This document shows, in pieces, positions 1 to 64,000 of a stretch of 64,000 bases of DNA. The notes under the pieces were generated by a model. It ran no database searches. It saw only the letters and a program-made list of their open reading frames with translations, and was not told the origin of the DNA. The DNA is from Sphingobium sp. CR2-8 (lineage in GTDB: Bacteria; Pseudomonadota; Alphaproteobacteria; Sphingomonadales; Sphingomonadaceae). The first letter of the stretch is position 1; the number at the start of each line of letters is the position of its first letter. Both the position numbers and the translations under genes were made by a program. Where the stretch lies: NCBI RefSeq assembly GCF_035818615.1, contig NZ_JAYKZY010000002.1, forward strand, positions 2,234,501 to 2,298,500. The letters run 5' to 3'.

Positions 1-336
1 CTTTTCGCGGGTTTCGCCTCGATCGGCCTAGGCGCGATCGGGGCGTTCCTGCCGCTGTTGCCGACCGTCCCGTTCATGATCCTCGCGGCCTTCTGCTTCG
101 CCCGGTCCAGCCCGCGACTGGAGGCCAAGCTGCTGGACCACAAGCATTTCGGCCCGCATATCCGCCGCTGGCGGGACCATGGCGCGATCAGCCGCCGGGG
201 CAAGAAAGCGGCGCTGGCCGCGTTCGCGTTCAGTGTGGTGCTGGCCCTGCTCTTTTCGCCATGGCCCTGGTTTCTGGTCCCGATCGCCGCCGCGTTGATC
301 GGGGGCAGTTGGATTTGGAGCCGACCGGAGCAGTAA
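1..336 (+). CDS. DUF454 (YbaN-like) inner-membrane protein, 5' end outside window
   Basis: The open frame runs in from base 1 and gives 111 residues of a small membrane protein. The visible part starts in a glycine-rich hydrophobic helix followed by the motif LPLLPTVPFM, then an aromatic/cysteine stretch (AAFCFARSSPR) and a basic loop (HKHFGPHIRRW). It ends with two closely spaced hydrophobic segments at about residues 72-105. This order is typical of the DUF454/YbaN family, whose biochemical role is unknown. Only the start codon and a few residues are missing. The gene converges on the PHB depolymerase, with a degenerate interspersed repeat between the two stops. Confidence 0.85.
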   Translation, partial: LFAGFASIGLGAIGAFLPLLPTVPFMILAAFCFARSSPRLEAKLLDHKHFGPHIRRWRDHGAISRRGKKAALAAFAFSVVLALLFSPWPWFLVPIAAALIGGSWIWSRPEQ

Positions 337-403
337 AGGCTGACCCCACCCGCCGGTCATGGACATTGACCACTCCAGCGACCCGTCTGCCCAACGCTAT
401 GGA

Positions 404-479
404 ATAGCAGAATGGGATGATGCTGACCTGTAGGCCTGCGAACAACGGGCTATAGGTTTCTATCCATGCAACTCGGTAT
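404..479 (-). repeat. MITE-like composite repeat, copy 1 (degenerate)
   Basis: Read on the minus strand, this 76-bp stretch has the same two ends as the copies at 27864-27955, 46526-46620 and 55740-55872: a left end ATACCGAGTTGCAT with AGAAACCTATAG, and a right end containing GGTCAGCATCATC. The central GC-rich hairpin of the other copies is eroded. The left end abuts the stop codon of the PHB depolymerase gene. Confidence 0.7.
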
Positions 480-1702
480 CAGTTCATCGCCAGGATCATG
501 TTCCGCACCTGGGGATAGACCTGCTTTTCCCATTTGCTGCCGGAAAAGACGCCATAATGGCCCACGCCCGGCTGGAGGTGATGGCGTTTCAGATGCGGCC
601 GCAATCCGGTGCACAACGCATGGGCCGCCGACGTCTGGCCGACTGCGCAGACATCGTCGCGTTCCCCCTCCACCGTCAGCAGCGCGGTGCTGTGAATGGC
701 ACCGGTATCGACCTTGCGACCGCGCACGGTCAGTTCGCCCTTGGCGAGCAAGGTCCGCTGGAACACCATATCGACGGTTTCCAGATAGAATTCCTTGGTC
801 ATGTCGAGGACCGCGAAATATTCCTGATAGAAGGATTTGATCTTGTCCGCCTCTTCCGCCTTGCCGTCGGCGAGCAGCTGGTACAGCTCGCGATGCTGCG
901 CGCCATGCCGCTCCATGTTCATCGACATGAAGGCCGACAATTGCAGGAAGCCCGGATAGACCTCCCGCCCGCGCCCGGCATAGCGGAACGGCACCGTTGA
1001 GATCAGATTCTCCTCGAACCATTCGATCGGCTTTTCGTTGGCCAGGTCGTTGACCGAAGTCGGCGCGGCGTTGGGATCGATCGGCCCGCCCATCAGCGTC
1101 ATCGACCGGGGCGTCGCTTTGTCCTTGTCCTCCGACATCAGGGCGACCGCCGCCATGGCGGGGACGCAGGGCTGGCATACCGACACCAGATGCGCGCCTT
1201 CGCCCAGTTCCTGCAGGAAGCGGATCACATAGTCGACATAGTCGTCGAAGCCGAAGCGCCCCGCCTCCAGCGGCACGTCCCGCGCATTTTTCCAATCGGT
1301 GATATAGACGTCATGATCGCGCAGCAGCGTTGCGACTGTGCTGCGCAACAGGGTGGAAAAATGGCCCGACATCGGCGCGACGACCAGCACCTTGGGCTGC
1401 GCGGCCTCCACTTCGTCCTTCACGAAATGCAGCAGGTCGCCGAAGGGCAGGTCTAGCGCGACCTCCTCCCGCACTGGCACCTGCGCGTTGCCGCTGGTGA
1501 CGCTGTCGATATTATAGGCGGGGCGCTTGTGCGTCAGCTTCGCGCCCTGGAACACGTCCATCATCGCGAACATGCGGCGCGGCATCGCCCAATCGGCCAC
1601 CGGTCCCATCTTGTCGCGCATGCCAAGAGCGATCTGCGCCCCGAAACGTGCCGGGGCCAGCATATCGTTCAAAGCCTGATAACCACTATACAGCATGCGC
1701 AT
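479..1702 (-). CDS. phaZ: intracellular polyhydroxyalkanoate (PHB) depolymerase
   Basis: The 407-residue product matches the intracellular PhaZ1-type depolymerases that hydrolyse stored poly-3-hydroxybutyrate granules. The nucleophile is a cysteine in a lipase-box-like motif (SVCQPC, near residue 176), as in the Ralstonia PhaZa1 family. A probable catalytic Asp lies in VEGERDD (near 349) and the His in GVGHYGVFSG (near 382). There is no signal peptide, consistent with action on cytoplasmic granules. I chose the ATG of MRMLYSGYQ because family members begin close to this motif. Another ATG lies two codons later and an in-frame upstream ATG at 1756 is possible. No phaC lies in the window. It is transcribed divergently from a glutathione transferase gene. 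Confidence 0.9.
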   Translation of the reverse strand: MRMLYSGYQALNDMLAPARFGAQIALGMRDKMGPVADWAMPRRMFAMMDVFQGAKLTHKRPAYNIDSVTSGNAQVPVREEVALDLPFGDLLHFVKDEVEAAQPKVLVVAPMSGHFSTLLRSTVATLLRDHDVYITDWKNARDVPLEAGRFGFDDYVDYVIRFLQELGEGAHLVSVCQPCVPAMAAVALMSEDKDKATPRSMTLMGGPIDPNAAPTSVNDLANEKPIEWFEENLISTVPFRYAGRGREVYPGFLQLSAFMSMNMERHGAQHRELYQLLADGKAEEADKIKSFYQEYFAVLDMTKEFYLETVDMVFQRTLLAKGELTVRGRKVDTGAIHSTALLTVEGERDDVCAVGQTSAAHALCTGLRPHLKRHHLQPGVGHYGVFSGSKWEKQVYPQVRNMILAMN

Positions 1703-1827
1703 GAGGGGGTTGGACCTTATTCTATTTCCGCGAACCGAATCGATATTATGATGCAACGCTATACATGCTTTTTATGTTGCACCGCATCATCATAAATGGG
1801 AGGTTTGCCCCAAAGCAGGAGAGTCCT

Positions 1828-2484
1828 ATGGCGGCCGCGATACTCACTCTGTCCAGCAAAAATTACTCGTCCTGGTCGCTGCGCGGCTGGCTGTTGTGCC
1901 GCCTTGCGGGGCTGAGGGTCGTGGAAAAGACGATCGCGCTGGACGACCCGGACAATAGGGCCGAACTGCTGCTGCTCTCCCCCTCCGTCCTGGTGCCGCG
2001 CCTGACGCATGAGGGTGCGAGCGTGTGGGACACGCTGGCGATCGCGGAATATCTGCACGAACTTTATCCCAATGTCGGCATGTACCCAGCCGATCGTATC
2101 GCCCGCGCCCATTGCCGGTCGGTGTCGGGGGAAATTCATTCAGGCTTCGCCAATCTGCGCTCCGCCCTGCCGATGAATTTGAAGGTACGCCATGCGCGCT
2201 TTCCGATCTTTTCCGGCGCAAAGCCGGATATCGAGCGGGTGGAAGCGATATGGGCCGAATGCCTGGACAGCTATGGCGGACCCTGGCTGTTCGGCGACGA
2301 ACCGACCGTCGCCGACGCCATGTTCGCCCCGGTGGCGCAGCGCTTCCTGACCTATGCCGTGCCTGTGTCGCAAAGGTCCGCCGCCTATTGCCAGACGATC
2401 AACAGCTGGGATCTAATGCGCGAATGGATAGAGGATGCCCGCGCCGAGCCGGACGAAATGATCGAACTGGAAACCGAGTTCTGA
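1828..2484 (+). CDS. glutathione S-transferase family protein
   Basis: A 218-residue two-domain GST. The N-terminal thioredoxin-like half carries SSKNYSSWSLRGW, a typical glutathione-site region with Ser/Tyr candidates, then VPRLTHEG with the cis-Pro and WDTLAIAEYL. The helical C-terminal half contains a substrate-binding-like region around FGDEPTVADAMFAP. The start is the ATG preceded by an AGGAG ribosome site; an upstream in-frame start at 1765 has no such site. It is a soluble cytoplasmic enzyme of unknown substrate. The divergent partner is phaZ, but no functional link is evident. Confidence 0.85.
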   Translation: MAAAILTLSSKNYSSWSLRGWLLCRLAGLRVVEKTIALDDPDNRAELLLLSPSVLVPRLTHEGASVWDTLAIAEYLHELYPNVGMYPADRIARAHCRSVSGEIHSGFANLRSALPMNLKVRHARFPIFSGAKPDIERVEAIWAECLDSYGGPWLFGDEPTVADAMFAPVAQRFLTYAVPVSQRSAAYCQTINSWDLMREWIEDARAEPDEMIELETEF

Positions 2485-2524
2485 ACGGTCTTTCCCGCCA
2501 GCCGTCCGGGGCTAGAGCGGAGGC

Positions 2525-4177
2525 ATGATCACACGCATCCTTGCCTTGGCCCTTGGGCTGACCGCCGTCCTTCCCGCTTCTGCCCAGACCACCGATCCCA
2601 AGCGGCTGGAGCAATCCGTCCGCACGCTGGCGTCCGACTTGTTCGAAGGACGCGCGCCCGGCACGATCGGTGAAGAGCGGACTATCGGCTATCTGGTCGC
2701 CCGCTTCGAGCAACTAGGGCTGGAGCCGGGCGGGCCGGACGGGCAATGGGTGCAGACGGTGCCGCTGCTCCACACCCGCCTGGGTCAGGCGCAGGGATTG
2801 CAGATCGCGCAGAATGGCGCGGCCACGCCCTGGACTTTCGGCAACCAAGTCTATCTGTCCACGCTCCAGCCCAAGGACAAGGTCGCCGTCGCCAACGCGC
2901 CGCTGGTCTTCGTGGGCTATGGCGTATCCGCGCCCGAACGGGGCTGGGACGATTTCAAGGGCGTGGACTTAAAAGGCAAGGTTGCCGTCTTCCTGATCAA
3001 CGACCCGGATTTCGAGGCGGCCAGGGGCGAAGACCCGTTCGGCAAGTTCGGCGGCAAGACGATAACCTATTATGGCCGCTGGACCTACAAGTTCGAGGAG
3101 GCGGCCCGGCGCGGGGCAATCGGCGCGCTGATCGTCCATGACACGCCGGGCGCAGGCTATGGTTGGAACGTCGTCGTCAGCCCTGGCGGCGAGAATTACG
3201 ACCTCGTCCGGCCCGCCGACAAGCTGACCAGTTTGCAGGTGCAGGGCTGGGTCGAGGGCGATGCCGCGACGAAACTCTTTGCCGGGGCGGGTCAGGATCT
3301 GGGCGCGTTGCGCAAACAGGCGCGATCGGCGACGTTCAAGCCGGTGGCGTTGAAGGGCGCAACCTTTTCCGCCGCTTTCCCGGTCACGCAGGAAGTCGTG
3401 CAGAGCGCCAACGTCCTGGCCCGCATTCCGGGCGCCAAGCGTCCCGACGAAACGGTCATCTATGGTGCGCATTGGGACGCCTATGGCAAGGGCAAGCCCG
3501 ACGCGCAGGGCCGCATCTACCGCGCGGGGGCGAACGACGACGCGCTGGGCATCGCGGGCCTGTTCGAAATCGCCCGCGCGTTGAAGGCCGCGCCGGCGCC
3601 GAATTGCTCAGTCGTGTTCGCCGCCTGGACGGCGGAGGAGCGCGGGTTGCTCGGCTCCGAACATTATGCGCAGAACCCGGTCTATCCGATCGACAAGACC
3701 GTCGCGAACCTGACCATCGACGTGCTCCAGACCGGCGGCAAGGCGAAGGACGTCATCCTGATCGGCAAGGGGCAGAACAGCCTTGAAGATGATCTGGCCA
3801 GGTTCGCGAGCAAGCAGGGTCGCGTCATCACGCAGGAGAGCCTGCCCGAACGGGGCCTGTTCTACCGCGCCGACCATTTTTCCATGGCCAAGCGCGGCGT
3901 GCCCGTGCTGCTGATGATGGGGCTGGCGGGCGCGTCCGATCTGGTCGAGGGTGGCCGCGCCGCCGGGCAGGCGTGGATCGATGCCTATACCGGCACATGC
4001 TATCATCAGGCCTGCGACGCGGTGGACGACACATGGAAGCTGGACGGGGCGGCGCAGGACGTGGACCTGATGCTCAACATCGGCCGCGACCTCGCCAATT
4101 CGACGCGCTGGCCGCAATGGAAGGCCGGATCGGAGTTCAAGGCGGTGCGGGACAAGAGCGCGGCGGCGCGGAAGTAA
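2525..4177 (+). CDS. M28 family zinc aminopeptidase, exported
   Basis: The 550-residue protein opens with a Sec signal peptide ending in ASAQ near residue 20. A protease-associated (PA) domain occupies roughly residues 80-280. The M28 catalytic domain follows, with zinc ligands and catalytic residues visible in order: GAHWD (His 316), GANDDA (Asp 338), TAEERG (Glu 371/372), TIDV (Asp 399) and RADHF (His near 455). These features predict a periplasmic or secreted metallo-aminopeptidase acting on peptide N-termini. It is a single gene convergent with the alpha-galactosidase; a strong palindrome between the two stops may act as a two-way terminator. Confidence 0.9.
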   Translation: MITRILALALGLTAVLPASAQTTDPKRLEQSVRTLASDLFEGRAPGTIGEERTIGYLVARFEQLGLEPGGPDGQWVQTVPLLHTRLGQAQGLQIAQNGAATPWTFGNQVYLSTLQPKDKVAVANAPLVFVGYGVSAPERGWDDFKGVDLKGKVAVFLINDPDFEAARGEDPFGKFGGKTITYYGRWTYKFEEAARRGAIGALIVHDTPGAGYGWNVVVSPGGENYDLVRPADKLTSLQVQGWVEGDAATKLFAGAGQDLGALRKQARSATFKPVALKGATFSAAFPVTQEVVQSANVLARIPGAKRPDETVIYGAHWDAYGKGKPDAQGRIYRAGANDDALGIAGLFEIARALKAAPAPNCSVVFAAWTAEERGLLGSEHYAQNPVYPIDKTVANLTIDVLQTGGKAKDVILIGKGQNSLEDDLARFASKQGRVITQESLPERGLFYRADHFSMAKRGVPVLLMMGLAGASDLVEGGRAAGQAWIDAYTGTCYHQACDAVDDTWKLDGAAQDVDLMLNIGRDLANSTRWPQWKAGSEFKAVRDKSAAARK

Positions 4178-4209
4178 GGTGGGTCGCCAGGTTACTACCT
4201 AAATACATT

Positions 4210-4275
4210 GTTCCCCGGCGCAGGCCGGGGTCCAGATCAGCGTTTGCAACTGGGCCCCGGCCTGCGCCGGGGAAC
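4210..4275. repeat. REP-type palindrome, family A copy
   Basis: Two arms of about 25 bp (core CCCCGGC-gcag-GCCGGGG and its mirror) face each other across about 16 bp, between two convergent genes. The same element recurs at 20526-20591 and, in shorter form, at 55888-55917 and inside the composite repeats. Confidence 0.85.
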
Positions 4276-4292
4276 AGTTTTGCTACAACTGG

Positions 4293-5648
4293 TCAACCCA
4301 ACCGATATAGCGCACTGCCATGCGGCGGCAGGGTTGCGGTGACCCGTTCCGCCGCCCGCCCCAGCGCCTTGCCTGCCCACAGGTCGTGCACCGCCACCGG
4401 TCCGCTGATGCCCAGATCGCGGAGCTTTACGCCAACCTCCCGCGCCTTGTCGCCGGTGTTGAACAGCGCGACATAGCGATCCGCGCTCCCCTCCGCCTTG
4501 GCCGACCAGAGGCGCATGCCGTCTGCCACGAAATGCGGACGATTGTCGTGGCTTACCTGATTGACCGCCAGCACAGCGCGATTGGTGAGCAGCGCCAGCG
4601 TCGGCGCATCCAGATGGCGCAGGTCGCCACCCATGATGAGCGGGGATCGCGCGATCGCCCAGAGCGTCATCAACGTCTTCTGCTCGTCGGGCGTGAAACG
4701 CGTGTCCCGTTCGCCCAGCGCCAGTCGGCCGAGCGGCAGCATGTCCGCGTCGGGCCATGACCCCGGCCCGCGATAGGGCGTCCAGTTTTCCAGCCGGGTG
4801 AACTGCGCCTCCAGCATGGCCCAGTCGTCCCAGAAATCGTCGGAAATGCGCCACATCTGCGCATATTTGCGCACATGGTCGCCGCGTATCACCGGCGTTT
4901 CGCCCGGCGACAGGCTGAGGATGATGGCTCGGCCGGTGCCGACGATCGCCTTGTGCGCCGCCTCGATCTCCGGCGCGTGCGCGTCGTATGGGCGGCTCAT
5001 ATCGTCCATCTTGACGAAATCGACGCCCCAGTCGGCATAGAGCTGGAAGATGCTGTCATAATAGGCCTGCGCGCCGGGCTTCGTCATGTCGACGCCGTAC
5101 ATGTCGGGGTTCCAGGAGCAGATGCTGCCCTTGTCCGCGATGTCGGCGGCGCGATAGCGGGTGCCCTTGATCGGCAGGTTCGCCTCCACCGCCGCGCGCG
5201 GGATGCCGCGCATGACGTGGATGCCGAATTGCATGCCCAATGCGTGGACCTGGCTGGCGAGCGCGGTGAAGCCTTTGCCACCGGCGCTGGAGGGGAAGCG
5301 ATTGGGGGCCGGGATCATCCGGCCGAAGCCGTCCATCGCGGGTTTGGGCCTGGCATTGTAGGTGTAGCTGGACGCGTCGGGTTCATACCATTGGATGTCG
5401 ACGGTGAAGATGTCGTAGCCGAAGGGCAGCAGCTTTTCCGCCATGATGCTAGCGGTTTCGCGCGCCTGCGCTTCGGTGATGGTGGTGGCGAAACTGTTCC
5501 AGCTGTTCCAGCCCATCGGCGGACGGGGCGCCAGTAGTGCGCCCTTCCCGGCTGCCGTTTTCGTTGCGCCTGCGCGCGCCGTACCAGCGGCCGCAAGCCC
5601 TGCCATGCCGCCCGCAATCATATCGCGGCGGCTCGCTTTCCAGTTCAT
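4293..5648 (-). CDS. alpha-galactosidase, glycoside hydrolase family 27
   Basis: The protein of about 451 residues has an N-terminal Tat-like signal (SRRDMIAGG followed by a hydrophobic stretch and TARA) and so is probably exported folded. The GH27 hallmark MGWNSWNSF is at about residues 45-53. The nucleophile aspartate is in DFVKMDD (near 215) and the acid/base aspartate is probably in WRISDDFWDDW (near 280). A C-terminal beta-sandwich follows. It should release terminal alpha-galactose from oligosaccharides. The ATG of MNWKASRRD was chosen; another ATG is three codons upstream. No carbohydrate transport genes adjoin it. Confidence 0.9.
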   Translation of the reverse strand: MNWKASRRDMIAGGMAGLAAAGTARAGATKTAAGKGALLAPRPPMGWNSWNSFATTITEAQARETASIMAEKLLPFGYDIFTVDIQWYEPDASSYTYNARPKPAMDGFGRMIPAPNRFPSSAGGKGFTALASQVHALGMQFGIHVMRGIPRAAVEANLPIKGTRYRAADIADKGSICSWNPDMYGVDMTKPGAQAYYDSIFQLYADWGVDFVKMDDMSRPYDAHAPEIEAAHKAIVGTGRAIILSLSPGETPVIRGDHVRKYAQMWRISDDFWDDWAMLEAQFTRLENWTPYRGPGSWPDADMLPLGRLALGERDTRFTPDEQKTLMTLWAIARSPLIMGGDLRHLDAPTLALLTNRAVLAVNQVSHDNRPHFVADGMRLWSAKAEGSADRYVALFNTGDKAREVGVKLRDLGISGPVAVHDLWAGKALGRAAERVTATLPPHGSALYRLG

Positions 5649-5708
5649 CTTCGTCATTTGTCAGAGTTAATAGCAACGGCGCGGAGAGATCAACCCGTAC
5701 CGGTCGTA

Positions 5709-6410
5709 TCAGGCTTTAATCCCCGCCAGCCATTCCCCGATCATCGCGCGTCCGGCCGCGACGGCGGCAGGCCCGTGGGCGTCATGATCCCGGCGCAGGG
5801 CAAGGCCGCATTGGCGCGCGACGTCCAGGTCCGCCCAGAAATGGGTCAGCCAATCCTCGAACCGTGGGTCTTCCCCCATTTCCGCATGAAATTGCAGGGC
5901 CAAGAGGTTCGGGCCGCGCCGGAATGCCTGATGGGCATAGCGATGGGTGGAGGCGAGCAGTTCGACATTGTCGGGCAGGTCGAACGTGTCGCTGTGCCAA
6001 TGGAGGATCGGCACGCCGTCGATATGGCGCAGCGGCGATTCCGTGCCCGCGTCGTTCACGCTGACGGGCGCGAAGCCCAGTTCCATATGGCCGCCGGGAT
6101 AGACCCGCGCGCCCAGCGCCGCCGCGATCATCTGGCTGCCCAGGCACACGCCCAGCGTCGGGCGATCCGCCGCCAGCCGCGCGGCCAGCTTTGCGATCTG
6201 GATCGGTATCCAGGGATGGATGTCCTGTTCGTAGACGCCCATCGGCCCGCCCATCATGATGAGCAGGTCGGGATCGCACAGGTCGACATCCGCGAAGTCG
6301 GGGCTGGCGACATCGACACGGTCGATATGATAGCCCGCCGCCTCGATCGGTTGGAGATAGCCTGCCGCACCTTCGCGCGGGACATGACGGACGATCAACG
6401 CTCTCTTCAT
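5709..6410 (-). CDS. class I glutamine amidotransferase-like protein
   Basis: A 233-residue stand-alone type 1 glutamine amidotransferase domain. The nucleophile Cys lies in the elbow GVCLGSQ and the His/Glu pair in LQFHAEMGE near the C-terminus. Family members hydrolyse glutamine or gamma-glutamyl compounds, as GMP synthase GATase-like or gamma-glutamyl-GABA hydrolase-like enzymes; the substrate cannot be read from the sequence. The start ATG (MKRALIVRHV) was chosen because the family begins with this beta strand. The upstream in-frame extension is low-complexity and unlikely to be coding. The gene lies downstream of acnA but behind its terminator. Confidence 0.85.
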   Translation of the reverse strand: MKRALIVRHVPREGAAGYLQPIEAAGYHIDRVDVASPDFADVDLCDPDLLIMMGGPMGVYEQDIHPWIPIQIAKLAARLAADRPTLGVCLGSQMIAAALGARVYPGGHMELGFAPVSVNDAGTESPLRHIDGVPILHWHSDTFDLPDNVELLASTHRYAHQAFRRGPNLLALQFHAEMGEDPRFEDWLTHFWADLDVARQCGLALRRDHDAHGPAAVAAGRAMIGEWLAGIKA

Positions 6411-6541
6411 TGCTGAGCAGGACGCTAGACAATCATGCGGCCGACCGCCACCCCAGCCTTTCTTGCCCGGCCGCAACCGCCGCTATCGCGCGGCGGGAAA
6501 CAGGAAAAGAGACAGCGAAATGGACAATAGTAGCGCCATAT

Positions 6542-6573
6542 AAAAACGGCCCCTTCCGTTGCCAGAAGGAGCC
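6542..6573 (-). terminator. Rho-independent terminator of acnA
   Basis: On the minus strand a 9-bp stem (GGCTCCTTC / GAAGGGGCC, one G-T pair) with an 8-nt loop is followed by a T run, about 30 nt past the acnA stop. Confidence 0.8.
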
Positions 6574-6605
6574 ATTTTATTCTATAAATTCAATATGTTA
6601 TGCGA

Positions 6606-9275
<2,670 letters not shown>

Positions 9276-9516
9276 AAGATGTGCGTCTCCTCGCATGGCG
9301 CTTCGGCCAGAGGATGAACGCAATTCCACCAGTGTCTCGCCGGACCGTGATAGACGACCGGTCGGCAAGGTGGCGAACAAGCGCCCCAACCAGTGGTCGA
9401 AGCAGGTATGTCCCGATGCTGCGGTGCCATACAGATTGGGGCTGGCAAGTCAAATGGACAAACCAGCCGAACGATCCTTTATTTCCGTCATTTTCTGTTG
9501 CTGACAATGGTTCGCA

Positions 9517-9541
9517 GGAAACCAATGGCGCGTGATACGTT
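9517..9541 (+). promoter_or_regulatory. possible EcfG-type stress promoter (weak)
   Basis: GGAAA, 16 nt, then CGTT, ending 29 nt before the ATG of the small zinc-ribbon gene. The -35 differs from the EcfG consensus GGAAC at one base, so this is tentative. Confidence 0.35.
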
Positions 9542-9570
9542 TAGGATGTGCAACAAGGGGACATCCAGCC

Positions 9571-9801
9571 ATGACTGCGACCAGTTCAGGTGCCGCCGAA
9601 CGATCTTCCGTCCATGTGCTGGCCTATCGCCCTGGGCGCGCGGCCGCCTGCCCCGACTGTGGCGAACGCCAGTGGATCGTGGGGCGGGTGATGGCCGAGT
9701 GCGCCTGTTGCGAAGCCGTTCTGCCGATCGATCTTAGCTATCGGGGCTGGAGTGGCGCGGTGGTTCAGCCTGTGGTGCTGGAGCCGTTCCCGATCAGCTG
9801 A
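9571..9801 (+). CDS. small protein with two CxxC pairs (zinc-ribbon-like), function unknown
   Basis: A 76-residue protein with CPDC near residue 28 and CACC near 46, followed by a short acidic/hydrophobic tail. The paired cysteines suggest a structural zinc ribbon. I do not recognise a named family. The ATG at 9571 follows a purine-rich GGGGA. A GGAAA-N16-CGTT sequence upstream resembles an EcfG promoter, which would make it part of the stress regulon. It is divergent from acnA and convergent with the DUF885 gene only 6 bp away. Confidence 0.7.
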   Translation: MTATSSGAAERSSVHVLAYRPGRAAACPDCGERQWIVGRVMAECACCEAVLPIDLSYRGWSGAVVQPVVLEPFPIS

Positions 9802-9807
9802 CGCCGG

Positions 9808-11580
9808 TCAGGCGCGCGCCTTTTCCGCCGCGATCCATGCGTCGATCTGGCTTTCCAGCACCGTCAGCGGCACCGCGCCCTGCGAAAGGACCGCGTCGTG
9901 GAAGCGGCGCAGGTCGAACTTGGCACCCAGCGCCTCCTCCGCCTTCGCCCGCAGCGCTCGGATCCTGATCTCCCCCAGCTTGTAGCCCAGCGCCTGGCCC
10001 GGCCAGCTGATGTAGCGATTGACCTCCGCATCAATGTTCGCGGCGCTGAGCGCGCTGTTGCTTTGCATGAAGGCGACCGCCTTGGCCTTGTCCCAGCCCT
10101 TGGCGTGGATGCCGGTATCGACCACGAGGCGGCAGGCGCGCCACATTTCGTAGGACAGGCGGCCCATCATCTTTTCAGGCGTGTCGTAAAGGCCCATCTC
10201 CTCCCCCAGATATTCGGTGTAGAGCGCCCAGCCCTCCACATAGGCGGTGAAGCTCGCCAGATATTTGCGGAACGGGGGCAGCGGCAATTCCTGTTGCAGC
10301 GCGATCTGGTTGTGATGGCCGGGCACCGCTTCATGCGCGGTCAGCGCGGGCAGTTCCCAATAGGGGCGCTGGTCCAGTTTGGACGTGTTGACGAAATAGG
10401 TGCCCGATATTCCGCTTTCGGGCGCACCGGGCATATAATAAGCGGTGGTGGTCCCTTCCGCTTCGGCGGCAGGAATGGCTTTGAGGCCATAGGGCAGGCG
10501 CGGCAATGTGCCGAAATAGCGGGGCAGCAACCCGTCTATCGCCTTGGCCTGGCGCGCGGCGACCCGCAGCAGCTCCTCTGGCGTCCTGGCATAATAGGAC
10601 GGATCGGTGCGCAGATGCCGGATATAGGCGGCGCGGCTGGGATAGCCCGCTTGGGCCGCGATGGCGTCCATCCGCTTGCCGATGCGCGCGACTTCATCCA
10701 GGCCGATCTTGTGTATTTGATCGGGCGTCAGGTCGGTGGTCGTATGCGCCTTTACGCGCGACGCGTACCAGGCCGCGCCGCCGGGTAAGGCGGACGCACT
10801 GTCGCTCTTGCGGCAATGGGGCAGATAGTCCTGCACGAACAGATCCTGCCATTTGCGATATTCGGGCGTCAGGACGTCGCGGATGATCGTCACCGCCTGC
10901 GCCTGCATCGCGGTCCAGTCGGCATCGCTGATGTCGCGGGGCCTGGTCCGCTTGAACGGTTCGTAGAAGCGCGTGTCCTGCGGCTTGCCATCGACGATGC
11001 CGCCGATCGTCCCGGCATAATTTTGCAGAACCGAGCAGGGCTGGACATAGCCGCCCTCGATCGCCTGTCGCGTGATCGCAAGCGCGTCGCCATTCAGCTT
11101 GGGATAAAGCGACAGGCGCTTGAGATAGCTGGCATAGTCGGCGCGATTGTAGAAGGGCAGGCCGTCGGCCATGCCGGAAAAGCCCTGATGCCAGCCATAA
11201 TAGCTGGTGAAGAGCATCAGCCGTTCGGCCTGATGGCTGTCGCCTTCGATATCGTCGCGCAGCATCCAGAGCAGTACGTCGCGGTTCACGCGGTCGGCGT
11301 TGTCGAGCTGCTGTTCCGGCACCGCTTGCAGGCGGGTAGCGAAGGCGCGCTCCGCCCTGACCTGCGCATCGCGGGCGGCGAGCGACATGTCGGCTATCTG
11401 GTCATCATAATCGCGCACGCCGCGCGCTGTCGCCTCTACCGGGTGGGTGGACAGATACCAGGCCCAGTGGTCGTCCATGACCTTGGCCAGTTGATCGTGG
11501 GCGGTGGTTTGCGGCGGCGTCTGGGCATGCACCAAAGCGGGCGTGGCGACGGCGAGGAACAGGGAAAGAATCTTACGCAT
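9808..11580 (-). CDS. DUF885 family protein, exported, putative metallopeptidase-like
   Basis: The 590-residue protein starts with a signal peptide (MRKILSLFLAVATPALVHA). The diagnostic DUF885 motif HEAVPGHH lies in the C-terminal half, with a downstream conserved WALYTEYLGEEMG helix. The HExxxGHH arrangement resembles metalloprotease zinc sites, and the family is thought to contain carboxypeptidase-like enzymes, but activity is not established here. The ATG at 11580 is preferred over one 30 bp upstream because the signal peptide begins there. No operon partner is apparent. Confidence 0.85.
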   Translation of the reverse strand: MRKILSLFLAVATPALVHAQTPPQTTAHDQLAKVMDDHWAWYLSTHPVEATARGVRDYDDQIADMSLAARDAQVRAERAFATRLQAVPEQQLDNADRVNRDVLLWMLRDDIEGDSHQAERLMLFTSYYGWHQGFSGMADGLPFYNRADYASYLKRLSLYPKLNGDALAITRQAIEGGYVQPCSVLQNYAGTIGGIVDGKPQDTRFYEPFKRTRPRDISDADWTAMQAQAVTIIRDVLTPEYRKWQDLFVQDYLPHCRKSDSASALPGGAAWYASRVKAHTTTDLTPDQIHKIGLDEVARIGKRMDAIAAQAGYPSRAAYIRHLRTDPSYYARTPEELLRVAARQAKAIDGLLPRYFGTLPRLPYGLKAIPAAEAEGTTTAYYMPGAPESGISGTYFVNTSKLDQRPYWELPALTAHEAVPGHHNQIALQQELPLPPFRKYLASFTAYVEGWALYTEYLGEEMGLYDTPEKMMGRLSYEMWRACRLVVDTGIHAKGWDKAKAVAFMQSNSALSAANIDAEVNRYISWPGQALGYKLGEIRIRALRAKAEEALGAKFDLRRFHDAVLSQGAVPLTVLESQIDAWIAAEKARA

Positions 11581-11622
11581 GGGCGCAATGATTCGCGCGT
11601 CCGGCGGCATTTGGCAAGACGC

Positions 11623-11826
11623 TCAGGCGGCGGCCACGCCTTCGGCCTCCACGATGTTGTCGCCCGCGTAAAAGCCGCGCACCCGCACTCGCTTTTCGAC
11701 ATGATCGACGGGGACGCGCAGCAGGACTAGGCGATAGCTGCCGCCCAGATCGCGCTGGAGCAGGAAACCGGCTTCGTCGCGCAGCAACCTGCCCGTTTCG
11801 TCCACGCCAGCGCCGATCTGTGTCAT
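11623..11826 (-). CDS. small conserved hypothetical protein (possibly DUF5818)
   Basis: A 67-residue soluble protein. The sequence (LLRDEAGFLLQRDLGG, then VPVDHVEKRVRVRGFYAG) looks like a single small beta-rich domain. I associate it loosely with DUF5818 proteins of sphingomonads but cannot confirm that. It begins 4 nt after the DUF1328 stop, so the two are almost certainly co-transcribed from the EcfG-type promoter at 12058-12082. This suggests a general stress role. Function unknown. Confidence 0.7.
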   Translation of the reverse strand: MTQIGAGVDETGRLLRDEAGFLLQRDLGGSYRLVLLRVPVDHVEKRVRVRGFYAGDNIVEAEGVAAA

Positions 11827-11830
11827 GGCG

Positions 11831-12016
11831 TCAGTCTAGCGAGTTTTTGATGCCACGGCCAGCCAGGATGCCCAGGACAAGGAAGATGACGAAGATCGCC
11901 AGGGCGATGAAGAAGAGGATCTTGGCGATGCCGACGAAGGTGCCGGCGGCGCCGCCGAAGCCGAGCAAGGCGAGCACGCCCGCGATGACCAGGGAAATGA
12001 GGGCGAGCTTTAGCAT
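11831..12016 (-). CDS. DUF1328 (YtjA-like) small membrane protein
   Basis: A 61-residue protein with two hydrophobic helices separated by a glycine-rich turn (LLGFGGAAGTF) and a short basic tail (GRGIKNSLD). This fits the DUF1328/YtjA family of small inner-membrane proteins that often belong to stress regulons. An AAGGAT-like ribosome site precedes the ATG. The upstream GGAAC-N16-TGTT matches an EcfG promoter, so stress induction through the PhyR-NepR-EcfG cascade encoded at 28-32 kb is likely. Molecular function unknown. Confidence 0.85.
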   Translation of the reverse strand: MLKLALISLVIAGVLALLGFGGAAGTFVGIAKILFFIALAIFVIFLVLGILAGRGIKNSLD

Positions 12017-12057
12017 GGGAATATCCTTTCACGGCGAAGGCGGTTCATGCATGGATC

Positions 12058-12082
12058 AACAGATGAGGGGGACGCTTGTTCC
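12058..12082 (-). promoter_or_regulatory. predicted EcfG (general stress) promoter for the DUF1328 operon
   Basis: Minus strand GGAAC (12082-12078), 16-nt spacer, TGTT (12061-12058), about 40 nt before the DUF1328 start. It matches the alphaproteobacterial EcfG consensus GGAAC-N16/17-cGTT. Confidence 0.65.
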
Positions 12083-12189
12083 CCGCCCAAGACTATGGCT
12101 AACCGGCTATTATGCTTCATTTTCAGTGGTTTGGTTGAACCATCACCCTGCCCGGTCGGTTATTGGCTGATCCCCAAAAGGAGAAGGCC

Positions 12190-12639
12190 ATGTCGAACAA
12201 TCATGCCGTCAGCAAACTGGACGACCTCATCACCACGCTGATCGATAGCGTGAAGGGCTATGAGCATAGCGCCGACAAAGTGGATTCGGTCGATTTCCAG
12301 ACATTGTTCCGTAATCTCGCGATCGAGCGCACGCAGGCGGTCGACCTGTTGCAGGCGCGCAGCCGGGCGCTGGGCGGAAAGCCCAATGCGTTCGGGTCCA
12401 TGGCGGGCACCGTGCATCGGCGGATGGAGGATATCTTCGTGGCGCTGGGTGGCGGCGACAAGGCCGTGGTCCAGGCGATCGACCGCGGCGAGGATTATCT
12501 GCGCGAGGAGTTCGAGCGCGTCCTCAACGACTCGGCGATCGACGAAGAGACGCTGGCGGTGGTGCGGCGCGCGCATGACTCGGTGGCGCACGGTCAGGTC
12601 GTCGTCACCAGCCTGAAGGACCAGCTGGCGGCCGCCTAG
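12190..12639 (+). CDS. PA2169/DUF2383-like four-helix-bundle protein
   Basis: A 149-residue all-helical, ferritin-like protein. The N-terminal amphipathic helix (KLDDLITTLIDSVKGYEHSADKV) and the later segment with ERGxD-like spacing (AIDRGEDYLREEFERVL) fit the PA2169/DUF2383 family, common in stress regulons and of unknown biochemical role. A strong AAGGAG site precedes the chosen ATG. Upstream, TGAAC-N17-GGTT (12136-12161) is a weak EcfG-like promoter. It is divergent from the DUF1328 pair, forming a small stress-type island. Confidence 0.8.
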   Translation: MSNNHAVSKLDDLITTLIDSVKGYEHSADKVDSVDFQTLFRNLAIERTQAVDLLQARSRALGGKPNAFGSMAGTVHRRMEDIFVALGGGDKAVVQAIDRGEDYLREEFERVLNDSAIDEETLAVVRRAHDSVAHGQVVVTSLKDQLAAA

Positions 12640-12695
12640 CTTTTTGTTTTCCGCATTACGAGCCAGCAGATGACGCCATCTACTTCGAAAATGCT

Positions 12696-13724
12696 CTAGA
12701 CCCAGCCTTCCAGCACCTGGTTGGGCGGCCGGTGGCCGTCGACCCAGGTGCGGATATTGGCGATCACCCGCGCGCCGGTGGCGTCGCGCCCCTCGAACGT
12801 CGCCGATCCCATATGCGGCAGCAGCACGACGTTGGAGAGGGCCAGGAGCCGGGCATCGACCGCCGGTTCGTGGGTATAGACGTCGAAGCCCGCACCCGCG
12901 ATCCGCCCTTCGTCCAGCGCCGCGATCAGTGCCTGTTCGTCGGTGATTTCCGCGCGGGACGTGTTGATGAGATAGGCATGGGCGGGCATCAGCGCGACTC
13001 GCCGGGCGTCGATCATGGCGCGGCTGTCGGCGTTGAGCGGGCAATGGATGGACACGATGTCGCTGCCTGACAGCAGGCCGTCGAGATCGGCATGCCATTC
13101 CGCCTCCAGCTCCTGTTCCACTTCGAACGGGAGGCGGTGGCGGTTGTGATAGGCGATCGACAGGCCGAAGGCGCGGGCGCGGCGCGCGACGGCCCGGCCG
13201 ATCCGGCCCATGCCGATGATGCCCAGTTTCTTGGACGCGATCCGGTGGCCCAGCATGCCCGAGGGACTCCAGCCGCGCCATTGCCCGCTGCGCACCAGCT
13301 TCTCCCCCTCGGCCAGGCGGCGGGGGACGGACAGGATCAGCGCCATCGTCATGTCGGCCGTGTCTTCGGTCAACACGCCGGGCGTATTGGTGACGATGAC
13401 GCCCTTCTTCCGCGCGGCGGCAAGATCGATATGGTCGACACCGCTGCCGAAGCTGGCGATCAGTTGCAGCCTTTCCGGCGCGCCCTCTATCAACGCGGCG
13501 TCGATCTGGTCGCTGATGCAGGGGACCAGCACGTCGCACTGGGCCATGGCGCGGGCGAGGTCGGTGCGGTTCATCGCGACATCGCCGACATTGAAACTGG
13601 CGTCGAACAATTGCGCCATGCGCGCCTCCACATTGGGGGGCAGGCGGCGCGTGACGATGACGCGCGGCTTGGCGGGACGCGATGAGGTCTTGCGCGGGGG
13701 CGTCGTACGCGGTGTCTGGACCAT
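12696..13724 (-). CDS. D-isomer-specific 2-hydroxyacid dehydrogenase (glyoxylate/hydroxypyruvate reductase type)
   Basis: The 342-residue NAD(P)-dependent oxidoreductase has the nucleotide-binding motif GMGRIG within the Rossmann domain. The catalytic triad of the family is visible: Arg in NTSRAEI, Glu in VYTHEP and His in LLPHMGSA. These enzymes reduce 2-oxoacids such as glyoxylate or hydroxypyruvate to D-2-hydroxyacids; the exact substrate is not clear. The first 25 residues are basic and proline-rich and may be a start overextension. The ATG at 13724 is preferred over 13754. It is divergent from the SH3 gene. Confidence 0.88.
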   Translation of the reverse strand: MVQTPRTTPPRKTSSRPAKPRVIVTRRLPPNVEARMAQLFDASFNVGDVAMNRTDLARAMAQCDVLVPCISDQIDAALIEGAPERLQLIASFGSGVDHIDLAAARKKGVIVTNTPGVLTEDTADMTMALILSVPRRLAEGEKLVRSGQWRGWSPSGMLGHRIASKKLGIIGMGRIGRAVARRARAFGLSIAYHNRHRLPFEVEQELEAEWHADLDGLLSGSDIVSIHCPLNADSRAMIDARRVALMPAHAYLINTSRAEITDEQALIAALDEGRIAGAGFDVYTHEPAVDARLLALSNVVLLPHMGSATFEGRDATGARVIANIRTWVDGHRPPNQVLEGWV

Positions 13725-13828
13725 GACCAAAGCCGCTATGCCCGCCTGTGGCATCGGTCAAGCGGATAAGGGCGAACGGGCAAGATCAACGCTTGTCGAG
13801 GCGGCCCGGCAAAGCGTATGGAAAGGCC

Positions 13829-14326
13829 ATGGGTGACATGGGTAACGGGTCTGGAATGAAGCGGTGGCTGCTGGGCGCGGGCATGGTTGCGGCGTTGGGT
13901 GCTGCGGGCGCGGCTTTGGCTGCGCCGGGCAAGCCGGTGCCCTATTGGGCGTCGCTGTCGCATGACGAAGCGCGGATGCGCGTGGGGCCGAGCCTGGATT
14001 ACCCATCCAACTGGGTCTATCGCCGCCGCGACCTGCCGGTGAAGGTGGTGCAGGTGCTGGGCCTGTGGCGCAAAGTGGAAGACCCCGACGGCGCGCAGGG
14101 ATGGATGCATGTCCGCCTATTGAGCGACACGCCGACCGCGATCGTGCGGGCGCCGGTCGCGCCGCTGCGCGAATCCGCCAGCGACACTGCGCGCGCGCTG
14201 TTCCGGGCGGAACGCGGCGTGGTGGGGCGATTGAGCGACTGTTCGGGCGGCTGGTGCGCGTTCGACGCGAAGGGCCAGCGCGGCTATGTGAAGGCCAGCG
14301 ATGTCTGGGGCGCGACCGACAAATAG
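13829..14326 (+). CDS. exported SH3-like (bacterial SH3_3/SH3_4) domain protein
   Basis: The 165-residue protein begins with a signal peptide (hydrophobic core LLGAGMVAALGAAG, cleavage near ALAAPG). Two SH3-like modules follow: the first begins with ARMRVGPSLDYP and the second with APLRESASDTARALF, ending in KGQRGYVKASDVWG. Bacterial SH3 modules usually bind peptidoglycan or peptides in the periplasm. Starts at 13829, 13838 and 13856 are all possible; 13829 has GGAAAGG just upstream. It is divergent from the dehydrogenase gene. Confidence 0.85.
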   Translation: MGDMGNGSGMKRWLLGAGMVAALGAAGAALAAPGKPVPYWASLSHDEARMRVGPSLDYPSNWVYRRRDLPVKVVQVLGLWRKVEDPDGAQGWMHVRLLSDTPTAIVRAPVAPLRESASDTARALFRAERGVVGRLSDCSGGWCAFDAKGQRGYVKASDVWGATDK

Positions 14327-14407
14327 GATTGGGCTGCGGTTCACTGCGCATATGCCCACTGTCGGGTTTGCGGGTGCGCGCACCGTACAGTAGACTTGGC
14401 ATTCACC

Positions 14408-14438
14408 GTCACCCCAGCGAAGGCTGGGGTCTCAGGCG
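14408..14438. repeat. 31-bp inverted repeat, left boundary of the GIY-YIG unit
   Basis: The sequence contains its own palindrome (CCCCAGC-gaag-GCTGGGG). It is matched at 30 of 31 positions by the reverse complement of 14745-14775, on the other side of the GIY-YIG gene. Confidence 0.9.
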
Positions 14439-14459
14439 GTGACGCGCTATGGTAGGATT

Positions 14460-14744
14460 ATGGTGAGAGGCGGCCACACCTACATCATGACCAATAAGCC
14501 GAGGGGCATGCTTTATATCGGCGTGACAGCCAATATCGTTGCGCGTGCGTAACAACATCGAAACGGCTCCGGCTTTTGCAAGAAATACGGTCTGACCCGA
14601 TTGGTTCTGGTCGAGCCGCATGATGACATCATGCTCGCCATCGCCCGCGAAAAGGCGCTCAAAGCCTGGAAGCGGGAATGGAAAATCCGGCTTGTGGAAG
14701 AGAGCAATCCAGATTGGCGCGACCTGTCAGACGTCATCTTCTGA
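14460..14744 (+). pseudogene. GIY-YIG endonuclease (COG2827/URI-domain type) with premature ochre stop
   Basis: Reading through one stop gives a 94-residue single-domain GIY-YIG nuclease. The N-terminal strand pair is YIMTN and LYIGVTANI, then the catalytic-arginine region (IVARA), QHRNGSGF, KKYGLTRLV and the metal-binding glutamate helix AREKALKAWKREWK. It ends in NPDWRDL, a typical tail of this family. Codon 31 (14550-14552) is TAA, where relatives have Tyr or Trp before QHR, so a single-base change could have created it. The gene lies between two inverted 31-bp copies of a palindromic repeat, and its stop codon touches the right copy. This suggests a mobile or repeat-linked unit. Confidence 0.85.
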
Positions 14745-14775
14745 CGCCTGAGACACCAGCCTTCGCTGGGGTGAC
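14745..14775. repeat. 31-bp inverted repeat, right boundary of the GIY-YIG unit
   Basis: Reverse complement of the left boundary copy with one mismatch. It starts at the base after the GIY-YIG stop codon. Confidence 0.9.
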
Positions 14776-14849
14776 GATCAAGGGAATGGCCACCATTAAG
14801 TAATGGCACAGCCTGTTCTAACGGCGACTTCTGGTCGCAATCACGAACG

Positions 14850-14960
14850 CCCTTTCGTCATGCCGGGCTTGACCCGGCATCCCGCTGCTTTCCAAGGCCG
14901 AAGAAAAGCGAGACCCCGGGACCAAGCCTGCCTTGAACCTGTCGAGGGGTCCGGGGTGAC
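14850..14960. repeat. palindromic repeat, family B (GTCACCCC type)
   Basis: ATGCCGGG-cttga-CCCGGCAT followed about 70 bp later by an inverted GGGGTCCGGGGTGAC end. The same plan is seen at 41383-41479 and 54871-54961. The rest of 14776-15023 shows no coding potential. Confidence 0.7.
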
Positions 14961-15023
14961 ACTATGGTGCGGCTTACACCAAGAACCGAAACATTCCGCC
15001 CACGGGCAGCCCCCTCCCCCGTC

Positions 15024-16427
15024 TCACCATTCATAGGCCTTGGGCAGCGCCCCTTCCGTAGGCGTCGCATACCGATCCCGCAGCTTGGTCTGGCGGTTTT
15101 CCAGGGGTTGGGCGACGCCGTCGATCCAGACGGCGACGGGGGCCGAGGTCATTTCCAGCGGGTCGCCGTCCCACATCACCACGTCGCCCGCCTTGCCGGT
15201 TTTCAGCGATCCGATCCGGTCGCCCAGGCCCAGCGCTTCGGCGGGGGCGGAAGTGATGGTGCGCAGCGCCTGGCCCCAGCTGAGGCCCGTGGCGCCCGGC
15301 ACTTTGGTGAGCGCGACCATATTGCCCGCCTGCTGCGTCGCGGCGCGCAGTTGCAGGGCGTCGTCGCCGGTCAGCAGGCCCATGGAGACGGTCACGCCCG
15401 CCTTGACCAGGCGGCCGACATTGCTTTGGGTCGCGGCCAGTTTTTCGAAGCTGGACGGCAAGTCTTCCAGGCCTGCGGTGATGACCGGCACCTTGGCCGC
15501 CGCGATCTGTGGCGCGACCATCCAGCCTTCGGTCGCGCCCGCCAGGATGAGTTTCAACGCCGGGAAGTCCTGCCGCAGGGCCAGTACGGCGAGGATGTCG
15601 CGCGCGCTTTCGGCGTGGACCATCAGCGGCATCGCGCCGCTGACGACCGGGACCAAAGCCTCCGCATCGACGCGGTTGAGCAGCGCGTCGCGGGAGCCGC
15701 CGTCATAGCTGGCCGGGGCCTTGGCATAATCCTGCGCCTGGCGCAGCATCATCTTGAAGGTCAGGATCATCGCCGCGCGGCTGCCGCCCGCTTCCTCCGC
15801 GCCCGCTTCGCCCATTTCGACATATTGGAAAGCGCGGGCCTTGGTGATCGGGTTCATGTCCGCGCCCAGATCGACCACGGCCCCCTGCCCGGCGAAGATG
15901 CTGGCGGCGGTGGCAGGCGCGACGACGGCGCGGGTGACGCCGGCCGTGCGGCTGATCGCGATGGGATTGGCGCGCGGGTTGATGACGGGCGCGACGTCGA
16001 TCGCGGCGGAAAAGAGCGACTTGGCCGCGCGGGTGTCGTTGGTTTCGCGGACCGCCGGGACTTCGGCCAGGCCCACGCGCGAAAAGCCCGATATGATGCC
16101 GGGCGTCACCCATTTGCCGCCTGCGTCGATGGTCTTGACGCCTGCGGGGACGGCGACGCCCGCGCCTGCCGCCACGACCTTGCCTGCGCTGATGACCACG
16201 GTGCCGTTCCTGATGGGTTCGGAGCCGTCACCGATGGCGAGGGTCGCGCCGGTGATGGCGAGGGACTGGGCCAGGGCTGGGGTGGCGGTGGCCAGCGCCA
16301 ACATGATCACGGCCGTTCGGTTCGAGCAGCTTCGAGCGAAGTCGAGAAGCGTCGGTCGAGAACTGCGCCCTGCAATGGTTCTCGACAAGCTCGAACCGAA
16401 CGGTGTTTTGTGGGCGATCTTGCTCAT
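15024..16427 (-). CDS. amidohydrolase-superfamily paralogue lacking the HxH metal motif; palindrome inserted in signal peptide region
   Basis: A 467-residue exported amidohydrolase-like protein. Its ATG overlaps the upstream gene's TGA (ATGA), fixing the start. Between residues 8 and 40 the DNA is a 91-bp palindromic repeat (16313-16403); without it, MSKIAHK would join directly to the hydrophobic core VIMLALATATPALAQ, a normal signal peptide. In the position where the partner has IDIHSHLG this protein has ISGFSRVG, so the first two metal-binding histidines are absent, and later ligands are also altered (GATEGWM). HAES is kept. It may be catalytically weak or a partner subunit of the intact amidohydrolase. 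Confidence 0.85.
   Translation of the reverse strand: MSKIAHKTPFGSSLSRTIAGRSSRPTLLDFARSCSNRTAVIMLALATATPALAQSLAITGATLAIGDGSEPIRNGTVVISAGKVVAAGAGVAVPAGVKTIDAGGKWVTPGIISGFSRVGLAEVPAVRETNDTRAAKSLFSAAIDVAPVINPRANPIAISRTAGVTRAVVAPATAASIFAGQGAVVDLGADMNPITKARAFQYVEMGEAGAEEAGGSRAAMILTFKMMLRQAQDYAKAPASYDGGSRDALLNRVDAEALVPVVSGAMPLMVHAESARDILAVLALRQDFPALKLILAGATEGWMVAPQIAAAKVPVITAGLEDLPSSFEKLAATQSNVGRLVKAGVTVSMGLLTGDDALQLRAATQQAGNMVALTKVPGATGLSWGQALRTITSAPAEALGLGDRIGSLKTGKAGDVVMWDGDPLEMTSAPVAVWIDGVAQPLENRQTKLRDRYATPTEGALPKAYEW
16313..16403. repeat. family C palindrome inside an amidohydrolase reading frame
   Basis: Begins CCGTTCGGTTCGAGC and ends with its reverse complement, with an inner TTCTCGAC / GTCGAGAA dyad. 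Related 63-bp copies occur at 47074-47136 and 54266-54328. Confidence 0.9.
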
Positions 16428-17845
16428 TTCACATCTCCCGCGCCGATCTGGCCCAGTTCGAAATCGACCACCGGTCGCAGCTTCGGGTTGGCGCTGTCGT
16501 AGAGCAGCGCGCCGTCGATCCAGACCTTTTCGGGCCTTGTATAGGTGCTGAACGGATTGCCGTTCCACAGCACGACATCGGCCATCTTCCCTACCTTGAG
16601 GCTGCCGGTCTGGTCCGCGATGCCCATGGCGCGCGCGGGGTTGATGGCAAGCCAAGTCCATGCCGTTTCGTCGGATATGTCGATGCCCATGCGGCGGCCC
16701 GCGCCCAGCGCCTTGGCCGCTTCTTGGTTCAGGCGCTGGATGCCGTCCTGATCGTCGCTATGGACGATGGCGCAGGCACCGGCGCGATGGACGAGCGGGA
16801 TATTCTCCTTGATGCCGTCATAGGCCTCCATCTTGAAGCCGTACCAGTCGCCCCAGAGCGCCGCGCAGATGCCGTTGTCGCGCAGCAGGTCGGCGATCTT
16901 GTACACTTCGACCGCGTGGTGGAAGGCGGTGACCTTGTAGCCGAACTCCTTGCTCATATCGATGACGTTGGCCATTTCGTCGGCGCGGTAGCAATGGTTG
17001 TGGACCAGGATCTTGCCTTCCAGCACGTCGGCCAGCGTTTCCATGCCGAGGTCGCGGGGCTGGTCTTTTCCGGCGGCGCGTTTCTTCTGATAGTCGCGCG
17101 CCTTGATCCAGGTCTGGCGATTGACCGCCATATTGCCCATGCGGGTGGAGGGTTCGCGGCCCTTGCTGCCATAGACGCGCTTGGGATTTTCGCCGCAGGC
17201 CATTTTGAGGCCCTGCGGCGCACCGGGGAATTTCATGCCCTGCATGGTGCGGGCGGGGACATTCTTGAGCGTGACGCTGCGACCGCCGAAGAGGTTGGCG
17301 GAACCGGGGAGTATCTGGAGGCTCGTGACGCCGCCATTGGCGAGCGCGCGGGAGAAGCCCGCATCCTGCGGCCAGATGCTATGTTCGGCCCAGACATGCG
17401 GCGTGACCGGCGAGGTCATTTCATTGCCGTCCGAGAGCGCTTCGACGCCGGGGGAGGGATAGTCGCCCAGATGGCTGTGGATGTCGATCACGCCCGGCGT
17501 CACATATTTGCCGGTGCCGTCGAACACCGCAATGTCGGCGGGGATCGGCGTGTCGGGGCCGCCGATCGCCGTTATTTTTCCATCAGAGAGGAAGACGACC
17601 CCGTTTTCGATGCGGCCCCCTTCCCCGTCGAAGATGGTGGCGCCCCGGATCACGGTGGGGCGGCCGGGATAGGCTTTGTAGGTGGAGTGATAGGGGTTTT
17701 CCGGTTCGGCCGACGATCCCTGATTCTGGCCCTGATTCTGGCCTTGCGCAGGCGGCGGCGCTTCCTTGTCCTTCTTCGCCGCGACGGGACCGGCCAGCCC
17801 TGTCAGCAGCGCCGCGATCAACAGCGCGCGTCCGTGTGTCTTCAT
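16424..17845 (-). CDS. amidohydrolase family protein (imidazolonepropionase-like), exported
   Basis: A 473-residue protein with a signal peptide (MKTHGRALLIAALLTGLAG, cleavage near VAA). A glutamine/asparagine-glycine linker with repeated GQNQ follows near residue 35. The metal site is complete: IDIHSHLG, VHNH, AFHHAVE and VHSDD. This class hydrolyses amide bonds, and several members act on peptides (dipeptidase/prolidase-like). The start overlaps the POT transporter stop (ATGA), and its own stop overlaps the start of the degenerate paralogue. The three genes form a coupled peptide-utilisation operon. Confidence 0.9.
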   Translation of the reverse strand: MKTHGRALLIAALLTGLAGPVAAKKDKEAPPPAQGQNQGQNQGSSAEPENPYHSTYKAYPGRPTVIRGATIFDGEGGRIENGVVFLSDGKITAIGGPDTPIPADIAVFDGTGKYVTPGVIDIHSHLGDYPSPGVEALSDGNEMTSPVTPHVWAEHSIWPQDAGFSRALANGGVTSLQILPGSANLFGGRSVTLKNVPARTMQGMKFPGAPQGLKMACGENPKRVYGSKGREPSTRMGNMAVNRQTWIKARDYQKKRAAGKDQPRDLGMETLADVLEGKILVHNHCYRADEMANVIDMSKEFGYKVTAFHHAVEVYKIADLLRDNGICAALWGDWYGFKMEAYDGIKENIPLVHRAGACAIVHSDDQDGIQRLNQEAAKALGAGRRMGIDISDETAWTWLAINPARAMGIADQTGSLKVGKMADVVLWNGNPFSTYTRPEKVWIDGALLYDSANPKLRPVVDFELGQIGAGDVK

Positions 17846-19364
17846 GGCTTTTTCTCCGCGCCGATCAGGTCGAGATGCATTAGTCGCTTGATATAAGGGG
17901 ACACGAGCAGGACCAGCCCGCCTACCACGATCGCGAACCAGCCGATGCGGGTGTAGACGTCCAGCACCTGGGTTACATTGCCCGCCTCTCCGCTGCCGGT
18001 GGCGCGGGCGATGAGGCCCGCGATGAAATTGCCCGCCGCCATCGCGAGGAACCATGTGCCCATGACCAGCCCGACCATGCTCGACACCGACAGACGCGTC
18101 ATGGCGGACAGGCCGACCGGCGAGAAGCAGAGTTCCGCCATGGTGTGCAGCAGGTAGATGAGGAAGACGAAGAGCACGGGGGTCAGATTTTCGCCCGCCA
18201 TCGCCGCGCCTGCCACCAGCACCAGGAAGCCCGCGCCGCACAGGACCAGGCCGATGCCGAATTTGGCGGGCGAGGACGGCTCCAGGCGGCGCTTGTCGAG
18301 GAAGGTCCACAGCACCGCGAAGAGCGGCGCGAGCAGGATGATGAAGACCGAATTGACCGACTGGAACAGTGAGGCCGGCACGTCCCAGCCCAGCATGTTG
18401 CGATCGACATTGCGGTCGGTGAAGATGTTGAGTGACGATCCGGTCTGTTCGAACAGACCCCAGAAAAGCGGGTTGAGCGCGATCAGGAAGAGCGCGGCGA
18501 ACATCCGGTCGCGATCGACCTTGCCCAGGGTTCCGACCGTGCGCCAGAGGATATAGAGGACGGTCAGGGCGGAGAAGCCGAGCAGCGCATAGCCCAGCAG
18601 TTCGGCATAGCGGATCACCAGCCAGATGGCGGCGACGCCCAGCGCGGCGGCCAGATAGATGGTCCATTCCTGGCTGAGGCCGGTGGCGGTCCGCCGCCGC
18701 AATAGCTGCGGCGCGGGCGGCTCCCCTTTGCCGAGCAGCCAGGGTTTGAGCCACACGAACATGACGAGGCCCGCGAGCATGCCGACGCCCGCCGCGCCGA
18801 AGCCCCAGCTCCAGCCCCACAATTCGCCCAGCAAACCGCAGACGATCGGGCCGAGCATCCCGCCCATGTTGATGCCCATGTAGAAGATGGAGAAGGCCGG
18901 ATCGCGGCGATGATCGTCGCGCGCGTAAAGCTCGCCCACCAGGACCGAGATATTGGCTTTCAGGAAGCCCGTCCCCACGATGATGGAGGCGAGCGCAAAG
19001 TAGAAGCCGTTGAGGAATAGCTGGTCCTGCCCCCCGGTCCTTCGGTGATGGCGATCAGGAAATGGCCGATGGCGATAAACACGCCGCCGACCAGCACCGC
19101 CTTGCGCGGGCCCAGGAACCGGTCGGCCAGATAGCCGCCGATGACGGGGGTGATATAGACCAGCGAGGTATAGGCGCCGTAGAGCAGATACGCCTTGTCC
19201 TCCCCGAAGAGGAAATGTTTGGTGAGGTAGAAGATCAGGATCGCGCGCATCCCGTAATAGGAGAAACGCTCCCACATTTCCGCGAAGAAGAGCAGATACA
19301 GCCCGCGTGGATGGCCGAGCCAGGTCTTCCCTGCCTCGGTCGTCGTCATGTCCGAAGTCGCCAT
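17842..19364 (-). pseudogene. POT/PTR family proton-dependent peptide transporter, frameshifted
   Basis: The N-terminal part (from 19364) contains the PTR2 signature EMWERFSYYGMRAILIFYLT and the first transmembrane segments up to FLIAITEG. The rest continues in another frame from QDQLFLNGFYFALASIIVG. The change falls in a run of six C on the plus strand (six G in the gene) at 19030-19035. One extra G would restore EGPGGQDQLF and a protein of about 507 residues with 12 or more helices. It should import di- and tripeptides with protons for the downstream amidohydrolases. This is either a true frameshift or a homopolymer sequencing error. Confidence 0.85.
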
Positions 19365-19505
19365 TCGGCACCCTTTGCTTATCTTGTGTCCGGCCCGCCG
19401 TGCGGCGGCCGCTTATGGCGCGCAGCCTAGAGCCTATGGGTTCGTCCTGTCAAAAGGGCAGCTGGCTCTTGCGTAGAAGCGAGGGGAACGCCATCTGTCG
19501 GCACG

Positions 19506-20084
19506 ATGTTCAACGACCTCTCCTCCCCGCTCGCCCTGCTCCAGACCCGCCGTTCCGGAAAGCCCCGCGACCTGATCGCGCCCGGCCCGGACGCCGCGCA
19601 ATTGCGCCAGATATTGGAGGTGGCGTTGCGCACGCCCGATCATGGCAAGCTCGCCCCGTGGCGCTTCGTGATCGTGCCGCAGGACAAAAGGGCGGCGCTT
19701 GCGGACCTGTTGGAAGCGGCCTATCGCGCGGAGAAGCCGGACGCGGGACGGCTGGAGATCGAGGCGATGCACCAGTTCGCGCATCAGGCGCCGACGCTGA
19801 TCGTCGCTTTGTCGACGCCGGTCGCTGGCAGCAAAATCCCGGTGTGGGAGCAGGAATTGTCGGCGGGCGCGGCGATCATGAACCTGCTGCACGCCACCCA
19901 TGCGCTGGGGTTTGCGGGTGGATGGCTGACCGGATGGCCCAGCTTCAACGAGGATGTGCGCAACGCATTCGGCAAGGCGGGCGAGAAGATCGCCGGCTTC
20001 GTGTTCATCGGCACGTCGGGCAAACCGCAGGAAGAACGGCCACGGCCAGATTATGACGCGATAGTATCAACCTGGGACAGATAA
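19506..20084 (+). CDS. nitroreductase family protein
   Basis: A 192-residue flavin-dependent nitroreductase-fold enzyme. The N-terminal RRSGKPRDL loop binds FMN phosphate, PDHGKLAPWRFVIV is the usual second FMN-binding segment, and GWLTGWPSF with FIGTSG lies near the C-terminus. The pattern resembles the YdjA-like compact nitroreductases, which use NAD(P)H to reduce nitro or quinone compounds; the natural substrate is unknown. It lies divergent from the transporter operon, and a GntR regulator follows on the same strand after 72 bp. Confidence 0.87.
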   Translation: MFNDLSSPLALLQTRRSGKPRDLIAPGPDAAQLRQILEVALRTPDHGKLAPWRFVIVPQDKRAALADLLEAAYRAEKPDAGRLEIEAMHQFAHQAPTLIVALSTPVAGSKIPVWEQELSAGAAIMNLLHATHALGFAGGWLTGWPSFNEDVRNAFGKAGEKIAGFVFIGTSGKPQEERPRPDYDAIVSTWDR

Positions 20085-20156
20085 TTGCGGTTGAAACACA
20101 GCTGGCGCAATGCATATCGATTGACCCGCATGGCTGTATTATGGCACTGAGGCACT

Positions 20157-20501
20157 ATGGCCGACGACTCCAAACCCGTCTATCTCCGCCTGCGTGAGAT
20201 TATCGCCGCTTCCATCCTGGATGGAGAATTTGCCGATGGCGACCTGCTGCCGTCTGTGCGCGCCTTTGCCGCGACGCAGGGGGCCAACCCGTTGACGGTC
20301 GCGAAAGCCTATCAGAGTTTTCAGGATGACGGGTTGGTGATCGTGAAGCGCGGGGTCGGCATGTTCGTCGCCGATGGCGCGACCCGCCGGCTGCGCGAGG
20401 CGGAACGCGAACGCTTTCTGGACAGCGTGTGGCCGCCGGTCGCGGCGCAGATCAGGCGGCTAGGGATCAGGCTGGACGATCTGGATCTGGCGAAGGTCTA
20501 G
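20157..20501 (+). CDS. GntR family transcriptional regulator, short YtrA-like type
   Basis: A 114-residue protein with a GntR winged helix-turn-helix in the first 75 residues (PVYLRLREIIAASIL, LPSVRAFAATQGANPLTVAKAYQ, GVGMFVAD) and only a short C-terminal tail. This fits the YtrA subfamily, which usually controls a neighbouring ABC transporter. No ABC genes lie next to it here, so its target is unknown. A GAGG site precedes the ATG. Confidence 0.88.
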   Translation: MADDSKPVYLRLREIIAASILDGEFADGDLLPSVRAFAATQGANPLTVAKAYQSFQDDGLVIVKRGVGMFVADGATRRLREAERERFLDSVWPPVAAQIRRLGIRLDDLDLAKV

Positions 20502-20525
20502 CTTGTCCATGCCCTCGCTCTGAAG

Positions 20526-20621
20526 GTTCCCCGGCGAAGGCCGGGGTCCAGTTGAGAGCGTGGAACTGGACCCCGGCCTTCGCCGGGGAACGTTCAATGT
20601 TTCTATCAATGCACGTGGCTA
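20526..20621. repeat. family A palindrome plus fragment of the composite repeat end
   Basis: The arms at 20526-20591 form a perfect-looking dyad (core CCCCGGC-gaag-GCCGGGG). It is followed at 20599-20613 by GTTTCTATCAATGCA, which matches one end of the MITE-like repeat on the minus strand. It lies between convergent genes. Confidence 0.8.
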
Positions 20622-20633
20622 TTGGCCGCACGC

Positions 20634-22673
20634 TCAAAGAGCCGCCAGCGCGTCCAGTGCTTCCTGCCGTCCGGTAAAGCCGCGCGCCGCCGCCGCGCGG
20701 CTCAGGGCCAGCTTGGCCTCTCCCTTGCGCCTGGCCGCTGCATAGGCCTGACCCAGATGCAGTTGCAGCGCGGGCGCTTGGGGCGCGAGCGCCACGGCTT
20801 TTTCCAGCAAGTCGATGGTCGCCGGTCCCTTCTCCCCCGTCCGCAGCAGGGCCCAGCCGAACATGTCGGCGGTCACGGGATTGGCGGGCATCAGGCGATA
20901 GGCATGGGCGGCATAGGCGCGGGCGGCGGAGGAATCGCCCTGTTCCAGCGCGGCGCGCGCCAGATTGGCCATCAGCACCGCGTCATTGTCGCCGATCCGG
21001 GCGCGCACGGCCTGTAGCAGGCGCAGCGCGCCGCGCCAGTCCTGCGCCTGGATCGCCATGTCGGCGGCCCAGCGCTGCGCTTCCACATCATTTGGGTTCT
21101 GGGTGAGGAACAGGGTCACGATCTGACGCGCGCGCGCCGGGTTGCCGGTGCGGGTCAGGCTGGCCGCCAGCCGCAGGGCGGCGTCACGATCGAAGCGGAT
21201 GTTGGCCGCCATTTCGTAGGCGTGCACCGCTTCAGGTGTTTGGCCCGCCGCCGCCAGCGCATCACCCCCTATCAGCCAGGCGTCCGGCGCGCCGGGATTG
21301 GCCCGATTGAGCAGGCGCGCGCGCGCGACGGCCTCCGCATTGCGGCCGGTGCTGAGTAGCGCGCGGATATAGGGGATATTGTCGCGCGCGGTCGCGGCAT
21401 CGGCCGGTGCTGGGCCGGTCGCCAGCCGATCGTCCGCCGCGCTGGCGAAGCTGTCCGCCGACGCGCGCACGGGCCAGGCGGCGCGCGTCAGCATGTCGTC
21501 GGCCATGGCGCGATCGCCCAGCGCCTCCTGCGCGCGGGCGGCCAGCGTCAGCACATAGGGATCGGCATCGCGCTGCGCCACGATGGGCGCGAGCGTGGAG
21601 GCGGCGCTGGCGAAATCGCGGTTGGCATAGAAGGCGCGGGCCAGCAGCGTGCGCGCGGTGCGATTGTCGGGTTGCGCCGCGACCAGCGGGGCGAGCGCTT
21701 CGGTGGCGAGCACGGGGTTGCCGTCGCGCAATTGCAGGACGCCGCGCAGCAGCCGGGTGGCCGGTTCGTCGTCCAGCCGCCCCTGCGTCCGGCCCAGCAG
21801 CGATCGCGCCAGATCGTCCTGCCCTGCCCGCGCGGCCATCACCGCCTGCATGATCCAGGCGCGGGGGTTGGACGGGTCGAGCGCCAGGATGCGCCGGGTG
21901 AGGCCCAGCATCCGGGCCGCCTGACCGGCATCGGCGAGCGTTGCGGCCAGTTGTTCGAGCGTGGGCACCGAATTGGGATTGGCCGCCAGCGCCTGTTCGA
22001 ACCAGGGCAAGGCGGCGGTGAGGCCATATTGGGCGCGCGTCAGTTCGCCGCGCAGGGTCAGCGCCTTTGCGCTGGCGGGGGCCAGCGCCACCGCCCGGTC
22101 GGCTGCGACGATCGCGCCGGCCTGATCCCCGGACAGGAGGCGGAAGCGGCCGATCGCGACCCAGTTTTCGGGATCGTTCGGTGTGGTCGCCAATACGCGT
22201 TCCAGCGCCGTGCGCGCACCACCCATGTCGCCCTGCGCCAAAGCGGCCTGCGCGATCACGCGGTCCGCCGCAACGGTCGATGCGGCGGGCACGTCGCGCG
22301 CCTGCGCCTCCCGCAACGCGCCTGCCGTGTCGCCTTGCAGCAACAACGCCTGCGCCATGACGATGCGCGTGTCGGCGGGCGATGCGCCCAGCGTCCGCGC
22401 GCGTTCCGCCGCCGCCTGCGCGCCCGCGCCGTCGCCCAGGTCCACGAGCGCGCGGGCCTGCGCGACATGGGCGATGGCAGAGCGGGGATTGCCCTTGATC
22501 GCGTTCATCAATTCGATGCGGGCGGTGCGTGCATCACCCCTTTCGAGCGCGGTGAGGCCACGGGTCAGCGCCGCGCTGCCGTCCCGCTCATGGCTGCGCC
22601 ATTGCCACAGGCCTGCCGCGGCCAGCGCGAGCAGGACGACAAGGGCGATCAGCAGGATACGGGCGCGTTTCAT
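20634..22673 (-). CDS. prsT: TPR-repeat protein PrsT of the exosortase (PEP-CTERM/XrtA) system
   Basis: A 679-residue protein with one N-terminal transmembrane or signal-anchor helix (residues 6-24). Tandem tetratricopeptide units follow over nearly the whole length, giving an alanine-rich helical solenoid outside the membrane. The position directly after prsK and prsR, with only 7 nt to the prsR stop, identifies it as PrsT. PrsT is a factor of unknown mechanism found in exosortase-associated exopolysaccharide clusters. The start ATG (MKRARILL) follows AAGG. The downstream side is closed by a REP palindrome. Confidence 0.83.
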   Translation of the reverse strand: MKRARILLIALVVLLALAAAGLWQWRSHERDGSAALTRGLTALERGDARTARIELMNAIKGNPRSAIAHVAQARALVDLGDGAGAQAAAERARTLGASPADTRIVMAQALLLQGDTAGALREAQARDVPAASTVAADRVIAQAALAQGDMGGARTALERVLATTPNDPENWVAIGRFRLLSGDQAGAIVAADRAVALAPASAKALTLRGELTRAQYGLTAALPWFEQALAANPNSVPTLEQLAATLADAGQAARMLGLTRRILALDPSNPRAWIMQAVMAARAGQDDLARSLLGRTQGRLDDEPATRLLRGVLQLRDGNPVLATEALAPLVAAQPDNRTARTLLARAFYANRDFASAASTLAPIVAQRDADPYVLTLAARAQEALGDRAMADDMLTRAAWPVRASADSFASAADDRLATGPAPADAATARDNIPYIRALLSTGRNAEAVARARLLNRANPGAPDAWLIGGDALAAAGQTPEAVHAYEMAANIRFDRDAALRLAASLTRTGNPARARQIVTLFLTQNPNDVEAQRWAADMAIQAQDWRGALRLLQAVRARIGDNDAVLMANLARAALEQGDSSAARAYAAHAYRLMPANPVTADMFGWALLRTGEKGPATIDLLEKAVALAPQAPALQLHLGQAYAAARRKGEAKLALSRAAAARGFTGRQEALDALAAL

Positions 22674-22680
22674 CGCGCCT

Positions 22681-24045
22681 TCAACCCTGCATCTGATATT
22701 GTTTGAGCAGGTCGTAGAGCGTCGGGCGGCTGATCCCCAGCATCTTGGCCGCGCCGGAGATATTGCCGTCGGTCCGCGCGATGGCACGACGGATGGCGCG
22801 GCGGTCGGCCATTTCGCGCGCGGCCTTGAGGTTCACGACATCGCCCCCCTCGGCCCGTTCATCATCCAGGTCGAGGTCGGCGGCGGTAATCAGCTTGCCA
22901 TCGGCCATGATGACGGCGCGCTTCATGCGGTTTTCCAGTTCGCGCACGTTGCCCGGCCAGGCCCAGGCGTCGAGCGCGGCCAGCGCGTCGGGGGCCAGCC
23001 CCTTGACCTGCGGGTTCATGTCGCGGGCGAAGCGGGTGAGGAAATGGCGCGCCAGCAGCGCCGGATCGCCGGGCCGTTCCTTGAGCGCGGGGATGCGCAC
23101 GACGATTTCGGCGAGGCGATAATAAAGGTCTTCGCGGAAGCTGCCCGCCGCGATCATCTGTTCCAGATTCTGGTGGGTGGCGCAGACGATGCGCGTGTCC
23201 ACCGCGATCGGCTGTCGCCCGCCGATCCGTTCGATCACCCGTTCCTGGAGGAAGCGCAACAGCTTGACCTGCAAGGCAAGCGGGATGTCGCCGACTTCGT
23301 CCAGGAACAGCGTGCCGCCCTGCGCCTGCTCGATCTTGCCGGGCGTCGTCTTGATCGCGCCGGTGAAAGCGCCCTTTTCATGGCCGAACAGTTCGGATTC
23401 GAGCAGCGTTTCGGGGATGGCCGCGCAATTGATCGCGACGAACGCACCATTGCGGCGGGGACTGGCGTCGTGCAGGCCCTGCGCCAGCAATTCCTTGCCA
23501 GTGCCGCTTGCGCCCAGCAGCAGGACGGACACCTGCGCGGCGGCCACCCGCTCGATCGTGCGGGCGACCTTCATCATTTCGGGCGCGCCGGAAATGATCC
23601 GGCCCAATATGCGCGCGTCGTCCGGCGCGGTTTCGGCGAGGCGCGCATTTTCGCGCTCCAGCGCGTGGACGTGGAAGGCGCGGCGGACGATCAGGCCCAG
23701 TTCGTCGATGTCGACCGGCTTTTGATAGAAATCATATGCGCCACCGGCAATCGCATCCAGTGCGCTTTCGCGCGCGCCATGGCCGGACGCGACGATGATC
23801 TTCGTATCGGGTTTGATCCGGAGCATGTCGGCCAGGGTAGCGAAGCCTTCGCTGGTGCCGTCCGGGTCCGGCGGCAGGCCAAGGTCCAGCGTCACCACGT
23901 CGGGCGTTTCCGCGCGCAGCATCTCGATCGCTTCCTGCCGGTCGCCCGCGATGAAGAGTTGATAATCCTCATAGGCCCAGCGGAGTTGCCGCTGGAGTCC
24001 CGGATCATCTTCTACGATCAGCAATTTGGGACGGGTGTCGCTCAT
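22681..24045 (-). CDS. prsR: sigma-54-dependent response regulator PrsR
   Basis: The 454-residue NtrC-type regulator has a receiver domain (VEDDPG; phospho-acceptor Asp in LDLGLP near residue 55; Lys in YQKPVD). An AAA+ domain follows with Walker A GASGTGKE, the sigma-54-contacting GAFTGA loop and Walker B LFLDEVGD. A Fis-type helix-turn-helix closes the protein (NISGAAKMLGISRPTLYDLL). PrsK should phosphorylate it, and it would then activate sigma-54 promoters for exopolysaccharide and PEP-CTERM genes. The ATG overlaps the prsK stop by one base (TGATG), indicating translational coupling. Confidence 0.92.
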   Translation of the reverse strand: MSDTRPKLLIVEDDPGLQRQLRWAYEDYQLFIAGDRQEAIEMLRAETPDVVTLDLGLPPDPDGTSEGFATLADMLRIKPDTKIIVASGHGARESALDAIAGGAYDFYQKPVDIDELGLIVRRAFHVHALERENARLAETAPDDARILGRIISGAPEMMKVARTIERVAAAQVSVLLLGASGTGKELLAQGLHDASPRRNGAFVAINCAAIPETLLESELFGHEKGAFTGAIKTTPGKIEQAQGGTLFLDEVGDIPLALQVKLLRFLQERVIERIGGRQPIAVDTRIVCATHQNLEQMIAAGSFREDLYYRLAEIVVRIPALKERPGDPALLARHFLTRFARDMNPQVKGLAPDALAALDAWAWPGNVRELENRMKRAVIMADGKLITAADLDLDDERAEGGDVVNLKAAREMADRRAIRRAIARTDGNISGAAKMLGISRPTLYDLLKQYQMQG

Positions 24046-26117
24046 CAGGCGGCCTTTTCTTGTCTATCTGTCCGGGGGGCCAGCGGCAGGCGCAGGGTGA
24101 AGCGGCTGCCCGCGCCGGGCTTGCTTTCCACCTCGATCCGGCCGCCCATCGCCTGCGCCAGGGTGCGGGCTTCGAACGCGCCAAGGCCGAAGCCCGCCGC
24201 CTTGCTGGAGGAAAAGGGTTTGAACAGGTCACGGCGGATATATTCGGCGCTCATCCCCTTGCCGCGATCGATGATCGCGACGATCGCTTCGCCGTTTTCT
24301 GTGGACAGGCGCAGGTCGACCGGGCTGTCGGGCGCGCTGGCGTCGATCGCGTTCTGGAGCAGATGGGTGACGATCTGTTCGACCCGCGCCGGATCGGCCA
24401 GAGCGGGCGGGGCGTCGCCGCTGACATGGACGGGATGCTGGCGCGCGCGGGTGCGGGCGACCTGTTGCAGCAGGTCAATGAGCGGCGTGGCGCGCGGCTC
24501 CTCCGCCCGCGCCTTGTTATGCTGTGACAGGCGGGCGAGCATGTCGTTCATCTTGCCCACCAATTCCTTGAGCGTCAGCACCATGTCGGCGCGGAAATCG
24601 GGATTGTCGGCATGGCGTTCCGCATTGCGCGACAGCAGCGACAATTGGCTGACCAGATTCTTGACGTCATGGATGATGAAGGCGAAGCGGCGGTTGAATT
24701 CCTCGAACCGTTGCGCGTCGTCCAGGGCCTGCTGGCCCTGCGCTTCGCTGATATGGGTCGCGGCCTGCCGTCCGGCGGCGCGGAGCATGTCGAAATCCTC
24801 CCAGTCCAGCCGCCGGTCGATCGGCGGGCGGGCGAGCAGCAGCGCGCCGATCAGGCGGCCATAATGGATCAGCGGAACGAGCGCCCAGGCGCGGCGATCC
24901 TGCGTCATCCAATCGGGCAGGTTCAGGGCGGCGTCGCTGCTTTTCAGACGCGCCAGATCGACGATCCAGCCGCTCTGTTCCAGATGCAGCACGGCCGCGG
25001 GCGCAATGGCATCCATTTGCGCTTGGTCGCTGCCCCAGTTCCAGTGCGTTTCGAACGCCAGCCCCCCTCGCTCGTCGCGCAGCAACAGCATCGCACCGGG
25101 GGAATCGGTGATGTCGGCCATCGCCTTGGCCACGCGCTCGCCCAGCGGCGCGGCATCCTCGCCGGGGCGGCCGATCGTGTCGCCAAAGCGCATCCATTCG
25201 GTGCGATAGTCGTAGCGGTGCTGGAAGAAATGCTTGGCGACCTGCACTTTCCACAGCGCCCGCATCTGGGGCGATGGCAGCAGCACCAGCGCGGTGACGG
25301 CGGTGAAGAAGACCGCGCCGATCTCCACCACGCGGGCATAGGGACCGGCGATCAGTTCGATCAGCACCGCCGCCGCCGTCAGCACCACGACATAAAGGCC
25401 CACGGCCACGATCGATAGCGACTGAAAGGTGATGGCGCGCGAGAGTTGCAGGCGACCGGCCATGCCCTTGCGCATGCCCACGGCGATCACGGGCGCGACC
25501 AGCGCCATCAACAGGCCGCGCAGCGCGTAAAGCTCGTTCACATGGTTGGGTGCGAACCAGCGAATTGCGTAGAGGCTGAGATCATAGGTCCACATCGCGG
25601 CCAGCGATCCCAGCAGCAACGCCACCCCGCCCCGCTCGCGCGAGGGCCAGGCGGTGTAGAGATGATGGACCAGCAAGAGGCTGCCGATCGCGGTCATCAT
25701 GCGCAGGATCAGCGAACAGGTGACGAGCGCGCGGTGCAATTCGCTGAGCGGGGACAATTGCCGCCATATGAGGTCGGTGAAGGTCTGGAGCAGCAGCAGC
25801 CCAGCGACGGCGGCATAGACGGGGCTGATCGCCGCGATCGATCCGGCCCGCCCCACCGGTCCCCGGCGCAGCATGACATAGAGAGCGAGCAGCCAGGCGG
25901 CGTTGCGGACGCTTTCGCCGATGCCCGACAGCGGTTTCGACACGCCGCCGAACGACACGTAAAGCGCCCAGCAGGAGGTCAGCAGAAGAGCGGCGGCCAG
26001 CAGGCGCGGTTCGGGCGCATCGTCGCGGCGACGGAGCAGGAAGATGCCCAGCGCCGCGAACAGCACGGCGGCGAGCGCATGGCCCCAGTCGCCGACAAAT
26101 TGCAGGAGCGCGCCCAT
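24045..26117 (-). CDS. prsK: membrane sensor histidine kinase PrsK
   Basis: A 690-residue kinase. The first 300 residues contain about eight hydrophobic helices, a GAF-like domain covers roughly 310-460, and the kinase core follows. The phospho-acceptor His is in FIIHDVKNLVSQLSLL. The ATPase domain has the N-box NAIDA, IDRGKGM and GFGLGAFEAR. This architecture, and coupling to prsR, identifies the XrtA/PEP-CTERM system kinase. The stimulus is unknown. It starts 14 nt after the sugar transferase stop, so all four genes form one operon. Confidence 0.92.
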   Translation of the reverse strand: MGALLQFVGDWGHALAAVLFAALGIFLLRRRDDAPEPRLLAAALLLTSCWALYVSFGGVSKPLSGIGESVRNAAWLLALYVMLRRGPVGRAGSIAAISPVYAAVAGLLLLQTFTDLIWRQLSPLSELHRALVTCSLILRMMTAIGSLLLVHHLYTAWPSRERGGVALLLGSLAAMWTYDLSLYAIRWFAPNHVNELYALRGLLMALVAPVIAVGMRKGMAGRLQLSRAITFQSLSIVAVGLYVVVLTAAAVLIELIAGPYARVVEIGAVFFTAVTALVLLPSPQMRALWKVQVAKHFFQHRYDYRTEWMRFGDTIGRPGEDAAPLGERVAKAMADITDSPGAMLLLRDERGGLAFETHWNWGSDQAQMDAIAPAAVLHLEQSGWIVDLARLKSSDAALNLPDWMTQDRRAWALVPLIHYGRLIGALLLARPPIDRRLDWEDFDMLRAAGRQAATHISEAQGQQALDDAQRFEEFNRRFAFIIHDVKNLVSQLSLLSRNAERHADNPDFRADMVLTLKELVGKMNDMLARLSQHNKARAEEPRATPLIDLLQQVARTRARQHPVHVSGDAPPALADPARVEQIVTHLLQNAIDASAPDSPVDLRLSTENGEAIVAIIDRGKGMSAEYIRRDLFKPFSSSKAAGFGLGAFEARTLAQAMGGRIEVESKPGAGSRFTLRLPLAPRTDRQEKAA

Positions 26118-26131
26118 CGTCCGCTATCGCC

Positions 26132-27520
26132 TCAACGCGCGCCGTCGGGCCAGAGCACGACACGCAACGTCTGGATGAGGATCAGCAGGTCGAGGAAGGG
26201 CGTGTAATTCTTGGCGTAATAGAGGTCATATTCCAGCTTGTGCCGGCTATCCTCGATCGACGCGCCATAGGGATAGTTGATCTGCGCCCAGCCGGTGATG
26301 CCGGGCTTCACCATATGGCGTTCGGCATAATAGCGCAGATGCTGTTCCAGATCCTCCACGAACTGGCGCCGTTCGGGGCGCGGGCCGACGAAGCTCATCT
26401 CGCCCTTCAGCACGGTCCAGGTCTGCGGCAGTTCATCGATGCGCAGCTTGCGCAGCCAATAGCCCAGGCGGGTGATGCGCGGATCGTCCTTTTCCGCCCA
26501 GACCGCCTGGCCGTCGACCTCGGCATCCAGCCGCATGGTGCGCAGCTTCACGATCCAGAATTCCTGGCCGAACAGGCCGACGCGCTGCTGCCGGTAGAAA
26601 GCCGGTCCCTTGCTGTCCATCTTCACCAGGATCGCGGCGAGCAGGATGATGGGGCCGGTCAGCGCCAGCAGGATCGAACTGGCGACGATGTCGAACAGGC
26701 GCTTGGCGAAGCTGGAGATGCGGCGACCGGCGGAAAACCCATCGGAAAAGATCAGCCAGCTGGGATTGACGCTGGCCAGGTCAACGCGGCCCGTTTCCCG
26801 TTCCAGGAAGGTGGACAGGTCGTTGACATGGACGCCCGTGGTCTTGATCCGCAACAGGTCAGACATGGGGATGGCGTTGCGGCGTTCCTCCAAAGCGAGC
26901 ACCACTTCGCTGGCGTTCAGACGCACGACGAAGTCGGACAGGTTGAAGACGGCGTCGCGATTGATTGCTTCGGGGATCACCTGCGGCCCGTCATTCATCG
27001 CGATGAAACCGACCACCAGGAAGCCCGCGCCGCGCTTGCTTTCCAGCGCCTTGATCCGGTTGGCGCGATTGCCCGCGCCCAGCACGACCAGCCGCCGCTT
27101 GAACGCTTCGCCGCCCAGCATCGAACCCAGCAGCAGGCGCACCAGCACGAGGAGGCCCATGGCGAGGCCCATGGCGTAGAGCGAATTGGATCGCCACAGG
27201 GTCATGCCCGGCAACAGGAAGTAGAGAACCGACAGGAAGATGACGCCCAGCGACACCGCGACCAGCAGGCGCGCGAAGGCGAAGCGGATCGATTGCAGCG
27301 CTTCGGGACCGTAGACGCCGACCGCGATCATGCCCGTCTGGATCGCGATGGCGAAGCTGAGCAGCGGCCCGATGCGCGTCATGACATGGTCGACATCCAT
27401 GCCGATCTGATGCGCGCGCAAGACCCAGCCCCCCTCCGCCGCGCAAAGCAGCAGCGCGAAATCGAGCAGGCCCAGCAGCAGCACCGCATGCGGCACATAA
27501 TGTTTGAACAACCTGATCAT
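26132..27520 (-). CDS. exopolysaccharide sugar transferase, TIGR03013 (XrtA/PEP-CTERM associated)
   Basis: A 462-residue polyprenyl-phosphate sugar-1-phosphate transferase (undecaprenyl-phosphate glycosyltransferase). Four or five N-terminal membrane helices precede a Rossmann-like domain (VVLGAGNRA). The catalytic C-terminal bacterial sugar transferase domain follows, with KMDSKGPAFYRQQRVG, KLRTM and GWAQINYPYG. It should load the first sugar on the lipid carrier for exopolysaccharide synthesis. It is the first gene of the operon with prsK-prsR-prsT. The ATG at 27520 is used; an in-frame GTG at 27526 lies closer to an AGGA site. Confidence 0.9.
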   Translation of the reverse strand: MIRLFKHYVPHAVLLLGLLDFALLLCAAEGGWVLRAHQIGMDVDHVMTRIGPLLSFAIAIQTGMIAVGVYGPEALQSIRFAFARLLVAVSLGVIFLSVLYFLLPGMTLWRSNSLYAMGLAMGLLVLVRLLLGSMLGGEAFKRRLVVLGAGNRANRIKALESKRGAGFLVVGFIAMNDGPQVIPEAINRDAVFNLSDFVVRLNASEVVLALEERRNAIPMSDLLRIKTTGVHVNDLSTFLERETGRVDLASVNPSWLIFSDGFSAGRRISSFAKRLFDIVASSILLALTGPIILLAAILVKMDSKGPAFYRQQRVGLFGQEFWIVKLRTMRLDAEVDGQAVWAEKDDPRITRLGYWLRKLRIDELPQTWTVLKGEMSFVGPRPERRQFVEDLEQHLRYYAERHMVKPGITGWAQINYPYGASIEDSRHKLEYDLYYAKNYTPFLDLLILIQTLRVVLWPDGAR

Positions 27521-27863
27521 CGTCACGCATATCCTGCTGGCGGCCGGGTTGGCGCCTTCACCGGGCCGGCGTTTCTTACACGGGATGTAAGATTATCCGA
27601 CAGTGCGCGCACCCTGCCCGTAAATGGCAAAGAAATGCTGAATCGATGTGGAGATGCAGTAGGGCACGCGCTGGCGTTCGTATCGCCCATATCCGGTCAT
27701 GGCGATATAGAGACCTTTGATAGCCTTGGCTTTTTTAACGCTGAACGAGGCACGAGGTGGAACCTGTTCCGACAGACAGCTTCACAGTTGGAACCGGAAT
27801 GCAGCTATCTGCACCGCCGCGTCGTTTCTTTCGATCGTCGCCCACCGGCAGCGATGACGAAAC
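27521..27863. other. intergenic region upstream of the sugar transferase operon
   Basis: I see no convincing gene in this 343-bp stretch. It should hold the operon promoter. A dyad around GGAACCTGTTCC (27759-27770) is present. No GG-N10-GC sigma-54 element was found. Confidence 0.5.
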
Positions 27864-27955
27864 ATACTATGATGCGATGATGCTGACCCATAAGGCAGTT
27901 GCCCGGCGTAGGCCGGGGAACAACTGACTATATGTTCCTATCAATGCAACTTGGT
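27864..27955 (-). repeat. MITE-like composite repeat, copy 2
   Basis: The minus strand reads ACCAAGTTGCATTGATAG...hairpin...GGTCAGCATCATCGCAT...ATAGTAT, sharing both ends with the copies at 46526-46620 and 55740-55872. The central hairpin here is a short family A core. Confidence 0.88.
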
Positions 27956-27978
27956 GTTGTGGAACCCGTCGGCTAATT

Positions 27979-28242
27979 TCAGCGATCGTTACGGAATTTG
28001 TCGGCCGCATTTTGGGCGGCGTCGCTCACGACCCTGGCAGCATCGTCGATCGACCCGGCGGCCTGCGTCACCTTGTAGGCCTGGCGATCGCCCCGCCTTT
28101 CATTGGTGAGATAGAAAAAGGCTATGGCCAGCACGAGCGCGAGGGCCACCAAAGCAAAGACGACGCCGTTTCCGTGCGGGCGTCGAACGACCGATATATG
28201 GGGCGGTCGTCCGTCTCGCGGTCCGGTAGGCCTGTCAGCCAT
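27979..28242 (-). CDS. small single-pass membrane protein under a predicted EcfG promoter
   Basis: An 87-residue protein with a basic N-terminus (RRPHGNG), one transmembrane helix (VVFALVALALVLAIAFFYL, about residues 27-45) and a charged C-terminal region with alanine-rich helix (DDAARVVSDAAQNAADKF). I do not recognise a family. An AAGGAG site precedes the ATG, and a GGAAC-N17-CGTT promoter starts about 50 nt upstream. It lies directly downstream of ecfG, so it is probably a direct member of the general stress regulon. Confidence 0.8.
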   Translation of the reverse strand: MADRPTGPRDGRPPHISVVRRPHGNGVVFALVALALVLAIAFFYLTNERRGDRQAYKVTQAAGSIDDAARVVSDAAQNAADKFRNDR

Positions 28243-28266
28243 GATAGCTCTCCTTCACGCCGGATA

Positions 28267-28292
28267 AACGGTCGACATGAAGCGAACGTTCC
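28267..28292 (-). promoter_or_regulatory. predicted EcfG promoter, upstream of the 87-aa membrane protein
   Basis: Minus strand GGAAC (28292-28288), 17-nt spacer, CGTT (28270-28267). Both boxes match the general stress consensus exactly. Confidence 0.75.
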
Positions 28293-28298
28293 AGCCGA

Positions 28299-28937
28299 TC
28301 AATGGTCGTCGGCAGTACGTCCACGGCTGAGGCGATCGACGTCGTCCATGATTTCGTCCAGCACGGCCGTGTCGGTCGTCACCTGGGTCCGGCGCGATGG
28401 CAGATCGCCGCTTTCCAATATCTGTTCCAGCGCAGCACGACCACGCGCGACGCGGCTTTTGATAGTGCCGACGGCGACGCCGCAAATTTCCGCTGCTTCT
28501 TCATAGGCAAAGCCGCCCGCGCCCACCAGGATCAGCGCTTCGCGCTGGGGCTGGGGCAGTTGGAGAAGCGCGCGCTGCATATCGGACAATTCGACATGCT
28601 TGTCCTGACCCGCCGGCGCCGCGAGGATGCGTTCCGCCGTCAGATCGTCCCAATCGCCACGAAAGCGCGACCGGCGCATCTGCGAGAGATAATGGTTGCG
28701 CAGGATGATGAAGGTCCAGGCGCGCATATTGGTGCCCGCCTGAAAGCGGTTACGCGCCGCCCATGCCTTGAGCAGGGTTTCCTGCACGAGATCGTCGGCG
28801 ACGTCGCGATTGCCCGAGAGCGATCGGCCAAAGGCGCGCAGATGCGGGATGACCGCCGCTAGCTCACGCTTAAAGTCGGTATCGGACAGCGCCGCGCGTT
28901 CTTCTATGCCGTTGATCGCGTCAACGTCGTCATCCAT
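28299..28937 (-). CDS. ecfG: general stress response ECF sigma factor EcfG
   Basis: The 212-residue ECF sigma factor has region 2 (FGRSLSGNRDVADDLVQETLLKAW, then MRAWTFIILRNHYLSQMRR) and region 4 (LPQPQREALILVGAGGFAYEEAAEICGVAVGTIKSRVARGR). The acidic N-terminus and spacing match the EcfG family (ECF15). It directs RNA polymerase to GGAAC-N16/17-CGTT promoters once NepR is sequestered by phosphorylated PhyR, encoded next door. The ATG of MDDDVDAIN was chosen. A 43-aa ORF with its own EcfG promoter lies just upstream and may be co-transcribed, giving autoregulation. Confidence 0.93.
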   Translation of the reverse strand: MDDDVDAINGIEERAALSDTDFKRELAAVIPHLRAFGRSLSGNRDVADDLVQETLLKAWAARNRFQAGTNMRAWTFIILRNHYLSQMRRSRFRGDWDDLTAERILAAPAGQDKHVELSDMQRALLQLPQPQREALILVGAGGFAYEEAAEICGVAVGTIKSRVARGRAALEQILESGDLPSRRTQVTTDTAVLDEIMDDVDRLSRGRTADDH

Positions 28938-29056
28938 GGGAATACCCCCCGTGCCGGAATCCGCCCTCGCCGCATGAATCGACGTCGTCAAAGCCATAAG
29001 TGCATCCGTACCCTAAAACGATCACTGACAAACGACCAACTTTCCGCTTCGACGCC

Positions 29057-29188
29057 CTACAGCCATAGAAGCAGCAGCATGGCGATCACGGCCAGAGCCA
29101 GCGAGATACCGAGCACATATCGCACATTGTGGTTCGTCACGCCTGCGCGTGCATCATCCGTGGCGACATGCTGTTCCTGCGTGACCAT
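29057..29188 (-). CDS. 43-residue single-pass membrane peptide between phyR and ecfG
   Basis: This short frame begins at an ATG with a good GGGAGA ribosome site 6 nt upstream. It encodes a polar N-terminal half (MVTQEQHVATDDARAG) and a C-terminal hydrophobic helix (LGISLALAVIAMLLLLWL). A consensus EcfG promoter (29218-29242) lies 30 nt before it. The combination of promoter, ribosome site and membrane helix supports a real gene. Position between phyR and ecfG suggests a stress-induced role. No homologue is recognised, and it could also serve as the leader of ecfG. Confidence 0.7.
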   Translation of the reverse strand: MVTQEQHVATDDARAGVTNHNVRYVLGISLALAVIAMLLLLWL

Positions 29189-29217
29189 GACGGGTCTCCC
29201 GATCGTTACGCATCATT

Positions 29218-29242
29218 AACGCAGCGATCCGATCGGGGTTCC
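29218..29242 (-). promoter_or_regulatory. predicted EcfG promoter, upstream of the 43-aa ORF and ecfG
   Basis: Minus strand GGAAC (29242-29238), 16-nt spacer, CGTT (29221-29218): an exact match to the general stress consensus. Confidence 0.8.
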
Positions 29243-29263
29243 GTATATTAATAGTCGGCCGGT

Positions 29264-30055
29264 TCAGGCCGGCGCGGTCGCTTCGTCGAAGAAAAGCGCC
29301 TGCGAAATCGCGGCCTTGACCGTTGACCGCTGGAACGGCTTGGTGATGAGGAAGGTCGGTTCCGGCCGCTCGCCCGTCAGCAGCCGTTCGGGGAAGGCGG
29401 TGATGAAGATGACCGGCACCGAAAATTCGGCAAGAATGTCCTTCACGGCGTCGATGCCGCTGCTGTCGTCGGCCAACTGGATGTCCGCCAGAACAAGGCC
29501 GGGCCGATCGGCCAGCGCTTCACGCACCGCGTCTTCGCGGGTCACGGCGATGGCGGTGACGTCATGGCCGAGATCGCGCACGATGGTTTCGATATCCATC
29601 GCGATGATCGGCTCATCCTCGATAATCAGCACCTTCGCACGGGTCTGGGACTCGATCTCGCCCAGTGCCTCCTCGACCAGAGCCTCGACATCGGCGCTGT
29701 CGAGATCGATCAGATAGGCGACGTCGTCGACGGTGAAGCCTTCCAGCGCGGTCAGCAGCAGCGCCTGTCGCGGGAGCGGCGTCAGGCGGGCAAGGCGCGC
29801 CTGCGCAACGGCTTCACGCCCACCACCGGCGGACACGGGCAGATCTTCCAGATGCGCCGAAGACCATATGGCCTGGAACGTCTTGTAGAGGCCCAGGCGC
29901 GGATCGACGTCGCTGGGAAATTCTTCCGGTGCGGCGACGATCGCTTCCAGCGCGGCGCGCACATAGGCGTCGCCATGATTCTGACTGCCGGTCAGCGCCC
30001 GCGCATAACGCCGCAGGAACGGAAGATGGGGGTGCAGTTGCTGTCCAAGCGACAT
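29264..30055 (-). CDS. phyR: general stress response regulator PhyR (anti-anti-sigma)
   Basis: A 263-residue protein with the diagnostic PhyR arrangement. An EcfG-like sigma domain comes first (residues 1-130: LPFLRRYARALTGSQNHGDAYV, LPRQALLLTALEGFTVDDVAYL). A receiver domain follows (VLIIEDEPIIAMDIE, phospho-acceptor Asp in LADIQLA, Lys in TKPFQ). When phosphorylated, the sigma-like domain binds NepR and frees EcfG. The ATG of MSLGQQL has a GGGAGA site; an upstream TTG is less likely. It is divergent from nepR-phyP and lies upstream of the 43-aa ORF and ecfG. Confidence 0.96.
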   Translation of the reverse strand: MSLGQQLHPHLPFLRRYARALTGSQNHGDAYVRAALEAIVAAPEEFPSDVDPRLGLYKTFQAIWSSAHLEDLPVSAGGGREAVAQARLARLTPLPRQALLLTALEGFTVDDVAYLIDLDSADVEALVEEALGEIESQTRAKVLIIEDEPIIAMDIETIVRDLGHDVTAIAVTREDAVREALADRPGLVLADIQLADDSSGIDAVKDILAEFSVPVIFITAFPERLLTGERPEPTFLITKPFQRSTVKAAISQALFFDEATAPA

Positions 30056-30203
30056 CGTCAATTCTTCTCCCTGCCCGTCGGGGCATCATTGTCCCGAAGC
30101 GTGGGACGTACGGGAAGGATGGAATGTCCATGTCGTCATGACAACCCCCCGACGCCCCAAAGCCGCACAACTTTGCGCTGCGTTAAAAAATGCTTCGGGG
30201 GGT

Positions 30204-30228
30204 GGAACCATCAACAACCAACTTTGTT
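30204..30228 (+). promoter_or_regulatory. predicted EcfG promoter for nepR-phyP
   Basis: GGAAC (30204-30208), 16-nt spacer, TGTT (30225-30228), upstream of nepR. This predicts feedback control of the anti-sigma factor by EcfG. Confidence 0.65.
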
Positions 30229-30388
30229 TCGCTCCCAGATAGTTTTTTCGACGATATCGTGATTTTCCCATGGATTGCACGGATCTACGAATTGACGTCA
30301 TGACGCAAACCCGCGAAACGGGCGAACCGGCATGGCGGTAATTGCTGCAGAGGGGCTGATTTTGGTTTCTTCAACGACGGAGCGGGGC

Positions 30389-30583
30389 GTGGCCGACGAC
30401 GACAAGGACGCCGACGCGCCTCGAAAAGCGCAGGTGAAGGGCGCAGCCGCGTCCAGAAAGCGCCAGTCCGCCGCTGCGAAGGAAGACGCCCATGTTTCGC
30501 AGGTTCTGCGCACCGTCTATCAGCGTGCGGTGGATGAAGATATTCCGTCTGAAATGCTGGATCTGCTGAGCAAGCTGGACTGA
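30389..30583 (+). CDS. nepR: anti-sigma factor NepR
   Basis: The 64-residue protein has a charged, disordered N-terminus and the conserved NepR core QVLRTVYQRAVDEDIPSEML followed by DLLSKLD. It binds EcfG in unstressed cells and is captured by PhyR-P under stress. I chose the GTG at 30389 because GGAG sits 6 nt upstream and the resulting length is typical. The frame can be extended to an ATG at 30332, which has no ribosome site. It lies 7 nt before the phyP-type kinase gene, in one operon. Confidence 0.9.
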   Translation: MADDDKDADAPRKAQVKGAAASRKRQSAAAKEDAHVSQVLRTVYQRAVDEDIPSEMLDLLSKLD

Positions 30584-30590
30584 CAGGCAT

Positions 30591-32171
30591 ATGATGGGGG
30601 GCAGCCTTCCGCCGGCAGCCCGATCGATGATCGAGCCATTGCTGCATTTCTTCCGGTCGACCGGGGTCAAGATGTTCGTCATCCTGACCCTGGCCCTGTT
30701 GCCGCTTGGGCTGATCGCGCTTGTCGCGTCGCTCCAGGCCATCCGCACCGCCGATCTGGAGAAGGAAGCGCTGCTGCGCGTCGCGGTGACCCAGAGCGCG
30801 CGCAAGCTGACGGCGGACTTGCAGGCGGATCGCACCGCCCTGGAACTGGCCGTCAATGCGATGGCCAACGGGGATGCGGACGACAATATGTGTCGGCGGC
30901 TGGCTTTCTTCCTTCGGTCGCATGATGCCGAGGGCGGGCATTTCTATATCTACGACCGCGCAGGCCGAAGCCTGTGCCGATCGCCCCAGCCCGAACCGGC
31001 AGGCATAGCGTCGGATCATCGGTTCGACCGGCCGATCGCGCAATTGCTGCGCGATAATCTGGTGAGCCGGGTGCGCAGCGGTAACGGGCGACTGGTGGCG
31101 CTGGTCTATTATTCGCGCAATCATCTCGAAAGCATCGCCGATCCCGCGACCGCACTGCAAAACCGGCAGCTCAGCCTGCGACAGGGTGGCCAGGAACTCA
31201 TCGTCAGCCGTCCCGGCGGCATGCATGGCGACAGAGACAGCCTGTCAGCCCGGCTCGATCCGCCCGACATATTGCTGACCATGACGGTGCGTGATCCGCC
31301 GGCCACGCTGGCACGGATGCTGTCGCTCTTCCTGCCTCTCGTCATGTGGTTCGCAGCGGCCGCGATCGGCTGGTTCGTGGTCAATCGCGTGTTGATACGC
31401 CCGCTGGTCCTGCTTCAACGGGTGGTGGCAGATTATCAGCCCGGCGAGGTGTTGAAGCCGATGGAGCGCGTACGCACGCCAGCGCAGGAGATCGTGGCGC
31501 TGGGCGAGACGTTCCATGAGATCAGCAAGGATGTGGCGACGCACGAAGCGGAAATTGCCGGCAGCCTGGACACCCAGCGCAAGCTGACGCGCGAAGTGCA
31601 TCATCGCGTCAAGAACAACCTTCAGATCATCGCCAGCCTTATCAACCTGCATGCCCGGTCCGCGCATAATAGCGAAGCGGTGGAGGCCTATGCGTCCATC
31701 CAGCGCCGGGTCGATGCGCTGTCGGTCGTCCACCGCAATCATTTTGCCGAACTGGAAGAAAATCGCGGTGTCGGCGTTCGCCCGCTGATCAGCGAATTGT
31801 CCGCCAGCCTGCGCGGCACCGCGCCGACCGAGGCACGGCGTTTCGCCATCCAGATCGACAGCGACAATCTGCACATCAGTCAGGACGTGGCGGTGCCGAT
31901 CGCTTTCCTGCTGACCGAGATCATCGAGCTTGCGATGGTGCTGGCCCCCCAGGCGGGCATGCGCATTTCGATACAGCTGGAACCGGACCGGGACGATCGG
32001 GCGCGGCTGACCGTGGAGTCGCCCGGCCTGCGGACGTCCGACGATATGGCGAGCCGCCTGGATGAGCGCTATGGCCGGGTATTGACGGGCCTTTCCCGCC
32101 AATTGCGCGCGCCGCTGGATTATGACGGCGAGACGGGCAGCTATACCATCGTCATCACCGTCATTCCATAA
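30591..32171 (+). CDS. phyP: PhyP-like sensor histidine kinase/phosphatase of the general stress response
   Basis: A 526-residue membrane protein. One helix near residue 30 and another near 245-265 enclose a periplasmic sensor domain, then a HAMP-like linker. The HisKA_2-type phospho-acceptor region is REVHHRVKNNLQIIASLINLHAR. The ATPase part is degenerate: where active relatives have an N-box (ExxxNAxKH), this protein has TEIIELAMVLAP without the Asn. In Sphingomonas the homologous PhyP, next to phyR/nepR, is a negative regulator thought to dephosphorylate PhyR. The degenerate ATP site fits that role. It follows nepR by 7 nt. Confidence 0.83.
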   Translation: MMGGSLPPAARSMIEPLLHFFRSTGVKMFVILTLALLPLGLIALVASLQAIRTADLEKEALLRVAVTQSARKLTADLQADRTALELAVNAMANGDADDNMCRRLAFFLRSHDAEGGHFYIYDRAGRSLCRSPQPEPAGIASDHRFDRPIAQLLRDNLVSRVRSGNGRLVALVYYSRNHLESIADPATALQNRQLSLRQGGQELIVSRPGGMHGDRDSLSARLDPPDILLTMTVRDPPATLARMLSLFLPLVMWFAAAAIGWFVVNRVLIRPLVLLQRVVADYQPGEVLKPMERVRTPAQEIVALGETFHEISKDVATHEAEIAGSLDTQRKLTREVHHRVKNNLQIIASLINLHARSAHNSEAVEAYASIQRRVDALSVVHRNHFAELEENRGVGVRPLISELSASLRGTAPTEARRFAIQIDSDNLHISQDVAVPIAFLLTEIIELAMVLAPQAGMRISIQLEPDRDDRARLTVESPGLRTSDDMASRLDERYGRVLTGLSRQLRAPLDYDGETGSYTIVITVIP

Positions 32172-32177
32172 TCCGCT

Positions 32178-33308
32178 TCACACCCGGCGATAGTCGCGGC
32201 GGAAATTCGCAGTGAAGGCGGCGAGCGAACCCGCGGCGATGCTATCGCGCAGGCCCTGCATCAGTTCCTGGTAGAAATGGATATTATGCTGGGTCATCAG
32301 CATGGCCCCCAGCATTTCCCCTGCCTTCACCAGATGATGCAGATAGGCGCGGCTCCAGGTCGCGCATACCGGGCAGCCGCAACGCGGATCGAGCGGGCCC
32401 ATATCCTCGTTGAACTTGGCGTTGCGGATATTGAGCGGCCCCGCCCATGTGAACGCCTGACCATTGCGGCCCGACCGGGTCGGCAGCACGCAGTCGAACA
32501 TGTCGATCCCGCGCTCCACCGCGCCGACGATGTCGTCGGGCTTGCCCACGCCCATCAGATAACGCGGCTTGTCCTGTGGCAGCATGCCGGGCGCGAAATC
32601 GAGCGTGGCGAACATCGCCTCCTGCCCCTCCCCCACCGCCAGGCCGCCCACGGCATAGCCGTCGAAGCCGACCTCGATCAGCTTCTCCGCCGAAATGCGG
32701 CGTAGTCCTTCGTCGAGCGACCCCTGCTAAATCCCGAACAGGGCGGCGCGTTCCGCATGGTCGCCGCCTGCGTCGAACCCGTCGCGCGACCGCCTGGCCC
32801 AGCGCATGGAGCGCTCCATCGATCGGGCCCCCTCGTCATGGGTGCATCCATTCTTCGTGCATTCGTCGAAGGCCATGACGATGTCGCTGTCGAGCAGACG
32901 CTGGATTTCCATCGACCGTTCGGGGGTCAGCATATGCTTGGACCCGTCGATATGGCTGGAAAAGGCGACGCCCTCCTCGCTCATCTTTGTCAGCGCCGAC
33001 AGGCTCATCACCTGATAGCCGCCGCTGTCGGTCAGGATCGGCCGGTCCCAGCCCATGAAGCCGTGCAGGCCGCCCAGGCGCGCCATCCGCTCGGCGCCGG
33101 GGCGGAGCATCAGATGATAGGTGTTGCCCAGGATGATGTCGGCGCCGGTGGCGCGTACTTCGGCCGGGCGCATCGCCTTGACGGTCGCGGCGGTGCCGAC
33201 CGGCATGAAGGCGGGGGTGCGGATTTCACCGCGGCGCATCCGGATCGCGCCGGTCCGGGCCTTGCCGTCCGTGGCGCTGATCGAGAAGGAAAAACGAGGG
33301 TGGGTCAT
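32178..33308 (-). pseudogene. tgt: queuine tRNA-ribosyltransferase interrupted by an in-frame amber codon
   Basis: Both halves are in one frame and together give a full-length 376-residue tRNA-guanine transglycosylase, which exchanges G34 for preQ1 in Asp, Asn, His and Tyr tRNAs. Visible are LTDSGGYQ (catalytic Asp), the nucleophile Asp in [14 protein letters not shown], and the zinc site CGCPVC...HH. At 32727-32729 the codon between ALFGI and QGS is TAG, where relatives usually have Gln or Val; one C-to-T change from CAG would explain it. The first half alone lacks the zinc site and the second catalytic Asp. It is a genuine lesion, a suppressed amber or a sequencing error. Confidence 0.88.
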
Positions 33309-33366
33309 CGCCGCGCTCTACGTTCGAAGACGCGCCTGCACAAGGCATGGACGCGATCGGGGGCGG

Positions 33367-33558
33367 TCAGCCTGACCGGCGCACCCCCTCGAACAACGCC
33401 ATCGCATCGATGTTGAAACCCTCTACCCGGCGATAGGCGCCGATGAACCGCAGACAGTCCGCCGACAGCCGCAGGGGCCAGGGCGCGCCCTGCGCATCGT
33501 GCAGGGCCAAGGTGACACAGGGCGATGGCTGGCGTGGGGGCTGGCGTGGGTCGTTCAT
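33367..33558 (-). CDS. small hypothetical protein upstream of tgt
   Basis: A 63-residue frame with third-position GC use like the neighbouring genes. The sequence has a proline-rich start (RQPPRQPSP) and a compact body (CVTLALHDAQGAPWPLRLSADC, FIGAYRRVEGFNIDAMALFEGV). I recognise no domain. There is no strong ribosome site. It lies 58 nt upstream of tgt on the same strand and could be its operon partner. A longer overlapping frame on the same strand is less convincing. Confidence 0.5.
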   Translation of the reverse strand: MNDPRQPPRQPSPCVTLALHDAQGAPWPLRLSADCLRFIGAYRRVEGFNIDAMALFEGVRRSG

Positions 33559-33796
33559 GAGCGACGGACGTAATTAACAAAGGTTAACAAAGCCCTGATC
33601 GCCTATCGTACACTCTTACAACAAGGGCATTTGTGACATTGGCGCAACGATATCGCCATTTTGGCGGCATTAGGGGCGGCCCGATTGCAACAGTGCAGAG
33701 CAAAAATGGTTAACACACTGTCAATATGTCGCCGTTTGATTGCATGCTGTCGTCCAGCCTGATCTTTTCACGCCATATAACAAGATGGGGTCGCAT

Positions 33797-34750
33797 ATGA
33801 TTGATTCAGGACGCTTTAGCCCGATAAGGGAAGACGCGCAGGACGTATCCGAGGATTATTATACCGAGGGGTTGAATTCATCGGTCGACGCTACGGAAAC
33901 GCAGCCCGTCGGGGCTTTGGGCCGGTCGAAACTTTTCGATCTTGGCCAGATCGACGTTCAGTGGGACGAATTGCTGGAGACGCTATGGGCGTTCATGGCG
34001 CCTGCCGAACGGCCCAATTTTTCCAAAGCGATGCTACGCGACGTCCGCGCCTGGTATGTCGAAAGCAAACGCCTGTTCGACACGGGCCAGTTGCCGATCA
34101 AATATCTGGTAGCAGGATCGCGCTTCCCCGGCGTGTTCAACCTAGGTGGCGACCTGGAACTGTTTGCGGGGTGCATCGAGCGCGGCGATCTGGCGGGTCT
34201 CATCGACTATGGTCACGCCTGTATCGATGTGGTCAACCGGACGTGGCGCAATGGCGACATGCCGGTCATCTCGATCGCATTGGCGCAGGGGGACGCCCTG
34301 GGCGGCGGATTCGAGGCGCTTTTGTGCTTCGATATCGTCGTTGCCGAACGCAGTGCGCGGTTCGGCCTGCCCGAAATGCTATTCGGGCTGTTTCCGGGTA
34401 TGGGCGCCTATTCCATCCTGGCGCGCAAATTGGGCCGCCTGATGGCCGAACGCATGATCCTGTCGGGCAAGGTCTATAGCGCGGAGGAAATGTACGACTT
34501 GGGTATCGTCCACCGGTTGGTGGAGGATGGCGAAGGGGAAGAGGCGGTGCGCGATTACATCACGTCGACCCGCCCGCATCACTCCGGCCATGTCGGCGTG
34601 TTTCAGGCAGGACGGCGCGTCGATCCGCTCGACTATGAGGAACTCAAGGACATCGTCGAAAACTGGGCGGCGTCGGCGGTGAAGATCGACCTCAAGGACA
34701 TGCGCATGATGCGCCGCCTGGCCTCCGCGCAGACGCGATTGACGCGCTGA
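33797..34750 (+). CDS. RpfF-like crotonase, putative DSF-type fatty acid signal synthase
   Basis: A protein of about 317 residues of the enoyl-CoA hydratase fold, strikingly like Xanthomonas RpfF. The oxyanion-forming FNLGGDLELF segment, GDALGGGFEALL and GLPEMLFGLFPGMGAYS are all present. The two glutamates essential in RpfF (in GGFEA and GLPE) are both kept. RpfF makes cis-2-unsaturated fatty acid signals (DSF) from acyl-ACP. The N-terminal 40 residues are polar and unlike RpfF. Starts at 33785 and 33797 are both possible; the latter has GGGG upstream. It is convergent with a GGDEF-EAL gene. An ordinary enoyl-CoA hydratase is less likely. Confidence 0.8.
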   Translation: MIDSGRFSPIREDAQDVSEDYYTEGLNSSVDATETQPVGALGRSKLFDLGQIDVQWDELLETLWAFMAPAERPNFSKAMLRDVRAWYVESKRLFDTGQLPIKYLVAGSRFPGVFNLGGDLELFAGCIERGDLAGLIDYGHACIDVVNRTWRNGDMPVISIALAQGDALGGGFEALLCFDIVVAERSARFGLPEMLFGLFPGMGAYSILARKLGRLMAERMILSGKVYSAEEMYDLGIVHRLVEDGEGEEAVRDYITSTRPHHSGHVGVFQAGRRVDPLDYEELKDIVENWAASAVKIDLKDMRMMRRLASAQTRLTR

Positions 34751-34778
34751 CCATCCTCACTAGCAGCGGCGCCTTGCG

Positions 34779-36797
34779 TCAGGCGAGGCGGCGCTGCTCC
34801 ATCAGGCCGGCGATGTTCGATCCGTCGTCCTGCATCTGCGCCATCAGCGTCAGCAGCGCGTCGATCGGCATCGGTCGTGCCAGCACGAAGCCTTGCACGT
34901 TGGTGAAGCCCACTTCGCGGGCGTAGCGCAACTGCTCTTCTGATTCGATGCCTTCAGCGACGGTTTCCACGTCCAGCGAATGGGCGAGATAGGCGACGGA
35001 TTGCGCGATCGCGCGATCGCGCGGATTTTCGCCCACGCCGCGCATGAAGCTCTGATCCACCTTGATCGTATCGAAGGCATGCGACCGCAGCGAGCCGAGC
35101 GAGGAATAGCCGGTGCCGAAATCGTCCAGCGCCAGCCGCAGGCCGATACGGCGCAGTTCCGCCAGGATGAGATGGGTATGCCCGTCATCCTCCAGGAAGG
35201 TGGACTCGGTCACTTCCAGTTCCAGCCGTCGGGCGCGCATCCCGGCCTTGAGCAGGGCGGCCATCACGGATCGCGAAAGCCCGTCGCTCTTGATGAGCGC
35301 GGGCGAAATGTTGACGGCGACGCGGATATCGTCGTCCCACGTCATGGCGTCCATACAGGCCTTTTCCAGCGCCCATGTGGTGATCGGTTCGATCAGCGAA
35401 CTGCTTTCCGCGATCGGGATGAACTCGCCGGGCGAAATCGGTCCCAGTCGCGGATGATCCCAGCGCATCAGCGCTTCGCAGATGACGATGCGCCCGGTCG
35501 TGCTGTTGAAGATCGGCTGATAGTGCAGCCGCAGGTCGCCATTGGCCAGCGCGGCGCGCAGGCCCATTTCCAGTTCGTAGACCCGGTTCTGCCGTTCCTT
35601 CATCGACCAGTCGAACCGGCTGTGGCGGTTCCGGCCGCCATGCTTGGCCTGATAGAGCGCCAGGTCCGCGTGACGCAGCAGTTCGTCGGCTTCGCGGCCG
35701 TCGGCTGGCGCCACCGCGATGCCCATGGAGGCCGTGACGCTGAGCGAATAGCCGCTGACATCGAAGGGATGCGCAAATTCGCGCATGATGTCGCATGCCA
35801 CCGCATCGGCGACGACGCGATCGCCATGAGCGCAGATGATGATGAATTCGTCCCCGCCGAAACGGGCGACATGCGCGCGACCGGACACCGAATGGATCAG
35901 CCGTTCCGCCACCTGGCACAGCAGCTGGTCGCCGACCATGTGCCCCAGCGTGTCGTTGATTTCCTTGAACCGGTCCAGATCCATCCACAGGATCGCCATC
36001 GCGTCCTGATCCGATTCCCGCTGTTCGAACAGATCCTGCAAGCGCATCTGCATCGCCATGCGGTTTTCGACGCCGGTCAGGCTGTCGTAGCGCGCCAACC
36101 GCTCGAATTTCTGGGCCAGCATCGCCTTTTCATTCTTGGCGAGCAGCGCCTGCAAGACGACGCGATGCGTCGTCTTGGTAATCTCCGCCATGGCGAAGAT
36201 CATGAGGAAGCACAAAATGCCCAGCACCGTATAGCCCAGCCCCCCGGCCAGGATCAGACCCAAAGAGGTGGGCAGCAGCGAGAAGCAGGTCTGCCCCACC
36301 GCGACATGGACGCGGCCTGCATTGCGCCCCGATATGCCACCGGCATAGGAGGCCACCATGCCGACGCTCAGCACATGCAGGGTCGCGGCATCCGTCATCG
36401 TCAGCGTGGCCAGCGCATGCAGACCCAGCAATGCGGCATAGGCCCAGGCGCCCAGTTCATAGGACGCGCCCCAGATCGGGCTGGCCGGTCTATCCTGATG
36501 CGCCAGTTGCCGCTGGAAATAGACGGCGGATATCGACCGGCTGACGCCCACGACGCAGATCAGCACGGAAATGACGGTTATGGGGGGCAGCTGCGCATAA
36601 TAGGCGACCACCAATCCGAGCGATCCGCCGGAAATCGCACCGCTCAGCAACGAGGCGGGCGAGGCGTACAGCGCTTTGACAAGACTGTCCTTCACCTCAG
36701 CGCTTTGCTGGGTGCGGGGCGCAAAGCGCTCGCGCAGCGCGGTGCGAAGGAGGTGGATGAGGCCTGGCACGGTCCCGCCGTTATGGCCGGGTGGCAT
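34779..36797 (-). CDS. membrane GGDEF-EAL protein (cyclic di-GMP synthesis/hydrolysis)
   Basis: The protein of about 672 residues has around six N-terminal membrane helices (residues 45-215). A GGDEF domain with intact RFGGDEF follows, and then an EAL domain with EALMRW, VNISP, ELEVTES, LDDFGTGYSSL, KVDQSF and ETVAEGIES, all needed for phosphodiesterase activity. No RxxD inhibitory site precedes GGDEF. Both activities are therefore possible. The start is uncertain: the ATG at 36797 and one at 36881 are in frame, neither with a good ribosome site. The gene ends 28 bp from the RpfF-like gene, recalling rpfF-rpfR pairs, although this protein lacks a PAS/FI domain. Confidence 0.87.
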   Translation of the reverse strand: MPPGHNGGTVPGLIHLLRTALRERFAPRTQQSAEVKDSLVKALYASPASLLSGAISGGSLGLVVAYYAQLPPITVISVLICVVGVSRSISAVYFQRQLAHQDRPASPIWGASYELGAWAYAALLGLHALATLTMTDAATLHVLSVGMVASYAGGISGRNAGRVHVAVGQTCFSLLPTSLGLILAGGLGYTVLGILCFLMIFAMAEITKTTHRVVLQALLAKNEKAMLAQKFERLARYDSLTGVENRMAMQMRLQDLFEQRESDQDAMAILWMDLDRFKEINDTLGHMVGDQLLCQVAERLIHSVSGRAHVARFGGDEFIIICAHGDRVVADAVACDIMREFAHPFDVSGYSLSVTASMGIAVAPADGREADELLRHADLALYQAKHGGRNRHSRFDWSMKERQNRVYELEMGLRAALANGDLRLHYQPIFNSTTGRIVICEALMRWDHPRLGPISPGEFIPIAESSSLIEPITTWALEKACMDAMTWDDDIRVAVNISPALIKSDGLSRSVMAALLKAGMRARRLELEVTESTFLEDDGHTHLILAELRRIGLRLALDDFGTGYSSLGSLRSHAFDTIKVDQSFMRGVGENPRDRAIAQSVAYLAHSLDVETVAEGIESEEQLRYAREVGFTNVQGFVLARPMPIDALLTLMAQMQDDGSNIAGLMEQRRLA

Positions 36798-36931
36798 TGC
36801 GATTTGGTAAACGCGCGATTGGGGTTTCCAGCGCGCGCAATATTGGACGCTACGGAAAGCGGTGACTTGTCCCGCGGCCATGGCGGATATTGTTGCAAAC
36901 GCAACGAAATGATAGGCCTGCTGATCGTGCC

Positions 36932-37645
36932 ATGGGGCGTGACAGGCCAGGGAGCTGCATCATTCATCCACTCGACCGTCCCGTCTGGAATGCCCTGACC
37001 AGCGGCTGGGCCGACTGGGCGCAGGGTGACGAACGCGCACTCAGGCTCGATCCGCGCCATGGGCCGTTCGGTGCTGCGGCGGATCGGACGGACGCCAGTC
37101 GCGCAGCGCTCGCCGCGCTGATACCGGCGGATGACGAATTATGGCTGGTCGGGACCGATGCGCTGACGCCACCGCCGGGCGTCGTGGTGACGCGCACCGC
37201 GCCCCTTGCGCAGATGGTCATGGCCGCTCTACCGCCCGGAACTGCGGCCGCGCCGGACTGGACATTGCTGGGCGAAGACGACGCGGCGGACATGCTGGAG
37301 TTGGCACTGCTGACGAAGCCCGGCCCCTTTCGCGGGCTGACGCACCAGCTGGGGCGGTTCATCGGCGTGCGCAAGGGCGGCAAGCTGATCGCGATGGCGG
37401 GCGAACGGATGCGCATGCCCGGCTTTACCGAGGTCAGCGGCGTGTGCACCCACCCCGACTGGCGCGGTCGCGGGCTGGCGGGCGCGCTGATGAAAGTCGT
37501 GGCGCAGGCGATCATGGACCGGGGTGAGACGCCCTTCCTTCATGCCTATGCCGCACATAAGCGGACGGTGGCGCTGTATCGGTCGCTGGGCTTCGAGATG
37601 CGGGCGGACGGGCCGATGATGGTCGTCAGGACAACGGTGGAATAA
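36932..37645 (+). CDS. GNAT family N-acetyltransferase
   Basis: A protein of about 237 residues whose C-terminal half is a GNAT domain. The acetyl-CoA pyrophosphate loop is HPDWRGRGLAGALM, followed by AHKRTVALYRSLGFEM. The N-terminal half is a less conserved mixed domain, as in FR47-like acetyltransferases. The substrate is unknown. The ATG at 36932 lacks a ribosome site, whereas AGGGAG at 36950-36955 lies just before ATC/ATT codons preceding HPLDRPVWNAL, so a rare ATT start is conceivable. It is divergent from the GGDEF-EAL gene. Confidence 0.82.
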   Translation: MGRDRPGSCIIHPLDRPVWNALTSGWADWAQGDERALRLDPRHGPFGAAADRTDASRAALAALIPADDELWLVGTDALTPPPGVVVTRTAPLAQMVMAALPPGTAAAPDWTLLGEDDAADMLELALLTKPGPFRGLTHQLGRFIGVRKGGKLIAMAGERMRMPGFTEVSGVCTHPDWRGRGLAGALMKVVAQAIMDRGETPFLHAYAAHKRTVALYRSLGFEMRADGPMMVVRTTVE

Positions 37646-37741
37646 AGCACCTCCCCTTCCCTTCCTTCCAGCCTAATCCGCGCCATGTTGCGGGAAACAA
37701 ATGACGCCGGACCGCAGAATGTCAGCCCGTTTTAGCGTAGG

Positions 37742-37774
37742 AAAGAAAAAGGCCGGCGCATCGCTGCGCCGGCC
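37742..37774 (-). terminator. Rho-independent terminator of groESL
   Basis: On the minus strand a 10-bp perfect stem (GGCCGGCGCA / TGCGCCGGCC) with a 4-nt loop is followed by a T-rich tract, about 120 nt past groEL. Confidence 0.8.
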
Positions 37775-37897
37775 CTTATCTTCAGGCTTTCACCTGGTGG
37801 CATGAGATCCCAGCCTGCGCTGGGATGACGCTTCCTGACCGTTTTATCGGTCGCGATCGAACCACGGGCGGGCTTCGCCCACCCGCTACGATCGTTT

Positions 37898-39550
<1,653 letters not shown>

Positions 39551-39674
39551 TTACCTTCGTTTGAGAATTGCAAAATATGCGAAGTTCACACCGTCACAGG
39601 GCGCGAATTTTCGCCGATAATCCCAAGAGTGGCCGGGTTCGCAAGTTTAGCGCACGATGCCCAGCCCGTCGCAT

Positions 39675-39962
39675 TTAGGCGACAACCCCAAGAATATCCG
39701 ATTCCTTCATGATCAACAGGTCTTCACCGTCGACCTTGACTTCGGTGCCCGACCACTTGCCGAACAGGACGCGATCGCCTGCCTTGACGTCGAGGGGCGT
39801 AACCTTGCCATCTTCGGCCTTGCTGCCGGTGCCGACGGAGACGATTTCGCCTTCCTGCGGCTTTTCCTTGGCGGTGTCGGGGATGATGATGCCACCGGCG
39901 GTCTTCGCTTCCGCTTCGATGCGGCGGACGAGAACACGGTCGTGCAACGGACGAAATGCCAT
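39675..39962 (-). CDS. groES: 10-kDa co-chaperonin GroES
   Basis: The 95-residue lid protein of the GroEL chamber. It has the usual start [14 protein letters not shown], the mobile loop [18 protein letters not shown] and the roof region. The start Met was chosen by family alignment; the long upstream extension is not coding. It is the first gene of groES-groEL and lies about 110 nt downstream of a CIRCE operator. Confidence 0.98.
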
Positions 39963-40074
39963 GTTTGAGTGCCTTTCCCTGGCTTTTTGGGAGGGGGTGC
40001 AGCGTGGGCAAAGCCGGAGTCGTGCTCCGCAATGACCGTCCGCCTTGGTCCTTCTCCCGATGAACTCTGCGTTG

Positions 40075-40101
40075 TTAGCACTCATCGAACGAGAGTGCTA
40101 G
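40075..40101 (-). promoter_or_regulatory. CIRCE operator (HrcA binding site)
   Basis: TTAGCACTC, 9-nt spacer, GAGTGCTAG: one base off the perfect CIRCE inverted repeat. It is positioned upstream of groES for repression by HrcA. Confidence 0.95.
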
Positions 40102-40487
40102 CGGCATGCATATGGAAAAGTCGTTTCGCCGGTCAAGAGCGAGGGATGGAAATTTTTCATTTCGTCCGTCCCTTCGTCACGGGCCAACGTCCCGACAGCG
40201 CCGCAGATAGACCCTGCCCGCCGCATCGTCACCCGACGCGCGACGGGTTGCGCCGATATTGCGGCTATTCCTTGTATAGGGTGCTTCAAGGAAGCTTTGA
40301 TGACAGGTAACGCCCGCCATGCCTGCCTCGCCCCGCTTGCCCGGGGCCATTGTGCGTCATTCCCCGACAGCATGCTCGTTGTGCGGACGGATGCGAAATA
40401 ATCATCGGTCGTTGAGACAGGCTTGGTTGCGGGTCGCGGCGCCGCTTCCTACGTCCGGCAGGATTTCGCATCATGGAGCCTGCCAGT
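40102..40487. other. intergenic region between groESL and yghU
   Basis: 386 bp with no convincing coding frame. It should contain the divergent promoters of groESL and yghU. No riboswitch or repeat of the families seen elsewhere was recognised. Confidence 0.5.
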
Positions 40488-41357
40488 ATGACCGACAGCT
40501 ATACCCCGCCCAAAGTCTGGACCTGGGACAAGGACAATGGCGGCGCGTTCGCCAACATCAACCGCCCGGTCGCGGGAGCGACGCATGACAAGGCGCTGCC
40601 TGTGGGCAAGCATCCGCTCCAGCTCTATTCGCTCGCCACGCCCAATGGGCAGAAGGTGACGATCCTGCTGGAGGAATTGCTGGAAGCGGGCGTGTCGGCG
40701 GCGGAATATGACGCCTGGCTGATCAAGATCGGTGATGGCGACCAGTTCGGCAGCGATTTCGTGGACATCAACCCCAACAGCAAGATCCCCGCGCTGTTGG
40801 ACCATAGCGTGTCGCCGCCGCAGCGCGTGTTCGAATCGGGTGCGATCCTGCTCTATCTGGCCGAAAAGTTCGGCAGGTTCCTGCCGACCGATCCGGCGGG
40901 ACGGACCGAGACGCTGAACTGGCTGTTCTGGCAGATGGGCGCGGGGCCGCTGCTGGGGGGCGGGTTTGGCCATTTCTACGCCTATGCGCCGGAGAAATAC
41001 GAATATCCGATCAACCGCTACACGATGGAAGTGAAGCGGCAGCTGGACGTGCTCGACCGGCGGCTGGCGCAGAGCGACTATATCGCGGGGGCGGACTATA
41101 GCATCGCCGATATCGCGATCTGGCCCTGGTATGGCGGCGTCGTGCTGGGCCGGGCCTATGATGCGGCGGAATTCCTGGATGCAGGAAGCTACAAGAATGT
41201 GCTGCGCTGGGCGCAGCAGATCGACGCGCGCCCGGCGGTGAAGCGCGGGCGCATCGTCAACAAGGTGAACGGGCCGCTGCACGAGCAGCTGCACGAACGG
41301 CACGACGCGGGCGATTTCGCGACGAAGACGCAGGATAAGGTCGAGGGGGCGGCTTAA
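40488..41357 (+). CDS. yghU: glutathione-dependent disulfide-bond oxidoreductase YghU (GST family)
   Basis: The 289-residue protein aligns along its length with E. coli YghU, a nu-class GST that binds two glutathiones and reduces disulfides. Diagnostic segments include VWTWDKDNGGAFANINRP, LPVGKHPLQLYSLATPNGQK, NPNSKIPAL, FESGAILLYLAEKFG and the C-terminal NGPLHEQLHERHDAGDF. The ATG at 40488 has GGAG at 9 nt and matches the E. coli start MTD; an ATG five codons upstream is possible. It is a single gene, convergent with the oxidoreductase at 41505. Confidence 0.94.
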   Translation: MTDSYTPPKVWTWDKDNGGAFANINRPVAGATHDKALPVGKHPLQLYSLATPNGQKVTILLEELLEAGVSAAEYDAWLIKIGDGDQFGSDFVDINPNSKIPALLDHSVSPPQRVFESGAILLYLAEKFGRFLPTDPAGRTETLNWLFWQMGAGPLLGGGFGHFYAYAPEKYEYPINRYTMEVKRQLDVLDRRLAQSDYIAGADYSIADIAIWPWYGGVVLGRAYDAAEFLDAGSYKNVLRWAQQIDARPAVKRGRIVNKVNGPLHEQLHERHDAGDFATKTQDKVEGAA

Positions 41358-41382
41358 GGCGCATCGTCCATCGTCCATTGGA

Positions 41383-41479
41383 CTTCACCCCGGGCCGGAC
41401 CCGGGATCCCGCTTTTTTCTTCCATGCCGGTCTAGGCGATTGAAGAACAGCGTCACCCCGGCTCAAGGCCGGGGTGACG
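41383..41479. repeat. palindromic repeat, family B
   Basis: The left arm CACCCCGGGCCGGACCCGGG and the right arm CACCCCGGCTCAAGG/CCGGGGTGAC enclose about 45 bp between the convergent stops of yghU and the NAD(P)-binding gene. Confidence 0.75.
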
Positions 41480-41504
41480 AACGGGCATAAACTGCCTTTA
41501 GCCC

Positions 41505-42116
41505 TCAATAGCCCACGGTGAAGCGCGCGTGGCTGTGCTGCGGATTTTCGATCTCGTCCACCAGTGCGATGGCATAGTCGGCGTAGGAGATGCTGCTGTT
41601 GCCATCCGCATCGACCAGCAGTGCGTCCTTGCCCAGGCGGAAGCTGCCCTTGCGGTCGCCGACGAAGAAATAGGCCGATGGCGACAGGAAGGTCCAGTCG
41701 ATGTCCTCCACCCCGCGCAGATAGGTCAGGAAGTCCGCGCCCTTGGCCGCTTCGGCCTTATAGGCTTCGGGAAAGTCCGGGGTGGTGAAGAGGGCAACGC
41801 CCGGCGCGACCTCCAGGCTGCCCGCGCCGCCGACGACCAGATAGCGCGGCACGCCCGACGCGCGCACGACGCCGACCAGCGCGGCAGGATCGGTGTCGGA
41901 GAACATCACCGCGCTGACCACCACGTCATGGCCACGGATCACCTGTTCCAGGGCGGCGGGGTCCTTGACGTCGCCCGCGACGGCCGTGACGCCGTCGGCA
42001 TCGATCGCATTTTCGGGATGGCGGGAGATCGCCGTCACCTGGTGCCCGCGCCGTACCAGTTCCGCGCTGATTTCCGTGCCAGCGCGGCCGGTGCCGCCGA
42101 TGATCGCTACCTTCAT
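41505..42116 (-). CDS. NAD(P)H-binding atypical SDR oxidoreductase
   Basis: A 203-residue protein of the atypical short-chain dehydrogenase type (NAD(P)-binding, NmrA/HSCARG-like). The N-terminal dinucleotide motif is GGTGRAGTEI, followed by VTAISRHPEN, a GDVKD acidic loop, and YLVVGGAGSLEV. It lacks the classical YxxxK pair, as is common in this group. It is divergently transcribed from an HxlR regulator, a frequent pairing in which the regulator responds to quinone or electrophile stress and controls the reductase. Confidence 0.87.
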   Translation of the reverse strand: MKVAIIGGTGRAGTEISAELVRRGHQVTAISRHPENAIDADGVTAVAGDVKDPAALEQVIRGHDVVVSAVMFSDTDPAALVGVVRASGVPRYLVVGGAGSLEVAPGVALFTTPDFPEAYKAEAAKGADFLTYLRGVEDIDWTFLSPSAYFFVGDRKGSFRLGKDALLVDADGNSSISYADYAIALVDEIENPQHSHARFTVGY

Positions 42117-42128
42117 GATGTCGTCTCC

Positions 42129-42161
42129 ATAGTGGTTACTGATGGAAACCAGATAGTGATT
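42129..42161. promoter_or_regulatory. candidate HxlR operator in the divergent promoter region
   Basis: Two direct repeats ATAGTG(G/A)TT start 24 bp apart, and a GGTT-N9-AACC dyad (42134-42150) lies between the oxidoreductase and regulator genes. The assignment rests on position only. Confidence 0.35.
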
Positions 42162-42227
42162 GCGATATCATGACGACAAGAAGGCACTTTGCCATCACCT
42201 GGTTACGTCGAGGATACCGCTGGCCCC

Positions 42228-42635
42228 ATGACATTATCCACCTCTGCCGCCCTGCCCCCGCCCTGCCGAATTGGCGACGCCTATAATCCCGATTGTCCGA
42301 CGCGCCATGTGCTGGACCGGATCGGCGACAAATGGGCCGTGCTGGTGATGCTGACGCTGAAGGACGGGCCGGTGCGCTTCAACGAGTTGCGTCGCCGGAT
42401 CGGCGCGATCTCGCAGAAGATGCTGTCGCAGACGTTGAAGAGCCTGGAGCGAGACGGGCTGGTGCGCCGCGCGGCATTTGCCACCGTGCCGGTGACGGTG
42501 GAATATGCGCTGACGCCGCTGGCGGGCGGGCTGATCGGTATATTGGACCAGATCACCGGCTGGGCGGAAACGCATGTCAGCGCCATCATGGCGGCACGCC
42601 GCGCGCATGACGGGGTGGATGCGCTGGCCGCGTAA
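42228..42635 (+). CDS. HxlR family transcriptional regulator
   Basis: A 135-residue winged-helix protein. Cysteines sit in the N-terminal segment (PPPCRIG, NPDCPTRH), the second matching the family redox-cysteine position. The HxlR core follows: VLDRIGDKWAVLVMLTLKDGPVRFNELRR, ISQKMLSQTLKSLERDGLV and VEYALTPLG-like LTPLAGG. It probably senses electrophile or oxidative stress through the cysteine and controls the divergent oxidoreductase gene. The ATG at 42228 is used; an upstream TTG is unlikely. Confidence 0.9.
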   Translation: MTLSTSAALPPPCRIGDAYNPDCPTRHVLDRIGDKWAVLVMLTLKDGPVRFNELRRRIGAISQKMLSQTLKSLERDGLVRRAAFATVPVTVEYALTPLAGGLIGILDQITGWAETHVSAIMAARRAHDGVDALAA

Positions 42636-42768
42636 ATCCGCTTGATCGCGCCCCGCCGCCGCTGCATGATCGGCGGACGGGGCCAGGCAATCCCCCGTTC
42701 AGGCGTTCCCCGCCCAAGCATTGCGGCTTGATAATGCCTGCGCGGGCCCATGCCGCCAGGCAAGGGGG

Positions 42769-44076
42769 ATGTGCGTGGCGAATCCAGAATTACCGGAACT
42801 GTTGCGGGTCTTTGCCCGGATCGGACTGATCAGCTTTGGCGGGCCGGCGGGCCAGATCGCCCTGATGCATCGCGAACTGGTGGAAGAACGGCAATGGGTG
42901 GAGGAAGGCGCGTTCCTGCGCGCGCTCAATGTCTGCCACCTGTTGCCGGGGCCGGAAGCGCAGCAACTCGCGACATGGATCGGCTGGCGCATGCACGGCA
43001 CGGTCGGCGGGCTGGCCGCCGGGCTGCTGTTCGTGCTGCCGGGCGCGGCGATCATGCTGGGGCTGTCGATGCTCTATGCCTTTGCCGCCGACCTGAAGCC
43101 CGTGGCGGCGCTGTTCCTGGGGATCAAGGCGGCGGTGCTGGCGATCGTGGTGCAGGCGCTGATCCGCATCGCGCGCCGCGCGCTGGACAGCGGGTTCAAA
43201 CGGGCACTGGCGTTCGCCGCTTTCCTCGCCCTGTTCCTGTTCAACCTGCCCTTCCCGCTGGTGGTGCTGGGATCGGCGGCGATCGGTTTCGTGCTGGCGC
43301 GAGTAAGGCCGGACTGGCTGCATGCCCATGGCAAGACGGGCAGCGATGCGCCGGTCGGACCGATGCCCTGGGCGCAGACGCTGCGGTCGATGCTGCTGTG
43401 GCTCGCCATCTGGGCCGCGCCGATGATGGCGGTGCTGCTGCTCGGCCCGGATCATGTGCTTTGGCGGATCGGCGTCTTCTTTTCGCAACTGGCGGTCGTG
43501 ACCTTCGGGGGCGCTTACGCCGTGCTGGCCTATATGGCGCAGGAGGCGGTGCAGTCGATGCACTGGCTGTCGGCCGGTGAGATGACCGACGGGCTGGGCC
43601 TGGCCGAAACGACGCCGGGACCGCTGATATTGGTGACGCAATTCGTTGGTTTCCTGGGCGCGTTTCGGGCGCCCGCGCCCTTCACGCCGATGGTCGCGGG
43701 GTTGCTGGGCGCGTTGCTCACGACCTGGGTGACGTTCGCGCCCTGCTTCCTGTGGATTTTCAGCGTTGCGCCCTGGATGGAGCGGCTGGAGCGCGCGCCG
43801 CGCCTGCAAGGCGCGCTGGCCTCGCTGACCGCCGCGATCGTGGGGGTGATCGGTAATCTGACCGTCTGGTTCGCGCTGCATGTGCTGTTCCTGCGCGGCG
43901 CGCGGGTGACGGCGGGGCCGATCAGCCTGTGGTGGCCGGACTGGACGAGCATCGACTGGCGAATCGCCGCGATCGGGCTGGGTGCGGCGCTGCTGATCTT
44001 TGTCGCCAAGCGCGGGGTGATGACGGTGCTGGCGGTCTGTGCTGCGGCGGGGTTGGCGGTGAGCGGGTTGGGATAA
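42769..44076 (+). CDS. chrA: chromate efflux transporter ChrA (CHR family, two-domain)
   Basis: The 435-residue inner-membrane protein has two homologous CHR domains, each with the family motif: ISFGGPAGQIALMHRE near residue 22 and VTFGGAYAVLAYM near 245. About ten to twelve helices are visible. ChrA expels chromate and so gives chromate tolerance; a broader anion role is possible. AAGGGGG lies just before the ATG at 42769, so the GTG at 42775, 6 nt further on, may be the true start. It is convergent with ligA, with a palindromic repeat between. Confidence 0.9.
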   Translation: MCVANPELPELLRVFARIGLISFGGPAGQIALMHRELVEERQWVEEGAFLRALNVCHLLPGPEAQQLATWIGWRMHGTVGGLAAGLLFVLPGAAIMLGLSMLYAFAADLKPVAALFLGIKAAVLAIVVQALIRIARRALDSGFKRALAFAAFLALFLFNLPFPLVVLGSAAIGFVLARVRPDWLHAHGKTGSDAPVGPMPWAQTLRSMLLWLAIWAAPMMAVLLLGPDHVLWRIGVFFSQLAVVTFGGAYAVLAYMAQEAVQSMHWLSAGEMTDGLGLAETTPGPLILVTQFVGFLGAFRAPAPFTPMVAGLLGALLTTWVTFAPCFLWIFSVAPWMERLERAPRLQGALASLTAAIVGVIGNLTVWFALHVLFLRGARVTAGPISLWWPDWTSIDWRIAAIGLGAALLIFVAKRGVMTVLAVCAAAGLAVSGLG

Positions 44077-44094
44077 ACCGCCAACCCCTCCGCC

Positions 44095-44176
44095 GTTCGG
44101 GCTGAGCCTGTCTAAGCGTTGTTCCTTCTACCGCTGAAAGACAGAAGAAGGCCCTTCGACAAGCTCAGGGCGAACG
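44095..44176. repeat. palindromic repeat, family D
   Basis: The left end GTTCGGGCTGAGCCTGTC and the right end CTTCGACAAGCTCAGGGCGAACGG are inverted across about 35 bp. The same element lies at 53396-53473. Confidence 0.8.
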
Positions 44177-44232
44177 GTGCGACGTTGAAGCGCCATGCTT
44201 CTACAGCCATTCGGTTCGAGCGACGGGCCGCC

Positions 44233-46359
<2,127 letters not shown>

Positions 46360-46408
46360 TTACCGTCTGTGTCGCGCCTGTGAAAGCCGGGGCGTGCTGC
46401 CTTTCATT

Positions 46409-46674
46409 GTTCACGCGGAGGCGCGGGGACGCGGAGGGTTGGACGGAGAGGTTCCTGCCTGTTTCCTTTGCGCGCAGAGGCGCAGAGGGCGCAGAGTTTT
46501 TTTGGAGGGCTGCTGCCGGATGAGTTATACCAAGTTGCATTGATAGGAACCTATAGCCAGTAGTTCCCCGGCGAAGGCCGGGGAACTGCCTTATGGGTCA
46601 GCATCATCGCATTATAGTATCATCGGCCGAAGGCCGCTCAAAGAATCTCCGCGCCTCCGCGTCTCCGCGTGAAC
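46409..46674. repeat. inverted repeat family F enclosing composite repeat copy 3
   Basis: GTTCACGCGGAG followed by GCGGAG-type units at 46409-46436 is mirrored at 46647-46674 (CTCCGCG...CGTGAAC). Between them lies the MITE-like element. There is no gene in this 334-bp gap. Confidence 0.7.
46526..46620 (+). repeat. MITE-like composite repeat, copy 3
   Basis: Left end ATACCAAGTTGCATTGATAG with GAACCTATAG, central hairpin TTCCCCGGC-gaag-GCCGGGGAA, right end GGTCAGCATCATCGCAT then ATAGTAT. The left and reversed right ends resemble each other at about 15 of 22 positions. Confidence 0.9.
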
Positions 46675-46684
46675 AGATATTTTA

Positions 46685-47059
46685 TCAAACCCCCGCCACC
46701 GGCACCGTTTCGAAATGTTGGGGGAAGCCTGCGATGATCGGGCGGGCTTTCGCGATGGCGGCGCGCACGGCAGGAAGTTTGAGCGAAGCGGCGTGGCTTT
46801 CGCGACTGTCCCAGACTTCGGTGATCCAGATCGCGTCGGGATTGGCGGTGTCGAGCGCCACGACATAGGACAGGCAACCGGGCATCGCGCCGATCGCGTC
46901 CTGAAGATAGCCGACCAGTTCGTCGCGCTTGCCGGGCTGGCTCAGCATCTGGCCGATCAGGCCGAATTTGGGTTTCGGCTCCTGCGCGGCGGCGGGGATA
47001 GCGCTGGCGGCGATGGCGGCGGCGGTGAGGCCGAGCATGTCTCTACGGTTATGGGTCAT
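46685..47059 (-). CDS. antibiotic biosynthesis monooxygenase (ABM) domain protein, probably exported
   Basis: The 124-residue protein begins with a twin-arginine-like leader (NRRDMLGLTAAAIAASAIPAAAQ). A single ABM dimeric ferredoxin-like domain follows (FGLIGQMLSQPGKRDELVGY, CLSYVVALDTANPDAIWITEVWDS). ABM proteins are small mono-oxygenases or heme/quinol-binding proteins; the function here is unknown. The ATG (MTHNRRDML) begins just inside a family C palindrome boundary; the in-frame upstream extension is simply that repeat translated. Confidence 0.83.
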   Translation of the reverse strand: MTHNRRDMLGLTAAAIAASAIPAAAQEPKPKFGLIGQMLSQPGKRDELVGYLQDAIGAMPGCLSYVVALDTANPDAIWITEVWDSRESHAASLKLPAVRAAIAKARPIIAGFPQHFETVPVAGV

Positions 47060-47073
47060 GTTACTACCGTCTC

Positions 47074-47136
47074 CGTTCGGTTCGAGCTTGTCGAGAACCC
47101 CTAGCGCGTCATTCTCGACAAGCTCGAACCGAACGG
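47074..47136. repeat. family C palindrome, 63 bp, intergenic copy
   Basis: Begins CCGTTCGGTTCGAGC, carries TTGTCGAGAA and its mirror, and ends with the reverse complement. It has exactly the same length as the copy inside truB. Confidence 0.92.
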
Positions 47137-47145
47137 AGGGTGGTG

Positions 47146-48807
47146 TCAAGCTTCCAGCAATCGCTCCGCCTGCGCGCGCGCTTCCGCCGTGATTGCCGCG
47201 CCGGACAGCATGCGCGCGATTTCCTCCCGGCGTTCGGGGTCGCTCAGCGCATGGACGCCGGTGCGGGTGACGGTGCCGTCACTGGATTTCGCGATCAGCA
47301 TATGGCTGGCGCCGCGCGCCGCGACCTGCGGGCTGTGGGTGACGACGAGGATCTGGTTGCTCTGCGCCAGGCGCGAGAGGCGTTCGCCGATCGCGTCGGC
47401 CACCGCGCCGCCCACGCCCCGGTCGATCTCGTCGAAGATCAGCGTGTCCGCCCCACCCCGTTCGGCCAGCGCGACCTTGAGCGCCAGGATGAAGCGCGAC
47501 AATTCGCCGCCGGACGCGATTTTCGCCAGCGGCGCGAAGGGCGCGCCGGGGTTGGTCGAGATTTCGAATTCGACCCGGTCCATGCCCTGCGCGCTCCATT
47601 GGCCGTCATCAAGCTGCGCGACGACGGTGCGAAAACGGGCGGCGTCAAGTTTGAGCGGCGCCAGTTCGCCCGCCACGGCGGCGTCGAGGCGACCGGCGGC
47701 AAGCTGGCGTTCGCCCGACAGCGCCTGCGCGGCGGCGCGATAGGTGATGGCGCGCTGCGCGACATCGGCCTCCAGCTTGGCGAGATGCTCCTCCCCACCC
47801 TCGATCGCGGCGAGTTTCGCCGCCATCTCGTCGCGCAGGGCGGCGAGGTCGTCGGGCTGCACCTGATGCTTGCGCGCCAGGCCGCGCAGGTCGAACAGCC
47901 GCGTTTCGACCCTGTCGAGGCGCGCGGGATCGAAACTCAGCGCCTCGGCGGCTTCGGCCAGGCGATCCTCCGCCTCCCCCGCTTCGTTCACCGCACGGTC
48001 GAGCGCTTCGAGGACGGCATTCAGCAGCGGTTCTTCCGACGCGATGCGATCGAGACGACGCGCCGCCTGACGCAACTGGGCCAGGCCGCCGTCCGACCCG
48101 GTCAGGCAATCGCCGACGGCGGTCAGGTCGTCGGTCAGGCGCGCGCCCTTCTGCATGTTCGCGCGTTCCTCGGCCAGCGTCGCTTCTTCGCCGGGTTCGG
48201 GCGCGAATGTGCGCAGTTCCTCGACCGCGTGGGTCAGATAGTCGCGGTCGCGCGCGGCGTTGTCGACGGTGGTGCGCGCCTCGGCCAGGGCGTTCGCAGC
48301 GGTGCGCCAGGCGGCATGGGCGGCGGCGACCGCGCCCGTATCGCAGCGGCCATAGCTGTCGAGCAGCGCCCGGTGGCCGCGCGGGTTGAGCAGGCCGCGA
48401 TCGTCATGCTGGCCGTGAATTTCGACCAGCGATCCGCCGATGTCGCGCAGCAGCGCGGCCGAACAGGGCTGGTCGTTGACGAAGGCGCGGCTGCCGCCAT
48501 CGGCCTTCACCAGGCGGCGGATGAGCAGCGGCTCGCCGGGGTCCATGTCGATGCCATTGTCCGCCAGCAGCGCCGCGACGCGAGTGGCGGCGGCGGGCGG
48601 CTCGAAGGTCGCGACGACGCTGGCCTGCGCTTCCCCGTTGCGGACGAGGCCGCTATCGGCGCGCGCGCCCAACGCCAGCCCCAGCGAATTGAGCAGGATC
48701 GACTTGCCCGCGCCCGTCTCCCCCGTCAGCACCGACAGGCCCGCGCCGAACTCCAGGTCCAGCGCCTCGATCAGCACGACGTTGCGGATGGCGAGCGAGG
48801 TCAGCAA
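47146..48807 (-). CDS. recN: DNA repair protein RecN
   Basis: The 553-residue SMC-like ATPase acts in double-strand break repair. Walker A is GETGAGKS (residues 29-36), followed by a central coiled coil (about 150-370). The signature SGGELSRF-type motif appears as IASGGELSRFILAL, and Walker B as LIFDEIDRGVGG. The first codon is TTG; no ATG is available in frame upstream. The G-rich ribosome site (GGGAGGGGGGAG) lies about 10 nt before it, within the arm of a large family E repeat separating recN from bamD. Confidence 0.95.
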   Translation of the reverse strand: MLTSLAIRNVVLIEALDLEFGAGLSVLTGETGAGKSILLNSLGLALGARADSGLVRNGEAQASVVATFEPPAAATRVAALLADNGIDMDPGEPLLIRRLVKADGGSRAFVNDQPCSAALLRDIGGSLVEIHGQHDDRGLLNPRGHRALLDSYGRCDTGAVAAAHAAWRTAANALAEARTTVDNAARDRDYLTHAVEELRTFAPEPGEEATLAEERANMQKGARLTDDLTAVGDCLTGSDGGLAQLRQAARRLDRIASEEPLLNAVLEALDRAVNEAGEAEDRLAEAAEALSFDPARLDRVETRLFDLRGLARKHQVQPDDLAALRDEMAAKLAAIEGGEEHLAKLEADVAQRAITYRAAAQALSGERQLAAGRLDAAVAGELAPLKLDAARFRTVVAQLDDGQWSAQGMDRVEFEISTNPGAPFAPLAKIASGGELSRFILALKVALAERGGADTLIFDEIDRGVGGAVADAIGERLSRLAQSNQILVVTHSPQVAARGASHMLIAKSSDGTVTRTGVHALSDPERREEIARMLSGAAITAEARAQAERLLEA

Positions 48808-48821
48808 AAAAGCGAAACTCC

Positions 48822-48942
48822 CCCCTCCCTTCCAGGGAGGGGTCGGGGGTGGGTGCGTCGCGCAGCGACGCTCAACGATCGAGAGGTCGAAGGCTCGCTA
48901 CGCTCGCCACCCACCCCTAACCCCTCCCTGGAAGGGAGGGGA
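48822..48942. repeat. family E long inverted repeat between bamD and recN
   Basis: The arms CTCCCTTCCAGGGAGGGG plus GGGGGTGGGTG, and the mirror-image right arm, enclose about 55 bp. The arm nearest recN provides its ribosome-binding site. A second element of this type lies at 59059-59170. Confidence 0.88.
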
Positions 48943-48953
48943 ATGTTTTTAGA

Positions 48954-49754
48954 TCAGGCCTTGCCGCCATGTTGCTGCATCAGCTTATAGCTGCGCTCAT
49001 ACCATTTGCTGCCGGGATAGTTGCGGCCCAGCACGGCGGCGGCCTTTTGCGCTTCGGCGGGGATGCCGAGCGAGAGATAGGATTCGACCAGTCGCTCCAG
49101 CGCTTCGGGCGTGTGGGTGGTCGTCTGATATTTGTCGACCACCGAACGGAAACGCAGCGTGGCGGCGAGCCACTGGCCGCGACGCTGGTAGAAACGACCG
49201 ACTTCCATTTCCTTCCCGGCCAGATGATCGTTGACCAGATCGACCTTCAACCGCGCGTCGGCGGCGTAGCGGGTGTCGGGATAGCGGCGGTTGAGTTCGC
49301 CCAGCGCATCCAGCGCCTGTTGCGTGATCTTCTGGTCGCGGGTGACATCGGCGATCTGCTCATAATAGCACAGCGCAATCAGATAATAGGCGTAGGGCGC
49401 GTCCTTGTTGCCCGTATGGATCGACAGGAAGCGCTGCGCGGCCGAGATGGACTCATTATAGTCCTGGTTCATATAATAGCTGAACGCCGACATGAGCTGC
49501 GCCCGGCGCGCCCAGGGCGAATAGGGATGCTGACGCTCCACCTCGTCGAACAGGGCGGCGGCGAGCTTATACTGGCCGCGATCCAGACGATCCTTCCCGC
49601 TGTTATACAGGGTGGACACGTCGCGGGCGACATATTGGGTGTCAGCCTTGTTCTTGGACGTGGAGCAGCCGGTAAGGACAGGCGAGGCGATCAGGACCAG
49701 GGCGGTGGCCGCGCCAATGCGCGTCAGGGTTTTCGTCAGCATGGAGCGGGTCAT
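48954..49754 (-). CDS. bamD: outer-membrane assembly lipoprotein BamD
   Basis: A 266-residue lipoprotein with a lipobox (SPVLTGCS, Cys near residue 30) that anchors it in the outer membrane. Five TPR motifs follow over residues 45-240, starting with LYNSGKDRLDRGQYKLAAALFDEVERQ-type repeats. BamD is the essential partner of BamA in beta-barrel insertion. Starts at 49754 (MTRSMLTK) and 49742 (MLTK) both give a good signal peptide. It is co-directional with recN across a family E repeat, so the two are probably co-transcribed. Confidence 0.95.
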   Translation of the reverse strand: MTRSMLTKTLTRIGAATALVLIASPVLTGCSTSKNKADTQYVARDVSTLYNSGKDRLDRGQYKLAAALFDEVERQHPYSPWARRAQLMSAFSYYMNQDYNESISAAQRFLSIHTGNKDAPYAYYLIALCYYEQIADVTRDQKITQQALDALGELNRRYPDTRYAADARLKVDLVNDHLAGKEMEVGRFYQRRGQWLAATLRFRSVVDKYQTTTHTPEALERLVESYLSLGIPAEAQKAAAVLGRNYPGSKWYERSYKLMQQHGGKA

Positions 49755-49797
49755 AGCCGAGGGACGGGCCGCCGCCAAGCGGCAGAATGCGCGTTCG

Positions 49798-50817
49798 TCA
49801 ACAGGCGAGCCGAGCGGGCAGGTCGAGACGCGCGACCGCCCCGCCCTGGACCGAGGGCACCAGCGCAAAACGCCCGCCCAGCTGGGCCGCGAGCGCATGG
49901 GCGATGCGCAGGCCGAGCGATTCCACCTGGCCGGTGGCGACGTCCGGCGCGATGCCCCGGCCATCGTCGGCGACTTGCAGGGCGAGCGCCCCGTCCACCG
50001 CCTCCAGCGTCACATGGATATGGCCCGCGCGATCGGGCAGGCCATGTTCGATCGCATTGCTGACCGATTCCGCGACGACCAGCGCCAGCGGCACGGTGAT
50101 GTCGGGATCGAGCCGCAAGCCGGTTGGCGCAATGACGGTCGTGGCCACGTCCTGCCGCCCGCTGGCGTCCACGATATCGGCGGTCAATGTCGTCAGGAAG
50201 GCGCGGACGTCCTGCCCCGCGCCCGACGGATCGTAGAGGGCGCGGCTGATGCGGCCGACCAGCGACAGCCGCGCCGATGCGTCGTCCAGCGCCCGGCGCG
50301 CGACGTCATTGTCGACATGGCGGCGTTGCAGCGAGAGCATCGCGGCGACGACCTGCAGATTGTTGGACACGCGATGCTGGAGTTCGTGGAACAGCAGTTC
50401 GCGGTTCTCCGCCAGCGCCCGGCTGCGTTCCCGCTCGATGCCGAGGTTGAAATTGGCGCGCTGCATGAAGTGGATGAGGGCGATGTCGATCGCGACCACC
50501 CCGGTATAGAACAGCATCGCGACCATGACCGCCGGGTTGAGCGCGAAGCCGCCGAAGGGCGGGATGAACGCGTACCAGGATATGATGCCGCACACTATGC
50601 CGGCGAAGATGCCGGGCCGGACGCCGAACAGGAAGGACGACAGGATGACGGCGGGGAAGAAGGTGACAAAGGGATAGCCACTGGGCAGCAGCGGTTCCGC
50701 CGCGATCCGCAACAGCAAGGCGGCGGCGCAGAAGACGGTCGTCAGCAGATAGGCATAGACCGGCCGGTCCATGACGAGCGGCAGGCGTTCGACAAAGCGT
50801 TCATTCGTCCGCTGCAA
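49798..50817 (-). CDS. HWE/HisKA_2-type membrane sensor histidine kinase
   Basis: A 339-residue kinase. Four closely packed N-terminal helices (residues 20-115) resemble the DUF4118/KdpD membrane module. The phospho-acceptor His is in LFHELQHRVSNNLQVVAAML. An intact ATPase N-box (VVAESVSNAIEHG) and the G-box DDGRGI follow. Such kinases often phosphorylate PhyR-type or single-domain regulators, so a general stress input is possible. No response regulator is adjacent. The start is a TTG with AAGGGGG 7 nt upstream. It lies between bamD and pnp, separated from pnp by a strong terminator. Confidence 0.87.
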   Translation of the reverse strand: MQRTNERFVERLPLVMDRPVYAYLLTTVFCAAALLLRIAAEPLLPSGYPFVTFFPAVILSSFLFGVRPGIFAGIVCGIISWYAFIPPFGGFALNPAVMVAMLFYTGVVAIDIALIHFMQRANFNLGIERERSRALAENRELLFHELQHRVSNNLQVVAAMLSLQRRHVDNDVARRALDDASARLSLVGRISRALYDPSGAGQDVRAFLTTLTADIVDASGRQDVATTVIAPTGLRLDPDITVPLALVVAESVSNAIEHGLPDRAGHIHVTLEAVDGALALQVADDGRGIAPDVATGQVESLGLRIAHALAAQLGGRFALVPSVQGGAVARLDLPARLAC

Positions 50818-50900
50818 GATCGTGCCCCCTTTGTTCGTCGTTACAGTAGCAGAACTTTACCAGACGTCCTTGATCCACATCAAATTTTCTGCCCGGAATC

Positions 50901-50931
50901 AAAAGGGGGTGCCCGGCGGACCGGACACCCC
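50901..50931 (-). terminator. Rho-independent terminator of pnp
   Basis: On the minus strand an 11-bp stem (GGGGTGTCCGG / CCGGGCACCCC) with a 4-nt loop is followed by CTTTT, 43 nt past pnp. The plus strand also ends in TTTT. Confidence 0.82.
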
Positions 50932-50973
50932 TTTTCTGCCTGTTCGTCGTTCGATCTGCCGATCGACGGGCGA

Positions 50974-53310
50974 TCAGTCCTGGGTCAGGAAGTCGGGCAG
51001 ACCGCCCGGCGCGGGGCCATCATCGTTACCGCCTTCGCTGCGTTCACGACGGGGACCACGGTCGCCGCCATCACGGCGCGGGCCACGACCACGGTCGCCA
51101 CGGCCTTCGCCGCCTTCGCGACGCGGGCCACGATCACCACCGCCATCACGGCGCGGGCCGCGATCACCACGGGGTTCGCGCGCTTCACGGGCAGGACGGG
51201 TGTCCTCCAGTTCCGCGCCGGTTTCCTGATCGACGACGCGCATCGACAGGCGCACCTTGCCGCGCGGATCGATTTCGAGAACCTTGACCTTCACTTCCTG
51301 GCCTTCCGACACGACGTCGGTCGGCTTTTCGACGCGCTCATTCTTCATTTCGGAGACGTGGACGAGGCCGTCCTTGCCACCCATGAAGTTTACGAACGCA
51401 CCGAAATCGACGATGTTGACGACCTTGCCGTCATAGATCTTGCCGACTTCCGCTTCCTGCGTGATGCCCAGGATCCACTTGCGGGCCGCCTCGATCTGCG
51501 CCGGGTCGGACGAGCTGATCTTGATCAGCCCTTCGTCATCGATGTCCACCTTCGCGCCGGTTTCGGCGACGATTTCGCGGATGACCTTACCGCCGGTGCC
51601 GATGACTTCGCGGATCTTCGACTTGTCGATCTGCAGCGTCTCGATGCGCGGGGCGTGGGCCGACAGCTCGGTGCGGGTCGAAGACAGCGCCTTGCTCATT
51701 TCGCCCAGGATATGCGCGCGGCCTTCCTTCGCCTGCGTCAGCGCGGCTTCGAAGATTTCGCGCGTGATGCCCGCAATCTTGATGTCCATCTGCATCGTGG
51801 TGATGCCTTCGGACGTGCCCGCAACCTTGAAGTCCATGTCGCCGAGGTGATCTTCGTCACCCAGGATGTCGGACAAAACGGCAAAGTCCTTGCCTTCCAG
51901 GATCAGGCCCATGGCGATGCCGGACACGGGGCGCTTCAACGGCACACCGGCGTCCATCATCGAGAGCGAACCGCCACAGACGGTCGCCATCGAGGAGGAA
52001 CCGTTCGACTCGGTAATGTCGGACAGAACGCGGATCGTGTAGGGGAACTCGTCCTTGCTGGGCAGCACGGGGTGCAGCGCACGCCATGCGAGCTTGCCAT
52101 GACCCACTTCACGACGACCCGGCGCGCCGAAGCGGCCGACTTCACCGACCGAATAGGGCGGGAAGTTATAGTGCAGCATGAAGTTTTCGTAGTGCAGGCC
52201 GGTCAGGCCGTCGATCATCTGCTCGGCGTCCTTGGTGCCCAGCGTGGTGGTGCAGATGGACTGCGTTTCGCCACGCGTGAACAGGGCCGAACCATGGGTG
52301 CGGGGCAGGAAGCCGACCATCGCTTCGATCGGGCGGATCTGCGTGGTGGTGCGGCCGTCGATGCGCTTGCCGTCCTTAAGGATGGCGCCGCGCACGATTT
52401 CCGCTTCCAGCTTCTTGGTCAGCTTGATGCCGGCGATGACGGTCTGGGCATCCAGGCCTTCGGCGGTGAAGCTGGCCTTCGCCTTGGCGCGGGCTTCGTT
52501 CAGCGCGTTCGAGCGGGCCGACTTGTCGGTCAGCTTGTAGGCGGCCGTGATGTCCTTGCCGATCAGCTTCTTGAGCTTCTTCTTGAGGTCATCGAGATTG
52601 TCGCCCTTGGCGATATCCCACGGGTCCTTGGCGGCCTTTTCAGCCAGGTCGATGATCGCGTTGGCGATCTTCTTGCTCGCTTCGTGCGCGAACAGGACCG
52701 CGCCCAGCATGATTTCTTCCGACAGTTCCTTGGCTTCGGATTCGACCATCATCACCGCATTGCCGGTGGCGGCGACGACCAGGTCGAGTTCGCCGGTCTT
52801 CACTTCTTCCAGGCTGGGGTTCAGCTGATATTCGCCGTCCTTGTAACCGACGCGCGCCGCGCCGATCGGGCCCATGAAGGGCACGCCCGACAGGGTCAGC
52901 GCGGCCGACGCGGCGATCATCGCCACGATGTCCGGCTCGCTTTCACCGTCGAACGAAAGAACCTGCGCGATCACGTTGATTTCGTTATAGAAACCTTCGG
53001 GGAACAGCGGGCGGATCGGGCGGTCGATCAGGCGGGAAACCAGCGTTTCCTTTTCCGTCGCGCCGCGCTCACGCTTGAAGAAGCCACCGGGGATGCGGCC
53101 GGCGGCGGAATATTTTTCCTGATAGTGAACGGTCAGCGGGAAGAAGTCCTGGCCTTCCTTCACGCTCTTGGCGGCGGTCACGGCGCACAGCACCACGGTT
53201 TCGCCATAGGTGGCCAGCACGGCGGCGTCAGCCTGGCGCGCGATACGACCGGTTTCGAGGGTCAGCGTCTTGCCAGCCAGCTCGATGGATACTTTCTTGA
53301 CGTCGAACAT
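50974..53310 (-). CDS. pnp: polyribonucleotide nucleotidyltransferase (PNPase)
   Basis: The 778-residue 3'-to-5' phosphorolytic exoribonuclease has two RNase PH cores, the second containing the [17 protein letters not shown] region. A KH domain ([11 protein letters not shown]) and an S1 domain ([28 protein letters not shown]) follow. After S1 comes an unusual tail of about 75 residues made of Arg/Gly/Asp repeats (DRGPRRDGG units) ending in GLPDFLTQD. It acts in mRNA decay and sRNA metabolism. It is downstream of rpsO, but a terminator lies between them, so it probably has its own promoter. Confidence 0.97.
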
Positions 53311-53395
53311 AGATTTTTTCCTTCGCCCGCGTCGGCCCTATTGCCGGGCGGGGCATTTGGTGGAGCCATATTGCTCCATAGTTGCCCCCTCAACC

Positions 53396-53473
53396 CGTTC
53401 GGGCTGAGCCTGTCGAAGCCCCGTCCTTTCCTTCAAGAAAGTACAGCCCTTCGACAAGCTCAGGGCGAACGGA
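53396..53473. repeat. palindromic repeat, family D
   Basis: CGTTCGGGCTGAGCCTGTCG at the left and the inverted CTTCGACAAGCTCAGGGCGA end at the right, between rpsO and pnp. It matches 44095-44176. Confidence 0.85.
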
Positions 53474-53521
53474 GGTGGCGTTAGCGGGACAAAGCGCCGA
53501 ATTGCGACTTGCCCCGGAATC

Positions 53522-53545
53522 AGAAACGGCCCCGAATGGGGCCGT
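53522..53545 (-). terminator. Rho-independent terminator of rpsO
   Basis: On the minus strand an 8-bp stem (ACGGCCCC / GGGGCCGT) with a 4-nt loop is followed by TTTCTG, 17 nt past rpsO. The T tract is short. Confidence 0.7.
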
Positions 53546-53561
53546 CCCTTTTATAGCAGGC

Positions 53562-53831
53562 TTACTTACGCAGGCCCAGCTTGCCGATCAGGTCGGTGTA
53601 ACGCGCCTGATCCTTCTTCTTGAGATAGTCCAGCAGCGAACGACGCTTGTTGACCATCATCAGCAGACCACGGCGGCTATGATTGTCCTTGTGGTGACCC
53701 TTGAAATGCTCGGTCAGGTTGGTGATCCGCTCGGTCAGGATCGAAACCTGAACTTCGGGCGAACCCGTATCACCCTCAGCGCGGGCATATTCCTTGATCA
53801 GCGCTTCCTTGCGCTCGGCAGTAATCGTCAT
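53562..53831 (-). CDS. rpsO: 30S ribosomal protein S15
   Basis: The 89-residue S15 binds 16S rRNA at the helix 20-22 junction and bridges to the 50S subunit. Conserved segments are [31 protein letters not shown] and [13 protein letters not shown]. The ATG lies directly against the truB stop, showing co-transcription. The terminator downstream ends the unit before pnp. Confidence 0.98.
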
Positions 53832-54791
53832 CTAATCGTCTTCCCTCGACATCAGGTTGAAACCGCGCACCACCCGAATGTCACCATCCTGCATTTCGAC
53901 CAGCGCGACGGCGATGATCCCGTCGGTCGCCAGATGAAGGCCAGTGGCAGCGGCGATCCCGGTCAGTATCTTCCCCTGGCGGAGAGCGATGGCCTGATCG
54001 GGAGAGACGGGGAGAGCCGGGATGTCGTCCAGCCCCGCCGTCAACGGCAGCATAAGCCCACCGATGCCGCCGCCCTTAGCAGCTTCGTCCAATTTGTCCA
54101 GCGATATCGCCGATTCCAGGGTGAACGGCCCGGCCTTGATCCGGCGGAGCATGGTGACATGCCCGACCGTGCCCAGCGCCAGCGCGATGTCGCGGGCGAG
54201 GGAGCGGATGTAAGTGCCCTTGGAGACATGGGCGGTCAGGGTGATGGACGCAAGCGCGCCCTCATCCGTTCGGTTCGAGCCTGTCGAGAACCCTTGCGTG
54301 GCGTTCTCGACAGGCTCGAACCGAACGGGGGTAAGTTCGTATATCGTCACGCTGCGCAACTTCATCTCCACCGCCTCCCCCTTGCGGGCGAGGTCGTAGG
54401 CGCGCTGGCCGTCGATCAGGATCGCGGAATAGGCGGGTGGCGCCTGTTCTATTGCGCCGGTGAAGCGCGGCAATATCGCCTGCACCTGCGCCAGCGTCGG
54501 GCGCACGTCGCTGTGCGCGATCGCTTGGCCCTCCAGGTCGAGCGTGTCGGTCTGAACACCGAAAGCGACGGTAAAATCATAGATCTTGTCGCTGTCGAGC
54601 ATCCGCCCGGCCAGCTTCGTCGCTTCCCCGATCGCGATCGGCAGCACGCCGGTCGCAAGCGGATCGAGCGTGCCGCCATGGCCGACCTTCCACTTGCCCG
54701 CACCACTGGTGCGCAGCGCGCGCTTGACCGCGCTCACCGCCTGGGTGGAGCCCAGGCCATGCGGTTTGTCGAGAATGATCCAGCCATGCAT
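53832..54791 (-). CDS. truB: tRNA pseudouridine-55 synthase TruB with an inserted palindromic repeat
   Basis: The 319-residue enzyme makes pseudouridine 55 in the T-loop of tRNA. The catalytic Asp is in GGTLDPLATGVLPI, and YSAILIDGQRAYDLARKGE and SKGTYIRSLARDIA are conserved. Between TIYELTP and LTAHVSKGTY there are about 20 extra residues (VRFEPVENATQGFSTGSNRT) compared with E. coli TruB. They are the translation of a 63-bp family C palindrome (54266-54328), exactly 21 codons, in frame. Because the site is between two surface strands the enzyme may still work. rpsO follows directly. Confidence 0.95.
   Translation of the reverse strand: MHGWIILDKPHGLGSTQAVSAVKRALRTSGAGKWKVGHGGTLDPLATGVLPIAIGEATKLAGRMLDSDKIYDFTVAFGVQTDTLDLEGQAIAHSDVRPTLAQVQAILPRFTGAIEQAPPAYSAILIDGQRAYDLARKGEAVEMKLRSVTIYELTPVRFEPVENATQGFSTGSNRTDEGALASITLTAHVSKGTYIRSLARDIALALGTVGHVTMLRRIKAGPFTLESAISLDKLDEAAKGGGIGGLMLPLTAGLDDIPALPVSPDQAIALRQGKILTGIAAATGLHLATDGIIAVALVEMQDGDIRVVRGFNLMSREDD
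54266..54328. repeat. family C palindrome, 63 bp, inside truB
   Basis: Same ends and length as 47074-47136, with CCTGTCGAGAA/TTCTCGACAGG inner arms. It is translated within TruB. Confidence 0.92.
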
Positions 54792-54870
54792 GGCGGCGGG
54801 GCTTAGCGGCCCTGCCCTGCGCTGTCAGCTTTTAATGCCTGAAAGTTTGGATCAAAACGCCAACTGTTCC

Positions 54871-54961
54871 CGTCACCCCGGGCGTGACCCGGGGTCCCGC
54901 TTCTTTTGCGCGGGTCGGTGGCAGACACGGCAGCGGGACCCGGATCAAGTCCGGGGTGACG
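54871..54961. repeat. palindromic repeat, family B
   Basis: CGTCACCCCGGGCGTGACCC at the left and GGATCAAGTCCGGGGTGACG at the right, between the divergent truB and HAD hydrolase genes. Confidence 0.75.
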
Positions 54962-55044
54962 CATATGTGTTATGGCAGGGGTGGTTCGATCGCAGTCTCA
55001 ATTCCACCATTTCCCTTCGCCCTGTCCCGCGATACAGGGCGCGC

Positions 55045-55740
55045 ATGACGATCAAGCTCATCTGCCTCGATGCCGACGATACGCTCTGGCACAATATGCG
55101 CCATTTCAACGCGACCGAAGACGCGCTGCTCGACATGTTGCGCCCCTTTGCCGACGCCGACGTGACGCGCGAGCGGTTGATCGCGTGCGAGACGCGCAAT
55201 CTGCCGCTTTATGGCTACGGGGCGAAGGGCTTTACCCTGTCGATGATCGAGACGGCGGTGGACCTGGCCGGCGACAAGCTGTCGACGTCGATGATCGCGG
55301 GGATATTGGCGGCGGGTCGCGCGCTGCTCGCCCATCCGGTCGTGCTGTTCGACGGGGTGGAGGAGACGCTGGAACGCCTGGCCAAGGTCGCGCCGCTGGT
55401 GCTGGTGACGAAGGGCGACCTGTTGCATCAGGAAAGCAAGCTGGCTGCGTCGGGCCTGGGCGACCTGTTTTCCGGCATCGAGATCGTCAGCGACAAGAAG
55501 GTGGATACCTTCCGCGCCCTCTTTGCCCGTGTCGGCGTAGCGCCGGAGCAGGCCGTGATGGCAGGCGATTCGATGCGATCGGACATATTACCCGCGCTAG
55601 AGGCTGGGGCCTGGGCCGCCTTCATCCCGCAGGAGGGCGGATGGTCGCATGAAAGCGCGGCCGCACCGACGGAGCATCCCTGCTTCACGCAATTGCACGG
55701 GTTGGCAGACCTGCCGGACTGGATCGCGACGATCGGGTAA
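55045..55740 (+). CDS. HAD-superfamily hydrolase
   Basis: A 231-residue phosphatase-like protein. Motif I is CLDADDTLWHN (nucleophile Asp and general acid Asp), motif II is the Thr in LVTKGD, the motif III Lys is in SDKKVDTF and motif IV is VMAGDSMRSDILPA. The helical cap covers residues 20-90. It hydrolyses phosphate esters; the substrate is unknown. The ATG at 55045 begins the first strand; a long upstream frame through truB antisense is not coding. A MITE-like repeat abuts its stop codon. Confidence 0.88.
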   Translation: MTIKLICLDADDTLWHNMRHFNATEDALLDMLRPFADADVTRERLIACETRNLPLYGYGAKGFTLSMIETAVDLAGDKLSTSMIAGILAAGRALLAHPVVLFDGVEETLERLAKVAPLVLVTKGDLLHQESKLAASGLGDLFSGIEIVSDKKVDTFRALFARVGVAPEQAVMAGDSMRSDILPALEAGAWAAFIPQEGGWSHESAAAPTEHPCFTQLHGLADLPDWIATIG

Positions 55741-55872
55741 TACCGAGTTGCATTGATAGAAACCTATAGAACTGTTCCCCGGCGAAGGCCGGGTCCAGTC
55801 CCGCGCTCAGAACTGGACCCCGGCCTTCGCCGGGGAACTGCCTTATAGGTCAGCATCATCGCATTCTGATAT
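55740..55872 (+). repeat. MITE-like composite repeat, copy 4 (longest)
   Basis: Left end ATACCGAGTTGCATTGATAG with AAACCTATAG, a central double family A hairpin, and right end GGTCAGCATCATCGCATTCT then GATAT. It starts at the last base of the HAD gene stop codon. Confidence 0.92.
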
Positions 55873-55887
55873 AAATCCATTCAGGCC

Positions 55888-55917
55888 ATTGTTCCCCGGC
55901 CTATGCCGGGGAACAAT
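55888..55917. repeat. short family A palindrome
   Basis: ATTGTTCCCCGGC-ctat-GCCGGGGAACAAT, a 13-bp perfect stem. It lies at the 3' side of the GNAT gene, convergent with the HAD gene, and could terminate either. Confidence 0.85.
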
Positions 55918-55920
55918 GGC

Positions 55921-56469
55921 TCAGACCCGCCCGCGCCACTCGTCGGCCAGGATCGCATAGATCACCGTGTCGCGCACATGGCCGGTCCAGGTGATGCGTT
56001 GCTTGCGCAGCACGCCTTCGCGCACCGCGCCCAGCTTCTCTACCGCCTTTTGCGAGCGGATGTTGCGGGCATCGATGCGAAATTCGATGCGCGTGAAGCC
56101 GCAATCGAGGGCACGCCCGATCAGCAGCGGCTTGATCCGGCCATTCAACCCGGTGCCGCGCGCGGATGGCGTCATATAGGTGCCGCCCAGTTCCAGCCAG
56201 TTGTCCGCCGGGTTGATATGCAGATAGCCTGACATGCCGACGGCTGCGCCATCGGCCAGGATCAGGAAGGGGCAACGATCGGGATTGGCGAGGGTCGCGT
56301 CGAAAATCGCGTCGAAATGATCGCCCGACCAGTTGCTCGGGAAGATATCCCACACCGGATCGTCGACCGGACAGAGCGGGCGCAGCATCTCGCGATGCGC
56401 TTCGCGCAACTGTTCCAGATGAAGGCCGGGCGCATCGATCGGCGCGAGCAGTAGGTCCATGCGGTTCAT
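55921..56469 (-). CDS. GNAT acetyltransferase, RimJ/RimL-like
   Basis: A 182-residue acetyltransferase with [20 protein letters not shown] as the acetyl-CoA loop, and [28 protein letters not shown], the typical end of the RimJ/RimL (Acetyltransf_3) group. Members acetylate protein N-termini or small amines; the substrate is not evident. The ATG (MNRMDLLL) overlaps the tdk stop (ATGA), which fixes the start and indicates coupling with thymidine kinase. Confidence 0.88.
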
Positions 56470-57044
56470 CGCTGCATCTGCTCCACGAAATGACGGCGGC
56501 ACAGCGCCACATAGCGGTCGTTGCCGCCGATTTCGGTCTGGTCGCCCTGTCGGATCGCCCTGCCCGCCTGATCGACGCGCAGGTTCATCGTCGCCTTGCG
56601 CCCGCAATCGCACACCGTCTTGATCTCGCTCAGCGTGTCGGCCAGCCCCAGCAGCGCGGCGCTGCCGGGGAAGAGCTGCCCCTGAAAGTCGGTGCGGATG
56701 CCGTAGCAGAGGACAGGAATGCCCAGCCGGTCGCACACCGCGCCCAATTGCCAGACCTGTTCTTCGGTCAGAAACTGCGCTTCATCTATCAGCACGCAGG
56801 ACAGCGGCGTCGCGTCGTTCTGGGCGGCGATGGCGGCGAAGATATCGACCTGCGGATCGAACAGATGGGCCTGCGCCTCCAGCCCGATGCGCGACACGAC
56901 CCGCCCCCGGCCATAGCGATCGTCCAGCGCCGCGGTCCACAGCATCGTGTCCATGCCGCGTTCGCGATAGTTGAAGTCCGATTGCAGCAGGGTCGTGGAT
57001 TTCCCCGCATTCATGGAGCTGTAGTAGAAATAGAGCTTCGCCAT
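56466..57044 (-). CDS. tdk: thymidine kinase (type II)
   Basis: The 192-residue enzyme phosphorylates thymidine in the pyrimidine salvage pathway. The P-loop is SSMNAGKST (residues 9-17), the DEAQ-type motif is LIDEAQFL, and the lasso region has [13 protein letters not shown]. Zinc cysteines appear in CDCGRKA and a later Cys (ALCRRHF). Length is normal. It is coupled to the GNAT gene downstream and begins 10 nt after the alpha/beta hydrolase stop, so these belong to one accessory operon. Confidence 0.95.
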
Positions 57045-57054
57045 CGGACGGCGA

Positions 57055-57951
57055 TTAGCGGATCGTGGGCGCGACGCCAGCCAGGAAACGCACCAGCGCG
57101 TCGGCCAGCGCGATGCGGCTGTCGGAAAAACTATGATCGGTCGGCCAGACCATCAATCGCGCATTCGGGTTGGCCCCCTGCGCGTCGGCGGCGGCCTTGC
57201 GCGCCATCGCGCCGATGCCCTTTTCCGCGCCCAGCAGGGTGAGCGGACGGCGACCATAGCCCGCCAGACGACGGCCCAGATCGAACTTCGCGGCGTCGGC
57301 CTTGATCTCGCCGGTCAGCCCTTCATAGGTCGCGCCATGCAGCGGCGGCAGGTCGCTCACCACCTCCGCTTTCCAGGCCGCCTCCCCTTCCGCTGTCGCC
57401 AGCGCCGCGACGGTCTGCGACGGATCCCAGGGGTCGATCAGGAACAGGCCCGCGACCCGCGGCTCGGCGGCGGCGGCATCGGCCGCCATGAAACCGCCCA
57501 TACTGTGCCCCGCCACCGCGATCGCGCTGGTGTCGATATGATATTGCGCGACGACTGCAGGCTGCTGGAGATATTGAAGCGCGGTAAAGGCGTCTTCCGA
57601 TGCGTTAGCGAAGGAGAAGGTGCCGGGGCTGCCCCAACTGCCGCGATAATGGAGCGTCAGCACATTCCATCCGGCGCGCCGCGCGGCCTGCGCCAGATCG
57701 AGATTCTGTTCGTTGCCGGGAAAGCCGTGGAGCAGGAGCAGCGTGGGGTGGATGCCTGCGCCCGCCGCGGTATACATGACCGCGTTCATCGCACCGTCCT
57801 GCGCCGGGATGACGAAGGCGCTCATGCCCGCAGGATGCGCCGCATCCGGTTTGGGGTCGGCGATGACGGCGGGATGGATGGCGGGTTCGCGGGCGGTGGC
57901 GGGGATGGCCGCACAGGACAGAAGCGCACAGGACAACCAGAAAGCCCGCAT
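57055..57951 (-). CDS. alpha/beta hydrolase, exported
   Basis: A 298-residue protein with a signal peptide ([20 protein letters not shown]). The serine hydrolase core has [13 protein letters not shown] as the oxyanion region, the nucleophile elbow [12 protein letters not shown], a probable acid Asp in DPWDPS or LLGAEKG, and the catalytic His in DHSFSDSR. It resembles dienelactone hydrolase or prolyl oligopeptidase-like esterases; the substrate is unknown. The ATG at 57951 has GGGGA upstream. The ATG at 57969 overlaps the vapC stop and is a possible coupled start. Confidence 0.85.
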
Positions 57952-57965
57952 GATAATTCCCCGAT

Positions 57966-58355
57966 TCATTCCAATGTGATGACGGCAACGGGCGGGACAT
58001 CCCCCACCACCCGTTCGATCCGCCGGTCGAATGTCACGAACGCGTCCGCTTCGCCAGCCATGGACAGGTGCATCATGTCGGCAAAGTCGGCGCCCGCCCC
58101 GAAGCGATCCAGCACCCAGTCCATGCCGACCGGAATAGCAAGCGCCGTGGGCAGGTCGATCACATCGCGAAAGGCCGCCCTGATCTGTTCGCGCGGCCAG
58201 CCGTAGCTGGCACGCAGCACCCATTCCGTTTCGACCAGCACCGTCGGCAGCAGCACGAAACCCCGAGCGATCCGCTCCGCCGCGATCGCCGCTTGCGCCA
58301 GGTCATCGCCTGTCAGAAAGCGGATCAGCACATTGGTGTCGAGCGCCGCAGCCAT
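57966..58355 (-). CDS. vapC: PIN-domain toxin, VapC type
   Basis: A 129-residue PIN-domain ribonuclease. The acidic active-site residues are visible as Asp in ALDTNVLIRF, Glu in LVETEWVLR, Asp in GADFADMMHL and Asp in FVTFDRR. VapC toxins cleave tRNA or rRNA when their antitoxin is degraded. The ATG overlaps the antitoxin stop (TGATG), as in typical toxin-antitoxin operons. It is part of the accessory block inserted between rbfA and truB. Confidence 0.9.
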   Translation of the reverse strand: MAAALDTNVLIRFLTGDDLAQAAIAAERIARGFVLLPTVLVETEWVLRASYGWPREQIRAAFRDVIDLPTALAIPVGMDWVLDRFGAGADFADMMHLSMAGEADAFVTFDRRIERVVGDVPPVAVITLE

Positions 58356-58624
58356 CAGTCCGTGCGGTCGCGAAACATCTGCGCGATGGCCTCGTCCATT
58401 GCTTCAATGGAAACCGGCGGCCCTTGATGCTGGTAGCGCGCCCTGATGCCCGCCATGATCTCGTTGAAGCTGCGGCCGGACTTCCTGTGCTGCGGTTTCA
58501 GCAATACGCCGCCGCCCATTGGCACGACGTCCAGCACCTGCCCGGGCGCTAGGCCAAGCTGGTCACGGATATCCTTGGGGATCACGACCTGACCTTTGGC
58601 CGACAGGGTGGTCTTGGCGTTCAT
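58355..58624 (-). CDS. vapB: AbrB-type antitoxin, VapB
   Basis: An 89-residue protein with an N-terminal SpoVT/AbrB swapped-hairpin DNA-binding domain (TTLSAKGQVVIPKDIRDQLG, GQVLDVVPMGGGVLLKP) and a C-terminal toxin-binding tail. It should neutralise VapC and repress the operon. A perfect 10-bp inverted repeat lies directly upstream of the ATG. There is no ribosome site between that repeat and the ATG, so a leaderless transcript or a GTG start at 58651 inside the repeat is possible. Confidence 0.88.
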   Translation of the reverse strand: MNAKTTLSAKGQVVIPKDIRDQLGLAPGQVLDVVPMGGGVLLKPQHRKSGRSFNEIMAGIRARYQHQGPPVSIEAMDEAIAQMFRDRTD

Positions 58625-58648
58625 GGCGGTAAGATGCGTCTTACCGCC
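58625..58648. promoter_or_regulatory. perfect inverted repeat, likely VapB operator
   Basis: GGCGGTAAGA, 4-nt spacer, TCTTACCGCC, ending against the vapB start codon. The position and perfect symmetry suggest autoregulation by the AbrB-type antitoxin. Confidence 0.75.
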
Positions 58649-58655
58649 CACTTAG

Positions 58656-59054
58656 TCAATCCTCGCCCTCATCCTTCACCAGATCCTGCGCAACCTTGGG
58701 CTGGCGCAGCAGCTTGTCGATATGGCTGCCCTCATCGAAGCTTTCGTCGGCCAGGAATTTGAGCTTCGCGGCATATTTAAGCGCGATGCGACGCGCGACT
58801 TCGCGCTGGAGATAGGCGGTGTTGGTGCGCAGCGCTTTGAGCACTGCTTCCTCATCCTGACCCAGCAGCGACTTGATGAAGATGGTGGCGTGGCGCAGGT
58901 CGGGCGACATGCGCACTTCGGTGACGCTCACGACATGCTTGGCCAGCACATCGTCATGCACGTCGCCGCGCTGGAGGATTTCGGACAGGACGTGACGCAC
59001 CTGTTCGCCCACGCGCAGCAGCCGGACGGAGGGGCCTTCGGGTTGGTTAGACAT
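58656..59054 (-). CDS. rbfA: 30S ribosome-binding factor RbfA
   Basis: The 132-residue KH-like protein matures the 5' end of 16S rRNA and is a cold-adaptation factor. Recognisable segments are [38 protein letters not shown] and [20 protein letters not shown]. It follows infB in the usual order. The ATG (MSNQPEG) is preceded by GGGAGGGGAGG, which belongs to the arm of a large family E repeat, so its translation start is next to a strong RNA hairpin. Confidence 0.95.
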
Positions 59055-59058
59055 CGGT

Positions 59059-59170
59059 CCTCCCCTCCCGTTTGCGGGAGGGGCCGGGGGTGGGCTCTTC
59101 CCACCGGCCATTGTAATTCAGGAGAGGGCGAGCCCACCCCCAGCCCCCTCCCGCAAAGCAGGAGGGGGAA
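59059..59170. repeat. family E long inverted repeat between infB and rbfA
   Basis: Each arm has its own CCCTCCCG/CGGGAGGG hairpin plus GGGGGTGGGCTC, mirrored across about 25 bp. The whole lies between the infB stop and the rbfA start. Confidence 0.9.
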
Positions 59171-59176
59171 TATGGA

Positions 59177-61774
59177 TCACAGCGTGCGCTGGCGTTCTTC
59201 GACCTCGAACAGTTCCAGCGTATCGCCAGCCTTGATGTCGTTCGTATCCTGGAGGACCGCGCCGCATTCCATGCCTGCGCGGACTTCGGACACGTCGTCC
59301 TTGAAGCGACGCAGCGAGTGGATGACCGTCTTCGACACGATGACATCGGACCGGGTGAGGCGCGCATTGAGCCCCTTGCGGATGATGCCGTCGAGGACGA
59401 GCAGACCCGCCGCCTTGTCCTTCTTGCCGGCCGGGAACACCTGCAGCACTTCGGCACGACCCACGATCGTTTCGATGCGTTCGGGCGCCAGCTGCCCTGC
59501 CATTTCGTTACGCACTTCCTCAAGAAGGTCGTAGATCACGTCATAATAGCGCAGCGAGATCTTCTCGCGCACGGCCATCGGACGCGCCTTGGCATTGGGA
59601 CGGACGTTGAAGCCGATCAGCGGCGCGCGGCTGGCGGCGGCCAGCGTCACATCGCTTTCGGTGATCGCACCCACGCCGGAGCTGAGGATGCGCACCTTGA
59701 TCTCGTCTGTCGAAATGCGGTTGAGCGCCGTGACGATCGCTTCGACAGACCCCTGCACGTCGCCACGAATGACGACCGGATATTCGATCATCGTCGTGTT
59801 GAGCGCGGAGAACATGCTCTCGAAATTGGTCGGCACCGACGCCGTCCGCTTGAGCGTGATCTGTTCCTGACGATAGGCCGCGACTTCGCGGGCGCGGGCT
59901 TCGTTTTCCACGACGGTGAGCTGGTCGCCCGCCTTGGGAACGCCGGACAGGCCCAGCACTTCGACCGGGGTCGAAGGACCGGCGGTCTTCACCTGCTGCC
60001 CCTTGTCATTGACCAGCGCACGCACCTTGCCGCTTTCCGCGCCGATGACGAAGGTGTCGCCGACCTTGAGCGTGCCCTTGCGCACCAGCACGGTGGCGAC
60101 CGCGCCACGGCCCTTGTCCAGCTGCGCCTCGATCACATTGCCTTCGGCAGCGCGATCGGGGTTGGCGGTCAGTTCCATGACTTCGGCCTGGAGCAGGATC
60201 TTGTCGATCAGTTCGTCAAGGCCGGTCTTCTTCAGAGCCGAAACCTCCACGTCCTGCACGTCGCCGCCCATATCCTCGACCACGATCTCTTCGCTCAGCA
60301 GGCGCTCGCGCACCTTCTGGGGATTGGCTTCGGGCTTGTCGCACTTGTTGATCGCCACGATCATCGGCACGCCGGCCGCCTTGGTATGGTTGATCGCCTC
60401 GATCGTCTGCGGCATCAGGCCGTCGTCGGCCGCCACCACCAGGATGACGATGTCGGTGACGTTGGCGCCACGGGCCCGCATTTCCGAGAAGGCCTCATGG
60501 CCCGGCGTGTCGAGGAAGGTGATGACATCGCCCTTCTTCGTCGTCACCTGATAGGCGCCGATATGCTGGGTGATGCCGCCGCTTTCGCCCGCAACCACAT
60601 CGGTCCCGCGCAGGGCGTCGAGCAGCGAGGTCTTGCCGTGATCGACATGGCCCATGATCGTGACGACCGGGGCACGCGTTTTCAGCGTCTCGGGCGCATC
60701 GACATCGCCGGTGATACCGATTTCGACGTCGGCATCGGACACGCGCTGGATGCGGTGGCCGAATTCTTCCACCAGCAGTTCGGCCGTATCCTGATCGATC
60801 GGCTGGTTGAGCGTGACCGCCTGCCCCATCTTGAACAACGACTTGACCAGGTCCGCGCCCTTTTCGGCCATACGGTTGGCCAGTTCCTGCACGGTGATGA
60901 TTTCAGGCACCACGACATCACGGACCTGCTTGTCACGCTGCTGCGCGCCGCCGGCATAATGGGCGCGGCGTTCCTTTTCACGGGCGCGCTTGAGCGCCGC
61001 AAGGCTGCGGGCGCGGGCGCTGTCGTCATCGGCCAGCGCCTTCGTCACGGTCAGCTTGCCAGCCTGGCGACGATTATCCTCGCCCTTCTTGGCGCGTTCG
61101 GGCTTCGTCGGCTCGGGGCGCTTGACCGGCGTGACCGGGGTGAAGCGACGCGGCGGCGGAGCAGCAGCAGCGGTCGGGGCGGCCGTGGCGCTGGCAGGCG
61201 CTTCCTGATCGGCAACAGGCGCAGGCGCAGCCTCCTGCTGGGCCGGTTCCGCGGCAGGCGCGGCGACTTCGGCAGCAGGCGCAGCAGGCTGCTCGACCGG
61301 GGAGGGGGCTTCGGCGGCGAGGCGATTTTCCTCGGCGCGACGCTTTTCTTCCTCGCTCGCGGCCAGACGGGCGGCGTCCTCACGACGGCGCGCATCTTCC
61401 AGCGCGGTCATGCGGGCTTCTTCCGCCTCGCGCAGTAGCTTGGCCTGCAATTCCTGACGCGACATCAGGCTCTGCGGCGGCGCCTGACGCACCGGGGCGG
61501 GCTGCGGCGGGCGGGTCTGCTGGGGCGCGGGCGCGGCCGGACGCGGCGCTGCTGCCACGGGCGCCGGGGTGGCGTCCGCCTGGGGCGCAGCCGCAGGGGC
61601 GGCACCGGTCGTCTCACCCGGCTTGCCCAGGACGCGGCGCCGCTTCACTTCCACCACGACCGTATTCTTGCGGCCATGGCTGAACTGCTGCTGCACCTGA
61701 CCGGATTCCACGGTCCGCTTGATGCCCAGCGGCTTGCGGCCCAGAACCGGCTTGTCTTCCTTGCTGTCACTCAT
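59177..61774 (-). CDS. infB: translation initiation factor IF-2
   Basis: The 865-residue GTPase brings initiator tRNA to the 30S subunit. The N-terminal third is a low-complexity Ala/Pro/Glu-rich region (residues 40-215). The G domain has GHVDHGKTSLLD, DTPGHEAF and NKCDKPEA, and domains II-IV follow. It is in the nusA-ylxR-infB-rbfA operon. The distance to ylxR is about 70 nt. Confidence 0.98.
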   Translation of the reverse strand: MSDSKEDKPVLGRKPLGIKRTVESGQVQQQFSHGRKNTVVVEVKRRRVLGKPGETTGAAPAAAPQADATPAPVAAAPRPAAPAPQQTRPPQPAPVRQAPPQSLMSRQELQAKLLREAEEARMTALEDARRREDAARLAASEEEKRRAEENRLAAEAPSPVEQPAAPAAEVAAPAAEPAQQEAAPAPVADQEAPASATAAPTAAAAPPPRRFTPVTPVKRPEPTKPERAKKGEDNRRQAGKLTVTKALADDDSARARSLAALKRAREKERRAHYAGGAQQRDKQVRDVVVPEIITVQELANRMAEKGADLVKSLFKMGQAVTLNQPIDQDTAELLVEEFGHRIQRVSDADVEIGITGDVDAPETLKTRAPVVTIMGHVDHGKTSLLDALRGTDVVAGESGGITQHIGAYQVTTKKGDVITFLDTPGHEAFSEMRARGANVTDIVILVVAADDGLMPQTIEAINHTKAAGVPMIVAINKCDKPEANPQKVRERLLSEEIVVEDMGGDVQDVEVSALKKTGLDELIDKILLQAEVMELTANPDRAAEGNVIEAQLDKGRGAVATVLVRKGTLKVGDTFVIGAESGKVRALVNDKGQQVKTAGPSTPVEVLGLSGVPKAGDQLTVVENEARAREVAAYRQEQITLKRTASVPTNFESMFSALNTTMIEYPVVIRGDVQGSVEAIVTALNRISTDEIKVRILSSGVGAITESDVTLAAASRAPLIGFNVRPNAKARPMAVREKISLRYYDVIYDLLEEVRNEMAGQLAPERIETIVGRAEVLQVFPAGKKDKAAGLLVLDGIIRKGLNARLTRSDVIVSKTVIHSLRRFKDDVSEVRAGMECGAVLQDTNDIKAGDTLELFEVEERQRTL

Positions 61775-61841
61775 ACGACTGAACTTAACCCTTCACTTCC
61801 GCACCCGACCGGAAAGGCCCGTCGGCGCCCTTAACAAACGC

Positions 61842-62504
61842 TTATCCGACCACGCCCGGCACATCTGCGGAGTCATGCTCCCCATGTACAGGCGCCCCGT
61901 TAGCGCAACCCAGATAGCTTTCCAAGCGGCCGATGGCCGCACGCAGACGCGACGCCGCACGCGAGTCGGTCACTGCGATATGGACGACATTGTCGCGCCC
62001 CATTGCCATAGATAGGGCGTCGCGGTCCACAGGCAAGACGTTGCCCGCCAAATCACTGCCTTCCGCTTCCCGTCCGACGCGCAGCGCCTGGTCCAGTTTG
62101 CGGTTGCCGTCGGCCGCCGCATCGGCGGCGTGGAGCAGCAATTGCACCTGCCCCTTGCGGCAGGCGACGTCGATCTTTTCGGAACCGGTCAGCAGCATCG
62201 ACGCGCGCGACTCCAGCCCCAGCCGGTCCAAAAATGTCTTGCGCAGCCCCGCCTCGATCATGGCGGGCAGGTCGGCGGGAATGTCGAGCGCACCGTCCTT
62301 GAACGAACGGGCGAGCGCGCCCTTGAGCTTGCCCTTGGCCAGCGCGGCTTCCAGTTCGGCGCGCGACACGCCGATCCATGCGCCACGCCCCGGTGCCTTG
62401 GCGCGGATGTCGGGCAGCACCTGCCCCTCCGGCCCGATCGCCAGGCGGATCAGCGCTTGCGGGTCGGCGCGGTCGCCGGTCAATATGCATTTGCGTTCGG
62501 TCAT
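61842..62504 (-). CDS. YlxR (DUF448) RNA-binding protein fused to an L7Ae-like domain
   Basis: A 220-residue protein with two parts. The N-terminal YlxR/DUF448 domain begins with ERKCILTGDRADPQALIRLA and has PGRGAWIGVSR. The C-terminal part (from about residue 90) resembles a ribosomal L7Ae-like domain. This fused form is usual in alphaproteobacteria between nusA and infB. YlxR proteins bind RNA, and in some bacteria they modulate RNase P or transcription. Confidence 0.9.
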   Translation of the reverse strand: MTERKCILTGDRADPQALIRLAIGPEGQVLPDIRAKAPGRGAWIGVSRAELEAALAKGKLKGALARSFKDGALDIPADLPAMIEAGLRKTFLDRLGLESRASMLLTGSEKIDVACRKGQVQLLLHAADAAADGNRKLDQALRVGREAEGSDLAGNVLPVDRDALSMAMGRDNVVHIAVTDSRAASRLRAAIGRLESYLGCANGAPVHGEHDSADVPGVVG

Positions 62505-62567
62505 GCGTGCCCCTCCGCCAAAACGGATGAAAGGGCAAGGCCGACGCTGTCGAGAGGCGCTATTCTC

Positions 62568-62810
62568 TCATCGGGGAGTGTCCGCAACATAGGCGTCCTC
62601 CCTTATAAGAGGGGCAGGTGCGGGCGCGCGATCTGCAAGCAGCACGCCACCCGCGGCATAATTGTCGAGGCTGAGTTCGGTGATGTTGATCTGCACGGCA
62701 GCCGCCGGCTTTCCCAGCCGCTCCACGAGCGACCGGGTGACGTCGGCAACCAGCGCGGCTTTCTGCTCGCGGGTCACGGCGCCAGCCAGACGGATATCAA
62801 CGAACGGCAT
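62568..62810 (-). CDS. 4-oxalocrotonate tautomerase family protein
   Basis: An 80-residue protein with the catalytic Pro directly after the initiator Met (MPFVDIRLAG) and the family helix REQKAALVADVTRSLVERLGK. The C-terminal 18 residues (APAPAPLIREDAYVADTPR) exceed the usual 62-residue length. It should catalyse keto-enol tautomerisation as a hexamer; the substrate is unknown. It begins 5 nt after the nusA stop and precedes ylxR, so it is transcribed within the nusA-infB operon. Confidence 0.88.
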   Translation of the reverse strand: MPFVDIRLAGAVTREQKAALVADVTRSLVERLGKPAAAVQINITELSLDNYAAGGVLLADRAPAPAPLIREDAYVADTPR

Positions 62811-62815
62811 CTGCT

Positions 62816-64000
62816 TTACGCTTCCTCATCCTCAAACCAATGCGCGCGGGCAGCCATGATGATCTCATTGCCCTGCTCGTCCGACAGGCCATAGGCGGCC
62901 AATATGCCACCCTTGTCCTCGGCGCCGCTGTCGGATTTGCGGCGACGCTGATCGATGCGCTTCTTCTGCACCAGTTCGTCGGTGGCAAGGTCGGCCAGAT
63001 CGTCCAGCGTCTTGATGCCCGCCTTGCCCAGCGTCACCAGCATGGCTTCGGTCAGATGCGGCATGCCGGCCAGTGCGTCCTCGACGCCCAGATTGGTACG
63101 CTCTTCACGGGCAGCGGCCTCGCGGCGCTCCAGCGCTTCCAACGCGCGATTCTGCAATTCGCCGGCCAGTTCGTCGTCGAAGCCCTCGATCGAGGCGAGT
63201 TCGTCGATCTCGACATAGGCGACTTCTTCCAGCTCGCCGAAGCCTTCGGCGACCAGCAGCTGCGACAGCGTCTCGTCCACGTCCAGTTCGTTCTGGAACA
63301 GTTCGGAACGGCTGACGAATTCCTTCTGGCGCTTTTCGCTGGCGTCGGCTTCGGTCATGATGTCGATCGCCTTGCCGGTCAGCTGGCTGGCGAGGCGGAC
63401 ATTCTGGCCGCGACGACCGATGGCGAGCGACAACTGATCGTCGGGGACGACGACTTCGATCCGCTCTTCTTCCTCATCGATGACGACGCGGCTGACCTGG
63501 GCAGGCTGCAACGCGTTGACGACGAAAGTCGCGGTATCTTCCGACCAGGGGATGATGTCGATCTTTTCGCCCTGCATTTCCTGCACGACGGCCTGGACGC
63601 GGCTGCCCTTCATGCCGACGCAGGCGCCGACCGGATCGATGCTGCTGTCGCGGCTGATGACGCCGATCTTGGCGCGGCTGCCCGGATCGCGGGCGGCGGC
63701 CATGATGGTGATGACGCCGTCGTAGATTTCGGGGACTTCCTGCGCGAACAGCTTCTTCATGAATTCGGGATGCGCGCGGCTGAGGAAAATCTGCGGCCCG
63801 CGATTTTCGCGGCGGACGTTCAGCACGACCGACCGGATGCGGTCGCCGACGCGGACGACTTCGCGCGGGATCTGCTGGTCGCGGCGGATGACGCCTTCGG
63901 CGCGACCGAGGTTCACGACGACATGGCCGAACTCGACCGATTTGACGACGCCGGTGATGATCTCACCCACGCGATCCTTATATTCTTCATGCTGGCGCTC
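62816..64000 (-). CDS. nusA: transcription termination/antitermination factor NusA, N-terminus outside window
   Basis: 394 residues are visible, entering from the right edge. In order: an S1 domain (VGEIITGVVKSVEFGHVVVNLG), two KH domains (DPVGACVGMKGSRVQAV and LSLAIGRRGQNVRLAS), and a C-terminal region with helix-hairpin-helix-like acidic repeats (QLLVAEGFGELEEVAY, TLGKAGIKTLDDLADL). The amino-terminal polymerase-binding domain lies beyond base 64000. NusA controls pausing, termination and antitermination. It leads the operon tautomerase-ylxR-infB-rbfA. Confidence 0.96.
   Translation of the reverse strand, partial: ERQHEEYKDRVGEIITGVVKSVEFGHVVVNLGRAEGVIRRDQQIPREVVRVGDRIRSVVLNVRRENRGPQIFLSRAHPEFMKKLFAQEVPEIYDGVITIMAAARDPGSRAKIGVISRDSSIDPVGACVGMKGSRVQAVVQEMQGEKIDIIPWSEDTATFVVNALQPAQVSRVVIDEEEERIEVVVPDDQLSLAIGRRGQNVRLASQLTGKAIDIMTEADASEKRQKEFVSRSELFQNELDVDETLSQLLVAEGFGELEEVAYVEIDELASIEGFDDELAGELQNRALEALERREAAAREERTNLGVEDALAGMPHLTEAMLVTLGKAGIKTLDDLADLATDELVQKKRIDQRRRKSDSGAEDKGGILAAYGLSDEQGNEIIMAARAHWFEDEEA

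Follow-up and report, generated by a model that had tools for sequence, protein, structure and literature searches.

Does the small GIY-YIG nuclease gene that lies between two inverted palindromes in Sphingobium sp. CR2-8 belong to a mobile unit, and could the nuclease be the enzyme that spreads the palindromes? In the window, the whole stretch of 64,000 nucleotides that was analysed, the gene sits in the 368-bp arrangement described in the initial annotation: a 31-bp palindrome, 21 bp, a GIY-YIG frame and the inverted palindrome were all found at 14408-14775. The left terminal palindrome (14408..14438, plus strand), a REP of type A, carries a GTCA tag that reads CGTCA together with base 14407. 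It is built from a stem ACCCCAGC/GCTGGGGT, a GAAG loop and the tail CTCAGGCG, and its 31 bp read GTCACCCCAGC-GAAG-GCTGGGGTCTCAGGCG. This copy is itself the 31-bp type-A reference and hence has 0 mismatches to it. A 21-bp spacer (14439..14459, plus strand) leads to the ATG at 14460 of the nuclease frame (14460..14744, plus strand), which ends with a TGA at 14742-14744. As claimed, the right terminal palindrome (14745..14775, minus strand) starts directly after this stop codon and is an inverted copy with 30/31 identity, showing one stem mismatch. In a repeat search the two arms extended to 37 nt at 92%. Directly to the right of the unit, at about 14856-14960, another palindrome with a CTTGA loop (GTCATGCCGGGCTTGACCCGGCATCCCGC) is present, which has an inverted partial partner ending in GGGGTGAC.

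GIY-YIG is the sole Pfam match of the 285-bp frame (PF01541, E 3.8e-10 with the TAA read as X), which is Slx1-like and of the COG2827 type. The frame is broken. An ochre stop had been noted at codon 31, and a TAA indeed stands there when the window frame is read; compared with the stop-free paralogues L004, L005 and L006, 6 bp are missing. The window copy (L007) cannot make the full protein. Residues Y5, Y16, R26, H30 and E63, presumably the catalytic residues of the GIY-YIG family, are invariant in 10 aligned family members. Among solved structures, the chains matched were 1zg2 and 1ywl, both UPF0213, and a match to an NCBIfam intron endonuclease stayed below the cut-off. An asparagine, N82, is invariant in A1 and might or might not be the equivalent of the C-terminal Asn that is reported as missing in Slx1-like proteins in the consulted part of PMC1564403.

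The host genome (4.5 Mb, three contigs) contains 10 PF01541 matches, nine of them above the family cut-off; among the best 120 of the 928 protein matches listed, most of the named close ones are Sphingobium. Four of the PF01541 matches, L004, L005, L006 and the window copy, share the pair of palindromes. Outside the Pfam matches lies a fifth unit, L016 (C2:1231716-1232074), which shows both palindromes and clear DNA similarity. With four further units of this genome arranged in the same way, the arrangement in the window is no product of chance. Three of the five units are intact, the frames of L004, L005 and L006 being stop-free. With 27 type-A matches in this genome, the REP whose inverted copies bound the unit gene is a repeated one, as in a REPtron. 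Outside the palindromes, a left flank (14363..14407) and a right flank (14776..14837), both unstranded, are common to other units as judged from the similarity between units, and window positions 14363-14837 match the unit copy at C2:2642783-2643263. Since the similarity of this genome's units runs past the palindromes, 368 bp is maybe not the exact unit, and the true ends are uncertain because the outer flanks are shared. These flanks, which by eye are absent from most gene-less pairs, might either belong to the mobile unit or represent a repeat that it prefers as a target.

The CCCCGGC-GAAG-GCCGGGG palindromes scattered through the window had been noted as close to the terminal repeats in sequence. 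They turned out to form a different family, GTT-CCCCGGC-GAAG-GCCGGGG-TCCAG, distinguished by its GTT tag and TCCAG tail (4213-4272, 20529-20588, 27901, 46566, 55777-55835 and 55894; three of the sites are head-to-head pairs). This second family borders GIY-YIG genes as well, with repeats to the left and right of L105 and a similar picture at L009, and genes of the L009/L105 type are its likely partners. A RAYT was considered for this genome and rejected: no REP-flanked RAYT was found, and Y1 transposases (PF01797) are represented by a single match, a decayed frame at G000:C2:3348664-3349026. This frame, which we take to be an IS200-like TnpA, contains one TAA and is not bordered by a GC-rich hairpin pair. 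For an anti-phage defence reading, PADLOC returned no match.

Within the genus, units were found at differing places. The sequences flanking the window site occur widely among 94 Sphingobium-genus genomes and, among the matches listed, unit-only matches lie elsewhere. From part of the genomes matched, 20 unit places in 13 genus genomes were taken. Together with the five own units, both palindromes were observed in 24 of 25 cases, the left end of the remaining one (L242) being cut off by a contig end. On a crude read of the 25 units, in-frame stops occur in L007, L251 and L255; L016, L241, L244 and L251 match the protein over part of its length only. At the window site, 29 loci of relatives were fetched (L197-L225), 14 of which held both flanks. 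The strain comparison suggested in the initial annotation came out in its favour: the GIY-YIG unit was found at the orthologous site in none of these 14 comparable relatives, the best tblastn hit at the 14 sites being at chance level (E 0.24; window control 3.4e-59). The spacers there measure 53 to 1244 bp. L206 and L214 hold, by eye, a type-A palindrome pair and L197 and L223 a type-C pair, so the window site takes up REPs repeatedly. The junctions at the compared sites were too variable for reading target-site duplications or exact insertion points. A separate observation concerns L226 (G000:C2:1653600-1655300), where two type-A pairs (355-430 and 1231-1306) lie in frame inside one long ORF, which we take to be glyS. 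The second of these sites was compared in 28 loci, own genome included (30 fetched). By eye, it is occupied by seven type-A pairs, five GTGCTCC-like ones and one each of type B, the CTTGA type and type D; the rest are seven short linkers of 12-21 bp and six others.

To score the flanks of GIY-YIG genes in sphingomonads, PF01541 was searched in 100 genomes, own included. The locus set comprised 29 loci from this search (among the matches listed), 60 regions selected by place and the 10 own loci; L008 and L010, having no match to the seed profile, were dropped, which left 97. With flank windows placed relative to the domain, inverted repeats with a score of at least 14 were detected at 75 of the 97 sphingomonad-order loci, compared to 14.2% of 970 mispaired flanks. 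The corresponding values in direct orientation were 29/97 and 4.0% of mispaired flanks; the tests also score in this orientation because the repeats are palindromic. Windows placed relative to the stop codon (34/97 vs 3.1% of 776) were replaced by the domain-based ones, as they missed many repeats because the frames run on past the domain. By pattern, the same repeat class is present on both sides at 54 of 97 loci. YIGVT-type proteins go with repeat classes A, B, C, E and F, GHTD-type proteins with class D variants (CCGTTCG..CTGAGC..); in the 97-locus list, read by eye, these two putative subfamilies have disjoint repeat classes and no crossing locus was seen. In one case, L095 (G082:C5:158353-160552), two GIY-YIG matches of equal score lie 578 bp apart as a tandem pair.

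No inverted-repeat flanks at score 14 were found in 22 of the 97 loci, among them L029, L032-L035 and L037, presumably YhbQ-like genes, as well as L085, L086, L101 and L102. The initial annotation had named GIY-YIG genes in relatives without such flanks, and repeats equally abundant in genomes without any GIY-YIG gene, as evidence against its own reading. The first kind does exist, in the UvrC loci L008 and L010 and in L029, L032-L035 and L037. As regards the second, there is a genome (G023) with 11 type-A repeats and one PF01541 match. The guess of a RAYT-like role for a COG2827-type nuclease is nevertheless supported by the flank scoring, by the absence of the unit at the window site in relatives and by units elsewhere.

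Does this association extend beyond sphingomonads? An alignment of 10 proteins searched against genome contigs matched at least 590 stretches, at least 580 of which encode a relative. The best 80 of these relatives, ranked by protein match, were kept; they span Alpha-, Beta-, Gamma- and Deltaproteobacteria, Ignavibacteria, Omnitrophota, Nitrospirae, Planctomycetes and candidate phyla. Inverted repeats scoring at least 14 were observed in 55 of the 80 loci compared to 10 of 800 in-locus control windows (direct orientation: 34/80 vs 16/800), and none at this score in 25 of the 80. A strict CGTC hairpin pointing outward on both sides was present in 39 of 80 loci vs 1 of 1600 control windows (Fisher p ~2e-55). 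On left flanks the hairpin points outward in 46/80 and inward in 18/80, on right flanks in 48/80 and 17/80, respectively. Among the sphingomonad proteins assigned to this subfamily, 20 of 31 have the CGTC hairpin on both sides. Loops were typed as GNAN or CTTGA-like by a crude rule that leaves a few labels doubtful; left and right types agree in 24 of 24 doubly typed loci. On a protein tree with few columns and weak support, loop type changes 5 times among 55 labelled loci, compared to a shuffled mean of 17.1, and 0 of 500 shuffles were as low. These sequence comparisons show that the palindrome type goes with the nuclease lineage.

One could suppose that the intergenic regions harbouring small GIY-YIG genes are by coincidence frequent insertion places of REPs, and the uptake of several REP families in relatives, both by the window's intergenic region and by the linker inside the long ORF of L226, is in line with this. 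Such a hot spot leaves unexplained, however, the inverted outward orientation with near-identical left and right copies, as well as the agreement of loop types and their match to the nuclease lineage. It is already disfavoured by in-locus controls near zero, and we consider it highly improbable.

Many copies of the palindromes occur without a gene. In this genome the type-A palindromes are mostly in head-to-head pairs, and 14 loci were examined for gene-less ones: 13 such pairs, enclosing 12-187 bp, were found, and L233 and L234 show a single palindrome only at the cut-off used. At two different sites, L229 and L235, the 5′ and 3′ ends of the unit are kept and the coding core is missing. The two are 89% identical, and their junctions are nearly the same: CACCTAC, followed one to three bases on by GATATGAC. 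A third, partial copy (L233 at C1:427855) matches query positions 31-136 at 92% and has, by eye, its junction within a base or two of theirs. Nearly the same deletion at three sites is explained most simply by movement of a gene-less form; independent deletions at L229, L233 and L235 are a possible alternative. The gene-less forms are REPIN-like pairs and MITE-like internal deletions with the same ends as the units.

The number of repeats per genome was compared to the number of PF01541 matches, a count that mixes all GIY-YIG kinds. Among 61 genus genomes, own included, and with relatedness ignored, type-D repeats correlate with the count (rho 0.56, p 2.7e-6) and type-A repeats do so more weakly (rho 0.34, p 0.008); among 39 order-level genomes, relatedness again ignored, no correlation was seen for type D (rho 0.18, p 0.26). 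The four genus genomes with a single PF01541 match have 0, 0, 0 and 4 type-D repeats (the latter being G060), compared to a median of 24 in the rest (Mann-Whitney p 0.003, relatedness ignored). The type-A repeats of G023, whose single match (E 1.5e-8) is of unchecked identity, are possibly orphan repeats. In G043, fifty type-A-like repeats (up to 2 mismatches) accompany three PF01541 matches, and about half of 40 of the 50 have a TCGCAGG tail.

Pairs without a gene, and repeats in a genome with one match such as G023, might indicate that another transposase or replication slippage moves the CGTC palindromes and that the nuclease gene is caught cargo. It would also fit that we know of no strand-transfer chemistry for GIY-YIG enzymes. 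Against this speaks that loci selected by protein alone carry the paired motif so much more often (39/80) than control windows of the same loci (1/1600), and that palindrome type tracks nuclease lineage. Moreover, the available text of PMC3733652 describes only few fortuitous transposase associations beside CGTC repeats. We therefore regard cargo status as unlikely.

Most of the copies examined have kept an intact frame, and these frames are under purifying selection, as judged from their sequences: over 150 pairs with dS 0.05-2, drawn from the 19 of 24 units that are full-length and stop-free, the median dN/dS is 0.10 and the maximum 1.32. Selection of this kind would also be expected of a housekeeping Slx1-like enzyme of DNA repair, one that would resolve the hairpins or cruciforms of REPs and be retained next to REPs because these regulate or terminate its transcript. 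The palindromes of the type-A units do sit a short way before the start codon and at the stop codon, and a repair role was predicted for prokaryotic Slx1-like proteins in the consulted part of PMC1564403. Differing sites, absence at comparable orthologous sites and several copies with decayed members are, on the other hand, the pattern of a mobile element, and the gene-less forms have the same ends. A purely cellular function is for these reasons improbable in our view. Instead, we think it rather probable from the sequence comparisons that a REPtron-like mobile element, with a single-domain, Slx1-like GIY-YIG gene between head-to-head CGTC palindromes, exists in several copies, of which the 368-bp unit is a decayed one.

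Plasmids offered a further view of such units. Matches were found in 33 of 72,556 plasmid records, some of them chromosome-sized, and plasmid carriage is probably not the main route of spread. Of nine plasmid-collection loci scored by script, seven reach 14, with L259 and L265 below; the match of L262 at this score is not a CGTC palindrome. In seven Sphingobium plasmids a GIY-YIG gene is located between fnrL and a regulator; script scoring of two of these loci (L256, L257) gave identical 31-bp palindromes to the left and right of the gene. At the same fnrL-regulator spot, TomTYG64 carries a single palindrome that has the CGTC tag at either end and matches the outer half of each flanking palindrome; TomTYG74 has an imperfect version of it, and TomTYG72 and TomTYG65 have other sequence. 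A two-headed palindrome in two plasmids where relatives hold the unit is suggestive of a homing-type empty target, and the state of TomTYG64 and TomTYG74 would fit either loss or insertion at the hairpin tips. Two-headed palindromes are uncommon, occurring for type A in 12 of 100 genomes at one site each and, by our own count, at 4 of 43 sites in ten plasmid records. A model in which such single palindromes are the usual target of units is therefore disfavoured, and the TomTYG64/TomTYG74 state looks more like a collapse or excision scar. In Rhizobium, the 8 plasmid records that span most of the query include none with the unit's site empty, and the Rhizobium plasmid gene L259 is without repeat flanks; in Novosphingobium pNL2 an empty site was sought with no clear result. 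Other repeats surround some of the plasmid-collection genes. A GIY-YIG-like stretch of Neisseria gonorrhoeae (L262, 1501-1764) lies among dRS3-like GTCATTCCCGC repeats in non-canonical orientation, and GIY-YIG genes of Planktothrix and Spirosoma (L264, L265) lie among GTCATTCTGAG.. or GTCATCC..GAGGA repeats. The surroundings of L264 and L265 suggest further repeat classes.

How might such a unit move? We propose that Slx1-like GIY-YIG nucleases are the missing mobilising partner of CGTC REPs, and we infer a catalytic role of the nuclease in mobility. The nuclease would recognise the hairpin or cruciform of its own REP lineage and then nick or cut it. The lineage matching of nuclease and loop argues for such recognition, and REP hairpins or cruciforms are plausible substrates because Slx1-type enzymes act on branched DNA, as stated in the consulted part of PMC1564403. 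After that, the REP-bounded DNA would be copied or joined by the replication or repair machinery of the host. This host step would be needed because DNA hydrolysis, the reaction of GIY-YIG enzymes, cannot by itself join strands and, to our knowledge, passes through no covalent DNA intermediate. The enzyme could move its own unit in cis and gene-less pairs in trans, in a homing-like transposition, and the genome's intact copies could provide the enzyme for the ends of the window copy. For a wider reading we see even chances: that small GIY-YIG nucleases mobilise a second great class of REPs, each lineage cutting and spreading its own CGTC or CCGTTCG-type palindromes, and thereby give rise to autonomous units ('GIY-REPtrons') and to non-autonomous REPINs and MITEs across several phyla by transposase-free break-and-copy.

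With a lineage-matched nuclease between head-to-head CGTC repeats, the question of the mobiliser can be put directly to the test on a protein of about 96 residues. If the proposal is true, an unrelated enzyme family joins the drivers of bacterial palindrome dispersal, and GIY-YIG cutting together with host repair can serve as the equivalent of a transposase. It would also help to explain why small GIY-YIG genes, whose annotation reads nuclease or excinuclease-like, occur several times per sphingomonad genome. In the open-access full-text literature, no report of a link between GIY-YIG and REPs was found among the matches listed.

The repeats themselves have a known counterpart. CGTC REPs were defined by Di Nocera 2013 (PMC3733652) and, according to the consulted part of that paper, are mainly alphaproteobacterial, where they occur in all orders, and are also found in other phyla. 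They are described there as having a CGTC tag, an 8-9 bp stem, a 4-5 nt loop and often a CCA tail, and as forming head-to-head dimers; an alternative form combines a 9-bp stem with a 5-nt loop. Like family 1 of that paper, as far as its available text goes, type A has CGTC, an 8-bp stem and a 4-nt GAAG loop. It has A-T at stem position 1 as expected, C-G in place of A-T at position 2, and a CTC tail instead of CCA, whereas many other loci show, by eye, both AT and CCA. Transposase genes were sought beside CGTC repeats in that work, which states that the repeats lack an association with such genes, and its consulted sections name no dedicated transposase; the repeats described here, in contrast, are tied to GIY-YIG genes.

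As a protein, the unit nuclease resembles the prokaryotic Slx1-like family (UPF0213; E. coli YhbQ, B. subtilis YazA) in being a minimal single-domain GIY-YIG nuclease. In the consulted part of PMC1564403 (2006), minimal prokaryotic GIY-YIG proteins are grouped with Slx1 and UPF0213 is placed in this family; the review PMC7017083 lists E. coli YhbQ in the same family in its available text. Unlike the unit nuclease, the family appears in those sections of PMC1564403 as a predicted repair family, with REP flanks unmentioned there. The same sections name Penelope-like retroelements as mobile elements with a GIY-YIG nuclease; these carry a reverse transcriptase, whereas the window frame matches GIY-YIG only. 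With regard to a classical DDE insertion sequence, too, GIY-YIG was the sole match of the unit's frame.

Two systems come closer in their proposed mode of action. Free-standing and intron GIY-YIG homing endonucleases such as I-TevI and Seg are selfish and spread by cutting and repair copying, as is proposed for the unit. Unlike these, the unit is bounded by its own hairpin repeats and occurs at several sites per genome, and no intron or intein was recognised. The RAYT/TnpA_REP system (REPtron), as described in the consulted part of PMC8266576, pairs an HUH tyrosine transposase with REPs carrying GTAG. The unit is like this system in having one small nuclease gene with REPs alongside, cognate families in the genome and dispersed gene-less pairs. 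It differs in its enzyme, which is GIY-YIG (PF01541) and not HUH/Y1, and in its tag, which is CGTC and not GTAG. Because neither the HUH domain nor the GTAG tag was found when looked for, the unit would work like a REPtron but is not a RAYT.
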